Assembly (NCBI RefSeq): GCF_900100255.1
Contig: NZ_FMTS01000010.1
Span: 1 to 64,000 of the forward strand
Reading direction: 5' to 3'
DNA: 64,000 nucleotides
Source: Asticcacaulis taihuensis
Lineage (GTDB): Bacteria > Pseudomonadota > Alphaproteobacteria > Caulobacterales > Caulobacteraceae
Position 1 is the first letter of the stretch. Every line of letters begins with the position of its first letter. Both the position numbers and the translations under genes were made by a program. The notes beneath the pieces were generated by a model. That model ran no database searches and was not told the origin of the DNA. It saw only the letters and a program-made list of their open reading frames with translations. Of the stretch, positions 1 to 64,000 are shown in pieces.

Positions 1-1
1 C

Positions 2-1117
2 CGCCTGCTGACGGGCTCAGGCACCTTGGCCGGTCTGAATATGGAATACGACCCTGAGGGCCGTCTCTACCGGTACACCTACAATGGCTCGCAAAGGACT
101 TTCCTCTACGACGGCACCAATCTGATCGGAGAATATGATTCCGCCGGCAATATGCTAAGGCGTTATATGCACACCCTAGGCACGGATCAGCCGTGGGTGC
201 AGTTCGCGGGTGCGTCGACAGATGCAAGCAATGCCCTCTATCTCTATGCCAACTACCAGGGCAGCATCATCGCACAGGCTGACAGCACCGGCACTGTGGC
301 TCGGCTTTACAAGTACGGGCCTTATGGCGAGCCGCGAAACGATACGAATGTAGAAGACTGGAGCGGCAATCGTTTCCGTTACACGGGGCAGATGATTTTG
401 CCCGATGCTAAACTCTATTACTACAAAGCGCGCGTCTATGACCCTAACTTCGGACGGTTCCTCCAAACGGATCCAGTGGGGAGCACGGCAGATCTGGATT
501 TGTATGCTTATGTCGGCGGCGATCCAATCAATCGAAGTGATTCCACAGGTATGGTGCCTGGGTCCAATTTTTGTGGTGAAGGGGTTGGATGTACCAGTGA
601 TTTTGGTTGGGACAATGACCACCCCAAAATCGCCGCACCTGGCAATAGCACACAGGCCAATCCTGGCAGCTCACCTGGTATCGGCCACAATGGTGGTCCA
701 CCACTTGACGAAGAACCCGCGCGTCCTCTGCCTCCAACAACAATTTGGGGTGCAATCGGTGCAGCCTTAGTGTCGATTCCGGGCGATGCGCATGTGCCAA
801 CCCGAGAGGAAGTTGATACCCAAAATATGGGTATCATTCGCGAAGCACTTTCTGGCAAGCTTACAGGCAACACTGGTCTCCCGGGAGCTTATTCAATAGA
901 GTACGCGAACCATCTCGGCATGAGTTTTGTAGGTCCCAATGCGACCGAAATTGCCGGAGGGAAAGGCTTCGTAAGCGCTGATGGTCTACGCGTCTATCGT
1001 TTGCCTGTGCAAAAAACTTACGCGGGTCCTCATGGTAGAGTAGGAAATTTAGAAGCGCGTCCAACTGCCAGCGGACCATACACCGTTAATGTTCATATTG
1101 ATGTTTGGGTGCCATGA
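2..1117 (+). CDS. RHS-repeat polymorphic toxin, C-terminal part (5' end outside window)
   Basis: The frame is open from the first bases, so this is the 3' end of a larger gene. The first ~180 residues carry YD/RHS repeats and the RHS core end: RFRYTGQ, LYYYKARVYDPNFGRFLQTD, then DLYAYVGGDPINRSDSTG, whose P-x4-D-x2-G pattern is the usual self-cleavage boundary. The core ends near 552. The remaining ~187 residues form the variable C-terminal region: a linker with GIGHNGGPPLDEEP, a motif often seen before toxin domains, then a domain ending NVHIDVWVP that I do not recognise. RHS proteins form a shell enclosing a toxic C-terminus delivered to neighbouring cells, often by type VI secretion. The stop codon overlaps the start of an Imm8-like immunity gene, which supports a toxin role. 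The toxin activity is unknown. Confidence 0.88.
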   Translation, partial: RLLTGSGTLAGLNMEYDPEGRLYRYTYNGSQRTFLYDGTNLIGEYDSAGNMLRRYMHTLGTDQPWVQFAGASTDASNALYLYANYQGSIIAQADSTGTVARLYKYGPYGEPRNDTNVEDWSGNRFRYTGQMILPDAKLYYYKARVYDPNFGRFLQTDPVGSTADLDLYAYVGGDPINRSDSTGMVPGSNFCGEGVGCTSDFGWDNDHPKIAAPGNSTQANPGSSPGIGHNGGPPLDEEPARPLPPTTIWGAIGAALVSIPGDAHVPTREEVDTQNMGIIREALSGKLTGNTGLPGAYSIEYANHLGMSFVGPNATEIAGGKGFVSADGLRVYRLPVQKTYAGPHGRVGNLEARPTASGPYTVNVHIDVWVP

Positions 1118-1491
1118 TTAACCCGGTTATTAAAGATATCTCCTCCACCGACTGGAACGGCAGAAACTTCTCAAGGTCGCTACCAGAGTGTATCTGGTTC
1201 CATGTTGAGATAGGGGAACAAGGAAAGGATGGCGCAGATCTTTTCCAAATCGGGGTGTGCAATCTGCCTTGGGCGCAATCAAAATACCCCAACAGGGATT
1301 ATGTTCTTACCGACCAATCAATAGTTTTTGCTGAAAAATATGTCTTAGTGTTAGATCAGTTAAATGCGGAAAATTTAACGAACACGCTGGCGCGTTTAAT
1401 TGGAATGAGCGGCCCCTATTCTACGTGGCAAAACTTCGGAAAGGCCATGTCCGATTATATGATGTGGGAATACGAAGAAACCGGACAGTAG
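1114..1491 (+). CDS. Imm8-family immunity protein
   Basis: This 125-residue soluble protein resembles the Imm8 immunity family: an N-terminal VIKDISSTDW segment, then LPECIWFHVEIGEQGKDGADLF and a VCNLPW block. Imm8 proteins protect the producer from the C-terminal toxin encoded directly upstream. I chose ATG 1114 because it overlaps the toxin stop in an ATGA junction, typical of translationally coupled toxin-immunity pairs; a TTG at 1105 would add three residues. The family call rests on remembered sequence pattern rather than a search. It is the last intact gene before the probable island boundary at about 2484. Confidence 0.75.
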   Translation: MINPVIKDISSTDWNGRNFSRSLPECIWFHVEIGEQGKDGADLFQIGVCNLPWAQSKYPNRDYVLTDQSIVFAEKYVLVLDQLNAENLTNTLARLIGMSGPYSTWQNFGKAMSDYMMWEYEETGQ

Positions 1492-1937
1492 GCATCGTCA
1501 CAGATCGCATATATCACGAGATCACGAGATCAAAGTGAGAACGCAGTGAAGGCAAGATAAACGTCAACTCTCGTTTGCCGTAAGTGTTTGTCTGCACATC
1601 GTTTTTTAGGAGTTAGCGCAAAAATCGGGAGTTAATAGGATGTAACTTGTTGATTTTGTTTGCCTAATTACCCGGATGGTGCGGCTCCGAAAATTGCCTG
1701 AAATACGTGCCAAAACCCTCTCAATCTTGCTGGGCAGGATGGGCTATTTTAGCCCAATGTCGGACATGCGGAGGGGCGGAATCCTGCCTTGGGAGCGAGG
1801 CAGGATAAAAGGGCGAGAGGTGCTGGGGTGTTTTTAGGTTCTGTAACCCTTACGGAATAAGGGTTTGCGCACTTGAAACGAGAGTTGCGCGGCGCAGATG
1901 TTGAGGTGCGAAACCGTTATCTCTTTGTATTTAAATG
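1492..1937. other. Noncoding stretch with 12-bp inverted repeats and three hairpins
   Basis: No convincing gene lies here. CAACTCTCGTTT at 1565-1576 returns as its exact reverse complement at 1876-1887, enclosing about 300 bases. Inside are three consecutive perfect hairpins: GGGCTA/TAGCCC (1741-1755), ATCCTGCC/GGCAGGAT (1781-1806) and AACCCTTA/TAAGGGTT (1845-1865). This could be a miniature mobile element, a structured RNA, or the relic of a larger insertion. There is no T-run directly after the hairpins that would make them clear terminators. Confidence 0.5.
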
Positions 1938-2290
1938 CTAATCCGAGAGGTGCGCCGAATTTAGGCGGTCCTGGCAGACGGCGGCGACGATCTCTTGCAG
2001 TAGCTTTACCCGTTCGGTGAGCCAGGCCAGTTCCTCGTCGCTGACGGTGTACTCGGCGGAGTATCTGGCCTCGACATAGGCGCGGCGTAGGCGGTCGAAG
2101 GCTTGGCGGTGCAGTTTGCTGTCGCTGGGCCAGATCGGCTTAAGGCGGTCGTCCAGGGCCTCGGCCTGTGAGCGCAGCATGGTGATACGGTGGCTCTTGG
2201 GGCTGTACAGGGCCAGCACCAGCAGGAAGCAGTGGTATCATCCCACGCCATACTGATGCGCTCGCAGATGTGGGTCAAAAAATACCGCAA
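1938..2290 (-). pseudogene. Broken HEPN-domain gene (3' remnant)
   Basis: The frame 1938-2237 encodes YHCFLLVLALYSPKSH, followed by RLRRAYVEARYS and ELAWLTERVKLLQEIV. This matches the C-terminal half of HEPN proteins that pair with nucleotidyltransferases. The upstream part (RYFLTHICERIS, like the family's LHQ-x-ERLYH segment) is in a different frame, and a TGA at 2238-2240 closes the downstream frame. The N-terminal half is absent. So the gene has lost its 5' end and carries at least one frameshift or short insertion near 2238-2260. It lies inside the accessory region just before the tRNA-Thr fragment. It is probably dead, although a short peptide from the internal GTG at 2219 cannot be excluded. 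Confidence 0.7.
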
Positions 2291-2439
2291 TTTTGAAATT
2301 AGTAGGGCATTAGTAGGGCGTTTAGTTCAAACGCGGTCTAACGACCTCCAATGCCTTCAAATTGTAACTCATTGATTGCAATTGTTTATTCTATCATTTT
2401 CAAAGACAATGAAACTCATTAAAAGTCATACTTTTAAAA

Positions 2440-2484
2440 TTCGTAATGAGGGGGTCAGGTGTTCGAGTCACCTAAGCGGCACCA
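2440..2484 (+). repeat. tRNA-Thr(CGT) 3' fragment, probable right attachment site
   Basis: The sequence reads as the 3' half of a tRNA: a TTCGTAA anticodon loop (anticodon CGT), the 3' side of the anticodon stem TGAGG, a T-arm AGGTG-TTCGAGT-CACCT, the acceptor 3' strand AAGCGGC and ACCA. The 5' half (GCCGCTT, D-arm and anticodon 5' strand) is not present upstream, where the DNA is AT-rich. Tyrosine integrases commonly insert into a tRNA 3' end and leave such a fragment at the far border. The polarity predicts an intact tRNA-Thr and the integrase left of this window. Confidence 0.75.
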
Positions 2485-2989
2485 GAAACTTTTCCTTTTA
2501 AAATAAAAGACTTGACGATGCTGAACTGGCGTTGTCACACGGTTTTCGCCGTGTGCGACCGTCACGCCATCAGTGACTTGGACAACTTGTGGTCATAACC
2601 GAGGCGTCCTGAAAATTATTCTAAATATTCAATGGGAAATATTGCGTCAATCAAAATTATGAAGAGCGCAGATTTATCTTTATACATATATTTTGTGACA
2701 TATTTATGTATTTATTTCAATATTTAAATAAAATTATTACAGTCTTATAAAACTGGTTTACTCCAGATTTATTTTGAGACATCTAGTTATGGCTTCGCAT
2801 TAACAATTATGGTCTGGGCGAGACTTGCTTCCGAAACTTCCGACCTGTGTCGGAGGACGCGATCTTTTGCGTCTTCATGGCATGGGCAAGAGCTGGCAAG
2901 CTGCGTCCGCGTGACGGGGGCGACCTGTCATGAAACTGCGAAAGGAAGCATCGCATTTCAGGCCTATTGGACACGATTGGAGATATCGC
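2485..2989. other. Intergenic region between island border and TonB receptor
   Basis: No gene is supported. CACACGG/CCGTGTG forms a 7-bp hairpin at 2536-2555 without a strong T-run. The stretch around 2620-2790 is very AT-rich and probably holds the promoter of the receptor gene, but I cannot assign -35/-10 boxes reliably. GGAG at about 2979 lies in front of the chosen ATG 2990. Confidence 0.5.
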
Positions 2990-5845
2990 ATGCTTTCCCA
3001 ACTGTCGTTGCCCTCCCGGCGCGCCACTGATTTCCGTAACCGCATTCTCATGAGCGTTGGTCTCAGCGCGCTCTGCGCCCTGGTTCCCGCGCTGGCCTGC
3101 GCCCAAGACGTCGTTGCGACCGAGGCGTCCGCGGTGGACGCACCGACCGAAGTCGTCGTCACGGGCTTCCGCAAGTCGCTGGGGGCGGCGCGTGATCTGA
3201 AGAAAAAGTCGGATATCCAGAAGGACGTGATTGTCGCCGAAGACATGGCGAAATTTCCGGAACTGAACCTGGCCGAATCCCTGCAGCGCCTGCCGGGCGT
3301 GCAGATTACCCGTGAAGCCGGCGAAGGCCGCCGCATATCTTTGCGCGGCCTCGGTCCCGATTTCAGCCGCGTGCAGCTCAACGGCATGGAAGTGCTGGGC
3401 AATGTCGACTCCGCCCAGGACAGCCGTGGCCAGCGCACCCGCGACCGGGCGTTCGATTTCAACATTTTTGCCTCGGAACTCTTCTCCAAGGTCGAGGTGG
3501 AAAAGACCTTCCAGGCGTCCCAGAACGAAGGCGGCATGGCCGGCACGGTCGGCCTGTTCACGGGTAAGCCTTTCGACTATGGCCCCGGCCCCAAGGCCGC
3601 GATCGTGGCGAAGTTGGGGACAAATCAATATACCAAGGATGCGCAGCCGCGCGTCGCCGGCCTGTTCAGCTATAACTGGGACAACAAGTTCGGCGCTTTG
3701 ATCTCGGTTGCCTATACCAAGCGTGAGACCACCGAACAGGGCCACAATACCTATAATTACAGCCATCTGGGTGCAACAACCCTGGATGGGAATGGCAATC
3801 CTCAAGGCGATGCCTACAATCTGATTGCCAAAGGTCTGGACATCTCCCATCTGAGCGCCGCGCAGCAGACCCGCTTTCTGGCGGGCGACCTCTATTTCGC
3901 CGATGGTAACCGCATTTCCTCTTGGGATGCCAAGCTGGAGCGTCTGGGCGTGACGGCGGCCTTCCAGTGGAAGCCGACCGACAATATGGAGCTGACGCTT
4001 GACATGCTGCATGGCGAGGTCACGACCCACCGTGATGAACTGCACCTCGCCACGCGACCGCTGAACGGCTTCGGCTCCACCACCCTCGATGGCGCCAAGG
4101 GGGCGCCCTGGCCGGCGCAATTCCAGAATGGTTCGGTGCTGAACGATTTCAGGGTCGACAACAGCGGTTATGTCACTATGACCGATGTCAGCAATGTCAC
4201 CTTCGGCAGCGAACATCGCCGCGAACTGAACGAAAACCGCTTCAATCAGGCAGCCCTGACCCTGAAGTGGGATGTCTCCGATCGCCTGCTGATTGACGGT
4301 CACGTCGGTTACGAGAAGTCGACCTACGAAACGCCCTATGATGATAAGCTGTATATGCGCGCCAAGGGCAATCTGATCGCCGATTATGGCATCGACGGCA
4401 AATCGGCCTCGTTCTCTTATCCGAACTTTGATGCGACCGATCCCGCCAACTACGCGATGGATAACTTCTACTACCGCGCTTTCCACAATCAGTCGGAGTT
4501 GAAAGACGGCGTACTGAACGCGCGTTACACGCTGAATGACGTCTGGACCCTGCGGGGGGGCGTGGCTTACCACAAGTTCACGCAAGGCGGCGCCGACTAT
4601 TTCTATGACGGTGGCGTTAACGGTACTACCGGGGAGATGCGTGGCGATTCCGTTGCCGACATCACCTCGGTATTCACCAATGAATTCGGTTCGTGGCTGA
4701 TCGGCGACTATGATAAGGCGTTCAAGAAGTACGACGAATACCATCGCCTGGAAGCGAAGCCCGACGGTACGGGTGGGGTCATTCAGGACATTGAGAACGT
4801 CTATGAAACCTCGGAAGAAACCGTTTCCGGCTACGTGCAGGCGGACTGGGACAGCGAGCTTATGGGCAAGCGCTTCCGTGGTAATATCGGCCTGCGCAGC
4901 TATGAAACCAAGACCCACTCGACCGGTTGGATTCAGGGTGACAGTTACGCCTATCTGGGTACGACGGACGTGAAGGGCAGCTATTCCGGTATCCTGCCGG
5001 CTCTGAATACGGTTCTGGAACTGACGCCGGAAGTGCTTTTGCGCTTCTCCGCCACGCAAAACCTGAATCGTCCGGGACTGGGTTCGATGGCCGCCAAGGG
5101 CAGTGCTTTCAAAGACGAGGATAGCGGTAAGATCAGCGCATCTCGCGGCAATCCCGACCTCAAGCCCTATAAGGACAACACCCTCGACCTGGCGGTGGAA
5201 TATTATTTCGGCAAGGTGGGATTGTTGTCTGCAGGTGTGTTCCAGAAAAACATCACCAATTTCATCAGTTCGGCTGACTATACCGTCGAAGATGGTAATG
5301 CGCTCACCTTCGCGCAGGCGGGTATCCCGGCAGGCACGGTTCCGGGCGCAACGGCCGACACCCTCATTGATGAGTTCTCGATGCCGATCAACGTATCCGG
5401 CACCAAGAAGATTACCGGTGTGGAACTTGCGGCGCAAAGCCAGCTATCCTTCCTGCCGGCCCCGTTCGATAACTTCGGCGTGGTGGCAAACTACACCTAT
5501 GTCGATACGCCGCCTGAGATCACCGGCATATCGCAGACCAGCTATAACGCCACGCTCTATTATGAAACCAAGACCTGGGGCGCGCGCGCATCCATGAGCC
5601 ACCGCAGCAAGTGGTTCAGCGGACGCAACGCTTCGGTGATGAGCGCCGACACGCGGGGCTTCCAGGACTCGACCTACATAGATGCCGCGGCCTTCTGGAA
5701 CGTCAACACCAACCTCCAACTCACCCTGGATGCGGTTAATCTGACCAATCAGAAGGATACGCAGTTCTGGGGGCAAAACGAGTACCTCTATAATCAGAAC
5801 CAAAGCGGCACGACCTACATGGTCGGGCTCAGCTATAAATTCTGA
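2990..5845 (+). CDS. TonB-dependent outer-membrane receptor (Caulobacter/Xanthomonas type)
   Basis: This 951-residue protein has an N-terminal signal peptide (MSVGLSALCALVPALACAQ near residues 21-39), a plug domain from about residue 50 (EVVVTGFRKSL, then LAESLQRLPGVQITR and RRISLRGLGPDFSRVQLNG), and a long beta-barrel ending in TTYMVGLSYKF with the typical terminal aromatic residue. Such receptors import large ligands across the outer membrane using TonB/ExbBD energy. I chose ATG 2990 because GGAGA precedes it; the frame extends to 2930 and an internal ATG lies at 3050. The ligand is unknown. Two sulfotransferases and two hydroxylases follow on the same strand after a strong hairpin terminator, suggesting a functional link with reduced read-through. 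Confidence 0.9.
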   Translation: MLSQLSLPSRRATDFRNRILMSVGLSALCALVPALACAQDVVATEASAVDAPTEVVVTGFRKSLGAARDLKKKSDIQKDVIVAEDMAKFPELNLAESLQRLPGVQITREAGEGRRISLRGLGPDFSRVQLNGMEVLGNVDSAQDSRGQRTRDRAFDFNIFASELFSKVEVEKTFQASQNEGGMAGTVGLFTGKPFDYGPGPKAAIVAKLGTNQYTKDAQPRVAGLFSYNWDNKFGALISVAYTKRETTEQGHNTYNYSHLGATTLDGNGNPQGDAYNLIAKGLDISHLSAAQQTRFLAGDLYFADGNRISSWDAKLERLGVTAAFQWKPTDNMELTLDMLHGEVTTHRDELHLATRPLNGFGSTTLDGAKGAPWPAQFQNGSVLNDFRVDNSGYVTMTDVSNVTFGSEHRRELNENRFNQAALTLKWDVSDRLLIDGHVGYEKSTYETPYDDKLYMRAKGNLIADYGIDGKSASFSYPNFDATDPANYAMDNFYYRAFHNQSELKDGVLNARYTLNDVWTLRGGVAYHKFTQGGADYFYDGGVNGTTGEMRGDSVADITSVFTNEFGSWLIGDYDKAFKKYDEYHRLEAKPDGTGGVIQDIENVYETSEETVSGYVQADWDSELMGKRFRGNIGLRSYETKTHSTGWIQGDSYAYLGTTDVKGSYSGILPALNTVLELTPEVLLRFSATQNLNRPGLGSMAAKGSAFKDEDSGKISASRGNPDLKPYKDNTLDLAVEYYFGKVGLLSAGVFQKNITNFISSADYTVEDGNALTFAQAGIPAGTVPGATADTLIDEFSMPINVSGTKKITGVELAAQSQLSFLPAPFDNFGVVANYTYVDTPPEITGISQTSYNATLYYETKTWGARASMSHRSKWFSGRNASVMSADTRGFQDSTYIDAAAFWNVNTNLQLTLDAVNLTNQKDTQFWGQNEYLYNQNQSGTTYMVGLSYKF

Positions 5846-5865
5846 TAATCTGACCTGAAGGCTGC

Positions 5866-5899
5866 GCGCTCCTACCGTCTTTTCGGTAGGAGCGCTTTT
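5866..5899 (+). terminator. Intrinsic terminator after TonB receptor
   Basis: A perfect 12-bp stem (GCGCTCCTACCG with its complement at 5884-5895), a 6-base loop and a TTTT tract lie 21 bases after the receptor stop. It probably lowers expression of the downstream modification genes relative to the receptor. Confidence 0.8.
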
Positions 5900-5911
5900 C
5901 CCGTAAAAGAC

Positions 5912-6550
5912 ATGATCGTTTCTCATCGCCATCGCTTTATCTTCGCCGCTGTCCCGAAAACCGGTACACATGCTGTACGTCAGGCGTTGCGGGAGCACAT
6001 GAGCGACGAGGATGTCGAGCAGGTGGGGCTGTTCGTGAACAAGCGCTTCCCGTGGCAAGAGCTGGCGGCGATCCAGCATGGCCATCTGTCGCTCCAGCAG
6101 GTGCGGCCCTATATCGGCGAAGGTGCCTTCAATGGCTATTTCAAATTCGCCTTCGTGCGTAACCCCTTCGATCGCTTCGTCTCGTATTGCGCCTTCATGC
6201 TGCGCGGTGGTGACGATTTCCAGAACTGGCCGCGCGAGGCCATGCATCATTTTCTGTTCCGCGATCCTCCGGAAAGGCACATCCTGTTCCAGCCGCAGGC
6301 GTCACTATTGGTAAGCGAGGATGGTCAGACCCTGCTGACGGACAGCATCGGCCGTGTCGAAGACATGCAAGGCTCGTACGATTCCCTCTGTGCGCGGATC
6401 GGCATTCCGTCGCGCCCGCTGGACCGTGTCAACGGCACAAAGCGCGATGATTATCGCCGCTACTACGACCAGGCCCTGATTGACGGCGTGGCCGCGCGCT
6501 ATGCCCAGGATATTGACCTGTTTGGCTACAGCTTCGAGGGCTTGCGATGA
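5912..6550 (+). CDS. Small sulfotransferase family 2 protein
   Basis: This 212-residue cytoplasmic protein has the 5'-phosphosulfate loop near its start (VPKTGTHAVRQAL, residues ~14-26) and the 3'-phosphate motif FAFVRNPFDRFVSY at ~79-92. These bind the sulfate donor PAPS. It is close to Sulfotransfer_2 proteins, which sulfate carbohydrates or small molecules; the acceptor cannot be read from sequence. It starts only 66 bases after the receptor and shares an ATGA overlap with the next gene, so it opens a tightly packed set (sulfotransferase, hydroxylase, TPR-sulfotransferase, hydroxylase). That context makes a peptide or protein acceptor plausible, by inference only. Confidence 0.82.
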   Translation: MIVSHRHRFIFAAVPKTGTHAVRQALREHMSDEDVEQVGLFVNKRFPWQELAAIQHGHLSLQQVRPYIGEGAFNGYFKFAFVRNPFDRFVSYCAFMLRGGDDFQNWPREAMHHFLFRDPPERHILFQPQASLLVSEDGQTLLTDSIGRVEDMQGSYDSLCARIGIPSRPLDRVNGTKRDDYRRYYDQALIDGVAARYAQDIDLFGYSFEGLR

Positions 6551-7179
6551 CCGCCAGGCCCGCTGCCAATCCGCGCAAGACCGGTGGTGTCCGCCCCCTC
6601 GGTCCCGTTGATATCTCCACCCTGAAAGCGGCCGTACTGGCCATTCCGGAAGATGTCTGGGAGGTGGAAAATGCCGCCAAGCCGAACCGGTTCGACGTTC
6701 TGGATACGACGCGTCATATCGTCTTTCGTTTTATCGATGACACCCGTGACTGGCGCGGATCACACGATCTGCCGGCCTGGGCGCAGTGGCGCAACCTGTT
6801 GGAGCCAGTGCTTGCACAGGCGGTTAGTAATTATGGCTATGCGCGTGGCGTATTTCCGCGGGTAATGCTGGCCAGAATGTCGGCCGGTGGAATAATCCAT
6901 CCGCATATCGACGCCGGTCCGGCGGCGAAGTGGCCGCACAAGATACACGTTCCCCTGACGACAAACCCCGGCGTGGTGTCCTTTTTCGGCGGCGCCGAAC
7001 GCAGGTTACCGGCAGGCGAGGCGGTGGAGGTCGATAATCTCGGCCCGCACTGGGTGCGCAATGGCGGCGATAGCGACCGCATTCACCTGATCTTCGAATA
7101 TTACGACGCCGACCAGCCGGAGCCGGATTGGCTGGAGCCATTCCTGCTGTCCTGTTCTTTGGCAGGAGTGGCGCGATGA
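6547..7179 (+). CDS. Aspartyl/asparaginyl beta-hydroxylase-like protein 1
   Basis: A 210-residue protein with the double-stranded beta-helix pattern of the Asp/Asn hydroxylase family: MSAGGIIHPHIDAGPAAKWPHKIHVPL carries the proximal metal ligands (HPHID), and the distal His lies in GPHWVRNGG followed by RIHLIFEY. Such enzymes are Fe(II)/2-oxoglutarate oxygenases that hydroxylate Asp or Asn side chains in proteins or peptides. It has no signal peptide, so it acts in the cytoplasm. Its start overlaps the sulfotransferase stop (ATGA), and its stop overlaps the next start in the same way, indicating coupled translation. A second member of the family lies two genes downstream. Confidence 0.8.
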   Translation: MTARPAANPRKTGGVRPLGPVDISTLKAAVLAIPEDVWEVENAAKPNRFDVLDTTRHIVFRFIDDTRDWRGSHDLPAWAQWRNLLEPVLAQAVSNYGYARGVFPRVMLARMSAGGIIHPHIDAGPAAKWPHKIHVPLTTNPGVVSFFGGAERRLPAGEAVEVDNLGPHWVRNGGDSDRIHLIFEYYDADQPEPDWLEPFLLSCSLAGVAR

Positions 7180-9104
7180 CCATTACGGATATCGACGCCG
7201 ATTTAAAAGACCGCGACGCCTTGTTGCAGCAGGCTCGTCACCTGCGCGTCAGCGGGCGCCTGCCCGCGGCCCTGGCCGTTCTGGCGCGGCTGGAGGCGGC
7301 ATATCCCCGTTTCAGTCGCCTTTACCAGGAGCGTGCACATTGCCATATCGGGCTTGGAGATGCGCCTGCGGCCTTGGCCGCGCTGCACGCGGCGGTACGC
7401 CTGAATCCGACCCTGCCGGCAAGCTGGGACATGCTGGAACAGCTCAGCAGACGTGCAGGCGATACCGCCCAGGCGACCATGGCGGCACGACATCTCAGCA
7501 CTCTGAAGCAGTTGCCCAGGGAAGTGGTGATGGCCAACAGCCTGCTGGCCGATGGCGACCTTGGCCCGGCGGAGCGGGTCATCCGTGACTACCTGCGCCG
7601 GGCGGGCGGAAATGTCGGTGCGCTGCACCTGCTGGCGCGAATCCGCCAGGAAAGCGGCGCGACGGAAGAGGCCGAGACTCTGCTGGAAGCGGTGCTCGCC
7701 AACGCGCCGGATTATCATGAGGCGCGGCTGGATTACGCCATGGTGCTGTTGCAGCAACAGAAGCACCTGCCTGCGCGGCAACAGGCCGGGCACCTGCTCG
7801 CCTACGATCCGGACAACCGCGATTATCTCAAGCAATATGCCGCCGCCTGTATCGGCCTTGGCGACTACGAACCTTTGATCGCCATCTATGACCGGCTGCT
7901 GGCCGGGGAGGCGCTATCCGCCGCCGAAATCGCCGATTTGCGGCTGTGGCGGGCGGCCGCCCTGAAGATCACCGGCAACCAGGCGGAGGCCATCGCCGAC
8001 TATCGCGCCGCGCTGGAGGCCCTGCCCAGCCACGGCGCCGCCTGGTTTGGACTTGCCAATCTGAAAACCTGGCGCTTCAGCGACGACGACATCGTACGCA
8101 TGAGGGCGGCGGAATCCGCGACCACTCTTCAGGACATGGATCGCGTCTACCTATGTTTCGCCCTGGGCAAGGCGCTGGAGGACCGGGCCGAATTTGCGGG
8201 CTCGTGGGCCTATTATGCCAAGGGCAATGCGGTGCGTCGTCAAACCGCCCGCTATCGCCCGGAAGTGGCGGAGGCCGCTCTCGCCCGGCTTAAATCCGTC
8301 TTCACCGCTGAATTTTTCGCCGAACGCGCCGGCTGGGGGCTGGCAGATCCGGCCCCGATCTTCGTCCTCGGGTTGCCGCGTTCCGGCTCTACCCTGATCG
8401 AACAGATCCTGGCCTCCCATTCGCAGGTCGAGGGCACGCAGGAACTGACCCTGATCGGACGCTATGCCGCCGAGCTGTGCGGCCAGGACCCGGAATGCGG
8501 CCTGCCGCTGGATATCGAGGCCCTGCGGCACCTGTCCCCGGACGCGGCGCGCGCGCTGGGCGAGCGTTTCCTTGCCGAGACCCGCACCTTCCGGCGGCTG
8601 AGCAGGCCGTTCTTCATCGACAAGATGCCTAACAATTTCTGGCACATCGGCCTGATCCATCTGATCCTGCCACACGCCACCATCATCGATATCCGGCGCG
8701 AACCCATGGGCTGCGGTTTTAGCAATCTCAAGCAATTGTTCGGAACCATAAACCAGGAATTTTCCTACGATCCTCTCCATATGGGCCGCCACTATCGCGC
8801 CTATCTCGACCTGATGCGCCATTGGGACAAGGTGCTGCCGGGCCGGGTGTTGCGCGTGCATTATGAGGATGTGGTTGGTGATATCGAAGGCAGCGTGCAG
8901 CGAATGATGAGGCATTGCGGCCTGCCTTTCGAACCGGCTTGCCTGGCCTTCCACGAGACACGGCGCAGCGTGCGCACCCCCAGTTCCGAGCAGGTGCGCC
9001 GGCCAATCAACCGTGAGGGACTCGATCAATGGCAAAACTTCGCGCCGTGGCTGGAGCCCCTGAAAGAGGCTCTGGGGGGCGCTCTGAACACCTACAGGCT
9101 TTGA
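7176..9104 (+). CDS. TPR-repeat sulfotransferase
   Basis: This 642-residue protein joins an N-terminal array of tetratricopeptide repeats (about residues 10-330) to a C-terminal sulfotransferase domain. The PAPS loop is APIFVLGLPRSGSTLIEQIL, followed by an FIDKMPNNFWHIGLI block and IIDIRREPMGCGFSNLKQLF; all are typical of bacterial TPR-sulfotransferases related to protein-tyrosine sulfotransferases. The TPR part probably binds a protein or peptide substrate. I chose ATG 7176, which overlaps the upstream stop and follows GGAG; the frame extends to 7128. It is the largest enzyme of the cassette and the best hint that the target is proteinaceous. Confidence 0.87.
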   Translation: MTITDIDADLKDRDALLQQARHLRVSGRLPAALAVLARLEAAYPRFSRLYQERAHCHIGLGDAPAALAALHAAVRLNPTLPASWDMLEQLSRRAGDTAQATMAARHLSTLKQLPREVVMANSLLADGDLGPAERVIRDYLRRAGGNVGALHLLARIRQESGATEEAETLLEAVLANAPDYHEARLDYAMVLLQQQKHLPARQQAGHLLAYDPDNRDYLKQYAAACIGLGDYEPLIAIYDRLLAGEALSAAEIADLRLWRAAALKITGNQAEAIADYRAALEALPSHGAAWFGLANLKTWRFSDDDIVRMRAAESATTLQDMDRVYLCFALGKALEDRAEFAGSWAYYAKGNAVRRQTARYRPEVAEAALARLKSVFTAEFFAERAGWGLADPAPIFVLGLPRSGSTLIEQILASHSQVEGTQELTLIGRYAAELCGQDPECGLPLDIEALRHLSPDAARALGERFLAETRTFRRLSRPFFIDKMPNNFWHIGLIHLILPHATIIDIRREPMGCGFSNLKQLFGTINQEFSYDPLHMGRHYRAYLDLMRHWDKVLPGRVLRVHYEDVVGDIEGSVQRMMRHCGLPFEPACLAFHETRRSVRTPSSEQVRRPINREGLDQWQNFAPWLEPLKEALGGALNTYRL

Positions 9105-9105
9105 T

Positions 9106-10047
9106 ATGAAGTTGTCGCAACCCTTCTTTCACCTTCCAGTGCTTTTCGACGTGACGCGCCTGCAGGCCGAGGTCGCCGCCTTGCCAACCGAGGCCTGGGT
9201 TTCGCATCCAGACAGCCTGCCTGGCAACAGTGCAGCACGCCTGATCAGCGCCAAAGGGGCCGAGACGGATTCCGTCCACGGCCAAATGTTGCCTACGCCA
9301 TGGTTGAAGGCTATGCCCTATGTCCGTCAAGTCCTGGCCGGCTTCGGCGTGGTATGGAGCCGATCACGCCTGATGCGCCTGGCCCCAGGCGCAGGTGTGC
9401 CCGAGCACGCAGACACCAATTATCACTGGCACACGCGGGTGCGGGTGCATATTCCTGTTTTTACGAATGAAGCCGTACGTTTCCATTGTGATGGACAAGC
9501 GGTGCATATGGCGGCCGGGGAAGCCTGGATATTCGACAACTGGCGCCGGCATCATGTCGAAAACGGATCCGGCGAGGCGCGCATTCATTTGGTTGCCGAT
9601 ACCACCGGAACAGCGGCTTTCTGGCAATTTGCGACCGGTCCAATACCGCCGCGTAACCAGTGGCGCACCCTGGCCTTTAATCCTTTGGCCAATTCGCAAT
9701 TGCTGACCGAAACCAATGAACGCGCACCTGTCATGCCCGCGGCCGAGGTGCAGTGGCTGGTCGACGATCTGCGAGCAGAACTGACAGTTGCGATCGATAC
9801 ACCTGAAGCCAGAACACGCGCCCAGCGGTTCAGCCTCTTGCTGGAGAGTTTCGTTCAGGACTGGCGCCAGCTTTGTGCTTTGCATGGTACGAGCGGGCAG
9901 GGGCGGGCCGAGTTCCTGCGCCTGATTGGTGCCGTGCACGAAGCCTCACTACCACTGGCCAATGGCCTTGTCATGCGCGCCAACGATATCGGGGCGCTGA
10001 ACGTGCTGGAAAGGCGTGTGCTGCAACACTTGCTTGCCGATAGCTGA
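9106..10047 (+). CDS. Aspartyl/asparaginyl beta-hydroxylase-like protein 2
   Basis: A 313-residue protein starting one base after the TPR-sulfotransferase stop. The catalytic core is visible in the N-terminal half: RLAPGAGVPEHADTNYHWH with an H-x-D ligand pair, RVRVHIPVFTN, then GEAWIFDNWRRHHVENG with the distal His and RIHLV for 2-oxoglutarate. The last ~120 residues form an extra, mostly helical region missing from the 210-residue paralogue upstream. The two hydroxylases may act on different residues or substrates. The function is inferred from the family; no substrate is known. Confidence 0.8.
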   Translation: MKLSQPFFHLPVLFDVTRLQAEVAALPTEAWVSHPDSLPGNSAARLISAKGAETDSVHGQMLPTPWLKAMPYVRQVLAGFGVVWSRSRLMRLAPGAGVPEHADTNYHWHTRVRVHIPVFTNEAVRFHCDGQAVHMAAGEAWIFDNWRRHHVENGSGEARIHLVADTTGTAAFWQFATGPIPPRNQWRTLAFNPLANSQLLTETNERAPVMPAAEVQWLVDDLRAELTVAIDTPEARTRAQRFSLLLESFVQDWRQLCALHGTSGQGRAEFLRLIGAVHEASLPLANGLVMRANDIGALNVLERRVLQHLLADS

Positions 10048-10173
10048 ACCGGCGCTCTGTCATGAAATCTATGTTTCTAAGGGCTATTCATAATTCTTCG
10101 AGTCGCCACTGCTTGCTGGCGGGAATAAACCTCTCTGGTTTTCAGCGGCAGTAAATCATTCGGAGTTCTTAGC

Positions 10174-11100
10174 ATGACGCATAACCGCAGGCAGGTGATA
10201 GCTGGCGCTTCGGTGATGGCCATGGGCAGGACGCTCGAAGCCTATGCCGGCCCGGCATCCTCTCGATCTATTATCATTGTGGGTGATTGGGGCCGCGACA
10301 GCGCGCCCTACCAGCGCGATGTCGCGCGCCAGATGGACAGTGTTGCCGGGAAAATGGACTGCGCGGGCGTTATATCTGTAGGCGACAACTTCTACGAGGA
10401 TGGCGTCCAGTCGGTCGATGACGTCAAATGGCGGACGTCGTTCGAAGACATCTATTGCGGCCCGAACCTCAAATCGCTGCCGTGGTTTGTCGCACTCGGC
10501 AATCATGATTATGGCGGCGTGCCGCAGGCTCAGGTCGATTACACGCAGCATAGCGACCGCTGGTGCATGCCGGCGCGCTATTTCAAGATCGGCTCCAGCC
10601 AGCTTGGCGTACCGGATACTGATCTGTTCGTCATAGACACCAATGCGCTGATCGCCGAAAACTTCGAGGGGAATGGCCGGATGGCGGTCAATCTGCGCAG
10701 CCAGGACGCCAGCGCGCAACTGGCCTGGCTTGAACGCGAGCTGGCCAGCTCCGGTGCGCGGCACAAGCTTGTGGCGGGACACCATCCGATCTTTTCGGGC
10801 GGAAGCCTGCACGGGGACACGCCGGACCTGATCAGAACCCTGCTGCCGATGTTCAAAGAGCATGGCGTTTCGGCCTATCTGGCGGGGCACGATCATGACC
10901 TGCAACATATCATATCTGACGGACTGCACTGCATATGCGCGGGCGCAGGCTGCGAGGCGCGCCCTGTCCGTATGGTGAACGGGACGCAATTTTGTGCTTC
11001 GAGTCCGGGCTTTGGCATTCTGACAAAGGCTTCGGACCGCCTTGAGCTTCAGTTTAGGGATGACCTTGGCAAGATACTTTATCGGTCTTTGCTGTCCTAG
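10174..11100 (+). CDS. Purple-acid-phosphatase-like metallophosphoesterase (probable Tat export)
   Basis: This 308-residue protein contains the full metallophosphatase motif set: GDWG, GDNFYEDG, GNHDY, GHHP and GHDHDLQ. Spacing and length resemble type 5 (tartrate-resistant) acid phosphatases, which use a Fe/metal centre to release phosphate from esters. The N-terminus NRRQVIAGASVMAMG has the RR and short hydrophobic run of a Tat or twin-arginine-like signal, suggesting periplasmic location. GGAG lies before ATG 10174. It follows the hydroxylase after 126 bases, so it may belong to the receptor cassette or be independent. Confidence 0.8.
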   Translation: MTHNRRQVIAGASVMAMGRTLEAYAGPASSRSIIIVGDWGRDSAPYQRDVARQMDSVAGKMDCAGVISVGDNFYEDGVQSVDDVKWRTSFEDIYCGPNLKSLPWFVALGNHDYGGVPQAQVDYTQHSDRWCMPARYFKIGSSQLGVPDTDLFVIDTNALIAENFEGNGRMAVNLRSQDASAQLAWLERELASSGARHKLVAGHHPIFSGGSLHGDTPDLIRTLLPMFKEHGVSAYLAGHDHDLQHIISDGLHCICAGAGCEARPVRMVNGTQFCASSPGFGILTKASDRLELQFRDDLGKILYRSLLS

Positions 11101-11388
11101 ATAGACGGTCGTGCGAAAGACGGGCCTGCCTTTGTAGAGGATATGAGTTTTAGTGACCTTATCAATTTGGTCGGCTTTCAACCTTATTCGTCTTCATTCC
11201 ATGTCCGCAATGAGAAGATTCTGGTTGTCCTTAAGTGTTGCGATTGTGGTGAGCGACTGCGCTTCAACGATGCCCTGGTTTCAATAGCTCACGTTCTGCA
11301 ATCTCGAAGATGAGAGTCTTCCCGGCGCCAGCTCTCATCCCACTGAAAAAGGCGATTTTGGTCAAGGCGTCCTATCCAAGGAGCACCA
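11101..11388. other. Intergenic stretch with a short P-loop-like remnant
   Basis: No full gene lies here. On the minus strand 11264-11365 a 33-codon frame reads IAFFSGMRAGAGKTLIFEIAER and stops, flanked by an in-frame stop upstream. It may be a relic of an ATPase gene or a chance match, since the first Gly of the Walker A pattern is replaced by Met. Confidence 0.3.
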
Positions 11389-14001
11389 TCAATTAGTGCG
11401 CAATTCGCCCCTTATCTGAAGCTCCGCCAGTCCGGCTGGATAGCCTGGTGGCACTCGCAGTTGAACACGAATCAGACGGCCTTCGTGCACCTCAGTCTCA
11501 ACGGTGCGAACAGCGGACGTATCCTGACCCTGAATCTGCTCCACCAGCTTTTCCCAGTTACCCTGCATATCCTGGATTTCGGCGACGAAACCGTACGGAC
11601 CAGCCTTGGGAAAGGTCAAGGTCAGGGCATGGACGTCGACCACGCGCTCCATGTCGAGAGTTACGCTCATCTGCGTGTCATCGGAGGCCGGAGCCCACCA
11701 GGTGCCCGGACTCCCGTCATTGACCAGCCGCGAACTGTGGCCAGGCGCACTTGAGCTCGCGAAGGTCGGGTTGCTCAGACCGAAAACGCTGTCGCCCGGC
11801 CGCGCGTGGACTGGAGGTGCGTAAGGCGTGTAGGGCCGATCCGCCGCGAGCGGCGTCACACCGGGGATAAAGGGCGGCCCGTTCAGGGTGCGGACCGTGG
11901 CCACGCCGTCCTTCAAGCCGGGTGAGGTGGCGCGCAGCCGCGTGATTCCGGCCTGCCAACTGCGCATGGTGATCGCCGCTTCGCCATCGCGGATCAGAAT
12001 ATCCGAGTCAGGCGTAAAGTCGATGCTGCGTCCGGTCGGCAGTTCGCCAGGTCCCGACTCGATGGCCAGTCGGACGGCGGGGCTGTTGCTGAGGCGGCGT
12101 CCCTGAGCGTCGACCACGCTGACAATGACCTGCACATCGTCCGTGCCATCAGCCCTGCGGATCACTGGCGAACTGGTCGTGATGCGCAGGGCCGCTGGTG
12201 TCCCTTCGACCGGCCAGACGGGCGGCGGTATGTGCGCATAGGCGTTGCGATACCAGTAGTATTGCCGTTTGGGCAGGCGGAAATAATCGATCAGCCCCAT
12301 GCCGCCAAACTTCTTTCCGGCGATGGAGCCATGATCGAACCCTGCCCAGATCACCTCACCCGAGCGCCACGGCAGCCGCCACGAACCTTCCTTTGTCTTG
12401 TCCGCGCCCGGCGTATTGGGCAGGTCATCCCAGCCGGGCTCATAGACCCCCGGGCGTTCCGTCATCATCGATCCGTACTCGGCGACGAAGTTCGGAATGC
12501 CGGGGTCGGGAAACAGGCTGGCGCCGTCGCCATTATAACCGGCGATATCGCCAAGCTTGTCGATATCGCCGCGCTGCGCCCCGTCGATCGAGGCGGGCCG
12601 CGTCGGGTCAAGTTCGTGCGTCAGAGCGACCATCTCCTTCAACAGCCGCCGGGCTTGCGGAAGCGTGTCTTTAGCGGTGAAGAACACCTCATTGTCCATG
12701 CCCCAGGCAATGATCGAAGGATGGTTGCGATTTATGCGGATCATCTCGGTCAACTGCTGTTTGACATTGGTGTCGAAGGCTGCGAATTCGGCAGGATCGG
12801 TCGGATAGGCCGAAGCACCCCAGGGATTGCTGAACCCTGCCGTGCCCCAGAAAGGCGCTTCCGATAAGAAGAGCATGCCGAGCTTGTCTGTACTCTCGGC
12901 AAAATGCGGATCGTGGGGGTAATGCGAACCGCGGATGAAGTCGAACCCCGCATCTTTCAATATCTGGACGTCGCGTTCAATGGCCCCATTGGTCACGGCG
13001 TCGCCCCAGCCCGCCTGGTCCTGATGGGCGTTCGCGCCGCGGAAATAGAGGTGTTCGCCGTTCAGGAAGAAGCCCTGTTCCGCCGTCCATTTGAACCAGC
13101 GAAAGCCGAACTCGGTTTCAAACCTGTCGCGCTCCCTGCCCTTGACGCTCAGGAGCGTCACGGCATGATAAAGGACAGGCGTGTCGGGGGACCAAAGGCG
13201 CGGCCTTTTGACAGGCGCCGACATCTGACTGACGATCTTCGTCTCGCCCGGGGCCAGACGCACATGAGCTTCGGGCATGACCGCGACCACAGAGCCCTTA
13301 TCATCCACAATGCGCGTCTTAATGTCGACATAGGCTGAAGCCGCGTCGCTGTTGCTGACTTCGGTCTCGACCTTGACCTTGCCGGCGGCGGCTGAAAGGT
13401 CCGGTGTTGTCACGCGCGTGCCGGTCCAGGGCACATGTACCGCATCTGTCGAGACCAGCCAGACATCGCGGTAAAGGCCGCCACTGAAGACATGCTCGCC
13501 TGCACGCGGCGCCAGGGTTGCGCTCCAGTCGTTATTGACCTTAACCGCGACGATATTGCGCCCCGGCCGCACCGCCGGGGTGATATCGACGGGAAAACCG
13601 GTGTAACCGCCACGGTGATGCGCCAGTTCCACGCCATTGACATAAACGCGCGCATCCTGAAACGCGCCTTCAAATTCAAGCGAGTAGCGTCGGCCGGTTG
13701 GCCCAGACGGCAGGGTGAAGGTCTTTCGGTACCAGCCGTCGCCTGTGTAGAAGCTTGGCGCCCGGAAATAAGGGATGCTGAAACTGTGTGGGAGGCCGAC
13801 GCTTTCCCACGAAGAATCGTCGAAGTCGGCGCGCTCGGCGCCATCGACCTTGCCGAGTTCGAAACGCCAGCCTTCATTGAAATTGGCGCGTGTCCGGAGG
13901 GTCTGTCCCGCCGGTGTGGCTTTAGCCGATGGCGTCCACGCCAAGGCGCCCAAGGTCAAAAGGGCTGCGGCCGCAACCGCAAAAAGGGTGGGCAGGCGCA
14001 T
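11389..14001 (-). CDS. Secreted glycoside hydrolase family 2 (beta-galactosidase-like)
   Basis: A signal peptide (MRLPTLFAVAAAALLTLGAL) is followed by the GH2 sugar-binding domain (NEGWRFELG, DGWYRKTF, FEGAFQDARVYVNG), the immunoglobulin-like domain and a TIM barrel. The acid/base Glu is in NRNHPSIIAWGMDNEV (about residue 437) and the likely nucleophile Glu in NFVAEYGSMM (about 507). The C-terminal ~300 residues add further beta-sandwich domains, the last resembling a discoidin-type carbohydrate-binding module. Length is 870 residues. I chose ATG 14001, preceded by GGAGGAAC; the frame reaches 14064. It would trim beta-linked sugars from plant glycans or glycosides in the periplasm. The exact specificity is open. 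Confidence 0.88.
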   Translation of the reverse strand: MRLPTLFAVAAAALLTLGALAWTPSAKATPAGQTLRTRANFNEGWRFELGKVDGAERADFDDSSWESVGLPHSFSIPYFRAPSFYTGDGWYRKTFTLPSGPTGRRYSLEFEGAFQDARVYVNGVELAHHRGGYTGFPVDITPAVRPGRNIVAVKVNNDWSATLAPRAGEHVFSGGLYRDVWLVSTDAVHVPWTGTRVTTPDLSAAAGKVKVETEVSNSDAASAYVDIKTRIVDDKGSVVAVMPEAHVRLAPGETKIVSQMSAPVKRPRLWSPDTPVLYHAVTLLSVKGRERDRFETEFGFRWFKWTAEQGFFLNGEHLYFRGANAHQDQAGWGDAVTNGAIERDVQILKDAGFDFIRGSHYPHDPHFAESTDKLGMLFLSEAPFWGTAGFSNPWGASAYPTDPAEFAAFDTNVKQQLTEMIRINRNHPSIIAWGMDNEVFFTAKDTLPQARRLLKEMVALTHELDPTRPASIDGAQRGDIDKLGDIAGYNGDGASLFPDPGIPNFVAEYGSMMTERPGVYEPGWDDLPNTPGADKTKEGSWRLPWRSGEVIWAGFDHGSIAGKKFGGMGLIDYFRLPKRQYYWYRNAYAHIPPPVWPVEGTPAALRITTSSPVIRRADGTDDVQVIVSVVDAQGRRLSNSPAVRLAIESGPGELPTGRSIDFTPDSDILIRDGEAAITMRSWQAGITRLRATSPGLKDGVATVRTLNGPPFIPGVTPLAADRPYTPYAPPVHARPGDSVFGLSNPTFASSSAPGHSSRLVNDGSPGTWWAPASDDTQMSVTLDMERVVDVHALTLTFPKAGPYGFVAEIQDMQGNWEKLVEQIQGQDTSAVRTVETEVHEGRLIRVQLRVPPGYPAGLAELQIRGELRTN

Positions 14002-14040
14002 CACGTTGTTCCTCCGAGCCCCGTAGTCTTTATATCTCGG

Positions 14041-14488
14041 TAAGCCGTAGACCATAATTATCATGTATGAAATTACATTCTATATGTAATACATCCAAGA
14101 CCGCTTTGATTTAAGTGTATCAACACTCAAATCATTGCCAAATTTGTAGCGTCTTTGCGGCCAAAGTGGACATTGGTGCGTCGCGCCATGGCCAGCTAAC
14201 GTATTAAAATAGGCAATGTCATGGTTCTCAACCTGGCTGCGGTGTGCGTGTCCAGTCTGTGCTGCCTGCTCTGGTGAGGGTTTCGACCTTGAGCCGATAG
14301 ACCACTGCGAGCCAGGAAGATACCGGCCGGAACATCCACATCGACGACCAGACGATTTTGCAGATCGGTCTTTCGAACCTTGATCCTTTCATTGCTTTTT
14401 CGGACCTGACTGTGAAAAAACATGATAGGCTCGCGCGGAAAGGAAGATTACGACTGTTCGTAATCCTTCGGGTCCGGGATAATGGTGC
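14041..14488. other. Divergent intergenic region between GH2 gene and LysR gene
   Basis: No gene is supported; short frames here have no family resemblance. The GH2-proximal part is AT-rich and holds two dyads: ATTACAT/ATGTAAT at 14072-14090 and a longer one at 14107-14134. These are candidate regulator sites for the GH2 promoter. The part nearer the LysR gene shows nothing I can name. Confidence 0.5.
14107..14134. promoter_or_regulatory. 28-bp dyad, candidate operator of the GH2 gene
   Basis: TGATTT-aa-GTGT-atca-ACAC-tc-AAATCA is symmetric at 20 of 28 positions around a 4-base centre. It lies about 105 bases upstream of the GH2 start. The binding protein is unknown; the LysR product encoded next door is one candidate. 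Confidence 0.45.
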
Positions 14489-15439
14489 ATGATGGATGTC
14501 AACCTGCGGCAAATCAGGGCGTTTCTTGCCGTAGTCGGCGCCGGCAGCTTTACTCGTGCCGCCGAATTGATCTCGCTCTCACAGCCCGCCCTGACCGTCC
14601 GGGTGCGTCAACTTGAGGAGCAGGTCGGCGTCCGGCTAATCGATCGGGGCGCACGCGTCCTCCAACTGACCCGTGAAGGCCGCGAACTCTATCCCGTCTT
14701 CCAGCGCATGATCCGCGACTTCGACGCCGCAATCGCCGATGTCACCGAATTTACTGACGCCGAACAGGGCATTGTCCGTATTGCCGCTTTGCCGAGCTTT
14801 TGTACCGGCCCTCTTGCGTCGCTGTTTGTGGACTTCAAGACCGTCAATCCGGGATTATCCTTCATTCTGCGCGATGCGGTAGGCAAGAAAATCGCAGGCA
14901 TGGTCCGCGCCGAAGAAGTTGATTTCGGTATCGGCGTGGAAGGCGAACGTGAGGGCGATCTCGAATATATCGATCTCTGTCAGGATCGGCTGATGCTGGT
15001 GATGCCGACGGGCCACCCGCTGGCTTTGCAAGACACGGTGACCCTTGCGGATGTCGCCGCTCATCCCTTGGTCATGATGGATCGTGAGACAAGCGTGCGT
15101 CGCATGGTGGACGAGGCCTTTGCCGCCAGTGGCCTGTCGCTCAAACCGGCCTGTGAAGCGACCTATATGGCGACAGCCGTCAGCATGGTTCGCGCCGGCC
15201 TGGGGGTTACCCTGCTGCCGTCCTCGGCGGCAGAGATCAATATCTATCCGGACGTCCTTGCCCGCGCCGTGACCGGCGAGGGTATGACCCGTAAGATCGT
15301 CATTATTAAGCGCCCTGGCGTGCGTCTGCGCACCACGGCAGATGCCCTGTATATGGCCTTGCTGGGTGCGGCTCTACCAAAGGCATTCAATTCCGAAGAA
15401 GAACTTGGCTATAGCGCCCTTCCAAAAAAGATCGCTTAA
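14489..15439 (+). CDS. LysR-family transcriptional regulator
   Basis: The N-terminus (MDVNLRQIRAFLAVVGAGSFTRAAELISLSQPALTVRVRQLEEQVGVRLIDR) is a typical LysR winged helix-turn-helix; the rest is the periplasmic-binding-like effector domain. Length is 316 residues, normal for the family. A second ATG directly follows the first. It runs convergent to the tannase/AtuA/CitMHS operon, with which its stop overlaps by 4 bases, and divergent from the GH2 gene. It could control either. LysR proteins usually act on a divergent promoter, which here would be that of GH2. Confidence 0.92.
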   Translation: MMDVNLRQIRAFLAVVGAGSFTRAAELISLSQPALTVRVRQLEEQVGVRLIDRGARVLQLTREGRELYPVFQRMIRDFDAAIADVTEFTDAEQGIVRIAALPSFCTGPLASLFVDFKTVNPGLSFILRDAVGKKIAGMVRAEEVDFGIGVEGEREGDLEYIDLCQDRLMLVMPTGHPLALQDTVTLADVAAHPLVMMDRETSVRRMVDEAFAASGLSLKPACEATYMATAVSMVRAGLGVTLLPSSAAEINIYPDVLARAVTGEGMTRKIVIIKRPGVRLRTTADALYMALLGAALPKAFNSEEELGYSALPKKIA

Positions 15440-16932
15440 TCGTTCGGTTTCGGCACCCGGCAAGTAAAGCTTGCGGCTGTCGAAGGATCGCCCTTGCCGT
15501 CATAAACCGCTGTGGCCGGATATGCACATACGGGTCGCGTGAAGGAGATGCCGTCGGCGCGGTTCATCGATCTGAAACGGACGCCTGGAAGGCTGACCGG
15601 CGCTGCCCCGTTCTCCACCCATTGCTCCAGGGCATCCTGTGCAGCGACAGACGTCAGACCTGGACCGCCCTGGCAGTGTCCAAGGCCCGGCACCATGAAT
15701 AGCCTGAAGAAAGCAGAAGGATCACCGGCTCGTGTTTTTATCTGGTTATAATAACCGGTCGATTCATCAGGGGGAACAACCGGATCGGCGAGCCCGTGAA
15801 ATTGAATCAGCTTGCCGCCGGCAGCGGCGAAGGCGGATAAATCCGGATCAATGGCGTCTATCGGACCTCTCGACTGGTCCATACGCACGATATCTCGATC
15901 GAAATCAAATCGGTCAGCGGTCCAGGTAGGATCGTTGAAAACCCAGTACCGCCAGAAGTTCAGTCGAGCGGGCTCGCTTGGCTTGACGGGGTTGGCCCAA
16001 TAGACCGGCCAGCCCCATTCGCTCCCTTTTACCCAGCCATAATAAAGTTGAGCACCGGTACGCGGATGTCTCGCACCCCTGTAAATCTGTTCAGCAACCC
16101 GGACTTCGGCCTTAGTGAGGCAGTGGCTTTCGTCCGAAACACCGCGTTTGCACTGGATTTGCTTCGGCTTGAAACCGCACTGGGCCGGTGCGGTGAGGAA
16201 GCGGTCGCCTGGCAGGCCGCCGTCCTTGCCTGCACAGGCATCTAAAACGGCTTTATTGAGCATTGGAAGTTTTGACGGCGGAAAGATCAGACTGCCATCG
16301 GCACGGTGGCTCACGCGATAAAGCCACAAAAACCCCAGGTTTAGGCGGGTGCGGTTGCTGCCCGGATCGCCCGCGATAATCCCATCGAAGTCGCCGGGGT
16401 AGCGTTGGGCCTCCATCAAGGCCTGCTGGCCTCCGGTGGAACAGCCCGAGAAATAGCTGTGGCGAGGCGCCTGTCCGTAATAGCGGGCGATAAGCGCCTT
16501 TGCGGCCATCGCCGTCTCGTGGACGGCGCGATGCCCCCAGTCGGCCAGCGCCTCGGGATGGCCGACCACAAAATCGGGATCATCCCCCGTATGTCCGGTG
16601 TCCGTTGCGGCAACGGCGTAGCCGTTATTGATCAGCGTCGTCATGGCACGCGTATCCAGTGCCGAACTGTAGCCCCCATTGCCCACCATCTGGAACTTGC
16701 CGTTCCAGCCGCTTAGCGGCAGCCACAGTTCAAACCCGATCCGAGACCCTTGGACGGGCGAAATCTGCCCCTGTAGCCGACAGACAGGCGGTGACGCCGG
16801 TAAGGTGGCTTCACTGGCGGTGATCGTCATCCCCGCGGGCGGCCTTGCCGTCAGATCCGCGCAAGGCGTCGCATGGGCCTTGTGGGTGAGGGCCGCCATC
16901 CCGATCGCAAATGCGCCCAGAAGGATCTTCAC
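15436..16932 (-). CDS. Tannase/feruloyl esterase family hydrolase, secreted
   Basis: This 498-residue protein has a signal peptide ending near THKAHA and the tannase-family core: VGNGGYSSALDTRAM, VAATDTGHTGDDPDF, SYFSGCSTGGQQALMEAQRYPGDFDGIIAGDPG and GLGHCQGG. Ser165 lies next to a Cys, and the catalytic His of GLGHC lies next to another; this disulfide-linked CS-D-HC arrangement defines the family. Members hydrolyse galloyl, feruloyl or related aromatic esters. It is the last gene of a five-gene operon, its ATG overlapping the stop of the preceding alpha/beta hydrolase. The presence of GH3 and GH2 enzymes nearby fits breakdown of phenolic sugar esters, by inference. Confidence 0.88.
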   Translation of the reverse strand: MKILLGAFAIGMAALTHKAHATPCADLTARPPAGMTITASEATLPASPPVCRLQGQISPVQGSRIGFELWLPLSGWNGKFQMVGNGGYSSALDTRAMTTLINNGYAVAATDTGHTGDDPDFVVGHPEALADWGHRAVHETAMAAKALIARYYGQAPRHSYFSGCSTGGQQALMEAQRYPGDFDGIIAGDPGSNRTRLNLGFLWLYRVSHRADGSLIFPPSKLPMLNKAVLDACAGKDGGLPGDRFLTAPAQCGFKPKQIQCKRGVSDESHCLTKAEVRVAEQIYRGARHPRTGAQLYYGWVKGSEWGWPVYWANPVKPSEPARLNFWRYWVFNDPTWTADRFDFDRDIVRMDQSRGPIDAIDPDLSAFAAAGGKLIQFHGLADPVVPPDESTGYYNQIKTRAGDPSAFFRLFMVPGLGHCQGGPGLTSVAAQDALEQWVENGAAPVSLPGVRFRSMNRADGISFTRPVCAYPATAVYDGKGDPSTAASFTCRVPKPND

Positions 16933-18935
16933 TTCAGCACCTCGCTGGTTTCTGCCGCTATCACAATGGCCTGCGCGTCAGTGGGGAGCAAGCGGCGCTG
17001 ACCGACAAGATCTGCGGCGGCAGACCTGACCTGGTCGACAAAAGCGGCATGTGTACCATAACGTTCCTCTAGTGACGCACGCGGGTCGTTACTGGCGATG
17101 CGCTCCGCCTTCGTGCGGGCGAAAGGAATAAAGCCGCCCAGGAACAGGCAGTACTTGCCCTTGTCATAACCCGAGGCATGGGCATTCCAGCCCGTATAGG
17201 TGCCAAGCGGAACCCGCATCTGAACGCTTCGGATGCCTGAGATTTCATTGCCGTCGTCATCCACGCGCGGCACCAGGGTGGGCAGGATCGCGACCTGCCT
17301 GGGCGGCAAGCGAGAGGGAACGCCGCTAAGGTCAGCCGCAATGAAACCCCTGCCGGCATCCTGCTGCACGAACCGGTTCACAAGGCCATCCGGCTTCACG
17401 CCGCCCGGCAGTTCGGGCATGCCCATGGCGGTGGCTGTTGGTGCGACCAGATCGCCCTGCGCCAGAGTCGGGTAGGCGCTTGGCGGAGGTTCGACGCCAT
17501 CTTTCACCCAGTCGACGAGATTGGCTACCGCTGCCCGCCACAGTGGTAATGACGGGTTGGGGTTATCGACCAGGGTACAGGCGATAACGGGATTATGCTG
17601 GGCTGCCGTTATGAACCCGGCGTTTTGACTTTCCGGTGCGCCGCCATGAGTGACGCCGGGAAAGTAATAACGCCTGACCGTATCGGGCAAGGGGATGTCC
17701 GCCTTCGCATCCGTGCCGACCAGATCGGGCGACATCCGCAGGTTCCATATTTCGGCCGCGCCAAAGGTCTCGATGATCTTGGGACAGGTATGGCTCTCAG
17801 TACAGCGGTCCAGTAAGCTGGCAGCTTTTAAATTTCGGGCTTTATCCGCGTAACGCCCCCACCACAGCACGCCTTCGCTGCCCAGTTCATAGAGGTTGGC
17901 CGCGCCGCCCGGAACGGCGAACCGGAAATTCAGGGGCGCCAGGCGCGCGGCGATATTCGGATTGGCGCCGTCGAACACGATCCGCCCCTCTTCGTCGGCG
18001 TTGAAGCCAAGATGAATGAACGAGCGGACATAGTTTCCGGATTGTGAGGTGCCCGTGGTAATGGCCCACCTGATCTGGCCCGCCAACGGATTGTCCGCGC
18101 TTTTGTCATAGCGCAGGAAGCTGGCAAAATCCCGCGTGGTGGCAAAACCGATGCCTAGAACCAGCGGGTCTTTACCCGTATAGGTGAGGCCGTAACTCAG
18201 CCGGCTGTCGAATCCGTGCCTGAGGCATATTTTCGTCGGATCAGGCACCCCCGGAAAAGGGGTCCTGGCGCAATCCGCGAACGCCCAGTCCGAGGATGGG
18301 ATGTTGATTTGGGGGCTTGTATCCGAGGCCTGCGAAAACAGCCGCGCCGCGCGCGTCTTCAGCGAAAGCGGCAAAGGACGGGATACGCCAACCCCGAGAC
18401 CACCCATGAGCGGAAGGGTGTCAATGTTCGCCTTCATATCGACAAATCGCACGAACACCGGCCCCGTCAACGGCGCGCCACCGGCTCGCCGGGCCACAGG
18501 AACCTGGGCCGTATAAAGGCCGGGCCTTGGCGCGATATCGCCCTGCCATCCCACAATCACATGCACATGCCCGAAAGGGTCCGGCACAAGGGCTTCGCCA
18601 TTTCCGCGGTTGGGGACCATGTCGTAAAGAACGCCGGTTGAACGCGACATGTCGACGGGTTTGATCAGTGTGAAATTGGCGCCGTACACCACATTGCCCT
18701 GATCATCACGCGGGGCGTACGACAGGTCCGTAATGATCCGGTTATGCAGGTCATCCGGTCTCAGGGCGCCCTCGAAATGACCGTTCAGGATCTCGTAGTC
18801 AATATCATGGTTTGGTCCACCCTTGGCGTCGAGTGGTGTCCGGCTGTCAATGACCACGCGCGTGACATGCGCATGTGTGGTGCTTGCGAAAAGCAACAAT
18901 CCCAAGGCGGCGGTGGTACGTAAGTATCTTTTCAC
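16929..18935 (-). CDS. Secreted alpha/beta-hydrolase domain protein
   Basis: A 668-residue protein with a signal peptide (LRTTAALGLLLFASTTHA) and the layout of large exported proteins annotated 'alpha/beta hydrolase domain': an N-terminal beta-rich part (HVTRVVIDSRTPLD, YDMVPNRGNG) and a hydrolase-like core with the ITTGTSQSGNYVRSFIHLGFNADE segment, where the Ser of TSQSG is the likely nucleophile. The substrate is unknown. It starts two bases after the AtuA C-terminal gene and overlaps the tannase start by 4 bases, so it is co-expressed with them. An esterase acting on the same compound class is the simplest reading. Confidence 0.75.
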   Translation of the reverse strand: MKRYLRTTAALGLLLFASTTHAHVTRVVIDSRTPLDAKGGPNHDIDYEILNGHFEGALRPDDLHNRIITDLSYAPRDDQGNVVYGANFTLIKPVDMSRSTGVLYDMVPNRGNGEALVPDPFGHVHVIVGWQGDIAPRPGLYTAQVPVARRAGGAPLTGPVFVRFVDMKANIDTLPLMGGLGVGVSRPLPLSLKTRAARLFSQASDTSPQINIPSSDWAFADCARTPFPGVPDPTKICLRHGFDSRLSYGLTYTGKDPLVLGIGFATTRDFASFLRYDKSADNPLAGQIRWAITTGTSQSGNYVRSFIHLGFNADEEGRIVFDGANPNIAARLAPLNFRFAVPGGAANLYELGSEGVLWWGRYADKARNLKAASLLDRCTESHTCPKIIETFGAAEIWNLRMSPDLVGTDAKADIPLPDTVRRYYFPGVTHGGAPESQNAGFITAAQHNPVIACTLVDNPNPSLPLWRAAVANLVDWVKDGVEPPPSAYPTLAQGDLVAPTATAMGMPELPGGVKPDGLVNRFVQQDAGRGFIAADLSGVPSRLPPRQVAILPTLVPRVDDDGNEISGIRSVQMRVPLGTYTGWNAHASGYDKGKYCLFLGGFIPFARTKAERIASNDPRASLEERYGTHAAFVDQVRSAAADLVGQRRLLPTDAQAIVIAAETSEVLK

Positions 18936-18937
18936 AG

Positions 18938-19249
18938 TCAGCCCTCCTCTGGCACGTCAAGGTCCAGCAGCAGGGCGCCAAGTGTTTTGCCATGCGGGTC
19001 GAGGGCCAGAGACCGCGTGACCCCGCCCTTCAAGGCGCCCTCCAGCGTAAATATGAATGCGCCAAGCGCTGGCAGCTCATGTCGCTCGACATGCCGGCAC
19101 GGCAGGCCCGAATAGAAGGCGCGGACCCGGTCGGTCGTGAGGTGGGTCTGAAGCACGCCGTAATATTCTGGCAGATAGGCAATAACCGATATCTGTGAGG
19201 TATCGCCCTTGTCCCCGGTACGAATGTGGGCCATGTCACGCAACTTCAT
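18938..19249 (-). CDS. AtuA C-terminal-domain protein
   Basis: A 103-residue protein with KLRDMAHIRTGDKGDTSQISVIAY near the start, the signature of the small C-terminal domain of AtuA-type proteins. In many bacteria this domain is fused to the larger DUF1446 part; here it is a separate gene starting directly after the stop of that part, so the two products probably form one complex. AtuA is named from acyclic terpene utilisation in Pseudomonas, but the wider family occurs in other catabolic operons and its reaction is not established. Confidence 0.8.
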   Translation of the reverse strand: MKLRDMAHIRTGDKGDTSQISVIAYLPEYYGVLQTHLTTDRVRAFYSGLPCRHVERHELPALGAFIFTLEGALKGGVTRSLALDPHGKTLGALLLDLDVPEEG

Positions 19250-20578
19250 CTACGAAACCTTCAAATGTACGGCGGAGATGACCCGTTGGCGATTAATCAG
19301 GGTTGAGGCAACGGCCATGACCGGTTTAACGGAGGACACGGCGCCTCCGCCACCGGATGGCCCATTCGTATAAAGGGCCTCTACCTCACGGCCGATCCGG
19401 GCCGCCTGATCCGCCTCGGCGTGTCGGCCGGCTACCCGGATGCGAACCTCGAAAGGGTCTGATGCCGGGGCAGGCCGGGCGGCGACCCTTGTGGCATCCA
19501 CGCCGATAAGGTCGAACTGGAGATCGTCGTACCGGTCGCCAAGACGATGGCGCAGAATATTTAAAGCCAGTCGTCCGCGCGCCACGGCGCCGGGGCCGGC
19601 ATATGACATCTGGCCTTCGCCGATAAAACCGTCGAGATAACCCAAAGTCACCTTAAGGCTGTCCGGGCGTGGGCGCCCGCGGGCACCGGTCACCTGGATA
19701 CGGTTTGGCGCGAGCGGCTCAAACGCCACGTTGCGGATGTCCGTGATGGCATCGGCCTGAAGATAGGCGGCCGGGTCCAGAATTTCGTAGAGCAACTGCT
19801 CCTTGCAGGTTGCGGTCGTTATGAGCCCGCCGGAGTTGGCCACCTTCGTGATTATGGCCGAACCGTCAGACTCGATCTCCGCAATGGGAAAGCCCAGCCG
19901 CGCCAGATCCGGCACATCCTTGACGCCGGGATCAGCAAAATAGCCGCCCGTAATTTGTCCGGCGCATTCCAGAAGATGACCGATGACGGTCCCGTGGGCC
20001 AGGCGGTCCCAATCATCTGCGGCCCAGCCAAAATGGTGGATCATCGGGGCCACGAATAGTGCCGGATCGCCAACCCGGCCCGTCAGAACAACATCTGCGC
20101 CGGCCGCCAGCGCTGCGACAATTCCGTCCGACCCCATATAAGCATTGGCTGAAACAAGTGATGCGCGCAGATCGCGAACCTGACCAGGCTGATCGAGCAG
20201 GGCGGCGTCTAAGTCCAACTGTTCGAGGACGTCGTCACCGGTGACGGCGGCGACCTTCAGGCCCTTGATGCCCAGGCGGCGGGCAACCTCTATCACCGCA
20301 TCGGCAGCAGTCAGCGGATTGGCAGCGCCCATATTCGAGATGATGCGAACGCCACGCTCGCTGCACGGGGTCAGAACAGCTTCCATCCGTTCGACAAGAT
20401 ATGGGTCAAAACCGGCCTTGGGATCATTGCGGCGCGCGATTTGTGCCAGCGCGATGGTACGCTCGGCCAGGCATTCAAACACGAGATAGTCAAGATCGCC
20501 GTGTTCCGCCAGTTCAATGGCCGGATCTATGCGATCGCCGGAGAAGCCGGCGCCACTGCCAATACGCAGGGAACTCAT
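19250..20578 (-). CDS. AtuA-family (DUF1446) protein, large part
   Basis: A 442-residue cytoplasmic protein with family features: LRIGSGAGFSGDRIDPAIELAEHGDLDYLVFECLAERT, ISNMGAANP, VLTGRVGDPALFVAPMIHHFGWAADDWDRLAHGTVIGHLLECAGQITGGYF. The start overlaps the CitMHS stop by 4 bases. With the small protein that follows it makes up a split AtuA. The neighbours are an organic-acid transporter and two esterases rather than the acyl-CoA carboxylase genes of the citronellol/geraniol pathway, so a terpene role is unlikely here. I infer a step in degradation of the acid or alcohol released by the esterases. Confidence 0.82.
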   Translation of the reverse strand: MSSLRIGSGAGFSGDRIDPAIELAEHGDLDYLVFECLAERTIALAQIARRNDPKAGFDPYLVERMEAVLTPCSERGVRIISNMGAANPLTAADAVIEVARRLGIKGLKVAAVTGDDVLEQLDLDAALLDQPGQVRDLRASLVSANAYMGSDGIVAALAAGADVVLTGRVGDPALFVAPMIHHFGWAADDWDRLAHGTVIGHLLECAGQITGGYFADPGVKDVPDLARLGFPIAEIESDGSAIITKVANSGGLITTATCKEQLLYEILDPAAYLQADAITDIRNVAFEPLAPNRIQVTGARGRPRPDSLKVTLGYLDGFIGEGQMSYAGPGAVARGRLALNILRHRLGDRYDDLQFDLIGVDATRVAARPAPASDPFEVRIRVAGRHAEADQAARIGREVEALYTNGPSGGGGAVSSVKPVMAVASTLINRQRVISAVHLKVS

Positions 20579-21870
20579 ATCGGGAATAATCCAAAAAGCA
20601 CGGCCGCGAACGTCATCAGCAGAGATGCGGCGAACAGCCAGGGAATGGTGAAACGTTGATGAGCGCCCAGGTCAATGCCGCTGAGACCAGCGACCAGGAA
20701 GGTGGCCGGGGTCAGCGGGCTTACCGGGAAACCGGTTGTCATTTGCCCAAGCAGGGCCGCCTGAGCGACCTGGATTGGCTGAACACCGAACGGTTTTGCA
20801 ACCTCGGCGACAACCGGCAGAATCCCGAAATAAAACGAATCCGGATCGAACATCAGACTGAGAGGCATCGATACGAGGCCAAGCCCAAACGGGATGTGCG
20901 ATCCCGCGCCAGTTGGCACCAGCGCGACAGCTTCCGTCGCCAGCGCTTTGATCACCCCGGTGCCAGTCATGACGCCCGTAAAGGCGCCGGCGGCGAACAG
21001 GACGCCCGCCATCAGCAATGCGGCGCGCGCATGTGCCTCAATCCGTACCCGTTGATCGTTGGCGTTGGGATAATTGATCAGGAGCGCAAGCACCACACCG
21101 GCCATGAAAACGACGACAGGTTCAACCAGGCCGCTGATCATCACGGCCATAACAATCAAGGTCAGGGTCAGGTTGACCCAAAAGAGATGCGGGCGGCGGA
21201 CAAGCGGGTCGCCAGGCGGCAATTGCGGGGCAAAGGCCATGTCAGCCTCTGCCATATTCAGTCCAAGCCGATGCGCCTCACGCTTGCCGAGCCACCAGGC
21301 TGTGGCGAAAACAAAAACCAGCCCCACGACCTGAACACCGATCATGGGCGTGAAGATGTCGTGGACCGGAAGCCCCAGTGCCGCTGAAGCCCGTATGGTG
21401 GGGCCGGTCCAGGGCAGAAAGTTCACTCCCGCCGCGAGTGAGGCGCAGCACGCCAGCACGCGCCGGTCCATCCGCAAGGCGTCATAGAGTGGCAGCATGG
21501 TCGGGATGGTTATGAGGAAGCAGACCGCGCCCGAGCCGTCGAGATGAATAAGCAGGGCGAGGGCGGCAGTGCCGATCGTGATGCGCGTTGGCTTATTGCC
21601 CGCGATGCCAATGACTCGACGGATGAGCGGGTCCAGCAGGCCCGCATCACTCATAATGCCGAAGAAGAGGATGGCAAAAATAAACATGCCCGCGACAGGA
21701 GCGATCTTCTCTATGCCAGCCAGTATCAGCTTGCCGCTCCCAAGGCCATGGCCGCAGGCCAGCGCGACGCCTATCGCTATGATGACCAGCGCTGCGAGGG
21801 ATGACACGCGTTGCGTCATCACCATGAGGAGGAGCGCCACAATAGCGGCGAGACCAACGACGGCCAACAT
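20575..21870 (-). CDS. CitMHS-family organic-acid (citrate-type) transporter
   Basis: This 431-residue membrane protein has about a dozen hydrophobic segments and the family's internal motifs (IHLDGSGAVCFLITIPTMLPLYD, NFLPWTGPTIRASAALG, PLSLMFDPDSFYFGILPV, TGFPVSPLTPATFLVAGLSGIDLG). CitMHS proteins move metal-complexed citrate or similar polycarboxylates with protons across the inner membrane. It is the first gene of the operon running to the tannase and lies 52 bases from a strong dyad at 21922-21939. A tricarboxylate-like or aromatic-derived acid produced by the esterases is a plausible substrate. Confidence 0.87.
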   Translation of the reverse strand: MLAVVGLAAIVALLLMVMTQRVSSLAALVIIAIGVALACGHGLGSGKLILAGIEKIAPVAGMFIFAILFFGIMSDAGLLDPLIRRVIGIAGNKPTRITIGTAALALLIHLDGSGAVCFLITIPTMLPLYDALRMDRRVLACCASLAAGVNFLPWTGPTIRASAALGLPVHDIFTPMIGVQVVGLVFVFATAWWLGKREAHRLGLNMAEADMAFAPQLPPGDPLVRRPHLFWVNLTLTLIVMAVMISGLVEPVVVFMAGVVLALLINYPNANDQRVRIEAHARAALLMAGVLFAAGAFTGVMTGTGVIKALATEAVALVPTGAGSHIPFGLGLVSMPLSLMFDPDSFYFGILPVVAEVAKPFGVQPIQVAQAALLGQMTTGFPVSPLTPATFLVAGLSGIDLGAHQRFTIPWLFAASLLMTFAAVLFGLFPI

Positions 21871-21921
21871 GTGGTTTACAATCCCTGTTCTGCTTTTGCC
21901 AGGGACTTAATAATCAAATTG

Positions 21922-21939
21922 ATTTTGTGTCAACAAAAT
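21922..21939. promoter_or_regulatory. Dyad upstream of CitMHS operon, candidate operator
   Basis: ATTTTGT-gtca-ACAAAAT is a perfect 7+7 inverted repeat 52 bases before the CitMHS start. A second palindrome, AATCAA-a-TTGATT, lies just before it at about 21912-21924. The TTGT-N4-ACAA core resembles sites of GntR-type or similar dimeric repressors; no GntR gene is seen in the window. Confidence 0.45.
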
Positions 21940-22032
21940 ATGCTGATTTAATATTGCGAATACTTTGTTTTATACTTATAAATGTTTTTTATCGGCCTAT
22001 TATAATAATAAATAAAGGCGCGGCGGCGAAGT

Positions 22033-23052
22033 TTATTTGAGTGCGGCCGTCGTTCCGCGAATAACAAGGCTGAAGTCCAGCCTCTGGACTTCCTTGGTCT
22101 TGACGGCCAGGTCGCCGCCGAGTCCTTTGACTACCAAGTCCGTTGCGCTCTCCCCCATATCCGTGATCGGTTGGCGAATGGTGGTGAGCGGCGGCCAGAC
22201 CGTTTCCGCACCGGGACTGTCGTCGAAGCCAACAATTGAGATGTCGCCGGGTATGGTGAGGCCGTACTTGGCGGCTGCGGTCATCATACCGAAGGCGATC
22301 ATGTCGTTCCCGGCAAAGATGGCGGTTGGTCTGGACCTGGCTGACATGATGGCCTCCCCGGTGGCGATCGCGCCTTTGGCGCTGGCGATCGCCACCTCCA
22401 TCAAGGGGTAGGGCGGGACCAGACTCTTGTCACGGAAATACCGTGTATAGCCCTCGTATCGGTCTTCGCTCGCACCGGTTTCACGGAAACCGACATAGAG
22501 GATATCCCGATGGCCCAGTTGCCAGAGATGATCGATGGCTTCATACGCGGCCTGGCTGTCGTTCATGAATACATAGGACGATCTCTCCAATTGCGTCCGG
22601 GGGGCAATCCGGACGTACGGAATGGTGAGTTCGTCCAGCATGTCCAGAATAGCCGGATCATCGCACATCGGCGGTGGCACGATCATCGCGTCGAATCGCG
22701 AGGTACTGAGGCGCTTGAGAACGGCAGGCCGATCCTCCTGCTCGTATCCGCGCATCGGTTCCATGATCATGTGGTAGCCGTGCCGGCGCGCGGCACGCAT
22801 TACACCGGTTTGCAGGGCGCTGTAATAATAGTGGATTTCGTCATTGTAGATCATTAGCCCGACCAGATAGCTCCGGGAGCCGGGCAAGGAGCGCGCGGCC
22901 GCGTTCGGCTTGAAGCCGCGCGCATCGATGATGGCCTGAACACGGGCGCGCGTCGCGGGACTCACGCCATATTCGTGATTGAGGACGCGCGAAACGCTTT
23001 TGATGGACACTTCCGCTTCGCGCGCGATATCAACGATGGTCAGGTTTTTCAT
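22033..23052 (-). CDS. LacI-family transcriptional regulator
   Basis: The N-terminal MKNLTIVDIAREAEVSIKSVSRVLNHEYGVSPATRARV is a LacI helix-turn-helix with hinge, followed by the periplasmic-binding-like sugar domain (SYLVGLMIYND, FAGNDMIAFGMM, VGFDDSPGAETVWPPLTTIRQP). I chose ATG 23052, which fits the family start; a GTG at 23079 would add nine residues. Length is 339 residues. It lies immediately downstream of a GH3 gene on the same strand. LacI-type operators with a central CG are found between that GH3 gene and the divergent TonB receptor, making these the likely targets; a sugar or glycoside is the likely inducer. Confidence 0.9.
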   Translation of the reverse strand: MKNLTIVDIAREAEVSIKSVSRVLNHEYGVSPATRARVQAIIDARGFKPNAAARSLPGSRSYLVGLMIYNDEIHYYYSALQTGVMRAARRHGYHMIMEPMRGYEQEDRPAVLKRLSTSRFDAMIVPPPMCDDPAILDMLDELTIPYVRIAPRTQLERSSYVFMNDSQAAYEAIDHLWQLGHRDILYVGFRETGASEDRYEGYTRYFRDKSLVPPYPLMEVAIASAKGAIATGEAIMSARSRPTAIFAGNDMIAFGMMTAAAKYGLTIPGDISIVGFDDSPGAETVWPPLTTIRQPITDMGESATDLVVKGLGGDLAVKTKEVQRLDFSLVIRGTTAALK

Positions 23053-23126
23053 AGGCCTAGGAGGGGGTTCGGAAGTCACCCCCGAGACTTAATACGTTCG
23101 TATTCAGAGTAAATGGTTTTCATTGG

Positions 23127-25346
23127 CTAAGGTTTGCGAATGCCCGCGACGAGCGTGGCGGAACCTGTCACGCCAGCATCTTCAGCGTCATGCGCCACCG
23201 ATACATTATACTGCCCGCCGGCCTGAAGCCACTGGCCGGTTTTCTCATCGAACCGGGACAGCAGGCGCTGGTCGGCGGTAACCGTTACAGTCGTGCTTTC
23301 GCCAGGGGCGAGGCTCACCTTAGAGAAGCCGATCAAGCGCTTGACTGCACCGCCCGGGGCCTGATCCAGATACACCTGCGGCGCATCCTTGCCCGCGACC
23401 GCGCCCGTGTTGGTAACCTTAAAACTGACCGACAAGGTCTTGCCGCCAGTCACCTTCACATCCGAATAGGCGAATTGGGTATAGGAAAGGCCATGGCCGA
23501 AGGGAAACAGGGCTTTCTGGTTCAACTTGGCGAACCGGCGATAACCGATGTCCGAGCCTTCATCGTAGTGGACATCGAACACCTGGCCGTCCGGCAGACC
23601 GAGGCCCGGCATCGTGGCGCGGGGATATTGATCAATCGACTGCGGGAATGTGACCGGCAGGTGGCCGGAAGGGTTTACTGCGCCGGTCAGCACATCGGCG
23701 ATGGCTTCGCCGCCCTTTTGACCGGAATACCAAGCCTCGATGACCGCCGGTGTTTTGCCAAGCCAGGGCATCGTGACGGCGCCACCGGTTTGCAGGACCA
23801 CGATGGTGTGTGGATTGGCCTCGGCCAGCGTGGCGATCAGCGCGTCCTGGCCATCTGGCAGGCTCAGGTCGGCGGCATCGTCGCCTTCCGCCATCCACTG
23901 GTTGCCGAAGACGATGACTAGGTCGGCCTCCTTGGCCTTGCGAGCGGCTTCAGCAGGGTAGCGTCCGGTGTCGAAGCGGATATTGGCGTTCGGCAGGCGG
24001 TCCTTCAAAGCCTTCACAGGCGATGAAGTGTGAAAGTTCATGCGATTGAAGGCCGCCATCATGCCTTCGCCGCCCACGGGGATAGCGACCTGATTGACGT
24101 CAGAAGTTACCTGGGAAGAGCCGCCACCGGACAGGACGCCCGCATCGGCGTGACCCCCGACAATCAGAATGTTTTTCGCTGTGGCGGCCAGAGGCAGCAG
24201 GTTGCCTTCGTTCTTTAGCAGCACAATGCCCTCGGCCGCCGCCTGACGCGACACCTCGGCGTTTGCAGCCCGGTCGACGGTCACCGGCGCAGGCGAATCG
24301 AAAAGACCCGCGGCGAACATAGAGCGCAGAATGCGGCGGGACATATCCGACAGTCGGGCGGCGGGGATCGAGCCATTATCTATGGCGGCCTTCAGGGGGG
24401 CGCCGAACCAGACCTGCTTGTCCAGTTGTTCGCCAGACTGCTGGTCGAGGCCCTTGACCGCGAAGTCGGTCGATTTCACGGCGCCCCAGTCGGACATCAC
24501 ATACCCCTTATAGCCCCAGTCGCCCTTCAGGACCGTATTCAATAGGTGATCGTTGCCACAGGCATAGGCGCCGTTGACCAGATTGTACGAGCACATGACC
24601 GAGCCCGGCTGGCCGGTTTCAAGGGCGATCTGGAAGGCCAGTAGGTCCGATTCACGCATGGCCGATTCGGAAATAATACTGTTGGCAAAGTTACGTCCGG
24701 TTTCCTGGTCGTTGATGGCGAAGTGCTTCATTGTCGAGATGACATGCTGACTCTCTATGCCCTTGATCGCCGCCCCGGCAATGGTGCCGGCCAGCAAGGG
24801 GTCTTCACCGGCGTATTCGAAATTCCGTCCGCCGCGGGGATCGCGGGCCAGATTGACGCCACCAGCGAGTTGCACATTGATGCCGCGCGAGCGGGCTTCC
24901 TGGCCGACAACCACGCCACCTTTGAAGGCAAGATCGGGATTGAAGGTTGCCGCCAGCAGGAGGCTTGACGGCAGGGCAGTGGCGGTATCGCCCGGACGCA
25001 CATTGCCCGGATTGGTCACGCCCAGGGAGGCATCGCTCTCCTGTTGCGCGGGAATACCTAAACGCGGAATGCCCGGAATGAAGCCAGCCGAGCCGATCGC
25101 GCCCTTGGGCAACTTCATGCCGGGGAAAAAGATCATGGCCATTGGGCCGTGAACGAGGCTGAGGCGCTCATCCGGTGTCAATGCCTTTTCCAGGAGTGCC
25201 GCGCGCTGATCGGCGCTCAGGGACGTGTTTTGCCAGGGCTGCGTGTCGGTGGCGGCAGCCGCGACAGGCAGGGCCAGGGCCACTATGAGTGCGGTGACCG
25301 AAGTGGCTCTCGCCAGTCTGGCGGCGATGGAAGGGGTCGGTTTCAT
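23127..25346 (-). CDS. Secreted GH3 beta-glucosidase 1
   Basis: The 739-residue protein has a signal peptide (LARATSVTALIVALALPVAAAA), the GH3 barrel (AGGVNLARDPRGGRNFEYAGEDP, MKHFAINDQETGR) with the nucleophile Asp in GYVMSDWGA (about residue 286), the second alpha/beta domain (ILIVGGHADAGVLSGGGSSQV) and a C-terminal fibronectin-III-like domain. GH3 enzymes of this layout release terminal beta-linked glucose or related sugars. I chose ATG 25346, preceded by AGGGA; the frame extends to 25397. It is divergent from the TonB receptor across an operator-bearing region and precedes the LacI gene. Confidence 0.92.
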   Translation of the reverse strand: MKPTPSIAARLARATSVTALIVALALPVAAAATDTQPWQNTSLSADQRAALLEKALTPDERLSLVHGPMAMIFFPGMKLPKGAIGSAGFIPGIPRLGIPAQQESDASLGVTNPGNVRPGDTATALPSSLLLAATFNPDLAFKGGVVVGQEARSRGINVQLAGGVNLARDPRGGRNFEYAGEDPLLAGTIAGAAIKGIESQHVISTMKHFAINDQETGRNFANSIISESAMRESDLLAFQIALETGQPGSVMCSYNLVNGAYACGNDHLLNTVLKGDWGYKGYVMSDWGAVKSTDFAVKGLDQQSGEQLDKQVWFGAPLKAAIDNGSIPAARLSDMSRRILRSMFAAGLFDSPAPVTVDRAANAEVSRQAAAEGIVLLKNEGNLLPLAATAKNILIVGGHADAGVLSGGGSSQVTSDVNQVAIPVGGEGMMAAFNRMNFHTSSPVKALKDRLPNANIRFDTGRYPAEAARKAKEADLVIVFGNQWMAEGDDAADLSLPDGQDALIATLAEANPHTIVVLQTGGAVTMPWLGKTPAVIEAWYSGQKGGEAIADVLTGAVNPSGHLPVTFPQSIDQYPRATMPGLGLPDGQVFDVHYDEGSDIGYRRFAKLNQKALFPFGHGLSYTQFAYSDVKVTGGKTLSVSFKVTNTGAVAGKDAPQVYLDQAPGGAVKRLIGFSKVSLAPGESTTVTVTADQRLLSRFDEKTGQWLQAGGQYNVSVAHDAEDAGVTGSATLVAGIRKP

Positions 25347-25516
25347 TGTATATCCCTGAGAGTCATGCCGTTCGACAGTCAGCCCGCGCGCCGGCATTGA
25401 TGTTTTTAAAAAAGCGCGCCCCGGAGTGAGAGGCGCAAATATCCGAAACCGAAAGCGTTTATCAGTTGCGGAGGGTCGCTATCCGGAATCGAGAAAAAAA
25501 TTAAGGCGTACGATTA

Positions 25517-25528
25517 GACAACGTTGTC
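25517..25528. promoter_or_regulatory. LacI-family operator (perfect palindrome)
   Basis: GACAACGTTGTC is fully symmetric around a central CG, the hallmark of LacI-family sites. It lies about 170 bases upstream of the GH3 start. Confidence 0.6.
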
Positions 25529-25928
25529 GAAATATTGGCTATTTTTGCCGGGTGTCAAGGCTAAATTGCACTCGGGTCGGGAGTGGCAGGGCGAGTCGCC
25601 ATTTGTCAGGGAGTGACAATAGGCGGCAAGCAAAAATGTTGCGTCAACGCAACAGGTCATTTTCGAAATTAGTAAATTTTTCAAAATTTTTCATCGTCGC
25701 ATTATTTGCATTTTTTATGGGCTGATTTGAAAAAAGTATAATTTTACAATGGTTTTTGATAGTAAAATGTCCTGTTTGCATATTGATTATATTGAATAAC
25801 TTTAAGGTGTTTCGCTCTTTGTCCGCAAAAAACAAAGATTTTTTGTGAGCGTTAACATTCCGATTTTTGACTCGTTTTGGAAATTTCCAGGCGGTCTGTA
25901 CCAAAAGTTTCGTCCTGTTTGGCGCGTT

Positions 25929-25940
25929 GACAACGTTTTC
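25929..25940. promoter_or_regulatory. LacI-family operator (near-palindrome)
   Basis: GACAACGTTTTC differs from the palindrome at 25517 by one base. It lies about 165 bases upstream of the TonB receptor start, the same distance as the other site from GH3. Confidence 0.5.
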
Positions 25941-26105
25941 CTAATTCGTCAGGCTAAGTTGGCAAACCGGGCCCCTAAGTCCGGCTGGCAAATAAAAAAG
26001 AGCCATTGAGGCTTCCGGGGAAGGGCATTGGGTGAATGGCGAAACGCCACCCAGGCTTTCAAAAAAATGAAACGACAAATGGCTCAAGGCCATGGGAAGG
26101 AAAAC

Positions 26106-29006
26106 ATGTACGCCAACAGAATTGCGACTCGTATTGCATCGTCCAGGCGCCTTATGCTGGGGGCGGCGGCTTTACCGCTGATCATGACAGCGGCGCTGAT
26201 CAGTTTCACGCCAGCGCATGCACAGGATATTCCGGTCACCCAGGAAAATACGGCGGCGGCCCCGGTTGTCGACTCCAAGAGCACTGACAAGGATACGACC
26301 GTTGTCGTCGTTACCGGCACCAATATTAAGGGTGTCAAGCCGGTTGGGTCTGAGACCACAACGATGAAACGCGAGGAGATCCTTGCCACCGGCCTGACGA
26401 ACGTCACAGACGTGCTGCGGACCCTGCCGCAGGTTCAGAACACGGGCGATCCGAACGGCGCCACCATGCGTGAGGGCGGCACGGCCGGTTACGGCGGCAA
26501 CTCGACCCAGGGCACCACGATCAATCTGCGCGGCATTGGTTCCTCCGCGACCCTGACCCTTGTGGATGGTCACCGTCTGGCGCCATCGGGCGCCGCGCTC
26601 ACTTTTACTGAAGCGACGCAGGTGCCGATCGCTGCGGTAGAGCGTATCGAAATCGTTTCGGATGGCGCATCCGCCATCTACGGTTCGGACGCGGTTTCGG
26701 GCGTCATCAACTTTGTTCTGCGTAAGCGCTATAACGGCGCGGAAGTAACGGGCCGTTATTCCGTCAACAAGGGCGCGGATGAAAAGGGCGTCTCTGCAAC
26801 CGCCGGCCACTCCTGGAATAATGTTGGCAAGTTCGGTGAAGGCAATGCCATCTTCAGCATGGACTTTACCGATCGCTCGGCCTTTGCCCGCAACAAGAGC
26901 CCTTACCTGATGCAGGATCTGACCCGGTTCGGGGGGCTGGATAACCGTATAAACGGCGCGACCGCCACGCCGGGAACGCCCGGCAATATCGTGGTTACGA
27001 CGACGACCTATTTCCCTGTGTATGGTACGACCTACAACACTTATGGTCTGCCAAATGGCACCAACGAACACCTCACAGGCGCTGACCTTCTGGCTACGCC
27101 GAACTTGGTCGATTCAGCCGACTACGCCGACTACATAGGTGCGTTGAAGCGTCAGCAGTACGTGTTCATTCTGAATCAGTCGATTACGCCCTGGCTCGAT
27201 TTCAGCTACGAAGGCTTCTATACCCATCGTGAAACCATCAGCCGCGCCCTCTATACGAACAGTGCCATCAAGCTGACCGCGGCCAGTCCGTTCTACATTC
27301 AGGGCGTGCCAGGTATCGCGCCCGGCGCGGACGAAACGGTCCAATATAACTTCTACAAGGATATCGGCGCACAGACGACCTATAATCCGGACACGACCTG
27401 GACCCAGACGGCAAGCCTTAAGGCCAGGCTGCCCAAAAGCTGGAGCGCCGACGGTTATGCGACTTTCGGCCGCGATGCGACCTGCGGCATCTGCAACATC
27501 AACAACAATGTCGACGTGGACGCGTTCAACTATCAGATCGCCCAGGGAAACATCAATCCGCTTTCCAGCACTCCCCTCACGGAGGAGCAAAAGGCTACAT
27601 TCATCGGAACCAACATTCAGGCCAGTACGAACAAGATGGCCGATTTTGGCCTGAAGTTCACCGGCCCGCTTTTCAGCCTGCCGGCCGGACCGGTTCGCCT
27701 GGCCGTTGGCGCTGAACATCAGTATAATGAACAACATCTCTCCAACGGCGCCAACCGTGGTACGGATAACCACTTCCAGTGGGACAATATCACCACTTCC
27801 AACCGCACCGTGGACTCCGCTTACCTCGAAGTCTTCATCCCTGTCATTTCACGGGACATGAACATTCCGCTGGTTCAGGACATCAATCTCGATCTCGCCG
27901 GCCGTTACGACAAGTACTCCGACTTCGGCGATACCTCGAACCCGAAGATCGGTATTACCTGGGACGTCAATGACGAGCTGTCTTTCCGTGGATCATGGGG
28001 CACGTCATTCCGGGCGCCGAGTTTGACGGACACGAATGCAAACGTTTTCTCATATGCCGGTATTTTCCCATTCCCGAACAATTCGGGCGACCCGAACATT
28101 GCCCAAGCCTTCCCTGGCTACAGCTACGCTCTGATGTTCATTGGCGCCAACCCGGACCTTCGGCCGGAAGAAGCGACGACCTGGTCGGCTGGTTTCGACT
28201 ACAAACCCGCCTGGGTCGACGGCCTGAGCGTTGGCTCGACCTACTATGATATTGCCTATGACAATCAGATTGTCTTCCAGCCCACTGTTAATCTGTTCCT
28301 GTCGAGTCCGGAAAATCGAGCGGTCTATTCCAAATACATCCATCCGGTTGACAACACCGGTTGCGTCGAGGGCGATTCTTCCACCTATGATCCGGAGCTG
28401 GCCAAATACGTGGCCCTGCCGAATCTTTACGGTTCGACGGTTGGTCAGGTCTGCCAGGTTCAGGTTGTCCTCGATGCCCGCGAAACCAACATGGCGGCGA
28501 CCCACCAATACGGTGTCGACCTGCATGCCACCTATGTCCGTAACACCTCCTATGGCTTCCTCAATTTTGGTGGTTCTGTCACCAAGATCCTCAGCAGCAA
28601 ACAGACGATTGTTGAGGGCACCGACGCAATCAGCGCGATTGACCACTACAGCTATCCGGTGTCTCTGCGCGGCCGCTTCAATGCGGGCTGGGCGAAAAAT
28701 GGCTGGAACGTCAATCTGTTCGCCAACTATGTAGGCGGCTACCTGAATGACCAGACCCTGTCGGACAATGGCGTCCAGCGTCCGTTCCAGAAGGTGAAGG
28801 CCAACACGACCTACGATTTTGGCGTCGGTTATATGGTGCCGCAGGACTCGACCAGTTTCGCCAGGGGCGTACGTGTCTCCCTCAACATCCAAAACGTTTT
28901 GAACCAGGCGCCGCAAATCGTCCTGACCAACAACTCGGCCTATGACCCGGCCAATTCGAGTATTCTTGGCCGTGTGTTCAGTCTACAGTTGACCAAAGCG
29001 TTCTAA
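26106..29006 (+). CDS. TonB-dependent receptor for plant-derived glycoside or oligosaccharide (inferred)
   Basis: This 966-residue receptor has a signal peptide (LMLGAAALPLIMTAALISFTPAHA), a TonB-box/plug region (TTVVVVTGTNIKG, LTNVTDVLRTLPQVQNTG, TTINLRGIGSSATLTLVDGHRLAP, VERIEIVSDGASAIYGSDAVSGVINFVL) and a barrel ending GRVFSLQLTKAF. I chose ATG 26106, preceded by AAGGA; the frame reaches 26028. It is divergent from GH3 and followed by a carboxylesterase and a second GH3, all secreted, so its ligand is probably a glycoside or oligosaccharide. Control by the nearby LacI protein is likely from the operator at 25929. Confidence 0.92.
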   Translation: MYANRIATRIASSRRLMLGAAALPLIMTAALISFTPAHAQDIPVTQENTAAAPVVDSKSTDKDTTVVVVTGTNIKGVKPVGSETTTMKREEILATGLTNVTDVLRTLPQVQNTGDPNGATMREGGTAGYGGNSTQGTTINLRGIGSSATLTLVDGHRLAPSGAALTFTEATQVPIAAVERIEIVSDGASAIYGSDAVSGVINFVLRKRYNGAEVTGRYSVNKGADEKGVSATAGHSWNNVGKFGEGNAIFSMDFTDRSAFARNKSPYLMQDLTRFGGLDNRINGATATPGTPGNIVVTTTTYFPVYGTTYNTYGLPNGTNEHLTGADLLATPNLVDSADYADYIGALKRQQYVFILNQSITPWLDFSYEGFYTHRETISRALYTNSAIKLTAASPFYIQGVPGIAPGADETVQYNFYKDIGAQTTYNPDTTWTQTASLKARLPKSWSADGYATFGRDATCGICNINNNVDVDAFNYQIAQGNINPLSSTPLTEEQKATFIGTNIQASTNKMADFGLKFTGPLFSLPAGPVRLAVGAEHQYNEQHLSNGANRGTDNHFQWDNITTSNRTVDSAYLEVFIPVISRDMNIPLVQDINLDLAGRYDKYSDFGDTSNPKIGITWDVNDELSFRGSWGTSFRAPSLTDTNANVFSYAGIFPFPNNSGDPNIAQAFPGYSYALMFIGANPDLRPEEATTWSAGFDYKPAWVDGLSVGSTYYDIAYDNQIVFQPTVNLFLSSPENRAVYSKYIHPVDNTGCVEGDSSTYDPELAKYVALPNLYGSTVGQVCQVQVVLDARETNMAATHQYGVDLHATYVRNTSYGFLNFGGSVTKILSSKQTIVEGTDAISAIDHYSYPVSLRGRFNAGWAKNGWNVNLFANYVGGYLNDQTLSDNGVQRPFQKVKANTTYDFGVGYMVPQDSTSFARGVRVSLNIQNVLNQAPQIVLTNNSAYDPANSSILGRVFSLQLTKAF

Positions 29007-29013
29007 TCTAAAA

Positions 29014-29045
29014 CGATCGGCGAAGCCTTGGGTTTTCGCCGATCG
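29014..29045 (+). terminator. Hairpin terminator after TonB receptor 2
   Basis: CGATCGGCGAA pairs perfectly with TTCGCCGATCG over a 10-base loop, a few bases after the receptor stop. The T-rich tail (ATTGTTT) is weak, so partial read-through to the esterase gene is possible. Confidence 0.6.
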
Positions 29046-29102
29046 CCCATTGTTTAACGAAGCATAATAAACGCCCCATTTGGGGCTCAGGAAAGGAATA
29101 AA

Positions 29103-30968
29103 ATGCGTAACGCGTCGTTTATGTCCGCCAGCCGAACGGCTCTGGCGGTTTTTGTCGCCTCTGGACTGGCTATGGCGGCCTTGCCCAGTTGCGCGGGCGC
29201 CCCCAACACGGTGCAGACAGTGTCTGGCGCCGTGCAGGGCGTAACCGTCGAAGGCGTTGAATCCTTCAAGGGCATTCCATTTGCGGCACCTCCCCTCGGT
29301 GACCTGCGTTGGCGCGCCCCGCAACCGGCCGCCAAATGGACCGGCGTGAAGGTGGCGGATACCTTCGGCCACGACTGTATGCAGACGCCGTTCGGTGGCG
29401 ACGCGGCGCCGCTTGGCGCGACGCCCGGTGAAGACTGCCTGGTTCTGAACGTCTGGCGCCCGGCGGGCGTGCCGAAGGACGCTAAGCTGCCGGTCATCTT
29501 CTGGATCTATGGCGGCGGCTTCGTCAACGGCGGCTCGTCGCCCCCCGTCTATGACGGTTCGTCCTTCGCCAAAAAGGGCGTCATCATGGTCAGCGCCAAT
29601 TACCGCCTGGGCCGTTTCGGCTTCTTCGGCTTCCCGGAACTGACGAAGGAAAACAAGGACAATGGTTTGCTGGGCAACTACGGTTACATGGACCAGATTG
29701 CGGCGCTGAAGTGGGTCCAGGCCAATATCGCGGCCTTTGGTGGTGATCCCGCCAATGTGACGATCTTCGGCGAATCGGCCGGCGGCGGCTCGGTCAATAC
29801 GCTCATGACCTCGACCCAATCCAAAGGGCTGTTCGCCAAGGCCATCGTCCAGTCGGGCGGGGGACGCGGCAACCTGATGGGTAACCGAGAGCTGTCGAAG
29901 GACAAGCCGGGAATGCCGTCGTCAGAAACGCTCGGTGTCAATCTGGCCAGGAAATATGGCATCGAAGGCACGGGCGCCGAGGCTCTCGCGGCACTGCGGA
30001 AGCTGTCCGCCGAGCAGATCAATGATGGCCTCGGCATGATGACCATGGGCCAGGCCGGTCAAACCTACGGCGGCCCGATGGTCGACGGCGTGATCGTCGC
30101 CGAAGCGCCGCAGGCAGTCTATGAGGCTGGCCGCCAGGCCAAGGTGCCGTTCATGATTGGTGCCGATACGGCCGACATCGGCTTCGGCTTTGCCCCTACC
30201 AAGGAAGCCGCTTTCGCCGCGTTCGGCCCATACGCCGACCAGGCCAAGGCCGCCTACGATCCTGACGGCACCAAGACCGTTCAACAGATCAACGCGGAAA
30301 TTGGCATGGACAAGGCCATGGTCGAACCGTCCCGCTTCGTGGCCTCGACGATATCCAAGCAAGGCATTCCCGCCTACGAGTTCCGTTTTGGCTATGTGGC
30401 CGATTCCATGAAGGCCGAATGGAAGACCGGTACGCCGCACGCCACGGAAATTCCGTATGTTATGAATACGGTCAAGGAGAAGTACGGTGACAAGTTGACG
30501 CCGGCGGATGCCAAGATCGCTGACCAGACCAACAGCTACTGGGCCAATTTCGCCAAGACGGGCAACCCGAACGGTGAGGGGCTTCCCCACTGGCCGAAGT
30601 ATGACTCCGCCAAGGACGAACTGATGGTGTTCACACCTGAGGGTGTGCCGGTGGCGCAGGCCGATCCGTGGAAGGCGCGTATGGACGTAACGGCCGCCGC
30701 CGCCGACCTGCCGCCGCCGCCGCCGCTGGCCACGAAGACGGCGGACGGCCATTTCGCCACCAAGCTCTCCCCGCTGGGCGAGATGCTCAACGATCCGGCC
30801 GCCAAGGCCGTGCTCAACAAGCACATCCCTGACGTGGTGGGTAATCCGCAGATCGGCATGGCGAGCAACATGACCCTGCTGGCCCTGCGCCAGTATATCC
30901 CAACGCTCACGGATGACGTGCTGGCCGGGATCGACGCCGATCTCGCCGCACTGCCGGCCAAGAAGTAA
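29103..30968 (+). CDS. Secreted type-B carboxylesterase with C-terminal extension
   Basis: The 621-residue protein has a signal peptide and the type-B carboxylesterase layout: FKGIPFAAPPLGDLRWRAP, EDCLVLNVWRP, the oxyanion loop IYGGGFVNGG, and the nucleophile Ser225 in FGESAGGGS. These enzymes hydrolyse carboxylic esters of many kinds. After the catalytic domain, a Pro-rich linker (LPPPPPLA) leads into ~80 residues with PAAKAVLNKHIPDV, NPQIGMASNMTLLALRQYIP and DVLAGIDADLAAL, not part of the usual fold. Together with the flanking GH3 and TonB genes it may remove acyl groups from glycosides before sugar release. Confidence 0.88.
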   Translation: MRNASFMSASRTALAVFVASGLAMAALPSCAGAPNTVQTVSGAVQGVTVEGVESFKGIPFAAPPLGDLRWRAPQPAAKWTGVKVADTFGHDCMQTPFGGDAAPLGATPGEDCLVLNVWRPAGVPKDAKLPVIFWIYGGGFVNGGSSPPVYDGSSFAKKGVIMVSANYRLGRFGFFGFPELTKENKDNGLLGNYGYMDQIAALKWVQANIAAFGGDPANVTIFGESAGGGSVNTLMTSTQSKGLFAKAIVQSGGGRGNLMGNRELSKDKPGMPSSETLGVNLARKYGIEGTGAEALAALRKLSAEQINDGLGMMTMGQAGQTYGGPMVDGVIVAEAPQAVYEAGRQAKVPFMIGADTADIGFGFAPTKEAAFAAFGPYADQAKAAYDPDGTKTVQQINAEIGMDKAMVEPSRFVASTISKQGIPAYEFRFGYVADSMKAEWKTGTPHATEIPYVMNTVKEKYGDKLTPADAKIADQTNSYWANFAKTGNPNGEGLPHWPKYDSAKDELMVFTPEGVPVAQADPWKARMDVTAAAADLPPPPPLATKTADGHFATKLSPLGEMLNDPAAKAVLNKHIPDVVGNPQIGMASNMTLLALRQYIPTLTDDVLAGIDADLAALPAKK

Positions 30969-30977
30969 GACCGTAAG

Positions 30978-31003
30978 CTCCCCGGCATGCCTGTGCCGGG
31001 GAG
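30978..31003 (+). terminator. Hairpin after carboxylesterase
   Basis: CTCCCCGGCA pairs with TGCCGGGGAG over a six-base loop directly after the esterase stop. A second imperfect stem (CCCAGGTA/TACCTGGG, 31023-31067) follows. There is no T-run, so termination strength is uncertain. Confidence 0.5.
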
Positions 31004-31140
31004 TCATTCCCTGATCCACTTGCCCAGGTAACGCACCTGGTTCGCTTCGGCGGCGCGTGTACCTGGGACTATGAATATATCCGGAAGCCCGCCTCGCTAA
31101 ATTTCAATAAAATTCATTCTAAAACTGACAGGGAAATGCA

Positions 31141-33441
31141 ATGTCATTTTTGAAACGCTCACTGATCGCCACGGCCGCTCTCGGCGCCGTCCTCTTCGTC
31201 TCCAATCCGGCCGCCGCGCAGTTCGGACCGCCCCCACCGCCGCCGCCGCCGAAAGAGACCCCGTGGAAAAACACCAGCCTGGACGCCGCCACGCGGGCCG
31301 ATCTACTGCTGAAGGAAATGCTGCCGAACGAAAAATTGACCCTGCTGATGGGGCATTTCGGGACTGACGCCCAGTGGATGAATTTCCGCGGCGATATTCC
31401 TGGATTGGCCTGGAAGATGCCGGCGGAAGCCCGGCCCCAATCGGCCGGTTTCGTCTTCGGCGTGCCCCGTTTGGGTATCCCCAACCAATGGCAGGCGGAC
31501 GCCGGCATCGGCGTTGCCTCGCAGGCGGGGCCCAATCCGCGCCTGCGCACTGCCCTGCCTTCGGGTATGGCCACAGCCTCGACCTGGGATCGTGATATGG
31601 CCTTTGCCGGCGGGGCCATGATTGGCCGTGAGGCACGTCTTTCGGGGTTCAACGTGCAACTGGCGGGAGGCGTCAATCTGGCGCGCGAACCGCGCAACGG
31701 CCGCAATTTCGAATATGCCGGCGAAGATCCGCTGCTGGCTGGCGTAATGGTCGGCGAGCAGATTCGCGGCATTCAGTCGAACCACATCATCTCGACCGTC
31801 AAGCACTACGCCTTCAACGACCAGGAGACCCACCGCAACTCGGCGTCAGCGAACATTTCTGACAAGAATGGCCGCGAATCTGACCTGCTTGCGTTTCAGT
31901 TCGCAATCGAGGTGGGGAAACCCGGCGCGGCCATGTGCAGTTATAACCGCGTCAACAGCGTCTATGCCTGCGAAAACCCTTATCTGCTGACCGACGTTCT
32001 GAAAACGGATTTTGGCTTCAAAGGCTTTGTCATGTCCGATTGGGGCGCGACCCACTCGACGATTCCCGCCGCCAATGCCGGGCTCGACCAGCAGTCAGGC
32101 TATCCGTTCGACAAGGCACCATATTTCGCCGGCGCCCTCGGCGATGCCGTCGCTTCAGGTCAGGTGTCGGAAGCCCGTCTCGATGATATGGTCCGTCGCG
32201 TCCTGTGGGCCATGTTCTCAACCGGTGCCTTCGATAATGCCGTCGAGGTCCAGGACGATAAGATCGATTTCACCGCGAACGGCAAGGTCTCCCAGGCCGA
32301 CGCGGAAGCCGGGATGGTGCTCTTGAAGAACGAGGGGGCCTTGCCACTCGTCGCCAGTGCAAAAAAGATTGTTATCCTCGGTGGTCACGCAGATCGCGGG
32401 GTTATTTCCGGCGGCGGTTCGTCTCAGGTCTATGGACGCGGGGGTAACCCTGTGGCCGATCTGGATTTGGGGCCCAAATTCTTCCCGGGGCCGGTGAGCT
32501 ACTATCCGGATTCGCCTGTGGCGGCCCTTAAGCGGTTGACCAAGGCGGAGATCGTCTATGATGACGGCAAGAACCCCCAAGCTGCGGCCGAACTGGCCAA
32601 ATCGGCCGATGTCGTCATCGTCTTCGGCACCCAATGGACGGCTGAAGGTGTGGATGCGTCCCTGTCGCTCGATCAGAACGGCGATGCCCTGATCGAGGCT
32701 GTCGCCTCGGCCAACAAGAATACGGTGGTGGTTGTAGAAACCGGCGGCCCGGTCCTGATGCCATGGCTCTCCAAGACCCGCGCCGTGCTGGAAGCCTGGT
32801 ATCCGGGTAGCAATGGCGGCACCGCCATTGCCCGTATCCTGACGGGTGCCGTTTCACCTTCTGGTCGTCTGCCTGTGACTTTCCCTGCTTCGCTCGACCA
32901 GTTGCCGCGACCGGTCCTGGATGGCCTGGGTAAGCCCGATAGGCCGGTGACCCAGATCAATTATGACATCGAGGGTGCCGCTGTCGGTTACAAGTGGTTC
33001 GACAAGCAGAAACTTCAGCCTTTATTCGCCTTTGGCCATGGCCTCACCTATTCGAGCTTCACCTATAAGAATCTCAAGGCCGACATGCGAGACGGCAATC
33101 TTTCGGTAAGCCTCGCTGTTTCCAACACGGGCAAGCGCGAGGCGGCTGACGTCCCGCAAATCTACATCTCCTCGCCAGACAGTGCTGGTTGGGAAGCCCC
33201 CAAGCGACTCGCCGGATGGGACAAGGTGGCGCTGAAGCCAGGGCAATCGAAAGCAGTGACCTTATCTGTCGATCCGCGCACCCTGTCCACTTTCGATCCA
33301 GCGACCAAGACGTGGCGATTGAAGGCTGGGACCTACAGTGTGGCCGTCGGGACATCGGCAGACAGCCTCGGTAAGGCTATTGAAGTGGCGCTTCCCGAGA
33401 CCATCTTCGATATCCGGGGCCAAAAGGTGAAGGTCAACTAA
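31141..33441 (+). CDS. Secreted GH3 beta-glucosidase 2
   Basis: A 766-residue paralogue of the GH3 enzyme encoded at 23127-25346, with a signal peptide followed by a poly-Pro stretch (FGPPPPPPPPKETPW). The barrel shows AGGVNLAREPRNGRNFEYAGEDP and VKHYAFNDQETHR, with the nucleophile Asp300 in GFVMSDWGA; the second domain has IVILGGHADRGVISGGGSSQV, and an FnIII-like domain closes the protein. GGGAAA precedes the ATG. Two related but distinct GH3 enzymes in one locus suggest different linkages or aglycones. An imperfect 14-bp stem at 33448-33488 follows the stop. Confidence 0.92.
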   Translation: MSFLKRSLIATAALGAVLFVSNPAAAQFGPPPPPPPPKETPWKNTSLDAATRADLLLKEMLPNEKLTLLMGHFGTDAQWMNFRGDIPGLAWKMPAEARPQSAGFVFGVPRLGIPNQWQADAGIGVASQAGPNPRLRTALPSGMATASTWDRDMAFAGGAMIGREARLSGFNVQLAGGVNLAREPRNGRNFEYAGEDPLLAGVMVGEQIRGIQSNHIISTVKHYAFNDQETHRNSASANISDKNGRESDLLAFQFAIEVGKPGAAMCSYNRVNSVYACENPYLLTDVLKTDFGFKGFVMSDWGATHSTIPAANAGLDQQSGYPFDKAPYFAGALGDAVASGQVSEARLDDMVRRVLWAMFSTGAFDNAVEVQDDKIDFTANGKVSQADAEAGMVLLKNEGALPLVASAKKIVILGGHADRGVISGGGSSQVYGRGGNPVADLDLGPKFFPGPVSYYPDSPVAALKRLTKAEIVYDDGKNPQAAAELAKSADVVIVFGTQWTAEGVDASLSLDQNGDALIEAVASANKNTVVVVETGGPVLMPWLSKTRAVLEAWYPGSNGGTAIARILTGAVSPSGRLPVTFPASLDQLPRPVLDGLGKPDRPVTQINYDIEGAAVGYKWFDKQKLQPLFAFGHGLTYSSFTYKNLKADMRDGNLSVSLAVSNTGKREAADVPQIYISSPDSAGWEAPKRLAGWDKVALKPGQSKAVTLSVDPRTLSTFDPATKTWRLKAGTYSVAVGTSADSLGKAIEVALPETIFDIRGQKVKVN

Positions 33442-33447
33442 GGCGGG

Positions 33448-33488
33448 CAGGTAGTACCTGGCCGTCATCCGTGACCAGGTACTGCCTG
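33448..33488 (+). terminator. Hairpin after GH3-2
   Basis: CAGGTAGTACCTGG pairs with CCAGGTACTGCCTG with a single G-U, over a 13-base loop, directly after the stop. It probably ends the TonB-esterase-GH3 transcript. Confidence 0.55.
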
Positions 33489-33540
33489 ACGCATTATTTC
33501 CTTATGTCCAATCGGTCGTCTGCGGGGTAGCTGAAATAGC

Positions 33541-34278
33541 TTATTCCGCCTGGAACTTGGCCACGTCGTCGAGCAGGCCTTTTACGGCCGCAGCGATGAT
33601 CTGTTCGCCATCCGAAACTGTGGCCAGTGAGGAGTCCGAACCGATACGTCCATCGGGGAAGCGGTCGCGGTAATCGAGCGCGTCGCGGATCGGACCATTT
33701 GGCGCGATCCGCGGTTCCATGGCGGCGGATTTCACGAAGTCCGGATAGGCGGCGAAGGTGACGGCGATCTCCGATGGTGTGGCGTGGCTGCCGTGGCCTT
33801 GCGGATAGAGCCGGGCGCACAGGCTGGCAATGCCCGGCAGATCCCACCAGTTGCGCAGTTTCATAATGAATGGGCAGGGCTCCGCGGCATAGGAATAGTG
33901 CGAATAGATCTGTGAGAAGGTGGCTTCGATGGTGGCGATATTGCCGCCGTGGCCATTGAGGAAATAGATGCGGTCGAAGCCGTGCCGCGCCAGCGAATCT
34001 ACCCAGTCCTCGATCGCCGCCATGAAGGTGGTGGGGCGCAAGGATATGGTGCCAGAAAAGCCCAGGTGATGCTGGGCCATGCCGATATTGAAGGTGGGCG
34101 CGATCAGAAGATCGCCCTCCTTTTCAGCGGCGTGAGAGATGATTTCGGGGCACAGCCAGTCGGTGCCGAGCAGGCCCATAGGTCCGTGCTGCTCGTTGGA
34201 GCCGATGGGAATGATGACGGTGCGCGAGGATTTCAGACGCTCGTCGATCTCTTTCCAGGTGGACATATGCAGCAGCAT
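33541..34278 (-). CDS. Creatininase-family amidohydrolase
   Basis: The 245-residue protein has the creatininase-family metal motifs: [19 protein letters not shown] near the start, [13 protein letters not shown] in the middle and [11 protein letters not shown] later. These residues bind two divalent metals. Members include creatinine amidohydrolase, enzymes of riboflavin/F420 pathways and MftE-like peptidases, so the substrate cannot be named. I chose ATG 34278, preceded by GGAG at a good distance; the frame extends to 34311. It is divergent from the acetyl-CoA synthetase gene and convergent with the GH3 gene. Confidence 0.85.
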
Positions 34279-34370
34279 GGCAAACTCCGTCGTCTTATTG
34301 GGAATGACCATACGCGCCGCGCGGGACGCGAGGCAAGCTTTGCTGTCGCATTATGCATCGCTTGAGGGAC

Positions 34371-34395
34371 AAAACCCGTCCTCGGCGGGTTTTTT
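34371..34395 (+). terminator. Terminator-like hairpin in the acs leader
   Basis: AAAACCCG pairs with CGGGTTTT, followed by more Ts, giving a classic intrinsic terminator shape on the + strand. It lies between divergent genes, about 90 bases before the acs start, so it may act as an attenuator or only insulate promoters. Confidence 0.55.
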
Positions 34396-34483
34396 CGCAT
34401 TGGTCTTATGGACTCCGCAAACCGCGCGGCATAAGTTCGCCGCAACGAAAAAATACTCCGCAGATACCCCAGGAAATACCCAG

Positions 34484-36430
<1,947 letters not shown>

Positions 36431-36493
36431 CGCATATGATCGGTGACCAGATCCGAAAACCGCGATAGGGTCAGTTTTTCGGAGGGCGGCGTC

Positions 36494-38023
36494 ATGGTGA
36501 AAGAGCAGGTCAAATGGTCGGCGGACTATGTCGCCCTGGGGCTGGCCGCGCTGGCCTTTGTGCTGCACGCGGCCTGCGCTGGCCGCTATGATGTGTTCCG
36601 CGACGAGCTTTATTTCATCGTTTGCGGGCGCCAACCTGCCTTTGGCTATGTCGATCAGCCGCCACTGATCCCGCTGCTTTCCGCCGGCTTCTATGCCCTG
36701 GGGCACAATGCCTGGATGTTGCGGCTGCCGGCGACCCTGGCCGCCGGCGCCCTGGTCTGGCTGGCCGTCCGGTTTGCCCGATTGCTCGGTGGCGGCACCT
36801 TCGCGGCCATAGGCGCCGGGGTATGTGTCACGATTGCCCCGATGCTGATGGGGATTGTGGCCGTCTTCAACACGACCGTATTTGATCCGCTGGCCTGGAC
36901 GTTAATCGCTTATCTGCTGGTGAAGGCCACCCGTGACGGCGACCGCCCGGCGCTCCTGTGGTGCGGTGTTGTGGCGGGGATAGATTTCGAGGCCAAATAC
37001 GCGCTTTACGTTTGGGCAATCGCCTTGGTCGTCGGCCTTTTGGCGACGCCGGAACGCCGGATTTTTCGCGATCGGATGCTGTGGCTGGGGGCGGCCATTG
37101 CCATTGTGATCGGCCTGCCGTCGATCCTCTGGCAGGCGACGCATGGCTGGCCCTTCCTGGAACTGGCCGCCGCCGCGCGCGCCAAGAATACCGACATTCC
37201 GCCCCTGAACTTTATCATCAATCAGGTTCTGGTGATGAATCCCTTGCTGGCGCCCGTCTGGATCGCCGGGGTGGTCGCGCCCTTTGTCATCGCTTCGCTG
37301 AAACCTGTCCGCTTTTTGGCTATCGCCTTCCTGGCCAGTTTCGCCCTGACACTCATCACCCACGGCAAGGACTACTATATCGCCTCCACCTATCCCACGG
37401 TCTTTATACTGGGGGCCGTCGCCTGGGCGCATTGGTTCCGGAAGGCCCGCGCCCGGATCGGTCTGGCCGTCTGGGGCGGGCTGGCCGTTGCCTTGTCGGC
37501 GGCGATATCGCCCATGGCCTTGCCGGTTCTATCGGTCGAGGGCTTACGAGCCTATATCGCGCACTCGCCTTTCAAGCCGCAGCAGCAGGAGAAAAGCTTC
37601 AAGGGCACGCTGTTGCCGCAGGTATTTGCCGACCAGTTGGGCTGGCACGACTATACGGATCAGGTCGGCGCCGCGTGGCGGAAAATCCCGGCAGATGTGC
37701 GCGCCCGCACCGGTATCAAGGTCGAGAACTATGGCGAAGCGGCCGCGCTCGATATCTATGGTCCGAAATATGACCTGCCGCCGGCGCTCAGCGGCCATAA
37801 CCAGTATTACCAGTGGGGGCTGCGCGGCCAGAAGCCGGTCAACCTGCTGGTCGTGCAGAACAATCCCGACCGTCTGGAGCCCTATTGCCAGAAAACCGTT
37901 ATCCTGGGCGAAACCTATTCGCGGGATGCCATGGCCTATGAAAACGGCAAGACCATAGCCCTGTGCCAGGGTTTGAAAGTCGATATTGTAAAACTTTGGC
38001 CGGAACTGAAGAACTTTAGTTAG
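36494..38023 (+). CDS. GT39/ArnT-like membrane glycosyltransferase
   Basis: This 509-residue inner-membrane protein begins with a hydrophobic helix and the family's first periplasmic loop (RYDVFRDELYFIVCGRQPAFGYVDQPPLIPLLS), whose acidic residues are catalytic in ArnT and PMT enzymes. About ten further membrane segments follow, then a soluble C-terminal domain. Such proteins move a sugar from a polyprenyl phosphate donor to lipid A, protein or other acceptors. ATG 36494 follows GGAGGG; the frame reaches 36443. It follows acs by 63 bases, with no obvious functional link. Confidence 0.82.
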   Translation: MVKEQVKWSADYVALGLAALAFVLHAACAGRYDVFRDELYFIVCGRQPAFGYVDQPPLIPLLSAGFYALGHNAWMLRLPATLAAGALVWLAVRFARLLGGGTFAAIGAGVCVTIAPMLMGIVAVFNTTVFDPLAWTLIAYLLVKATRDGDRPALLWCGVVAGIDFEAKYALYVWAIALVVGLLATPERRIFRDRMLWLGAAIAIVIGLPSILWQATHGWPFLELAAAARAKNTDIPPLNFIINQVLVMNPLLAPVWIAGVVAPFVIASLKPVRFLAIAFLASFALTLITHGKDYYIASTYPTVFILGAVAWAHWFRKARARIGLAVWGGLAVALSAAISPMALPVLSVEGLRAYIAHSPFKPQQQEKSFKGTLLPQVFADQLGWHDYTDQVGAAWRKIPADVRARTGIKVENYGEAAALDIYGPKYDLPPALSGHNQYYQWGLRGQKPVNLLVVQNNPDRLEPYCQKTVILGETYSRDAMAYENGKTIALCQGLKVDIVKLWPELKNFS

Positions 38024-38143
38024 AGCGCTTTCCGAAAAGTGTGACGTACTTTTGGCTTCGCCGAACTACGTTTCGGATTAAAAAGTGCGTCAAAGCAAAG
38101 AGCTAGAGTGCCGATCTGACGCAATCAGATCGGCACTCTAGCT
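38021..38143. repeat. Palindromic intergenic element with 19-bp perfect stem
   Basis: Directly after the glycosyltransferase stop lies GAGCGCTTTCCGAAAAGTG and a related AAAAGTGCGTCAAAGCAAAG segment, of a type I recall as common between genes in alphaproteobacteria. It ends in a perfect hairpin with 19-bp arms (38101-38119 and 38125-38143) and a five-base loop. No T-run follows. It may be a dispersed REP-like element and also block read-through. Confidence 0.6.
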
Positions 38144-38241
38144 AGCTTACGCGGCCTTTATGATCGTCACATAAAGCAATAACGCGGTTCTTATGGAGTC
38201 GGGCATAGACTGGTCTTCTTATAAATATAAGGAGACGTGTC

Positions 38242-38460
38242 ATGACGACCGATGTCAGGGACAAGACCCAGAAGCCCGAAGACGACCGCTTTGGCAAAAA
38301 GGTCTTTTCGCCCAACGAACTGAACCAGGCCGGCGAGGACAAGGAATATTTCCATCCTGATGGCGGCCATAAGTTTCATGCGCCCAAGGATGCCAATCAG
38401 CACGCCATTAAGCCCGATGTCGAGGTGACGCCGGACAATAAGGTCAGGCCCGTTCGTTAG
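38242..38460 (+). CDS. Small hydrophilic hypothetical protein
   Basis: A 72-residue, charged protein without Cys or membrane segment, rich in Asp, Lys and Pro (KVFSPNELNQAGEDKEYFHPDGGHKFHAPKDANQH). AAGGAGA precedes the ATG at good spacing, supporting real translation. The product is probably disordered. I recognise no family. Its last codon overlaps the stop of the convergent YidB-like gene by 4 bases. Confidence 0.65.
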   Translation: MTTDVRDKTQKPEDDRFGKKVFSPNELNQAGEDKEYFHPDGGHKFHAPKDANQHAIKPDVEVTPDNKVRPVR

Positions 38461-38855
38461 GCTTTCAGAAGGCCGCCGAGTATATCTCCGAATCCGCCCT
38501 TGCCCATGGTCTGCCCCAGAATGTCGCCAATGCCGCCTTGCGGCAGTTGCCCGCCGGGCGTCAGGTGATCGATCAGGCCGGGCAGGGCGTGGGCCAGTTG
38601 TGAACTGTCGATGCCCAGGGCATGTGTCAAGCTCTGCACCTGCTCGGACCCAAGGACGGCTGTGATCTGCTCGGAAGAAATCGGCAGGTTGCCGCCGGTG
38701 CCGATCCAGGACTGGACGATTTCGGTCATGCCGCCCTGCTGGAATTTGGCGACGATGCCTTCCAGTCCACCATTGCCAAGATGGCTGGCGAGTTGATCCA
38801 GGTCGAGGCCACCGGGAGCGGAGGCGCCGCCCAGCATATCGTTCAGCAAGCTCAT
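38457..38855 (-). CDS. YidB-family (DUF937) protein
   Basis: A 132-residue protein starting MSLLNDMLGGASAPGGLDLDQLASHLG, followed by GGLEGIVAKFQQGGMTEIVQSWIGTGGNLPISSEQITAVLG, the conserved core of YidB-like proteins, and a Gly-rich tail (GGIGDILGQTMGKGGFGDILGGLL). The function of the family is unknown. I chose ATG 38855, which follows AAAGGAAA; the frame extends to 38918. Confidence 0.85.
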   Translation of the reverse strand: MSLLNDMLGGASAPGGLDLDQLASHLGNGGLEGIVAKFQQGGMTEIVQSWIGTGGNLPISSEQITAVLGSEQVQSLTHALGIDSSQLAHALPGLIDHLTPGGQLPQGGIGDILGQTMGKGGFGDILGGLLKA

Positions 38856-38930
38856 GGCAGTTTCCTTTTGCGGGTTTCGGACAGGAATGAATAGGCGCCT
38901 GATTTTGCACAGCGTCAATTCACGACGATT

Positions 38931-39566
38931 TTACCGTTTCATTTCCCCTCGTTTGACCGCGCCATACCAGGCCCAGAGCAGGTGCGCGGCGATGGTGCGG
39001 TAGGGCGCCCAGTCGAGCGCGCGTTCGGCGCAATAGGCTTCATTGGGGCGTTCCTGCAGGTTGTCCAGCCAGCCCACCGCTTCGCGCAGGGCGACATCGC
39101 CGACGGGAAACAGGTCGAGCCGGCCTTCCGAAAACATCAGATAGACCTCGGCGGTCCAGCGGCCGATGCCTTTCAGCGCCACCAGCCTTGCGGCGGCGTC
39201 TTCTATGGTCAGCGGCTCCAGCGAATCCGTATCGAAACCGCCGGTGTGGAAGGCTTCGGCCAGGGCACGGGCATAGGCGATCTTGGGCCGCGACAGGCCG
39301 TAACCGCGCAGGGCATCTTCGTCATGCGCCAGCAGGGCCTGCGGGGTGATCTCGCCCAGGCCGTCGCGCACGCGGCCGAAGATGGTGTCCGCCGCCTTGA
39401 CCGATAGCTGCTGTTCGACGATCAGGCCAAGCAGGGCGGGGAAGCCGCCGGGGCGCCGGCGGTGCTGGATATGGGCGAACTGTTCAGTTAGTGGTTTCAG
39501 GCGCGGATCGCGGTTGGCCAGGTGGGAGAGGTGGACAGGATTAAGAGGATTGGCAATATCGGTCAT
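38931..39566 (-). CDS. AlkA-like DNA-3-methyladenine glycosylase
   Basis: This 211-residue protein is an HhH-GPD DNA glycosylase: LLGLIVEQQLSVKAADTIF, the helix-hairpin-helix LVALKGIGRWTAEVYLMF, and the catalytic Asp in DLFPVGDVALREAVG. It removes alkylated purines during base excision repair. It lacks the iron-sulfur cluster of MutY and Nth, as is normal for the AlkA branch. It stands alone, between the YidB-like gene and the pseudo-protease operon, all on the minus strand. Confidence 0.9.
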   Translation of the reverse strand: MTDIANPLNPVHLSHLANRDPRLKPLTEQFAHIQHRRRPGGFPALLGLIVEQQLSVKAADTIFGRVRDGLGEITPQALLAHDEDALRGYGLSRPKIAYARALAEAFHTGGFDTDSLEPLTIEDAAARLVALKGIGRWTAEVYLMFSEGRLDLFPVGDVALREAVGWLDNLQERPNEAYCAERALDWAPYRTIAAHLLWAWYGAVKRGEMKR

Positions 39567-39606
39567 GCCGGACCTTTAACAGATATTGCGCTCGAATCCG
39601 GCAGGA

Positions 39607-40428
39607 TTACGCAATAATACACCCGACCTGGGCCACGCGGTATTCGCGGCGCAGGGTATCCGACACGATGCCATAGTTGCCCTTGGTGATGGTGGCCTCG
39701 GAGTCGTAATCCGGCTTTCGGTCGGCCAGGCTGGCAATAGCGGTCACAGTTTCCGGCACCGAGGTATAGATGCGGCCGCGGCGCGGATTTTCCTTCAGGG
39801 TAATGCCCATGACATGCGAGTTGTCATTGAGCGCGGGGCCGCCGACCAACTGGTTGAGGTCACTTTTCAACTCATAGGTCTGGCCGGCCTTGGCCCAGGC
39901 CAGGACCGGTTCACTGCCTTCGAAGCGCTTGGAATGTTTCATCATGGTGCGGCCGATCAGGCGCGCGGTGGCTTCCCCCACCGTGCCGCCGGGATAACCG
40001 GGCATGAAGGCGCGTACCCCCGGCTTGATATTGGCCGGGTCGGCCATGGTGAGCGGGCGCCCGCCGCCATCGGTCATGGCGATCAGGTAGCCTTCATGGC
40101 CGGGAATGGGCCGCGTCTTGAAGGGAACGGCCAGGTTGCCGCCGATATTGAGGAAGGGATGGGTGCATTTGCCGACACTCTTTTCGGCCACGATCCACTC
40201 GCCGGTTTTCGAGATCGAGAAGGCGGTGCCGGTCATGATCTTGCGGTCATCGACCGGCAGGTTGATGATCGAGGAGGCCGTGAAGGGCGTATAGGTGGCA
40301 AAGAGGGACATTTCGCCAATGCCCGGTGGCGGCGGCGCGGGCGGGGCATCGGAGACCTCGTGCCAGCTTCCGGTCACCGTCACGAGGACGGTGAGGGCAG
40401 CGGCGTAGAGGAGCCAGTCGAGTTTCAT
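39607..40428 (-). CDS. Trypsin-like fold protein lacking catalytic residues, membrane-anchored
   Basis: A single N-terminal membrane helix (LLYAAALTVLVTVTGSW) and a Pro-rich spacer precede a ~220-residue domain with the pattern of secreted trypsin-like peptidases: GTAFSISKTGEWIVAEKSVGKC corresponds to the His-containing block (normally TA-x-HVV), and LNQLVGGPALNDNSHVMGI to the Ser block (normally GNSGGP). The His position holds Glu/Lys and the Ser position Val, so it looks proteolytically inactive. It is the second gene after DUF350, with only 12 bases between. A scaffold or sensor role in the periplasm is an inference. Confidence 0.65.
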   Translation of the reverse strand: MKLDWLLYAAALTVLVTVTGSWHEVSDAPPAPPPPGIGEMSLFATYTPFTASSIINLPVDDRKIMTGTAFSISKTGEWIVAEKSVGKCTHPFLNIGGNLAVPFKTRPIPGHEGYLIAMTDGGGRPLTMADPANIKPGVRAFMPGYPGGTVGEATARLIGRTMMKHSKRFEGSEPVLAWAKAGQTYELKSDLNQLVGGPALNDNSHVMGITLKENPRRGRIYTSVPETVTAIASLADRKPDYDSEATITKGNYGIVSDTLRREYRVAQVGCIIA

Positions 40429-40440
40429 GGCCCGCGCCCT

Positions 40441-40899
40441 TTATGCGGCGACAGCGGCGGCGAGGACGAGAGCGGCGGCCAGCTTGGCGGAAACCAGCAG
40501 CACGGCGGCGGAAACCTCGCCTTCATTGATGCGGGTGGGCAGGCCGGCCAGCAGGAAATCGACCAGGCGGAAGACAAACAGTTGCAACACGATGGTCGCG
40601 CCGCCCCACAGCACGATATCGCGCACGCTCGTCGAGGCGGCCATGGAGGCAGCCAGCGGAATGGCCAAGCCGATAATGACGCCGCCATAGGCCACGGCCG
40701 CGGCGGAATTGCCTTCGCGGATCTGGTGGATTTCCTTGTAGGGGGTGAGCAGCGAATAGATGGTGGCGCCGATCAGCAGCATCAAAAGCGTGACGCCGGC
40801 GTGCAGCAGGGTGATGGGAAAGCCCGACGCGAAGGCCTGAATTTCCGGCCGCAAAACGTCTGGCGACAGGAAGTTGAGATTGAAATTTTCAGGCGTCAT
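40441..40899 (-). CDS. DUF350 inner-membrane protein
   Basis: The 152-residue protein has four hydrophobic segments and the DUF350 pattern (EGNSAAAVAYGGVIIGLAIPLAASMAAS, VLWGGATIVLQLFVFRLVDFLL, INEGEVSAAVLLVSAKLAAALV), which is an internal duplication of two helices each. Function is unknown; DUF350 proteins are often encoded near stress- or membrane-associated genes. It is followed, 12 bases on, by the membrane-anchored trypsin-like protein, with which it probably works. Confidence 0.85.
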   Translation of the reverse strand: MTPENFNLNFLSPDVLRPEIQAFASGFPITLLHAGVTLLMLLIGATIYSLLTPYKEIHQIREGNSAAAVAYGGVIIGLAIPLAASMAASTSVRDIVLWGGATIVLQLFVFRLVDFLLAGLPTRINEGEVSAAVLLVSAKLAAALVLAAAVAA

Positions 40900-41063
40900 T
40901 CTGGTCCCCTACACGCTGGTCTCTGCGCGCCCGTTACATCTGAAGTTACCCATGTAACGGCCCGCCGCACTCTAGGGGTAAGTTCCCTGCAAGATCAAGG
41001 CCCAGTGTTACGCCTGTGGATAAATTTTATATGACGCCGCGGATAGCCATATCGCGCAAAGGC

Positions 41064-42287
41064 TTAGTCGATCATGCCACCGGCCAGGGCCGCGAAGGGA
41101 AGGCTTTCGCCTGCGGGCAGGCTGTCCTGAATTGAGGCAGCTTCCTCGCGCTGTTCACGGCGGACCACCGATGCACGCTTTTTCTCGGACTCGGATTTAA
41201 GCTGACCGCAGGCCGCCAGTATATCACGGCCGCGCGGGGTGCGGATCGGCGAGGCGTAACCGGCCTTGTTGAGGATGGCGGCGAAAGCCTCGATCGCGCT
41301 CCAGCTTGAGCACTGGTAGTCGGTGCCAGGCCAGGGGTTGAAGGGGATCAGGTTGATCTTGGCCGGAATGCCCTTCAGCAGGCGCAGCAGCGCGCGCGCT
41401 TCATCGGGTGAGTCATTGATGCCCTTGAGCATGACATATTCGAAGGTCACGCGGCGGGCATTGGAAAGCCCCGGATAGGCGCGGATGGCGGCCATCAGTT
41501 CGGCGATATTGTACTTCTTGTTGAGCGGCACCAGCACGTCGCGCAAGGGGTCATTGGTGGCGTGCAGCGAAATGGCCAGCATGGCCTGGGTGCGGTTGCC
41601 GAGCGCTTCCAGTTCCGGCACCACGCCGGAGGTCGAGACGGTGATGCGGCGGCGCGAAATGGCGATACCTTCACCGTCGGAAATGATGTCGATGGCGGCG
41701 GCGACATTGTCGAGATTGTAGAGCGGCTCGCCCATCCCCATGAAGACGATGTTGGAGAGCTGGCGGTCTTCCTTGGGCGAGGGCCATTCGCCGAGGTCAT
41801 CGCGCGCCACCTGGACCTGGGCCACGATCTCGGCCGTGGTCAGGTTGCGCACCAGCTTCTGCGTGCCGGTATGACAGAAGGAGCAGTTGAGCGTACAGCC
41901 GACCTGCGAGGAAACGCAGAGCGCGCCGGCGCGGCCGACCGAAGGGATGTAGACGCTCTCGACCTCGATACCCGGCGCCATGCGGATCAGGTACTTGCGC
42001 GTGCCGTCATTGCTGATCTGGCGCTCGACGATTTCCGGACGGGCCAGCGAGAACTTTTCCTTGAGCCCGGCGCGCTGGTCCTTGGCGATATCGGTCATCA
42101 GGTCGAAATCGGTGAAGCCGTAGTGATGCACCCAGCGCCAGATCTGCTGCATCCGCATCTTCGCCTTGCGGGCCTCGACCACGCCGGAGTCCACCAGGGC
42201 CTGCATCAGGCCATCACGGGTCAGGCCGGTGATGTTCACCAGCGGTGAAGAGGTGGATTTGACGGACAGGTCGAGTGTATGGGCCAA
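41064..42287 (-). CDS. rlmN: RlmN, dual-specificity rRNA/tRNA adenine-C2 methyltransferase
   Basis: A 407-residue radical-SAM protein with the cluster motif CTLNCSFC, the family blocks [23 protein letters not shown] and [21 protein letters not shown], and a C-terminal Cys-containing region ([12 protein letters not shown]) that forms the methyl-carrying Cys. It methylates A2503 of 23S rRNA and A37 of some tRNAs, aiding translation accuracy. The start appears to be TTG at 42287; no in-frame ATG lies close upstream. The last ~30 residues ([15 protein letters not shown] onward) are an unconserved tail. Confidence 0.95.
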
Positions 42288-42416
42288 GATATGCGGCTTT
42301 CGATGAAGACATATTTGCGGGATTGGCGGACCCTATACAGGAAAGCCCGCGAAATGTCTAATTGCGCTGATAGGCTGCGCATCGTAAGTTGCCACCAACA
42401 CATAATCGAGGATCGC

Positions 42417-42887
42417 ATGGCCTTCTCTTTCCGGACGCTCGGCGTCGCACTCGTTGCCATTCTTGGCTTGTCCGTTTCCTCGCAGGCCCTGGCCAGCCCG
42501 GAAACCGATGCGTTGTCGGCCTGCCTGATCCGCTCATCGACGCCGCAGGACAAGCTCGTCCTGACCCGCTGGGCATTTGCCGCCATCTCGAAGCACGAGG
42601 GCGTGTCCGACCTGGCCTCGCTCTCCGATGCGCAGATGACCCAGGTCGACAAGGCCGGCGGCGCGCTGTTTTCCCGCCTGCTGATCGAAAACTGCCCAAC
42701 CGAGACCACGGCGGCCATCCGGACCGATGGTGTCAAGGCGATCGAAACCGCGCTGAGCGATCTCGGCCAGTCAGCCATGCAGGATCTCGCGGGCGATCCC
42801 GGCGTTCAAGGGGCTCTGGTCGGCATGGTGGGCTACATGGACCAGGCACGGCTCCTGAAAATGCTGAGCGATGCGGCCTCGAAGTAA
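42417..42887 (+). CDS. Secreted hypothetical protein, tandem paralogue A
   Basis: A 156-residue protein with a signal peptide (FRTLGVALVAILGLSVSSQALA) and a mature part starting SPETDALSACLIRSSTPQDKLVLTRWAFAAISKH. Two Cys (DALSACL and LIENCP) are conserved in the next gene and may form a disulfide. I know no named family; similar periplasmic proteins occur in Caulobacterales. ATG 42417 follows GAGGA. It is divergent from rlmN and followed 58 bases later by its paralogue. Confidence 0.8.
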   Translation: MAFSFRTLGVALVAILGLSVSSQALASPETDALSACLIRSSTPQDKLVLTRWAFAAISKHEGVSDLASLSDAQMTQVDKAGGALFSRLLIENCPTETTAAIRTDGVKAIETALSDLGQSAMQDLAGDPGVQGALVGMVGYMDQARLLKMLSDAASK

Positions 42888-42945
42888 GATTTGACTTTGG
42901 CTGGATGGCCGCATTAGGGTGAGCCTGTTTTTAGGGGGGGGTAAT

Positions 42946-43416
42946 ATGATAGCTGTGTCCAAATCTGTTCTGGCGGCTGCCGCATTGTCGGCTGGGCTTT
43001 GCTTTGCAACCTCATCCCAGGCCGGACCGGCTCAGGACGCGCTGTCCGCCTGCCTGGTGAAATCCACGACGCCGGCTGACAATGTGATCCTGGCCGACTG
43101 GATTTTTGCCGTGATTTCGCTGCATTCGAGCGTATCGAGCATGGCCTCGATCAGCGACAGCCAGCGTGAAACCCTGAACCGGAACGCGGGTGTGCTGTTT
43201 ACGCGCCTGGTGAGTGAGGACTGCGGCCCTGAGCTCAAGGCGGCCGTGGAAAAAGAAGGCACGGATGCGGTCGGGGAAGCCTTCGGCAAGCTGGGCGAAA
43301 TGGCGATGACCGACCTGATGTCTGACCCGAAAGTGCAGGCCGGAACCGAAGCCATGTCGGCCTATATCGATCAGGACAAGATCACGGCCGCCGTTATGGG
43401 CAAGTCCGCGAAATAG
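42946..43416 (+). CDS. Secreted hypothetical protein, tandem paralogue B
   Basis: A 156-residue protein of the same length and layout as paralogue A: signal peptide (SKSVLAAAALSAGLCFATSSQA), then DALSACLVKSTTPADNVILADWIFAVISLH, a second Cys in VSEDCGPELKAAV and a similar helical C-terminus. The two share roughly a third of their residues by eye, with both mature-part Cys in register, so they arose by an old tandem duplication. ATG 42946 follows a G-rich ribosome site. The function is unknown. Confidence 0.8.
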   Translation: MIAVSKSVLAAAALSAGLCFATSSQAGPAQDALSACLVKSTTPADNVILADWIFAVISLHSSVSSMASISDSQRETLNRNAGVLFTRLVSEDCGPELKAAVEKEGTDAVGEAFGKLGEMAMTDLMSDPKVQAGTEAMSAYIDQDKITAAVMGKSAK

Positions 43417-43422
43417 CGGCTT

Positions 43423-44073
43423 TTAACGTCCCAGATAACGTTCCGGTTTGTGGAAGCCGACCATAACCCCGCTCATGGCGGCGGCCGAGATCACCGAAAA
43501 CAGCAACTGGTGCGGATTGAGGATCAGGATTGACGCCGCCATGATCAGGGCGTCACAGGCCAGTTGCGTCTTGCCCGCATTGATATTCTTCGTCTTTTGC
43601 AGGTAAAGCGCCAATACCCCGGTGCCGCCGGCACCGGCGCCATGCCGGGCGAGCGCCAGAATGCCCATGCCGATGATGGTGCCGCCGAAAAGCGCCGCGA
43701 ACAAAGGGTTCAGGCTTTCCAGCCGGAAAGCGAGGTGCGCGTAATTGGCCATGCCCATGATGGCGAGGTTGACGATCACGGTCTTGATCATGAAGCGCTT
43801 GCCCATGGCGGGCCAGGCGAAGAGGAAGAACGGGATATTGATCAGGATGAACAGCAGGCCGACCGGCAGGGGCGCGACATAGGAGACGAGCAGGGCGATC
43901 CCGGCCACACCGCCGGTGGTCAGGCCGGCGGTATGCAGCATGACTATGCCCAGGGCAATGAACGAACAACCGATGGCGAAGGCATAGGCGTCTTCCAGCA
44001 CCGTGTGTTTCACGGTGGGGTAGAGGGCGTCCTTGCCGTCCTTGTCGATCAGTTGGCCGGTTGTCGTCGTCAT
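43423..44073 (-). CDS. YitT-family membrane protein
   Basis: A 216-residue membrane protein with six hydrophobic segments and the YitT pattern: AIGCSFIALGIVMLHTAGLTTGGVAGIALLVSYV, then FFLFAWPAMGKRFMIKTV and FGGTIIGMGILALARHGAGAGGTGVLALYLQ. YitT proteins are uncharacterised inner-membrane proteins, sometimes suggested to be transporters. It lies convergent with paralogue B and 39 bases downstream of the MoeB/ThiF gene on the same strand. Confidence 0.85.
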   Translation of the reverse strand: MTTTTGQLIDKDGKDALYPTVKHTVLEDAYAFAIGCSFIALGIVMLHTAGLTTGGVAGIALLVSYVAPLPVGLLFILINIPFFLFAWPAMGKRFMIKTVIVNLAIMGMANYAHLAFRLESLNPLFAALFGGTIIGMGILALARHGAGAGGTGVLALYLQKTKNINAGKTQLACDALIMAASILILNPHQLLFSVISAAAMSGVMVGFHKPERYLGR

Positions 44074-44112
44074 CAGGCGGCATCCATTTAAAGCGGTTGG
44101 CCTGTGCGTTTC

Positions 44113-44850
44113 TTACTTAACGCCGCATACCGGACAGGTGGGATCGGCGGCCAGTTTGACGATGCGCGAGGTCATGTCGAGGCCATCGAAGATCAGCAGT
44201 TTCCCGCGCAAGGTCTCGCCCGCGCCGGTAATGACCTTGATTGTCTCCAGCGCCGCCAGCGACCCCATGATCCCCGCCAGGGCACCGACCACGCCGACCC
44301 GCTCACAGGTCTCGGCATCGGGCGGAATTTCCGGCACCAGGCATTGATAGCAGGGCGAACCGTCAAACGTGGCCAGTTGGCCGCTGAAGCGCCCCAGAGC
44401 CGCCGAGACCAGCGGCTTTTTCAGCGCATGACAGACGCGATTGACCAGCAGGCGGGTCTCGAAATTATCGCAGCCGTCGAGCACCACATCATAGCCGCCA
44501 AGCACCTCCGCCGCATTGTCTGCCGTCAGGCGCAGGCGATGAATGCGGCACTGGCAATGCGGATTGAGATTATCAAGGTGGACCGCCGCTGCCTCGGCCT
44601 TGGGGGCGCCGATATCTTTCGATCCGAACAGGACCTGCCTTTGCAGATTGCTTAATGACACCTCATCATCGTCGATCAGGCCCAGCGTGCCGACACCGGC
44701 CGCCGCCAGATAGAGCGCTGCCGGTGAACCGATGCCGCCCATACCGACCAGCGCCACCTTGGCGGCCTTGAGCTTCATCTGGCCCTGGCCGCCGATTTCC
44801 TTCAGCACGAGATGGCGGGCATAGCGGTCGATTTCATCGTCTGTCAGCAT
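44113..44850 (-). CDS. MoeB/ThiF-family adenylyltransferase (E1-like)
   Basis: At 245 residues the protein has the E1 fold: MLTDDEIDRYARHLVLKEIGG, nucleotide loop ALVGMGGIGSPAALYLAAAGVGTLGLIDDDEV, LSNLQRQVLF, VLDGCDNFETRLLVN, and a zinc site with Cys in CPVCG at the C-terminus. MoeB and ThiF adenylate the C-terminal Gly of MoaD or ThiS for sulfur transfer to molybdopterin or thiamine. The sequence begins like MoeB, but no moa or thi gene is nearby, so the partner is open. I chose ATG 44850; alternatives lie at 44859 and 44886. Confidence 0.88.
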   Translation of the reverse strand: MLTDDEIDRYARHLVLKEIGGQGQMKLKAAKVALVGMGGIGSPAALYLAAAGVGTLGLIDDDEVSLSNLQRQVLFGSKDIGAPKAEAAAVHLDNLNPHCQCRIHRLRLTADNAAEVLGGYDVVLDGCDNFETRLLVNRVCHALKKPLVSAALGRFSGQLATFDGSPCYQCLVPEIPPDAETCERVGVVGALAGIMGSLAALETIKVITGAGETLRGKLLIFDGLDMTSRIVKLAADPTCPVCGVK

Positions 44851-44943
44851 GACTTCCATATAGGCGCTGACGGCTTGCGGAGCCACATCAAATTATTTAC
44901 CGATGGGGCAGATACTTTCCCCATTGTTTGCAGGGTTATTCTC

Positions 44944-45663
44944 ATGGTTCCGGCATTGCGCCAGATGAGCGGCAGGCACCGCACGGAAACGGGCGATGAA
45001 AGGCTGGGCACGCTCCTGGCCTTCGTGGCCGGCGCGATCAATGCCGGCGGCTTCCTGGCCGTCGGCTACTATACGTCGCATATGAGCGGCATCGTCTCGT
45101 CCATCGCCGATTTTCTTGTCCTGCACCGGTGGACAGCGGCGCTGATATCGGTGCTGTCGGTCTTCTCCTTCTTTTCCGGCGCCGTGACCTCCAGCCTGCT
45201 GATCAACTGGGCGCGCCGCCGGGGGCTGCACAGCGAATTTGCATTGACCCTGATGCTGGAGGCGGTCCTGCTGCTTTTGTTCGGCTTGCTGGCGCGGGAT
45301 GTTCAGGTGACGGTGGCGCTGCTTTGCTTCACAATGGGGCTGCAAAACAGCCTGATCACCAAGATTTCGCACGCCGAGATCCGCACCACGCACGTAACCG
45401 GCATTGTCACCGATCTTGGTATCGAATGCGGGCGTTTCCTCTTTGAACGCACCACCCACACCGAAGCGCGGTTTCACCTGAAAAAGGTCATCCTGCTCAG
45501 CCGCCTGCTGGCCGGCTTCCTGGCGGGCGGGCTTGTCGGGGCCACGGTGTTCAACTGGGCCGGATTTGTCACCGTCCTGCCGTTTGCCTTTCTGCTGGCG
45601 GTCATCGCGGCCGGCCCGGTCTGGGATGACGTGTCGCAGAGGTTTCGCGGTAAAAGCTCTTGA
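44944..45663 (+). CDS. DUF1275 (YoaK-type) membrane protein
   Basis: This 239-residue inner-membrane protein has six hydrophobic segments and the DUF1275 signature: LLAFVAGAINAGGFLAVGYYTSHMSGIVSS, then LCFTMGLQNSLITKISHAEIRTTHVTGIVTDLG. The function of the family is unknown; transport or membrane-linked redox roles have been proposed without firm evidence. ATG 44944 is the family-like start; the frame extends to 44812 over the MoeB gene. Its stop lies within the candidate heat-shock promoter of hslV. Confidence 0.86.
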   Translation: MVPALRQMSGRHRTETGDERLGTLLAFVAGAINAGGFLAVGYYTSHMSGIVSSIADFLVLHRWTAALISVLSVFSFFSGAVTSSLLINWARRRGLHSEFALTLMLEAVLLLLFGLLARDVQVTVALLCFTMGLQNSLITKISHAEIRTTHVTGIVTDLGIECGRFLFERTTHTEARFHLKKVILLSRLLAGFLAGGLVGATVFNWAGFVTVLPFAFLLAVIAAGPVWDDVSQRFRGKSS

Positions 45664-45686
45664 ACCGCGGCCGCAAAGCGCCCAAG
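45659..45686 (+). promoter_or_regulatory. Candidate sigma-32 promoter of hslV
   Basis: CTTGAA (45659-45664) and CCCAAG (45681-45686) are separated by 16 bases and resemble heat-shock boxes of alphaproteobacteria. The start of transcription would fall within a few bases of the hslV ATG at 45696, implying a very short or missing leader. No ribosome site is visible there. The match is moderate. Confidence 0.4.
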
Positions 45687-45695
45687 TAACGCGGC

Positions 45696-46247
45696 ATGAC
45701 AGACTCAAACTTTCCGAATTGGCACGGCACCACCATCGTAGCCGTGCGCAAGAATAACAAGACGGTCATCGCCGGCGACGGCCAGGTCTCGATGGGGGCG
45801 ACTATCGTCAAGGGCGGGGCGCGCAAGGTGCGCACGCTCCAGGGCGGCAAGGTCATTGCTGGTTTCGCCGGCGCCACGGCCGACGCCTTCACCCTGCTGG
45901 AACGGCTGGAAGCCAAGCTGGAAATGTATCCGGACCAACTGGCGCGCGCCTGCGTCGATCTCGCCAAGGACTGGCGCACGGACCGTTACCTGCGCCGACT
46001 GGAAGCCATGCTGCTGGTGGCCGACAAGCATACCGTCCTGACCATTACGGGTGTCGGCGATGTGCTGGAGCCGGAAGACGGCGTGGCCGCCATCGGTTCG
46101 GGCGGCGTTTATGCGCTTTCCGCCGCGCGGGCCTTGCTGGATTATGAGCCCGATGCCGAGGTCATCGCCCGCAAGGCCATGAAGATTGCGTCGAGCATCT
46201 GCGTTTACACCAACGACCACCTGACGCTGGAAATGCTTGAAGCATGA
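45696..46247 (+). CDS. hslV: HslV, peptidase subunit of the HslUV protease
   Basis: The 183-residue protein carries [25 protein letters not shown], where the Thr after processing is the N-terminal nucleophile, and [25 protein letters not shown], both invariant in HslV. Twelve copies form a chamber capped by HslU rings, degrading misfolded and regulatory proteins. A short N-terminal pro-piece of eleven residues ([11 protein letters not shown]) precedes the active Thr. The stop overlaps the ATG of a small gene, and hslU follows after two small genes instead of directly. Confidence 0.97.
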
Positions 46248-46414
46248 AGTTGATTGCCAATGATCAAAATGGTTGGGAGCAACTCTACTACGATGAGGCG
46301 GCCGAAGCGTATTTCGAAAAAACCTATCCAGATGGTGAAATGCAAGGAGGTGGCGAACCATATTGGCGGCCGATTTCCAAGGAAGAAGCTTTCACCAAAT
46401 ATGTCATCGAATAA
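46244..46414 (+). CDS. Small protein, Imm27-like, between hslV and hslU
   Basis: The 56-residue frame begins at an ATG overlapping the hslV stop (ATGA) and ends at 46414. The product, starting [24 protein letters not shown], contains [25 protein letters not shown], which resembles the short Imm27 immunity family (aromatic-Glu-x-x-YP...GGG-P). Without a neighbouring toxin gene it is either an orphan immunity protein or a family member with a housekeeping role. The call rests on a remembered pattern and the clean overlap with hslV. Confidence 0.6.
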
Positions 46415-46422
46415 AATACATC

Positions 46423-46893
46423 ATGATCACCTTTCGTCCGCTCGCTGAAAAAGACGCCGGTCTTCTGCTGATCTGGATGTCGTCGCCGCATGTCCAGCCG
46501 TTCTGGACGGAAGACGGTTCGACACCTGAGGACGAGGTCGAGGAGGCGCTGGACCTGGTGTGGTCGGATGAAGGGGCGCCCTTCATCATCGAACTGAACA
46601 GGCGCCCGATCGGCTATATTCAGTATTACGCTTACGGCCCGGATCAACCGGAGGGCACGCTTGGTATCGACCTGTTTATCGGCGATGTGTCCCTGACCGG
46701 TGAGGGCCTTGGCCCGCAAATCCTGCGCCAGTTCGGCGACGACCTGCTGGCGAAAGGCGCGACCCGTCTGATGATGGATCCGGCCAGTTCGAATGACCGC
46801 GCCATATCGGCCTTCCGTAAGGCCGGCTTTGAGATTTATGAAACACGGGACGGCGTCACGCTGATGTCCCGATCCCCGAAACTGAGTGCCTGA
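46423..46893 (+). CDS. GNAT acetyltransferase, AAC(6')-like
   Basis: A 156-residue GNAT enzyme with [27 protein letters not shown] at the start, [25 protein letters not shown] as the acetyl-CoA-binding strand and loop, and [12 protein letters not shown] near the end. This is the arrangement of the aminoglycoside 6'-acetyltransferase / Acetyltransf_8 branch, but the natural substrate may be a siderophore precursor or protein. I chose ATG 46423; the frame extends to 46363. It lies between hslV and hslU and is probably co-transcribed; it does not by itself imply drug resistance. Confidence 0.85.
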
Positions 46894-46895
46894 CA

Positions 46896-48191
<1,296 letters not shown>

Positions 48192-48485
48192 TCAGGCCTG
48201 GTCGGGGCGATAGCGCTCGAAATTGTTGGCGAAGTCGTCGAAGCTTTCCTCAAACATGCGGCGAAATTCATCCGTAAAGATGCGCACGGCTTCCTCGCGG
48301 CGCGCCTTCATGCGTTCGCCGGAGCCATCGCTATTGGCGCACATCCAGGCGGTAAACCGGGCCGCAGCGAAAGTGCCGGACATGGCGACGCGCGCGCCAT
48401 TAGCGCCTTTAATGTGTTCATTGGAAAGAGCGATATGGTCGTCGACCCGTTTTAGAAAATCGGGGTCTGTTGTCTGTTGGGTCAT
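48192..48485 (-). CDS. DUF3144 protein
   Basis: The 97-residue protein resembles the DUF3144 family: FLKRVDDHIALSNEHIKGANGARVAMSGTFAAARFTAWMCAN, where helical ANEH- and AARF-like motifs are typical. The C-terminal half (ARREEAVRIFTDEFRRMFEESFDDFANNFERY) is acidic-aromatic. The function is unknown. It is convergent with hslU and starts just downstream of the phosphatase gene on the same strand. Confidence 0.75.
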   Translation of the reverse strand: MTQQTTDPDFLKRVDDHIALSNEHIKGANGARVAMSGTFAAARFTAWMCANSDGSGERMKARREEAVRIFTDEFRRMFEESFDDFANNFERYRPDQA

Positions 48486-48515
48486 GCTTTCCTCGAAATT
48501 ATAGGTTTGTTCTAT

Positions 48516-48980
48516 TCAGGCATTTGCAAGCCGGTTTAGCAAGCCCGTGCTGGCTTTTTCGCACATTTGGTAAACCGCTTCGAAATCCGCCGTCCCGCCA
48601 TAATAGGGATCGGGCACGTTTTTAGTCAGGCCCAGCGCCTCTTCGAGATAAAGCGCCACCTCGGCCTGCGAACCCTGCGGCTGCATGGTGCTGAGGTGGC
48701 GGACATTGTCGCGGTCGAGGCCCAGGATCAGGTCGAAACGGTCGAAATCATCGACATGAATCTGCCGGGCGCGCTGTTCTGAAATATCGATGCCGTGGGC
48801 CTGCGCCACCGCGATCGAGCGTCTATCGGGCAATTCGCCGCTGTGCCAGCCGCCGCAGCCGGCGGAATCGATGGTGAAACGGTCCGTCATGCGCGCCAAC
48901 TCCACCTGATGGCGGAAGATGCCTTCGGCCAGGGGCGAGCGGCAGATATTGCCAAGGCAGACGAACAGGATGGCGGTCAT
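48516..48980 (-). CDS. Low-molecular-weight protein-tyrosine phosphatase
   Basis: The 154-residue protein contains the active-site loop FVCLGNICRSPLAEG, with the nucleophile Cys and the catalytic Arg, and the general-acid motif VPDPYYGG near the C-terminus, which is diagnostic of LMW-PTPs. These enzymes dephosphorylate tyrosine on proteins, often in exopolysaccharide or stress control in bacteria. No tyrosine-kinase gene is seen in the window, so the partner is unknown. It is divergent from nth. Confidence 0.93.
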   Translation of the reverse strand: MTAILFVCLGNICRSPLAEGIFRHQVELARMTDRFTIDSAGCGGWHSGELPDRRSIAVAQAHGIDISEQRARQIHVDDFDRFDLILGLDRDNVRHLSTMQPQGSQAEVALYLEEALGLTKNVPDPYYGGTADFEAVYQMCEKASTGLLNRLANA

Positions 48981-49038
48981 TTCAGGCTTTCCGGAGAATC
49001 GGGCATAAGAGGTTTACATCTACTGTTGAAGCGCGCTG

Positions 49039-49728
49039 ATGAAAACCACCAAGCCTAAAACCACCAAACGCCGCAAGGTCGATCCGGAACTGATCCGCCA
49101 GTTGTTCGAGCGTTTCGAGCAGGACAAGCCGGAGCCGAAGACCGAGCTGAATTACAGCAACGCCTTTACCCTGGTGACAGCCGTGGCGCTTTCCGCGCAG
49201 GCGACTGATGTGTCGGTCAACAAGGCAACCGGCCCCCTGTTCGCCATTGCCGACAATCCGGCCGACATGTTGGCGCTCGGAGAAGACAAGCTGATGCAGA
49301 TGATCAGCTCGATTGGTCTCTACCGCAACAAGGCAAAGAACGTCATGGCCATGTGCCGCATCCTGATCGATCAGTACGGCGGGCAGGTGCCGATGAACCG
49401 CGAGGCGCTGGTCAGCCTGCCTGGCGTGGGAAATAAAACCGCCAGCGTGGTGCTCAATGAAATGGATATCGAACCGGCGATTGCCGTCGATACCCATGTC
49501 TATCGCGTGTCGCACCGGCTGGGTCTCGTTGATACCTCGGCCAATACGCCGGACAAGGTTGAAAAGCAGCTCATGCAGGTTATTCCGAAGCACTGGCTGA
49601 CCCGTGCGCACCACTGGCTGATCCTGCACGGCCGCTATGTGTGCGTGGCGCGCAAGCCGAAATGCGATATCTGCATCGTGCGCGACCTTTGCCCCAAGAT
49701 CGGCGTCGATTTCACACTGCTGGTTTGA
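49039..49728 (+). CDS. nth: Endonuclease III
   Basis: A 229-residue HhH-GPD enzyme with LVTAVALSAQATDVSVNKAT, the helix-hairpin-helix SLPGVGNKTASVVLNEM (the catalytic Lys is in it), the Asp in AIAVDTHVYRVSHRLGL, and a C-terminal 4Fe-4S site, C-x6-C-x2-C-x5-C, in CVARKPKCDICIVRDLC. It removes oxidised pyrimidines and cuts the DNA backbone in base excision repair. A basic N-terminal tail precedes the fold. It is followed by a palindromic repeat element. Confidence 0.96.
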   Translation: MKTTKPKTTKRRKVDPELIRQLFERFEQDKPEPKTELNYSNAFTLVTAVALSAQATDVSVNKATGPLFAIADNPADMLALGEDKLMQMISSIGLYRNKAKNVMAMCRILIDQYGGQVPMNREALVSLPGVGNKTASVVLNEMDIEPAIAVDTHVYRVSHRLGLVDTSANTPDKVEKQLMQVIPKHWLTRAHHWLILHGRYVCVARKPKCDICIVRDLCPKIGVDFTLLV

Positions 49729-49734
49729 AGCACG

Positions 49735-49888
49735 AAACCCCACCACCACGTCCATGAAGAATGGACGCGGTCCCCCTCCCCACCAGAGGTGGGGAGGTAC
49801 AAAGAAGAGTAAACCTTATACCTCCCCGGCTGTGCCGGGGAGGGGGACCGCACGACGCGCGTCAGCGCTAGGTGCGGTGGTGGGGTTT
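49735..49888. repeat. Dispersed palindromic element, copy A
   Basis: The outer arms AAACCCCACCACC (49735-49747) and their exact complement (49876-49888) enclose a second 15-bp pair, GCGGTCCCCCTCCCC (49767-49781) with its complement (49837-49851), and two small hairpins in between. It folds like a cloverleaf and fills the gap between convergent genes nth and GNAT. Two related copies lie at 53892 and 60911. Confidence 0.8.
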
Positions 49889-49893
49889 CTTAC

Positions 49894-50409
49894 TTATATC
49901 GCTCTCAGACGTTCCAGGATAAAGGTCGGCTGGCCGTGGAACAGACATTCGCGCAGGGGCTTGTAGCCGTGTTTCAGCGCCAGGTTCAGAGATGCCTCGT
50001 TCTCCGGTGCAACGGCGCACTGGGTTTTCGGCAGGTTTAGAGTATCGTCGGCATATGCCAGCGCCGCCTTGAGTGCCTCAGACGCATAGCCCTGGCCATG
50101 ATAGGCGCTGTCGAACACCCAGCCGGTCTCAAAAGCATCGAGTGGCGGATCGATGGTGCGCTTGTAGTCGAAAATACCCATCACGCCGATATGCTTGTCC
50201 GTGTCCTTCAGCCGCACCGACCAGGTGCCGAAGCCGAAGACCTGCCAGTGGCCGATATCGCGCAGCAGCCGCAGCCAGACCGTTTCGCGGTCCATCGGCT
50301 TGCCGGTGATATGGCGGTAAACCGGTTCCTGCGACCACAGGGCGTGCTGGGCATCGAGATCGCTGGCTGCCAGCGGTTTCAGCATCAGCCGTTCGGTTTC
50401 AATGAACAT
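49894..50409 (-). CDS. GNAT acetyltransferase, RimJ/RimL-like
   Basis: A 171-residue GNAT protein: MFIETERLMLKPLAASDLDAQHALWSQ is the usual start of the RimJ/RimL branch, DAFETGWVFDSAYHGQGYASEALKAALAYA carries the acetyl-CoA loop (Q-x-GYA), and PENEASLNLALKHGYKP is the final motif. It probably acetylates a protein N-terminus or a small amine. I chose ATG 50409, overlapping the upstream ATP-grasp gene by 11 bases; a GTG at 50424 is an alternative. Confidence 0.85.
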   Translation of the reverse strand: MFIETERLMLKPLAASDLDAQHALWSQEPVYRHITGKPMDRETVWLRLLRDIGHWQVFGFGTWSVRLKDTDKHIGVMGIFDYKRTIDPPLDAFETGWVFDSAYHGQGYASEALKAALAYADDTLNLPKTQCAVAPENEASLNLALKHGYKPLRECLFHGQPTFILERLRAI

Positions 50410-51331
50410 GGTCGGAACTGCCACAGCCGCAAACCCGCATCGCCGCCTCTACCGCATCCTTGAAACGCATGGAGGCTTCCGGATCGTAGGTCAGGTAGAG
50501 ATCGGGTTCGATCAGTTCCAGTTCCATCAGGCTGAAGCCGCCATCTGCCGCTCTTACCATGTCGACGCGGGCATAGAGCAGGCGGTCGCGGCCGATGAAA
50601 TCGATGGCCGATTGCGCCAGTTGCAAGGCTTCCGGTGGTGGCGTCAGTACGCGCAGATGGGCGTTGTAATCGGGCTGCGAGCGGAAGTCGCCGGATTTCG
50701 GCGTCTTGAGTACGGCGTGCGAGAATTGACCGACGAAGTAGAGCAGGGACCACTCGCCTTCCGACTGGATGGCCGGCATGAAGGGCTGGATCATCGCCGG
50801 ACCGATCGGCGGTGTGGCCTTGCGATCCTCGACATCCGCGGCGCCTTCGGTGACATCGGCCAGGCGATCACCTTCCCAGATCAGGGTGTTCTTGGCACCG
50901 GCTGAAATCGCCGGCTTGAGCACCAGCGCGATCTGGCCGAAATCGGCGCGGGCGCGCGCCACGTCTTCGTCGGTGACGCCTTCAGTAAATAGCGTCGGGA
51001 TGATGCGCACGCCGGCTTCGGCGAGATCACGCAGATAGCGCTTGTCGACATTCCAGCTCACGATTTCCGGCGGATTGAAGACGCGACGCTCGGCCGCGGC
51101 CATCGCCGTCATGGCGCCGATAAAGCTGTTGGGCGCATTATGATAGCCCCACGCCACCAGCGGTAGGATCAGGTCATAGTCCTCCGCGATCGGCTCGGAC
51201 CACGGCTGATCGAAGATTTCGGCATCGATGCCGGCCAGGGCCTCGCGGTAGACATCGAGCACATAGGGCCAGCGGCCATGGTGCGACGGATGGTCTGGAT
51301 TGGGGGTCAGGATCAGAATACGCTTGCTCAT
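50399..51331 (-). CDS. ATP-grasp domain protein
   Basis: This 310-residue protein (MSKRILILTPNPDHPSHHGRWPYVLDVYREAL) has the ATP-grasp layout: an N-terminal preATP-grasp domain (YDLILPLVAWGYHNAP), LVLKPAISAGAKNTLIWEG with the ATP-binding Lys, EWSLLYFVGQFSHAVLKTPKSGDFR, and the metal-binding FSLMELELIEPDLYLT at the C-terminus. ATP-grasp enzymes join a carboxylate to an amine or thiol through acyl phosphate. This subfamily is close to glutathione-synthetase-like and uncharacterised proteins. ATG 51331 is the family-like start; the frame extends upstream over the kinase gene. Confidence 0.8.
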   Translation of the reverse strand: MSKRILILTPNPDHPSHHGRWPYVLDVYREALAGIDAEIFDQPWSEPIAEDYDLILPLVAWGYHNAPNSFIGAMTAMAAAERRVFNPPEIVSWNVDKRYLRDLAEAGVRIIPTLFTEGVTDEDVARARADFGQIALVLKPAISAGAKNTLIWEGDRLADVTEGAADVEDRKATPPIGPAMIQPFMPAIQSEGEWSLLYFVGQFSHAVLKTPKSGDFRSQPDYNAHLRVLTPPPEALQLAQSAIDFIGRDRLLYARVDMVRAADGGFSLMELELIEPDLYLTYDPEASMRFKDAVEAAMRVCGCGSSDHVH

Positions 51332-51389
51332 GGACTCTTTATTGATCATTAGGTTACGCCATATCAACTGAAATTTGAGGCCCCTGCCC

Positions 51390-52385
51390 ATGACCGTCGA
51401 ATATGACATCACCGCCGTTGGACATGCCATTGTCGATGTGCTTGCCCCCTCCGATGATGCCTTTTTGGCCAAGCATGATTTGCACAAGGGCTCGATGACC
51501 CTGATCGACAGCCACCGCGCGCTCAGCCTTTCCGAAGTGATGAATGACAGCGAAATGGCCTCGGGCGGATCGGCTGGCAACACCATTTCCGGCGCGGCCT
51601 CCTTTGGCGCCACATGCGCCTATGTCGGCAAGGTGGCGCATGACGCCATGGGGGAGTTTTTTGCGCACGACCTGCGCAAGATGGGGGTCGAATTCCGCAC
51701 GCCGGTGCTGCATGACGATCCGACCCCGACCGGCCGCTGCCTGATCAATGTCACGCCCGATGGCCAGCGCACCATGGCGACCTTCCTCGGCGCCGCCGCC
51801 CTGGTCAGCCCGCAGGATCTCGATGAGGACATTATCCGCGCGTCTCAGATCACCTATCTGGAAGGCTATCTGTTTGATACGCCCTCCGGCCGCGAAACCT
51901 TCGCCAAGGCGTCCCAGGTGGCGCGCGCCGCCGGCCGCAAGACGGCGATCACCCTGTCGGACGGCTTCGTGGTCAATCGCTGGCGTGAAGACCTGCTGGC
52001 CTTTATCGACCGCCATATCGATATTGTCTTCGCCAATGAAAACGAACTGCTGTCTTTGTTCCAGACTGATGATTTCTTCAAGGCCCTGCGTTACCTGCGC
52101 AGCAAGACCGACCTGGCTTTTGTCACTCGCTCGGAAGAAGGGTCTGTGGTTGCCAAGCTGGATGATACCCACGTCATCAAGGCCGCGCCGTGCGACAAGG
52201 TGGTCGATACCACCGGCGCGGGGGATTCTTACGCGGCCGGCGTGCTGTTCGGCCTGACACAGGGATTGCATGTCACCACCTGCGCCGAACTGGGCTCGCT
52301 GGCGGCATCGGAAGTGATCGGTCATTATGGCCCGCGCGCACAGGTCTCGCTTAAGGCTCTGGCGACTGAGAAGGGGCTGATCTGA
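51390..52385 (+). CDS. PfkB-family carbohydrate/nucleoside kinase (adenosine-kinase-like)
   Basis: The 331-residue protein has both PfkB signatures: GGSAGNTISGAASFGATCAYVGKVAHD near the N-terminus and DTTGAGDSYAAGVLFGLTQG near the C-terminus, the Asp being the catalytic base. Similar alphaproteobacterial proteins are called adenosine kinase, though the real substrate has often not been tested. It lies divergent from the ATP-grasp gene. ATG 51390 gives the typical start. Confidence 0.9.
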   Translation: MTVEYDITAVGHAIVDVLAPSDDAFLAKHDLHKGSMTLIDSHRALSLSEVMNDSEMASGGSAGNTISGAASFGATCAYVGKVAHDAMGEFFAHDLRKMGVEFRTPVLHDDPTPTGRCLINVTPDGQRTMATFLGAAALVSPQDLDEDIIRASQITYLEGYLFDTPSGRETFAKASQVARAAGRKTAITLSDGFVVNRWREDLLAFIDRHIDIVFANENELLSLFQTDDFFKALRYLRSKTDLAFVTRSEEGSVVAKLDDTHVIKAAPCDKVVDTTGAGDSYAAGVLFGLTQGLHVTTCAELGSLAASEVIGHYGPRAQVSLKALATEKGLI

Positions 52386-52440
52386 CTTTCGCAAACCACA
52401 CAGCTATGTTAACCTCGCCCCATAATTGGGGGAGGGGAAT

Positions 52441-53304
52441 ATGTGGCGTTTGATCGGCAAGGGCGTGGCCGCGCTTTTCTGTCTGGCCATTCTGGCAGCG
52501 GCGGTTGGACCATTGGTCTCGACGCCTGACTATTACGATATCGACGGTCAGGAAGATGCGGCTGTCAAGGCATTGACGTCGCCGGATATTTACCAACGCG
52601 CCGAAGCCTATGCAGACCTTATGCAGAGGCAGGATGTTCAGGGCCTGAAACCCCTGACGTCGCCCGCTATTCTGGATGACGCCTTTTATCGTGCCCTGCC
52701 GACGATTGCCCACTACGGTTCGCTGGAAAAGCCAAAGGCCACGCGCGTCCTCGGTTTTCATACCAACACGACGTTGATGGCAGGAAATGGCGGTAACTGG
52801 ACCGACAGCAATATCGTTATCGGTCACTATTATCCCGACAAGGTCATTTTCACGATCACCAATTTCCGTAAGCAAAACGGAGATATAAAGATAACAAGTT
52901 TCACCCTGCGCCGAATGACCAATGCCGACATTGCGGCAGTCCAATTCAGCCTGCTTAACAAGTCTCCAGTGCATTATGCTGTTCTGGCACTTGCCGCGGT
53001 CATTCTGGGTTTTAGCCTTGTGACGCTGTATGTAAGCCTGACCCGGCCGCGTGTGAAATGGCGCTGGCCGTGGGTGCTATTTGTCCTATTGGGTTTTGGG
53101 TATCTGACCTTTAACTGGGGCACAGGCGAATTTGGTCTCAGGCTTCTTAACTTCCGCACGCCTCAAGCCGTTGTTGATATGGAATTGCTCCAGTATCCAG
53201 TGCTCCTGATGTGCCTGCCACTGGGCGCCATACTCTTCTGGCTTCTGGCTCGCCAGAAGCCGCTGCCAAAGGCGGAAGCGCAACCGGCAGTTTTTGAAGA
53301 TTAG
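52441..53304 (+). CDS. Hypothetical membrane protein
   Basis: A 287-residue protein with an N-terminal helix (LIGKGVAALFCLAILAAAVGPLV), a ~160-residue periplasmic region with many Asp and aromatic residues (VLGFHTNTTLMAGNGGNWTDSNIVIGHYYPDKVIFTITNF), and three C-terminal membrane helices. ATG 52441 follows GGAGGGGA. I recognise no family; the outside domain may bind a ligand. It ends 4 bases before the convergent Smr gene ends. Confidence 0.6.
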   Translation: MWRLIGKGVAALFCLAILAAAVGPLVSTPDYYDIDGQEDAAVKALTSPDIYQRAEAYADLMQRQDVQGLKPLTSPAILDDAFYRALPTIAHYGSLEKPKATRVLGFHTNTTLMAGNGGNWTDSNIVIGHYYPDKVIFTITNFRKQNGDIKITSFTLRRMTNADIAAVQFSLLNKSPVHYAVLALAAVILGFSLVTLYVSLTRPRVKWRWPWVLFVLLGFGYLTFNWGTGEFGLRLLNFRTPQAVVDMELLQYPVLLMCLPLGAILFWLLARQKPLPKAEAQPAVFED

Positions 53305-53873
53305 CCAGCGCGCCGTTTCAGCGCCACATAGAGCGCGCCGGTCCCGCCATGGCGGGCATGAGCCTGGCTGATGCCGGCGACGATATGGCCAAGCGCCGGA
53401 TCGGCCAGCCATTCCGGTGCATGGCGTTTCAAAATGCCGTTTTCGGAAATGCCCTTGCCGGTGATGACCAGCACGGCGCGGTAATCATTGGCAAAAGCCT
53501 GCTGCACGAAGGCTTTCAGGCGGGCCTCGGCGGCAAAGGCGTTCAGGCCATGAAGGTCGAGCCGTGCCTCGATCGGATCGCGTTCGCGGGTGATGCGGCG
53601 CTTGCGTTTCGGCTCGATCGGATCTGGGGCATGGTCGGCGGCGCGGGTGATCTTGAAACCGCTGACGGGCTTGAGCGACTGGCCGATCTTGAAGGGCGTC
53701 AGCGGTGCCGGTGCCGGTCTGGCGGCGGTCATTTCGCCGGGCATATCGGCGATCTTGATGGTTTCGGTCTGGGGTTCAGGTTCCGGCTTTTTTGTGGGTT
53801 TGTGCGGCCGCACGGTCGCCGTCACCAGTGCCCATAACCGTAAATCCTCCGCCTTGAAACCGAACCGTGCCAT
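53301..53873 (-). CDS. Smr-domain protein (MutS2-like small nuclease domain)
   Basis: A 190-residue protein with a ~90-residue Pro/Lys-rich N-terminal region and a C-terminal Smr domain: ARLDLHGLNAFAAEARLKAFVQQA, VLVITGKG and GGTGALYVALKRR. Smr domains have nicking-nuclease or RNA-cleaving activity in other bacteria. The LDLHG and GTGALYV motifs are intact. It stands between a hypothetical membrane protein and repeat copy B. Confidence 0.9.
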   Translation of the reverse strand: MARFGFKAEDLRLWALVTATVRPHKPTKKPEPEPQTETIKIADMPGEMTAARPAPAPLTPFKIGQSLKPVSGFKITRAADHAPDPIEPKRKRRITRERDPIEARLDLHGLNAFAAEARLKAFVQQAFANDYRAVLVITGKGISENGILKRHAPEWLADPALGHIVAGISQAHARHGGTGALYVALKRRAG

Positions 53874-53891
53874 GAGCCTGTGCGCGAAAAA

Positions 53892-54043
53892 GTAAGAAAC
53901 CCCACCACCTCATCTAGACGCTTCGCGTCGTCGTGCGGTCCCCCTCCCCAACAAGTTGGGGAGGTATAAGTAACCTATACCTCCCCGGTTCACCGGGGAG
54001 GGGGACCGCGCCTCCCTTGAGGCGTGGTGGTGGGGCATCTTAC
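53892..54043. repeat. Dispersed palindromic element, copy B
   Basis: The same architecture as copy A: outer arms GTAAGA-aa-CCCCACCACC and GGTGGTGGGG-ca-TCTTAC, an inner GCGGTCCCCCTCCCC pair, and two hairpins with diverged loops. Arms are conserved with copy A while loops and spacers differ, the pattern of a structure-maintained repeat. It lies between the Smr gene and the PAS protein gene. Confidence 0.8.
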
Positions 54044-54074
54044 TTTACAAAAGCGGCCAGAGGCTACCGATTTA

Positions 54075-56699
54075 TCAGAACTCTTCCGACTGGAAAGCCT
54101 GCAACTGGCGGGTCAGGCGTTCGCCGCGCTTGCCGGCGGTGAGTGCCGCTTCCGACAGGCGGCGGATATTTTCCGGGCTTTCCGGCTGACGGGCCATGAC
54201 TTCCAGCGCGCCATTGATGACGCCCAGCATCTGGGCGAAATCCTGCGCTACGTCGCTGGTCAGGCGGCCGACCGTCTCATAGCGCTGGGCGTGGCCCAAA
54301 GCTTCATGAAGTTTGTCAAGTTGAGCCTGCATGTCTGACAGTTGCGCCTGCGCTTTTTCCAGAGCGCTTTGATCGACCATCGGCGCCTGTTCCAGACGGG
54401 CCTGGGCGTCATGATAGGCGGCCTGCCACTTGGTGGCCTCGAACTGGGCGGCCTTCACCTTGGCTTCCCATGCCGAGGTATCCGGTTCCGGCGCCGGCTT
54501 TTCGAGCAGTGCCTTATGCGCCGCCTGAAGCTCAGCGTGACGGGCGGCGGCCTGATTGAGCGCATTCTTCAGGCCGGTGATGCGCGCTTCATGCATCCGG
54601 TAATCCGGTTCCGGCGCGGGCGCATTGGAAAGGACATGATAGCGTTGGGCCAGGTCGTCATGGCGAGCTTGCGCCGTTTTCAGCCGGTCTTCCAGAGCGG
54701 CAATGCGCGCCTCGTGTTCGCTGTAATCGGGTTCTGGCGCGGGCGTTTCAGCCAGTTCGCGCAACCGCCGGTCCAGATCAGCCTTTTCCGCTTCGGCGGT
54801 TTCCAGTTCCGCCTGCAAGGTCCGGATGCGCGCGTCATGGGCGCTGTAATCGGGCTCGACGACAGGTGCATTGCGCAACGCGTCCAGTTCGGTTTCCAGC
54901 GCCGCCTGAACGGCACGGGCCATGGATAGTTCGGCGCTCATTTCGGCGATGCGGCCCTCTTCGGCCGGCTTGACGGCCAAAAGCGCATCAATTTGTGCCT
55001 GAAGCGCTTCATGGCGCTTTTCGGCCTCTGCCAGTTGCGCCTTCAGGCGCTCGTTTTCTGCCACAACCAGCGGATCGGGTTCGTGGACGATAACCGGATC
55101 GGGCAGGGGCGTGACAGTTGGGGTATGCCAGTCATAGGGCGACTGCATGTCCGATAAGGCCTCTTCGCGGGCCACGGCCGCGGCTTCGGTAATGGCGCTC
55201 TCGCGTTCCAGCGCGGCCTCGATGCGGACGGCTTCCAATTCGGCTTCATGAGCGGTGCGGGCTTCGGCCAGTGCGCTTTCACGCGCCGTTTCGCGGGCCT
55301 TGGATACGGCGTCTTCCAACTCGGCTTCGCTGATGCCGGTTGTCTGAATGACCGGCTCTGGAGCGGCCTGCTGGCCTTTCCAGGCCGTGCAGTCGAAGGC
55401 GACACCGTAGATGTGTCGCTGGCCGTCAATGGTCTTCGCCTGGCCTTCAAGCGCGATCCAGCGTTCGCTGCCATCCGGGCGCGTGACCTTGATGTCAAGC
55501 GCCAGATGGTCGCTTTCGCCGCTCATCAGTTGCCCGAAGGAGGTATCGGCCACGGCCTGGTCGGCGTCGGAAATCAGGGTTGGGCCGCCGGGATAATCAC
55601 GGCCGATCAGGGCCATCATGCCGGCATCTTCGACAATGGTATCGGCCTCAGCGTCATACTGCCAGGTGCCGACGCCGAGCGCGGCGCGCGCCTGTTCGGC
55701 CAGGCGATGATCGGCCAGTTCCTGAGTTGCGAACTCGTACGCTTCCTCTGTGGGCGCGGCAGCGGGCGCCGCGGCGGGCAACAGTCCGGAAGGTAACGCG
55801 GTGACGGTCAGGCCGCTTTCGCCGCCTTCGTGGGTGCGCACCACCCAGGCCGTGACGACGCAGGGCTGGCTGTCGCCGTTCGGTGCCTTGAGCGTCAGTT
55901 GCATCGATGTCTGGCTATGGGGTGAGGTTTCGTCCAGCCGGTCGCCGAGATAGTCGATGGCCTTCTGGAAATCGGCGTCCGCCACAAAGAACTGCGTCCA
56001 GTTCTGCCCGAGCGCCTGTTCGCGCGTCAACTCGAACGCATCGAGCGCGGCGTTGTTGATGTCGATCACCTGGCCCTTGGAATCGAGACCCCAGAAGGGT
56101 ACGGTGGCGGAGGCGAACCAGTGGCCGCGCCACAGGCCGTTCAGGTCGTCGATACCCTCGCCGGACGAGGTTTCCAGTTCGACCATGGCGGCCGTGGAGC
56201 CGATGACCTCGCCGGCGCCATTCATGATCGGCATGGAGGTGACGCTGACCAGTACCTTTTCACGGCTGCCGTGATTGACCAACAGGTGCTGGAAGCCCTT
56301 GACCGTCTGGCCGCGCAGGGTGCGGGCGATCGGCAGCAGGTCGGCCGGGATCATGCGGCCGTCAGGGTAGGTGATGCCCCAGGTGGCGGAATGGAAGCGC
56401 AGGCCCAGCAGTTCGGAATCCTTGCGCCCAAGAAGCTGGTGCGCCGCCCGGTTGGCGAAGGTGAACTTGCCGGTATTGTCGGTTTCGACCAGGGCCACGG
56501 GCACCGCGTTCAGCACATTGAACATACGGCGTTCAAGTGTATCGATCTTGCGTTCAGCCTTGAACAGCAAATCCTGGAACTGGCGAACCTGGAAGGATTT
56601 CAGCGAGGCGATGACGCCGCCGACAATGGCCAGGGCAAGCAGGATGAAGGCGGCCACGCCGAGCAGCGCAATCAGATCATGCTCACTTTGCAACAACAT
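54075..56699 (-). CDS. Membrane PAS/coiled-coil protein ending in a degenerate histidine-kinase DHp segment
   Basis: The 874-residue protein begins with one membrane helix (LIALLGVAAFILLALAIVGGVIASL), then PAS-like domains at about 60-170, 195-300 and 335-450. A long coiled coil follows, with Pro-rich breaks of the form PAPEPDYSEHEARI repeated about five times. The end (HAQRYETVGRLTSDVAQDFAQMLGVINGALEVM...KRGERLTRQLQAFQ) matches the dimerisation helices of hybrid kinases (normally LTGGVAHDFNNLL), but the phospho-His position is Gln, and no ATPase domain follows. It is thus a pseudo-kinase scaffold rather than an active kinase, by inference from these losses. Confidence 0.75.
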   Translation of the reverse strand: MLLQSEHDLIALLGVAAFILLALAIVGGVIASLKSFQVRQFQDLLFKAERKIDTLERRMFNVLNAVPVALVETDNTGKFTFANRAAHQLLGRKDSELLGLRFHSATWGITYPDGRMIPADLLPIARTLRGQTVKGFQHLLVNHGSREKVLVSVTSMPIMNGAGEVIGSTAAMVELETSSGEGIDDLNGLWRGHWFASATVPFWGLDSKGQVIDINNAALDAFELTREQALGQNWTQFFVADADFQKAIDYLGDRLDETSPHSQTSMQLTLKAPNGDSQPCVVTAWVVRTHEGGESGLTVTALPSGLLPAAAPAAAPTEEAYEFATQELADHRLAEQARAALGVGTWQYDAEADTIVEDAGMMALIGRDYPGGPTLISDADQAVADTSFGQLMSGESDHLALDIKVTRPDGSERWIALEGQAKTIDGQRHIYGVAFDCTAWKGQQAAPEPVIQTTGISEAELEDAVSKARETARESALAEARTAHEAELEAVRIEAALERESAITEAAAVAREEALSDMQSPYDWHTPTVTPLPDPVIVHEPDPLVVAENERLKAQLAEAEKRHEALQAQIDALLAVKPAEEGRIAEMSAELSMARAVQAALETELDALRNAPVVEPDYSAHDARIRTLQAELETAEAEKADLDRRLRELAETPAPEPDYSEHEARIAALEDRLKTAQARHDDLAQRYHVLSNAPAPEPDYRMHEARITGLKNALNQAAARHAELQAAHKALLEKPAPEPDTSAWEAKVKAAQFEATKWQAAYHDAQARLEQAPMVDQSALEKAQAQLSDMQAQLDKLHEALGHAQRYETVGRLTSDVAQDFAQMLGVINGALEVMARQPESPENIRRLSEAALTAGKRGERLTRQLQAFQSEEF

Positions 56700-56891
56700 A
56701 CCCGAACCCTATTCAAACCCAGACCGCCGGCTGCGTCATTTTGTGACAGAGTCCGCCCGGTTGCCCCGAAGCCAGCAAAAACCGTACCTGACCTGGATGC
56801 AAGTGAAATCATCTTGAATTGCAGGGATTTAACCCGCCGCGCCCCTGGCAGGAGAATGCCGGCAGACGGGCAAGCCAGATGGGCGAATGGC

Positions 56892-57968
56892 TTATAGCCC
56901 CATTACCGCCAGCATGACGAAGGTGGCGAACAGGACGAAATGCGTGGCCCCTTCTATGGCGTTGGTTTCGCCGTCGTGCAGGTTGATGGCGGCCACGATC
57001 AGCGTCAGCACGGTCATGACGGTCTGCGGCGCGCTAAGCGCCATCTGCACCGGATGGCCGGTGACCAGCGCCATGATCTCGATCACCGGCACGGTCAGGA
57101 TGACCGTGGAAAGCGAGGCGCCGAGCGCGATATTGACCACAGGCTGCATCCGGTTGGCCAGCGCCGCGCGCAGGGCGGTGAGGATTTCCGGGCTGGCGGA
57201 GATGGCGGCCACCAGTATGGCGGCGACGATCGGCGGCACGCCGGTGCCGGTCAGGCTGCGGTCCATGGTTTTGGCCATGACCTCGGCCAGTATGCCGATC
57301 AGAACGACTCCGATGACGAGGGCGGTGACCGAGCCGGCTGTGCTGCCATGATGCTTGTGCTCCGTGTCGCCCGTTTCGGCATATGTATAGCTGAAGAAGT
57401 AGCTGTGGCGCGTAGTCTGGAGGCGCAGGAAAATGCCGTAGAGAAGCAACATGCTGCAAATGGTGAAGACCGAAAAGACCTGCCAGTGATGTGAAGGAAT
57501 GAATTCCGGAACCACCATGGAAATGCCCATGCCGGTCAGGATCATGACGATATAGGTATTGCCGGAATCGACATTATAGGGCTGTTCGCCATGGCGCAGG
57601 CCGCCGAGGATCGCCGCCAGGCCCAGTATGCCGTTCATGTCGATCATGACAGCGGAATAGATGGTGTCGCGCGCCAGGGTAGGTGATGAGGTGTGGCTCA
57701 GCATCATGACCAGGATGATGACCTCGACCAGCACCGCCGAAAGCGTCAGGATCATGGTGCCGTAAGGCTCGCCGACCTTTTCAGCCAGCACCTCTGCATG
57801 GTGCGCCACCCGCAGCGATACCATGATGATGACGGCGATCAGGCAGAGGCCGGCAATGAGCGATGCCGCCGGGCCGCTTTCGAGGATCAGGTGTTCGCTG
57901 AAGAAGGCGGCGCCGGCGATAAGCGCCCCAAGGATGAGGAATTTTTCGGATTTTAGGATGGCGGACAT
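56892..57968 (-). CDS. ChaA-type Ca2+/H+ antiporter
   Basis: The 358-residue membrane protein has about eleven helices and two copies of the cation-exchanger motif: GTMILTLSAVLVEVIILVMM and VAAILVAAISASPEILTALRAALANRMQPVVNIALGASLSTVILTVP; the acidic residues in these repeats bind the cation. It exchanges Ca2+ or Na+/K+ for protons at the inner membrane. A short His-rich loop (DTEHKHHG) may sense ions. ATG 57968 is chosen; one upstream ATG exists at 57974. Confidence 0.88.
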   Translation of the reverse strand: MSAILKSEKFLILGALIAGAAFFSEHLILESGPAASLIAGLCLIAVIIMVSLRVAHHAEVLAEKVGEPYGTMILTLSAVLVEVIILVMMLSHTSSPTLARDTIYSAVMIDMNGILGLAAILGGLRHGEQPYNVDSGNTYIVMILTGMGISMVVPEFIPSHHWQVFSVFTICSMLLLYGIFLRLQTTRHSYFFSYTYAETGDTEHKHHGSTAGSVTALVIGVVLIGILAEVMAKTMDRSLTGTGVPPIVAAILVAAISASPEILTALRAALANRMQPVVNIALGASLSTVILTVPVIEIMALVTGHPVQMALSAPQTVMTVLTLIVAAINLHDGETNAIEGATHFVLFATFVMLAVMGL

Positions 57969-58015
57969 GATCATGCGTAGACTACGGCGCGCCGTCGAAA
58001 GTCAAGATGCAACGC

Positions 58016-59233
58016 CTAATGACTGAGCACCGGCGCGCTGTAGCCCGGCCCCACGCCCTGCGGTACGGGCACTGAGGAGCCGGCATAGCCGTTATTGATG
58101 ACCAGGACCGGATTTTTCGTCAGGGTCAAAGTATCGGCCACGATGATGCTCCAGGCGGAATCCTGGGCCACACTGCCGGTTGTGGCAATATTCAGTTCGG
58201 CATCGGGAATATAGATCGTGCCGAGCAGTTTGCTGACATTGTCCGACGCGATGCTGAAGACCTGATGGTTATCGCGGGTAGTGATGATGAGGAATCCGGC
58301 GAAGGGACCGCTTTTGCGGGCGCTCAACTGGACCATGGCCCTGTCGGCGAAGTTGATCTTCTTGGTTGAGCCGAAGATCAGCGCCACGTCGTCGCCCTTG
58401 ATGACGGCGTTTTCGTGCGCCTCCAGGTCGTCCATGAAGTAATGATCGCCGGGTTGAAGGATCAGGGTCGCATCCTTATCGATCATAAAATGCTCGCAAT
58501 GGACGCCGGGCGGCAGGATCAGGGTTTCGCCCTTTTTCTGGGTGATCCGTTCCGGTTTGCCGATGCAATCCTGCGGCGGCGTGAGGGAGAGGGCCGCAAA
58601 CGGATCGGAAATGGGCAGGGCGCCGCCATTGCCCGCCGGCGAGACCGGCCCCTCGACCGTCCCCACGGCCTGTGTTCGTTCCGCCTGGATCATGGCCGAG
58701 CTCTTGACCCTGATGTTCTGATTGGCGTGGATGGCGCAGCCGATGGCACGAATGCGGGCATTATTTTCCAGTCTGATGCCGCCCGCGCCTGTCTGGAGGA
58801 CGCACAGGGGAACAGAACCGAGATTTTCGGCGGTGGCCCTGGCGGTGAGCGTGGTGTCTCCGAAGCCAAGAAAGCCGATAAGGGCCTTGTGGTCGGCCGC
58901 CCCCGTCACGGTTATGGTGCTGGACTTTCCATCAATGGCGGCGTTGAACGCGGCCTTCGAGCGGAGGCGGGACCTGGCGGCGCTTTGCTGCGCCACAGTG
59001 ACGGCGGTGTCGATCGGCGTTTGCGCGGCGGTATTGGCCATGGAAAGGCGCCCGGCTCCGGCCAGCGCACCGGCATCTACAGCTTCCTGAAGACTGGCCC
59101 GTTCCCCGGAAGCACTGCTCAGTTCAATAATGCCGAAGGCGGCGAACATCAGCGGAATGGCCGTCAGCGTGGCAATAATGGCGACGTTGCCACGGCAATC
59201 GGTAAGCCATTGTTTTATGATTCCCGATTTCAT
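58016..59233 (-). CDS. TadG-like pilus-assembly-related protein
   Basis: A 405-residue protein with the N-terminal TadE/TadG pattern: CRGNVAIIATLTAIPLMFAAFGIIELSSASGERASLQEAVDAGALAGA, a single membrane helix followed by the pseudopilin-like heptad region. The rest is a beta-rich periplasmic domain (repeats of GGIRLENNARIRAIGCAIHANQNI type), resembling a polymer-like beta-helix. TadG proteins are minor components of Flp pili. No other tad/cpa genes are seen in the window, so it may act on its own or with a distant cluster. Confidence 0.8.
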   Translation of the reverse strand: MKSGIIKQWLTDCRGNVAIIATLTAIPLMFAAFGIIELSSASGERASLQEAVDAGALAGAGRLSMANTAAQTPIDTAVTVAQQSAARSRLRSKAAFNAAIDGKSSTITVTGAADHKALIGFLGFGDTTLTARATAENLGSVPLCVLQTGAGGIRLENNARIRAIGCAIHANQNIRVKSSAMIQAERTQAVGTVEGPVSPAGNGGALPISDPFAALSLTPPQDCIGKPERITQKKGETLILPPGVHCEHFMIDKDATLILQPGDHYFMDDLEAHENAVIKGDDVALIFGSTKKINFADRAMVQLSARKSGPFAGFLIITTRDNHQVFSIASDNVSKLLGTIYIPDAELNIATTGSVAQDSAWSIIVADTLTLTKNPVLVINNGYAGSSVPVPQGVGPGYSAPVLSH

Positions 59234-59597
59234 ACCGCCTCCATAAGTATTTCGGAAATTGGCATGTAATAGTAAAAATATAAATTATATATAATTGCTT
59301 TTGTTTAAAGCAAAAATCGCATTAAATATACAAATTGCGAAATGATAATATGTTTCGTATATTGGATATTGTGAAAGCGTATGATAATTTATACTGACTA
59401 ATATCTGTTGTAGTATGGGTTTTCGGAGAAATAATATAGGTAAATTTAGCGTTTACCCTCTTCCGGGGTTTACATTTCGCCTCCGGCTGATAGCTTCGTC
59501 TCCATAGTAACGAGCGGCCCGGGACCAGTGGTTTCGCTCCTGTGTTTTTGCATCCCATGTTGACATTTTTAACCGGTTGCCCGGTTTGAAGACGCGT
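59234..59597. other. AT-rich intergenic region upstream of TadG-like gene
   Basis: No gene is supported here. The first half (59270-59420) is strongly AT-rich and probably holds the TadG promoter. Open frames on both strands have unlikely composition and no family match. Confidence 0.4.
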
Positions 59598-59915
59598 ATG
59601 CGTTTCAAGCCCGCGACCCTGGAGCGCGCTATGGATCTGGATCGGGAAGTCGACCGTCTGATGAAACGCATCGAACAGAGGGTGGCTGAGCCGGAAGTCA
59701 TTTTCGCGGCCATCAAGCAGCTTGTCGGATCGCACTATGCCCTAAGCCTGCCGGCGGAACTGGGCGCCTTCAATCACTTCATGGATATGTCGTTGCAGCG
59801 CCGGCTTTCCGGCCCCGGCCTGGCCGTGCTGACGAATGATATCAAGAAGCGCATCGCCGCGCTCAATGCCGTATCCTATCTGCAGGCGGCTAAGCGCGAC
59901 GTTCACTGGGTCTAG
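59598..59915 (+). CDS. Conserved-looking hypothetical protein
   Basis: A ~105-residue, mostly helical soluble protein (MRFKPATLERAMDLDREVDRLMKRIEQRVAEPEVIFAAI, then LGAFNHFMDMSLQRR and AALNAVSYLQAAKRDVHWV). No family is recognised. The start is uncertain: ATG 59598 or TTG 59577. Its 3' end overlaps the convergent 55-residue gene by about 26 bases. Confidence 0.55.
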   Translation: MRFKPATLERAMDLDREVDRLMKRIEQRVAEPEVIFAAIKQLVGSHYALSLPAELGAFNHFMDMSLQRRLSGPGLAVLTNDIKKRIAALNAVSYLQAAKRDVHWV

Positions 59916-60057
59916 GCCCTTTTGCCCGCGCCTGCCGGATCGTCTCCATCCATTCCCTGACAAGCGCGCGGCTCAGGCCGTCAGCTTTCATGACCAGATG
60001 AACCACTGGATCGGCCAGCAGATCCTCCAGGGTCGGTTCGGTAAATGTGCAGGTCAT
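59890..60057 (-). CDS. Small protein divergent from a Fur-like box
   Basis: A 55-residue frame (MTCTFTEPTLEDLLADPVVHL...) starts at ATG 60057 and ends at a TAG at 59890. LEDLLADPVVHLVMKADGLSRALVREWM resembles a class of tiny alphaproteobacterial proteins with an L-x-DP-x-V-x-LVM-x-x-DGV core; their role is unknown. The Fur-like box between it and the gene at 60145 suggests iron control. It overlaps the convergent gene's end. Confidence 0.5.
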   Translation of the reverse strand: MTCTFTEPTLEDLLADPVVHLVMKADGLSRALVREWMETIRQARAKGPRPSERRA

Positions 60058-60099
60058 GATCCGCGGCCTTTCCAGTGCTTGCTATAGCGTCATCATAAT

Positions 60100-60118
60100 G
60101 CTAATGAGAATTATTCGC
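60100..60118. promoter_or_regulatory. Fur-like box between divergent genes
   Basis: GCTAATGAGAATTATTCGC is symmetric at about 13 of 19 positions and resembles Fur/Mur sites of alphaproteobacteria. It lies 27 bases before the ATG at 60145 and 43 before that at 60057, so both could be iron- or manganese-controlled. Confidence 0.5.
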
Positions 60119-60144
60119 AATATAATTCTTGAGTCGAGCCAGCC

Positions 60145-60639
60145 ATGCCTGTAGCGGAAGCCCCATCGCCGGAAACCTTGCCAAACGATATCCGCAATCT
60201 GAGCTATGCCGGGCATTTCATCGTCTGGGTGATGCGGACGGCCGTCGCCTGTGCGCCGGAATGCCGCATGATCCACCGCGAGTTCAGCCATGCCTTTGGT
60301 CCGCATGTTGAAGCGGGGGCAAAGGCATTCGAGCGGGTCTTGCTGGCTCTGGCAAAGGGTACGCGGCCGATTACGCTGGCGCGACCGGGGCATGTCCAAA
60401 TGACTCACGATGAACTGAGTCTGCTGGCGCTTTTCGCGGCGGGCCAGATTGGAGACGGGGCGCGCTGCCTGGCACATGCGCGCTGGCTGATGGGGAAGGC
60501 ACGGCCGGAGCCCCTGTGCGAGGCAGTGGCTGATTTGGGTATTCTGTTGGCGCGCAATGGCCGGATATTGTGCCAGGCGCCTGATGCCGTGCCGCTGACG
60601 GGCTGTGCTGGTGAGCCGGCTCGTTTGCGCGTAGTCTGA
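60145..60639 (+). CDS. Hypothetical protein behind a Fur-like box
   Basis: The 164-residue soluble protein (SYAGHFIVWVMRTAVACAPECRMIHREF, FERVLLALAKGTRPITLARPGHVQMTHDELSLLALFAAGQIGDGARCLAHARWLMGK) is mostly helical with four Cys. Similar proteins of unknown function occur in Caulobacterales and Rhizobiales. The Fur-like box overlapping its promoter suggests derepression when iron is scarce. A bidirectional terminator follows its stop. Confidence 0.7.
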   Translation: MPVAEAPSPETLPNDIRNLSYAGHFIVWVMRTAVACAPECRMIHREFSHAFGPHVEAGAKAFERVLLALAKGTRPITLARPGHVQMTHDELSLLALFAAGQIGDGARCLAHARWLMGKARPEPLCEAVADLGILLARNGRILCQAPDAVPLTGCAGEPARLRVV

Positions 60640-60650
60640 TCCAAAAGCAA

Positions 60651-60674
60651 AAAAGCAGCCCGAAGGCTGCTTTT
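60651..60674. terminator. Bidirectional intrinsic terminator
   Basis: AAAAGCAGCC pairs perfectly with GGCTGCTTTT over a four-base CGAA loop, with T-runs on both strands. It ends the gene at 60145 on the + strand and tRNA-Gly on the - strand. Confidence 0.85.
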
Positions 60675-60696
60675 GAAAATCAATCCGAGGAAGGAT

Positions 60697-60771
60697 TGGA
60701 GCGGGCGAAGAGGATCGAACTCTCGACATCGACCTTGGCAAGGTCGCGCTCTACCGCTGAGCTACGCCCGC
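60697..60771 (-). tRNA. tRNA-Gly(GCC)
   Basis: Read on the minus strand the sequence starts GCGGGCGTAGCTCAGCGG, has an anticodon stem-loop GCGACC-TTGCCAA-GGTCG with anticodon GCC, a T-loop TTCGATC and ends GCCCGC-TCCA, with CCA encoded. Acceptor, D, anticodon and T stems all pair. Confidence 0.97.
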
Positions 60772-60910
60772 TTATCCGTTGGCAAGTCCGTGTCCGAAGA
60801 CCGTGTCTCGCCGGGAGAGCGGCCTTATAGACGGAAGGCTGTTTTCATTGCAAGCGCCTTTTTTCGAAATCCTGTGAAAAACTTTTTGAGAGGAAAAAGG
60901 AAGCGAGATG

Positions 60911-60973
60911 CCCCACCACCCCGCCGACGCCGCAAGAGCGGCGCGGTCCCCCTCCCCGGCGGAGCCGGGGAGG
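60911..60973. repeat. Dispersed palindromic element, copy C (partial)
   Basis: The left outer arm CCCCACCACC (60911-60920), the GCGGTCCCCCTCCCC segment and one hairpin (CCTCCCCGGC with its complement) are present, but the right half is missing. It lies between tRNA-Gly and the 2-hydroxyacid dehydrogenase gene. Confidence 0.7.
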
Positions 60974-60981
60974 GGTAAGAG

Positions 60982-61968
60982 TTACAGCATTGCCGGGATA
61001 ACGCGGTCTGGCGGGCGGTGGCCGTCCTGGTGCGTCTTGATATTGAGGATTACCCGGTCGCCCATGTCCTGGCGCGCCTCGATGGTGGAAGAGGCCATGT
61101 GCGGCAAGAGGACCGCATTGGGCAGGCCGATCAGTTCCGGATTGATCGCCGGTTCGCGTTCGTAGACATCGAGCCCGACGCCGGCGATCAGCTTGGCGCG
61201 CAGCATGGCGGCCAGAGCCTGTTCGTCGACAATCTGGCCGCGGGCGGTATTGACCAGTATGGCGTGGGGCTGGAGCTTCGCCAGACGTTCGGCGCTGAGC
61301 AGGTGCTTGGTGCCCTCGCCGCCGGGGGCATTGATCGAGATGACATCCATGCGCGCCAGCATCTGGTCGAGGTCATCCCAGTAGGTGGCGCCCAGTTCAT
61401 CCGAGATCCGCGCCGAGACCGGCTTGCGGTTGTGATAGTGGACGCTCATGCCAAAGGCGCGGGCGCGACGGGCGAGGGCCTGGCCGATGCGGCCCATGCC
61501 GACAATGCCGAGGCGCTTGCCGAAGATGCGGCGGCCGAGCATGAAGGTGGGCGACCAGGCGGAAAATTCGCCCTTCTGCACCAGTTCGGCGCCTTCGACG
61601 AAGCGGCGCGACACAGCCATGATCAGGCCCATGGTCATTTCGGCGGTATCCTCGGTCAGTACGCCGGGTGTATTGGTGACCATGATGCCGCGCTCGGTGG
61701 CGGCATGGATGTCGATATGTTCGTGGCCGACGCCGAAATTGGCGATCATCTTCAGGCGGTCGCCGCAATGGGCGAAGAAGTCGGCATCGATCCGGTCATT
61801 GATCGAGGTGACCAGCACGTCGGTATCTTTGGCGGCCTCCAGAATCTGTTCCGGCGGCATCGGCGTCATGTGTAGCCACAAAGTGGTATTGAACAGCTCG
61901 CGCATACGCGTTTCGACCGCGTCAGGCAGCTTGATGGTAAGGACGACCTTGAGTTTTGCAGCGCTCAT
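60982..61968 (-). CDS. D-2-hydroxyacid dehydrogenase (glyoxylate/hydroxypyruvate reductase type)
   Basis: The 328-residue protein shows the NAD(P) loop GIVGMGRIGQALARRARAFG and the catalytic Arg (NTARGQIVDE), Glu (DVYEREP) and His (LLPHMASST) of the family. MIANFGVGHEHIDIHAATERGIMVTNTPGVLTEDTAEMTMGLIMAVSRR is typical of glyoxylate/hydroxypyruvate reductases. It reduces 2-keto acids to D-2-hydroxy acids in the cytoplasm. ATG 61968 follows AAAGG; the frame extends to 62118. Confidence 0.92.
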   Translation of the reverse strand: MSAAKLKVVLTIKLPDAVETRMRELFNTTLWLHMTPMPPEQILEAAKDTDVLVTSINDRIDADFFAHCGDRLKMIANFGVGHEHIDIHAATERGIMVTNTPGVLTEDTAEMTMGLIMAVSRRFVEGAELVQKGEFSAWSPTFMLGRRIFGKRLGIVGMGRIGQALARRARAFGMSVHYHNRKPVSARISDELGATYWDDLDQMLARMDVISINAPGGEGTKHLLSAERLAKLQPHAILVNTARGQIVDEQALAAMLRAKLIAGVGLDVYEREPAINPELIGLPNAVLLPHMASSTIEARQDMGDRVILNIKTHQDGHRPPDRVIPAML

Positions 61969-62184
61969 AAATGCCTTTGTTCGTTTTAAGTTATCGTCGG
62001 CGCCGCAGAATTCTTTCCCGAAACCCTGTGCCGCCGCCGGGCTTGGATGCCCGCGTATATCACTTGCTTGCCCGGTGAATTCACATTCGGTTAACCAAAT
62101 CTGAACCCTTGCGGGCAATCATGCGGGTCTGATATCTCCGGCCAGGCCGTGAAACCATCCCATCCCCACAAACATCAGTCAGAT

Positions 62185-62790
62185 ATGCGTCCGTCCGTGT
62201 TCACAGGTTTTTCCGACATAAACGTTTTCTCCCGGCCTTTTCAAGCGTTTTGGCGGTGCCGCGTGCTTATGTTAGCGGCGCTTGCGGCTTTGGGTGCGGG
62301 CCTCGTGAGCGGACCGGTTCATGCCGGGGATCAGGCTTTTGATACACCGTCAGGCCTCCAGGTGCCGCGCTGGGCCATGCTGCGCCGTAACGAGGTCTAT
62401 GCCCGCAATGGTCCCAGCAAGGACAATCGTGTCGTCTGGACCTATCGTCAGGCGCAGTTGCCGGTGCAGATCATTTCCGAAACGCGCGACTGGCGCCTAG
62501 TCTGCGATCCCGATGGCGGCGTCGCCTGGGTCAGCCGCACCATGCTTCAGGCGCAGAAAACCGTGCTCAGCCCGGCCGGACAGAAGCTTCAGATGCGGCA
62601 AAGTCCGGACGAAAAGGCCGATATCAAGGCCATACTGAAGCCGAGGGCACTGGCCTCCCTCGATAAGTGCAAAAAAGGTTGGTGCCGGATTTCAGCCGCC
62701 GGCCAGACCGGCTGGGTGCCGGAACAATCCCTGTGGGGCACGCAAACCGCCGCTGTCTGCAAGCGCCCGGATCCCTTCGCGGCACGCTGA
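62185..62790 (+). CDS. Secreted protein with two bacterial SH3-like domains
   Basis: A ~200-residue exported protein with a hydrophobic segment (VLMLAALAALGAGLVSGPVHA) and two SH3-like units: VPRWAMLRRNEVYARNGPSKDNRVVWTYRQAQLPVQII, then LQMRQSPDEKADIKAILKPRALASLDKCKKGWCRIS. A TGWVP motif follows. SH3b proteins often bind cell-wall peptides or metals. Four Cys could form disulfides. The start is uncertain: GTG 62149, ATG 62185 or a later ATG at 62269. It is divergent from the dehydrogenase and upstream of fabA. Confidence 0.8.
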   Translation: MRPSVFTGFSDINVFSRPFQAFWRCRVLMLAALAALGAGLVSGPVHAGDQAFDTPSGLQVPRWAMLRRNEVYARNGPSKDNRVVWTYRQAQLPVQIISETRDWRLVCDPDGGVAWVSRTMLQAQKTVLSPAGQKLQMRQSPDEKADIKAILKPRALASLDKCKKGWCRISAAGQTGWVPEQSLWGTQTAAVCKRPDPFAAR

Positions 62791-62937
62791 ATGCCCGATT
62801 AATCGACCATGATCGGTTCGTAATTCCCTCAAAAGGGTTGAGCCGGCGCGCCGCATCATGTAACGCATCATTTTTTAATGTTACACGCATTGGCGATGAC
62901 GGATTGGTCAGGTCGATGCCCCGGAGCCCTTTAACTG

Positions 62938-63456
62938 ATGACCGAACGCCCTTCCTCCTTTTCGTATGAAGACCTGCTGTCCTGCGGGCGCGGTGATATG
63001 TTCGGTCCGGGCAATGCACAACTGCCTGCCCCGCCGATGCTGATGTTTGACCGCATCGTCCAGATCAGCGAAACCGGCGGCAGCCATGGGAAGGGCTATA
63101 TCGAGGCGGAACTCGACATCAATCCGGACCTGTGGTTCTTCGCCTGTCACTTCATCGGTGATCCGGTCATGCCGGGTTGCCTGGGGCTGGATGCCATGTG
63201 GCAGCTCGTCGGCTTCTTCCTCGGCTGGAAGGGCAATCCGGGCCGCGGCCGTGCGCTCGGTGTCGGCGAGGTGAAGTTCACCGGCCAGGTGACACCCGAT
63301 GTCAAGAAAGTGACCTACAAGATCGATATGAAGCGCGTCATGTCGGGCAAGCTGATCATGGGGATCGGCGACGGGGTTGTCGAAGCCGATGGCAAGCTTA
63401 TCTATCAGGCATCGGGCCTGCGCGTCGGCCTGTTCGATGCCAGGGAACTGGGTTAA
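62938..63456 (+). CDS. fabA: 3-hydroxydecanoyl-ACP dehydratase/isomerase
   Basis: At 172 residues the protein matches FabA in length. It contains [30 protein letters not shown] with the catalytic His71 and the [15 protein letters not shown] block. It dehydrates 3-hydroxydecanoyl-ACP and isomerises the product to the cis-3 enoyl form, starting unsaturated fatty-acid synthesis. fabB follows 56 bases later, the usual partner in this pathway. Confidence 0.97.
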
Positions 63457-63512
63457 GCCTCGCGCAGAAGAGGCCGTACGTATTGCTGCAGGACTAACAG
63501 GTAGGATATTAC

Positions 63513-64000
63513 ATGCGTAGAGTCGTGATTACAGGACTGGGGATTGTGTCTTCCATCGGCCTGGGCGCCGATGAGGTCACGCAGTCGCTGAAAGAGGCAC
63601 GCTCCGGCATCGTCGCCGCTGAAGATTACGCGCGTCTGGGGTTCAAGTGTCAGGTCCATGCGCCGCCGAAGGTGGATGACTGGCAGGCCCTGATCGACCG
63701 CCGCGCCGCGCGCTTTCTGTCGCCGGGCCTGGCCTACGGTCATATCGCCATGGAACAGGCGATTGCCTCTTCGGGCCTGGAAAAGAGTGATATTTCCAAT
63801 GAGCGTACCGGCATCATCTTTGGCGCCGGCGGCCCTTCCACCAGCGCCATCGTGGCGGCGGCGGATGTAACGCGCGAGAAGAACTCACCCAAGCGCATTG
63901 GGCCATTCGCCGTGCCCAAGGCCATGTCCTCCGGCCCGTCGGCCGTGCTGGCCACCTGGTTCGAGATTCGCGGCATCAACTATTCGATCTCTTCGGCCTG
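63513..64000 (+). CDS. fabB: 3-oxoacyl-ACP synthase I (3' end outside window)
   Basis: The frame from ATG 63513 runs off the window. It reads MRRVVITGLGIVSSIGLGADEV, then ERTGIIFGAGGPSTSAIVAAADV and RIGPFAVPKAMSSGPSAVLATWF, all typical of FabB-type condensing enzymes. The window ends two bases into the codon expected for the catalytic Cys (after NYSISSA). FabB elongates the cis-3-decenoyl-ACP made by FabA; their adjacency supports the unsaturated fatty-acid pathway. Confidence 0.95.
   Translation, partial: MRRVVITGLGIVSSIGLGADEVTQSLKEARSGIVAAEDYARLGFKCQVHAPPKVDDWQALIDRRAARFLSPGLAYGHIAMEQAIASSGLEKSDISNERTGIIFGAGGPSTSAIVAAADVTREKNSPKRIGPFAVPKAMSSGPSAVLATWFEIRGINYSISSA

Follow-up and report, generated by a model that had tools for sequence, protein, structure and literature searches.

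A conserved cassette of sulfotransferases and PF05118 hydroxylases linked to a TonB-dependent receptor in Asticcacaulis taihuensis, with a possible role in polypeptide modification

Introduction

RaxST is a bacterial PAPS-dependent sulfotransferase that acts on a polypeptide substrate prior to export, and the known case of tyrosine sulfation in bacteria concerns a small peptide that is secreted. In Caulobacter, the PhoB regulon is reported to include TonB-dependent receptors (TBDRs) and phospholipase C (PMC11208175). We analysed a 64,000-nucleotide window of Asticcacaulis taihuensis (contig NZ_FMTS01000010.1) in which a TBDR gene is followed by genes for a small sulfotransferase (ST2), a 2-oxoglutarate/Fe(II) hydroxylase (AspH1), a TPR-sulfotransferase (TPRST) and a second hydroxylase (AspH2). 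No hydroxylase-sulfotransferase module with a TBDR was found described in the literature searched.

Results

The five genes listed in an initial annotation of this DNA are all present with intact catalytic motifs (Table 1), and the ATGA overlaps that it assigned to three of them are seen at the ST2-AspH1 and AspH1-TPRST junctions; AspH2 starts one base past the TPRST stop. The TBDR open frame begins at position 2930, with the start called at 2990. The annotation overlooked the phosphorus-scavenging context described below, as well as a terminator-like hairpin between the receptor and enzyme genes, with a folding energy of about -26 kcal/mol (z=-4). This hairpin, kept in most relatives (z<-2.5 in 41 of 56 receptor-enzyme gaps), is a probable attenuator, with the enzymes probably transcribed by read-through at a lower level. 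An automatic terminator scan did not pick it up, as a T-run of four bases was too short.

Table 1. Features of the A. taihuensis receptor-enzyme locus (positions in the window)
Feature	Coordinates	Strand	Evidence and remarks
PhoB-box-like direct repeat CTGTCATGAAACTGCGAA	2925..2942	+	11/14 consensus positions; upstream of receptor start (2990)
TonB-dependent receptor (TBDR)	2990..5845	+	TIGR01782, E=2e-188; signal peptide, plug, barrel
Terminator-like hairpin	5866..5895	+	12 pairs, then TTTT; between receptor and enzyme genes
ST2, small PAPS sulfotransferase	5912..6550	+	PF03567, 6e-14
AspH1, 2-oxoglutarate/Fe(II) hydroxylase	6547..7179	+	PF05118, 2e-9
TPRST, N-terminal TPR superhelix and C-terminal sulfotransferase domain	7176..9104	+	PF13469, 3e-45, plus TPRs
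AspH2, second hydroxylase	9106..10047	+	PF05118, 1e-14
Calcineurin-like (acid-phosphatase type) phosphoesterase	10174..11100	+	adjoins cassette; outside conserved five-gene unit

Caulobacterales and Sphingomonadales contribute 58 distinct loci with this gene order, which is the same in every full-cassette locus; strains with a cassette include Caulobacter vibrioides OR37 and Asticcacaulis benevestitus DSM 16100. A survey of 199 genomes of Caulobacteraceae showed reciprocal co-occurrence of the TBDR clade with AspH1, with one exception in which the receptor runs off the contig. Conserved co-occurrence in relatives, whose absence had been named beforehand as grounds for abandoning the idea of a linked system, is thus clearly present. 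Profile searches of the 3.97-Mb genome found AspH1 and AspH2 as the only two PF05118 genes and ST2 as the only PF03567 gene; with these sole family members in one locus and the order recurrent, the five-gene cluster is beyond chance. Distances among receptors and among enzymes are moderately correlated (r 0.36-0.54), not above the correlation with neighbouring phn genes, and this comparison of distance matrices did not discriminate. Lysobacter and some Sphingomonas have a stand-alone ST2-AspH1 pair, in genomes lacking an orthologous TBDR, and its presence in such Lysobacter genomes indicates that the pair has some target independent of this receptor. The neighbourhood of the Lysobacter pair is conserved and receptor-free, and no functional clue was found among its conserved neighbours.

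Both hydroxylases match PF05118 above the Pfam cut-off and retain an intact HxD...H...R 2OG/Fe site, with invariant catalytic residues (H120, D122, H168 and R178 in AspH1; H101, D103, H149 and R159 in AspH2). Their description as Asp/Asn-hydroxylase-like holds for family membership but reflects a family name only. The best solved-structure match for both is L-proline cis-4-hydroxylase, an enzyme acting on free L-proline, and human AspH ranks lower than this fold for AspH1. Assignment of AspH2 as the lipid A hydroxylase LpxO was rejected (18.9 bits against a curated NCBIfam cut-off of 500), and other NCBIfam assignments for the two proteins also fell below their cut-offs. In several relatives AspH2 carries a fused C-terminal PF13469 sulfotransferase domain, absent from the A. 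taihuensis protein, and recurrence of this fusion in several genomes suggests that hydroxylation is followed by sulfation. Two fusion loci that were inspected closely (L073 and L074) have no recognised TBDR nearby and, together with the stand-alone ST2-AspH1 pairs, they indicate that neither pair requires an adjacent receptor. Candidate ORFs for a conserved unknown partner beside the fusions resembled wrong-frame readings and were discarded.

The catalytic domain of TPRST folds like a TPST (with normalisation to the length of the TPST, TM-scores are about 0.55-0.68) and has a profile match to TPSTs of 2e-13, and every sulfotransferase among the top 50 matches of a structure search is a TPST, in agreement with the suggested resemblance to protein-tyrosine sulfotransferases. 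Residues P401, R402, G404 and T406 of the PAPS-binding motif (PRSGS loop) are invariant, as are E423 and K483, which match TPST2 in their spacing from the PAPS-loop Arg and are candidate counterparts of the catalytic base Glu (E99) and catalytic Lys (K158) of TPST2. In fold, the TPR part is most similar to O-GlcNAc transferase (OGT), with an OGT TPR profile match of 5e-40. In ST2, the motifs PKTGTH and RNPxxRxxS are conserved at 98% or more among 98 sequences. The TPST-like domain of TPRST is an argument for a target that is a polypeptide of some kind.

Genes for phosphonate or phospholipid-phosphorus metabolism (PC-PLC, PhnR, Phn-HD, PhnX, TIGR03364 or phosphodiesterase) adjoin 53 of the 58 full loci compared with none of the 28 pair-only loci, the commonest neighbour being a PC-PLC relative (35/58). 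The phosphonate HD oxygenase Phn-HD is found in all 26 cassette genomes compared with 35 of 173 others (p=5e-16, phylogeny ignored). PhoB-box-like repeats are enriched in the 55 upstream regions, where 31% have a repeat matching at least 12 of 14 positions and 62% one matching at least 11, compared with 1.3% and 9% of shuffles, consistent with putative control by PhoB; the A. taihuensis copy is a weak one. In A. taihuensis the sole phosphorus-type neighbour is the adjoining phosphoesterase, and the phn operon is located elsewhere (contig C14) with a different TBDR. The phosphoesterase itself fits a phosphorus-scavenging neighbourhood. Overall, the cassette TBDR probably serves organophosphorus uptake.

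Members of the same enzyme families are found next to TBDRs of at least six unrelated clades, with mutual identities below 35%. For TPR-sulfotransferases that are not part of the cassette, a TBDR lies no further than about 7 kb away in 10 of 20 loci compared with 1 of 19 control stretches (p=0.002, again ignoring phylogeny), leaving half of these loci with no TBDR nearby. Of 12 pair-only genomes, 8 have an AspH2 relative beside an unrelated TBDR. A fucose-glycan variant (type II loci) groups a TBDR, TPRST, small sulfotransferase, AspH and SecB with fucosidases, and one such locus contains a Trp halogenase gene. With organophosphorus neighbours in one variant and fucosylated-glycan neighbours in the other, a single ligand common to these receptors is unlikely. 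Clade-specific invariant residues of the receptor are Tyr-rich (10 of 64), which is equally well explained by an aromatic binding pocket, and few of the invariant Tyr residues have strongly acidic surroundings. As judged from gene arrangement and domain architecture, the recurrent pairing with TBDRs suggests that receptors of this kind may be chemically modified by the enzymes prior to export.

Discussion

We tentatively propose, with a confidence just short of an even chance, that this is a phosphate-starvation-type outer-membrane uptake locus in which the TBDR imports an organophosphorus compound, derived from a phosphonate or a phospholipid headgroup, and the four enzymes modify a polypeptide chain, for which the precursor of the receptor is the likeliest candidate. 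The TBDR is thereby both the proposed organophosphorus receptor and a candidate substrate. The enzymes would act in the cytoplasm as hydroxylase and sulfotransferase pairs, placing hydroxyls and sulfate on the chain while it is still unfolded and ahead of Sec export; the TPR domain would grip the chain, and the TPST-like domain, with PAPS as donor, would sulfate Tyr or the newly made hydroxyls. The receptor was among the targets suggested by the initial annotation, and recurrent TBDR pairing, SecB and the OGT-TPR/TPST architecture support it, whereas the occurrence of the ST2-AspH1 pair without this TBDR counts against it as a general rule. Somewhat more doubtful is a broader version, in which alpha- and gammaproteobacteria have a general system that hydroxylates and sulfates TBDR precursors in the cytoplasm before export so as to tune ligand binding at the surface, one variant possibly halogenating them and a dedicated SecB aiding.

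Action on the imported ligand, another of the targets first suggested, or on its organic remainder after uptake is unlikely, with a small but real chance of being correct. An aminophosphonate or lipid remainder could be hydroxylated and then sulfated for detoxification or export, which is consistent with the organophosphorus neighbours, with the presence in all cassette genomes of Phn-HD, whose family oxidises hydroxylated phosphonates, and with the free-amino-acid enzyme being the best solved match to both hydroxylases. However, similar enzyme sets lie beside a TBDR in a fucose-glycan context and beside another TBDR in Lysobacter, the ST2-AspH1 pair persists without phosphorus genes, and a long TPR domain is unexpected in a small-molecule sulfotransferase.

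We regard it as distinctly unlikely that the enzymes build a hydroxylated, sulfated envelope component (a lipid, LPS or a secreted polymer) with which starving cells would save phosphate, and that the receptor is merely co-regulated. The phosphate-starvation context, the conserved receptor-free Lysobacter neighbourhood and the weak match of AspH2 to LpxO would all fit, although that match is far under the cut-off. Against this reading, the five genes are strictly linked, unrelated TBDRs are repeatedly paired with such enzymes, and SecB is present in type II loci. It is also improbable that the target is another exported protein, such as a secreted phospholipase, a phosphatase or outer-membrane proteins generally. 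The existence of stand-alone pairs where this receptor is missing, the TPST-like domain and the prominence of PC-PLC relatives among neighbours are as this would predict, but several full cassettes lack PC-PLC and phosphatase genes while the receptor is constant, and the type II and Lysobacter pairings have only a TBDR in common. Lastly, the suggestion of a co-expressed peptide, hydroxylated, sulfated and re-imported in the manner of RaxX by RaxST, has the precedent of a RaxX-type small secreted peptide but is highly improbable, with no ORF of 20-99 aa in about 700 bp either side of the cassette conserved in more than 8 of the 58 loci and no recurrent exporter gene in the flanks.

If the receptor precursor is the target, outer-membrane nutrient receptors would join the sulfated proteins of bacteria as a new class, and the modification itself, with hydroxylation and sulfation coupled within one operon, would be of a kind new to bacterial proteins, and the orphan TPR-sulfotransferases and PF05118 hydroxylases of environmental proteobacteria would acquire a testable role. 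Even with a different target, the cassette represents an uncharacterised enzyme set tied to the way in which bacteria of freshwater and soil acquire phosphorus from phosphonates and phospholipids.

Across relatives, the cassette loci resemble the organophosphorus uptake genes that belong to the PhoB regulon in Caulobacter (PMC11208175) in their TBDRs, phospholipase C and other phosphorus-mobilising enzymes, and enriched PhoB-box-like sites, but differ in their four-gene module. AspH1 and AspH2 share the fold and HxD...H...R site of human AspH, L-proline cis-4-hydroxylase and LpxO, a similarity from which their substrate is not assignable. The fusion of a TPR superhelix to a transferase in TPRST resembles that in OGT, although TPRST is predicted to transfer sulfate, not GlcNAc, and proteins with TPRs commonly resemble one another in these repeats. 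TPRST shares its catalytic fold with animal TPST1 and TPST2, its best matches among solved sulfotransferases; unlike them, it is presumably cytoplasmic and TPR-fused, and its identity to them is about 20%. As in the Xanthomonas RaxST-RaxX system, the cassette has a bacterial PAPS-dependent sulfotransferase with a proposed polypeptide target modified before export; it differs in having no RaxX-like peptide or exporter, and in a sulfotransferase with a long TPR domain, the gene for which is grouped with those of a TBDR and of 2OG hydroxylases.

Conservation of the cassette

The five genes lie where the initial annotation placed them, with the families and overlaps it predicted: a TonB-dependent receptor (TBDR), a small PF03567 sulfotransferase (ST2), a PF05118 hydroxylase (AspH1), a TPR-PF13469 sulfotransferase (TPRST) and a second PF05118 hydroxylase (AspH2). 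A genome-wide search recovered only the cassette's own PF05118 and PF03567 genes. AspH1 was searched across 199 Caulobacteraceae genomes and the surrounding regions read; the TBDR-ST2-AspH1-TPRST-AspH2 order is present at every close orthologue whose surroundings share its contig. The receptor clade (≥66% identity) is present in 26 of these genomes, 25 of which have AspH1, the sole exception being G129, whose receptor is truncated at the edge of its contig; the next receptor homologues, outside the clade, are only 51% identical. A scan of named genomes found 147 loci, and 80 of these were retained. Full cassettes are present in Caulobacter, Phenylobacterium, Brevundimonas, Asticcacaulis, Sphingomonas, Sphingobium, Novosphingobium and Erythrobacter-like genomes, and among the kept loci ST2-AspH1 occurs without other cassette genes ('pair-only') in Lysobacter and some Sphingomonas. 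The cluster is real and strongly conserved, in unexpected surroundings. Broken receptor frames in two loci and a split TPRST in a third are either assembly errors or real breaks. Where the contig end of the window has Rhs-like and Imm8 genes, the closest relative (L043) has phosphonate genes.

A terminator-like hairpin, missed initially, separates the receptor from the enzyme genes. Hairpins of differing sequence occupy this gap in most relatives (z<-2.5 in 41/56 gaps), which suggests abundant receptor and, through read-through, putatively lower enzyme expression.

Coordinates of features (L-numbers, loci of compared genomes)
Feature	Locus	Positions
TBDR	window	2990-5845
Hairpin	window	5866-5895
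ST2	window	5912-6550
AspH1	window	6547-7179
TPRST	window	7176-9104
AspH2	window	9106-10047
Rhs-like C-terminal fragment, then Imm8 immunity gene	window	26-1491
Broken receptor frame	L043	4494-7285
Broken receptor frame	L110	4446-7286
Split TPRST	L113	8597-10521
Type II locus	L064	2625-9288
Type II locus	L065	2567-10800
Type II locus	L070	2377-9249
TBDR, AspH2 relative	L213	4804-8779
Halogenase-like gene run	L240 (G000:C9, window's genome)	10395-14001
phn operon	L196 (G000:C14, window's genome)	2059-12249

Predicted enzymes

ST2 retains PKTGTH and RNPxxRxxS (98 sequences), and both hydroxylases retain HxD...H...R. By profile, TPRST joins OGT-like TPRs to a TPST-like domain, and every sulfotransferase in the top 50 PDB fold matches of its AlphaFold2 model (mean pLDDT 89.9) is a TPST. 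The AspH1 model (pLDDT 91) comes closest in fold to L-proline cis-4-hydroxylase; AspH, prolyl hydroxylases and others rank lower, so that the fold does not fix residue specificity. In several genomes AspH2 is fused to a PF13469 sulfotransferase, a direct hint that hydroxylation may create the site for sulfation, or at the least that the two enzymes share a substrate, by a putative chemistry.

Related enzymes and the candidate substrate

Type II loci (L064, L065, L068-L070; in part L066) contain a divergent TBDR, TPRST, small sulfotransferase and AspH, and adjoin fucosidases. A SecB-like gene is next in L064 (PF02556 by Pfam), L065 and L070, followed in L065 by a tryptophan halogenase (PF04820); these loci possibly represent a broader receptor-modification operon. 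The window's genome also has a run of tryptophan-halogenase-like genes close to a further TPR-sulfotransferase.

Of 12 pair-only genomes, 8 have AspH2 beside a same-strand TBDR other than the cassette's. Non-cassette TPRSTs have a TBDR nearby, several abutting, in 10/20 loci versus 1/19 control stretches, a small, hand-placed set. The linked TBDRs fall into at least six clades (<35% identity), and their ligands presumably differ. In the Lysobacter group (L213-L220) an AspH2 relative is the next gene after a TBDR on the same strand, followed in L219 by a separate sulfotransferase gene. Caulobacter-like genomes (L181, L182, L183) have tandem TBDR pairs ~36% identical to the window's receptor, followed in L181 and L183 by two small conserved genes of no assigned identity.

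The initial annotation proposed hydroxylation and sulfation of receptor loops, a co-expressed peptide or an imported ligand, an interpretation that finds partial support. Pairing with at least six unrelated TBDR clades, together with SecB in type II loci, argues with moderate confidence for the receptor; peptide or ligand is less favoured. SecB keeps exported precursors unfolded and the receptor is the common denominator, for which reasons the most economical reading, not proven, is that the enzymes would modify the receptor precursor in the cytosol, ahead of export. No linked receptor was found at loci of the Lysobacter ST2-AspH1 pair, nor a recognised one adjacent to the two closely inspected AspH2 fusions (L073, L074); both cases require the enzymes to act in trans or on some other target.

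Organophosphorus context

Genes flanking 58 distinct full-cassette loci were clustered, then named. They include phosphocholine-specific phospholipase C relatives (35/58), PhnR (32), Phn-HD oxygenase (31), TIGR03364 FAD oxidase (23), PhnX (21), nucleotide-pyrophosphatase-type phosphodiesterase (15) and PI-PLC (8), with at least one in 53/58 loci versus 0/28 pair-only loci. The TIGR03364 protein PbfD oxidises N-methyl-aminoethylphosphonate and AEP (PMC10590968). A Phn-HD gene is present in 26/26 cassette genomes versus 35/173 others (Fisher 5e-16, uncorrected for phylogeny; as the loci share ancestry, the Fisher values exaggerate the strength of the evidence). This context, absent from the initial annotation, is new information.

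In the window, the cassette keeps a single phosphorus neighbour, the phosphoesterase encoded by an adjoining acid-phosphatase-like gene. The phn operon of this genome, on contig C14, comprises PhnR, Phn-HD, PC-PLC-like, TIGR03364, PhnX and a DUF5690 transporter, and adjoins its own, different TBDR.

A PhoB-box-like repeat is enriched 5' of the receptor, not 5' of stand-alone ST2; the window's own site is weak. The flanking genes, Phn-HD co-occurrence, this enrichment and the acid-phosphatase-like neighbour indicate that the receptor most likely serves organophosphorus uptake, with putative ligand and regulation; published work assigns both TBDRs and phospholipase C to the Caulobacter PhoB regulon (PMC11208175).
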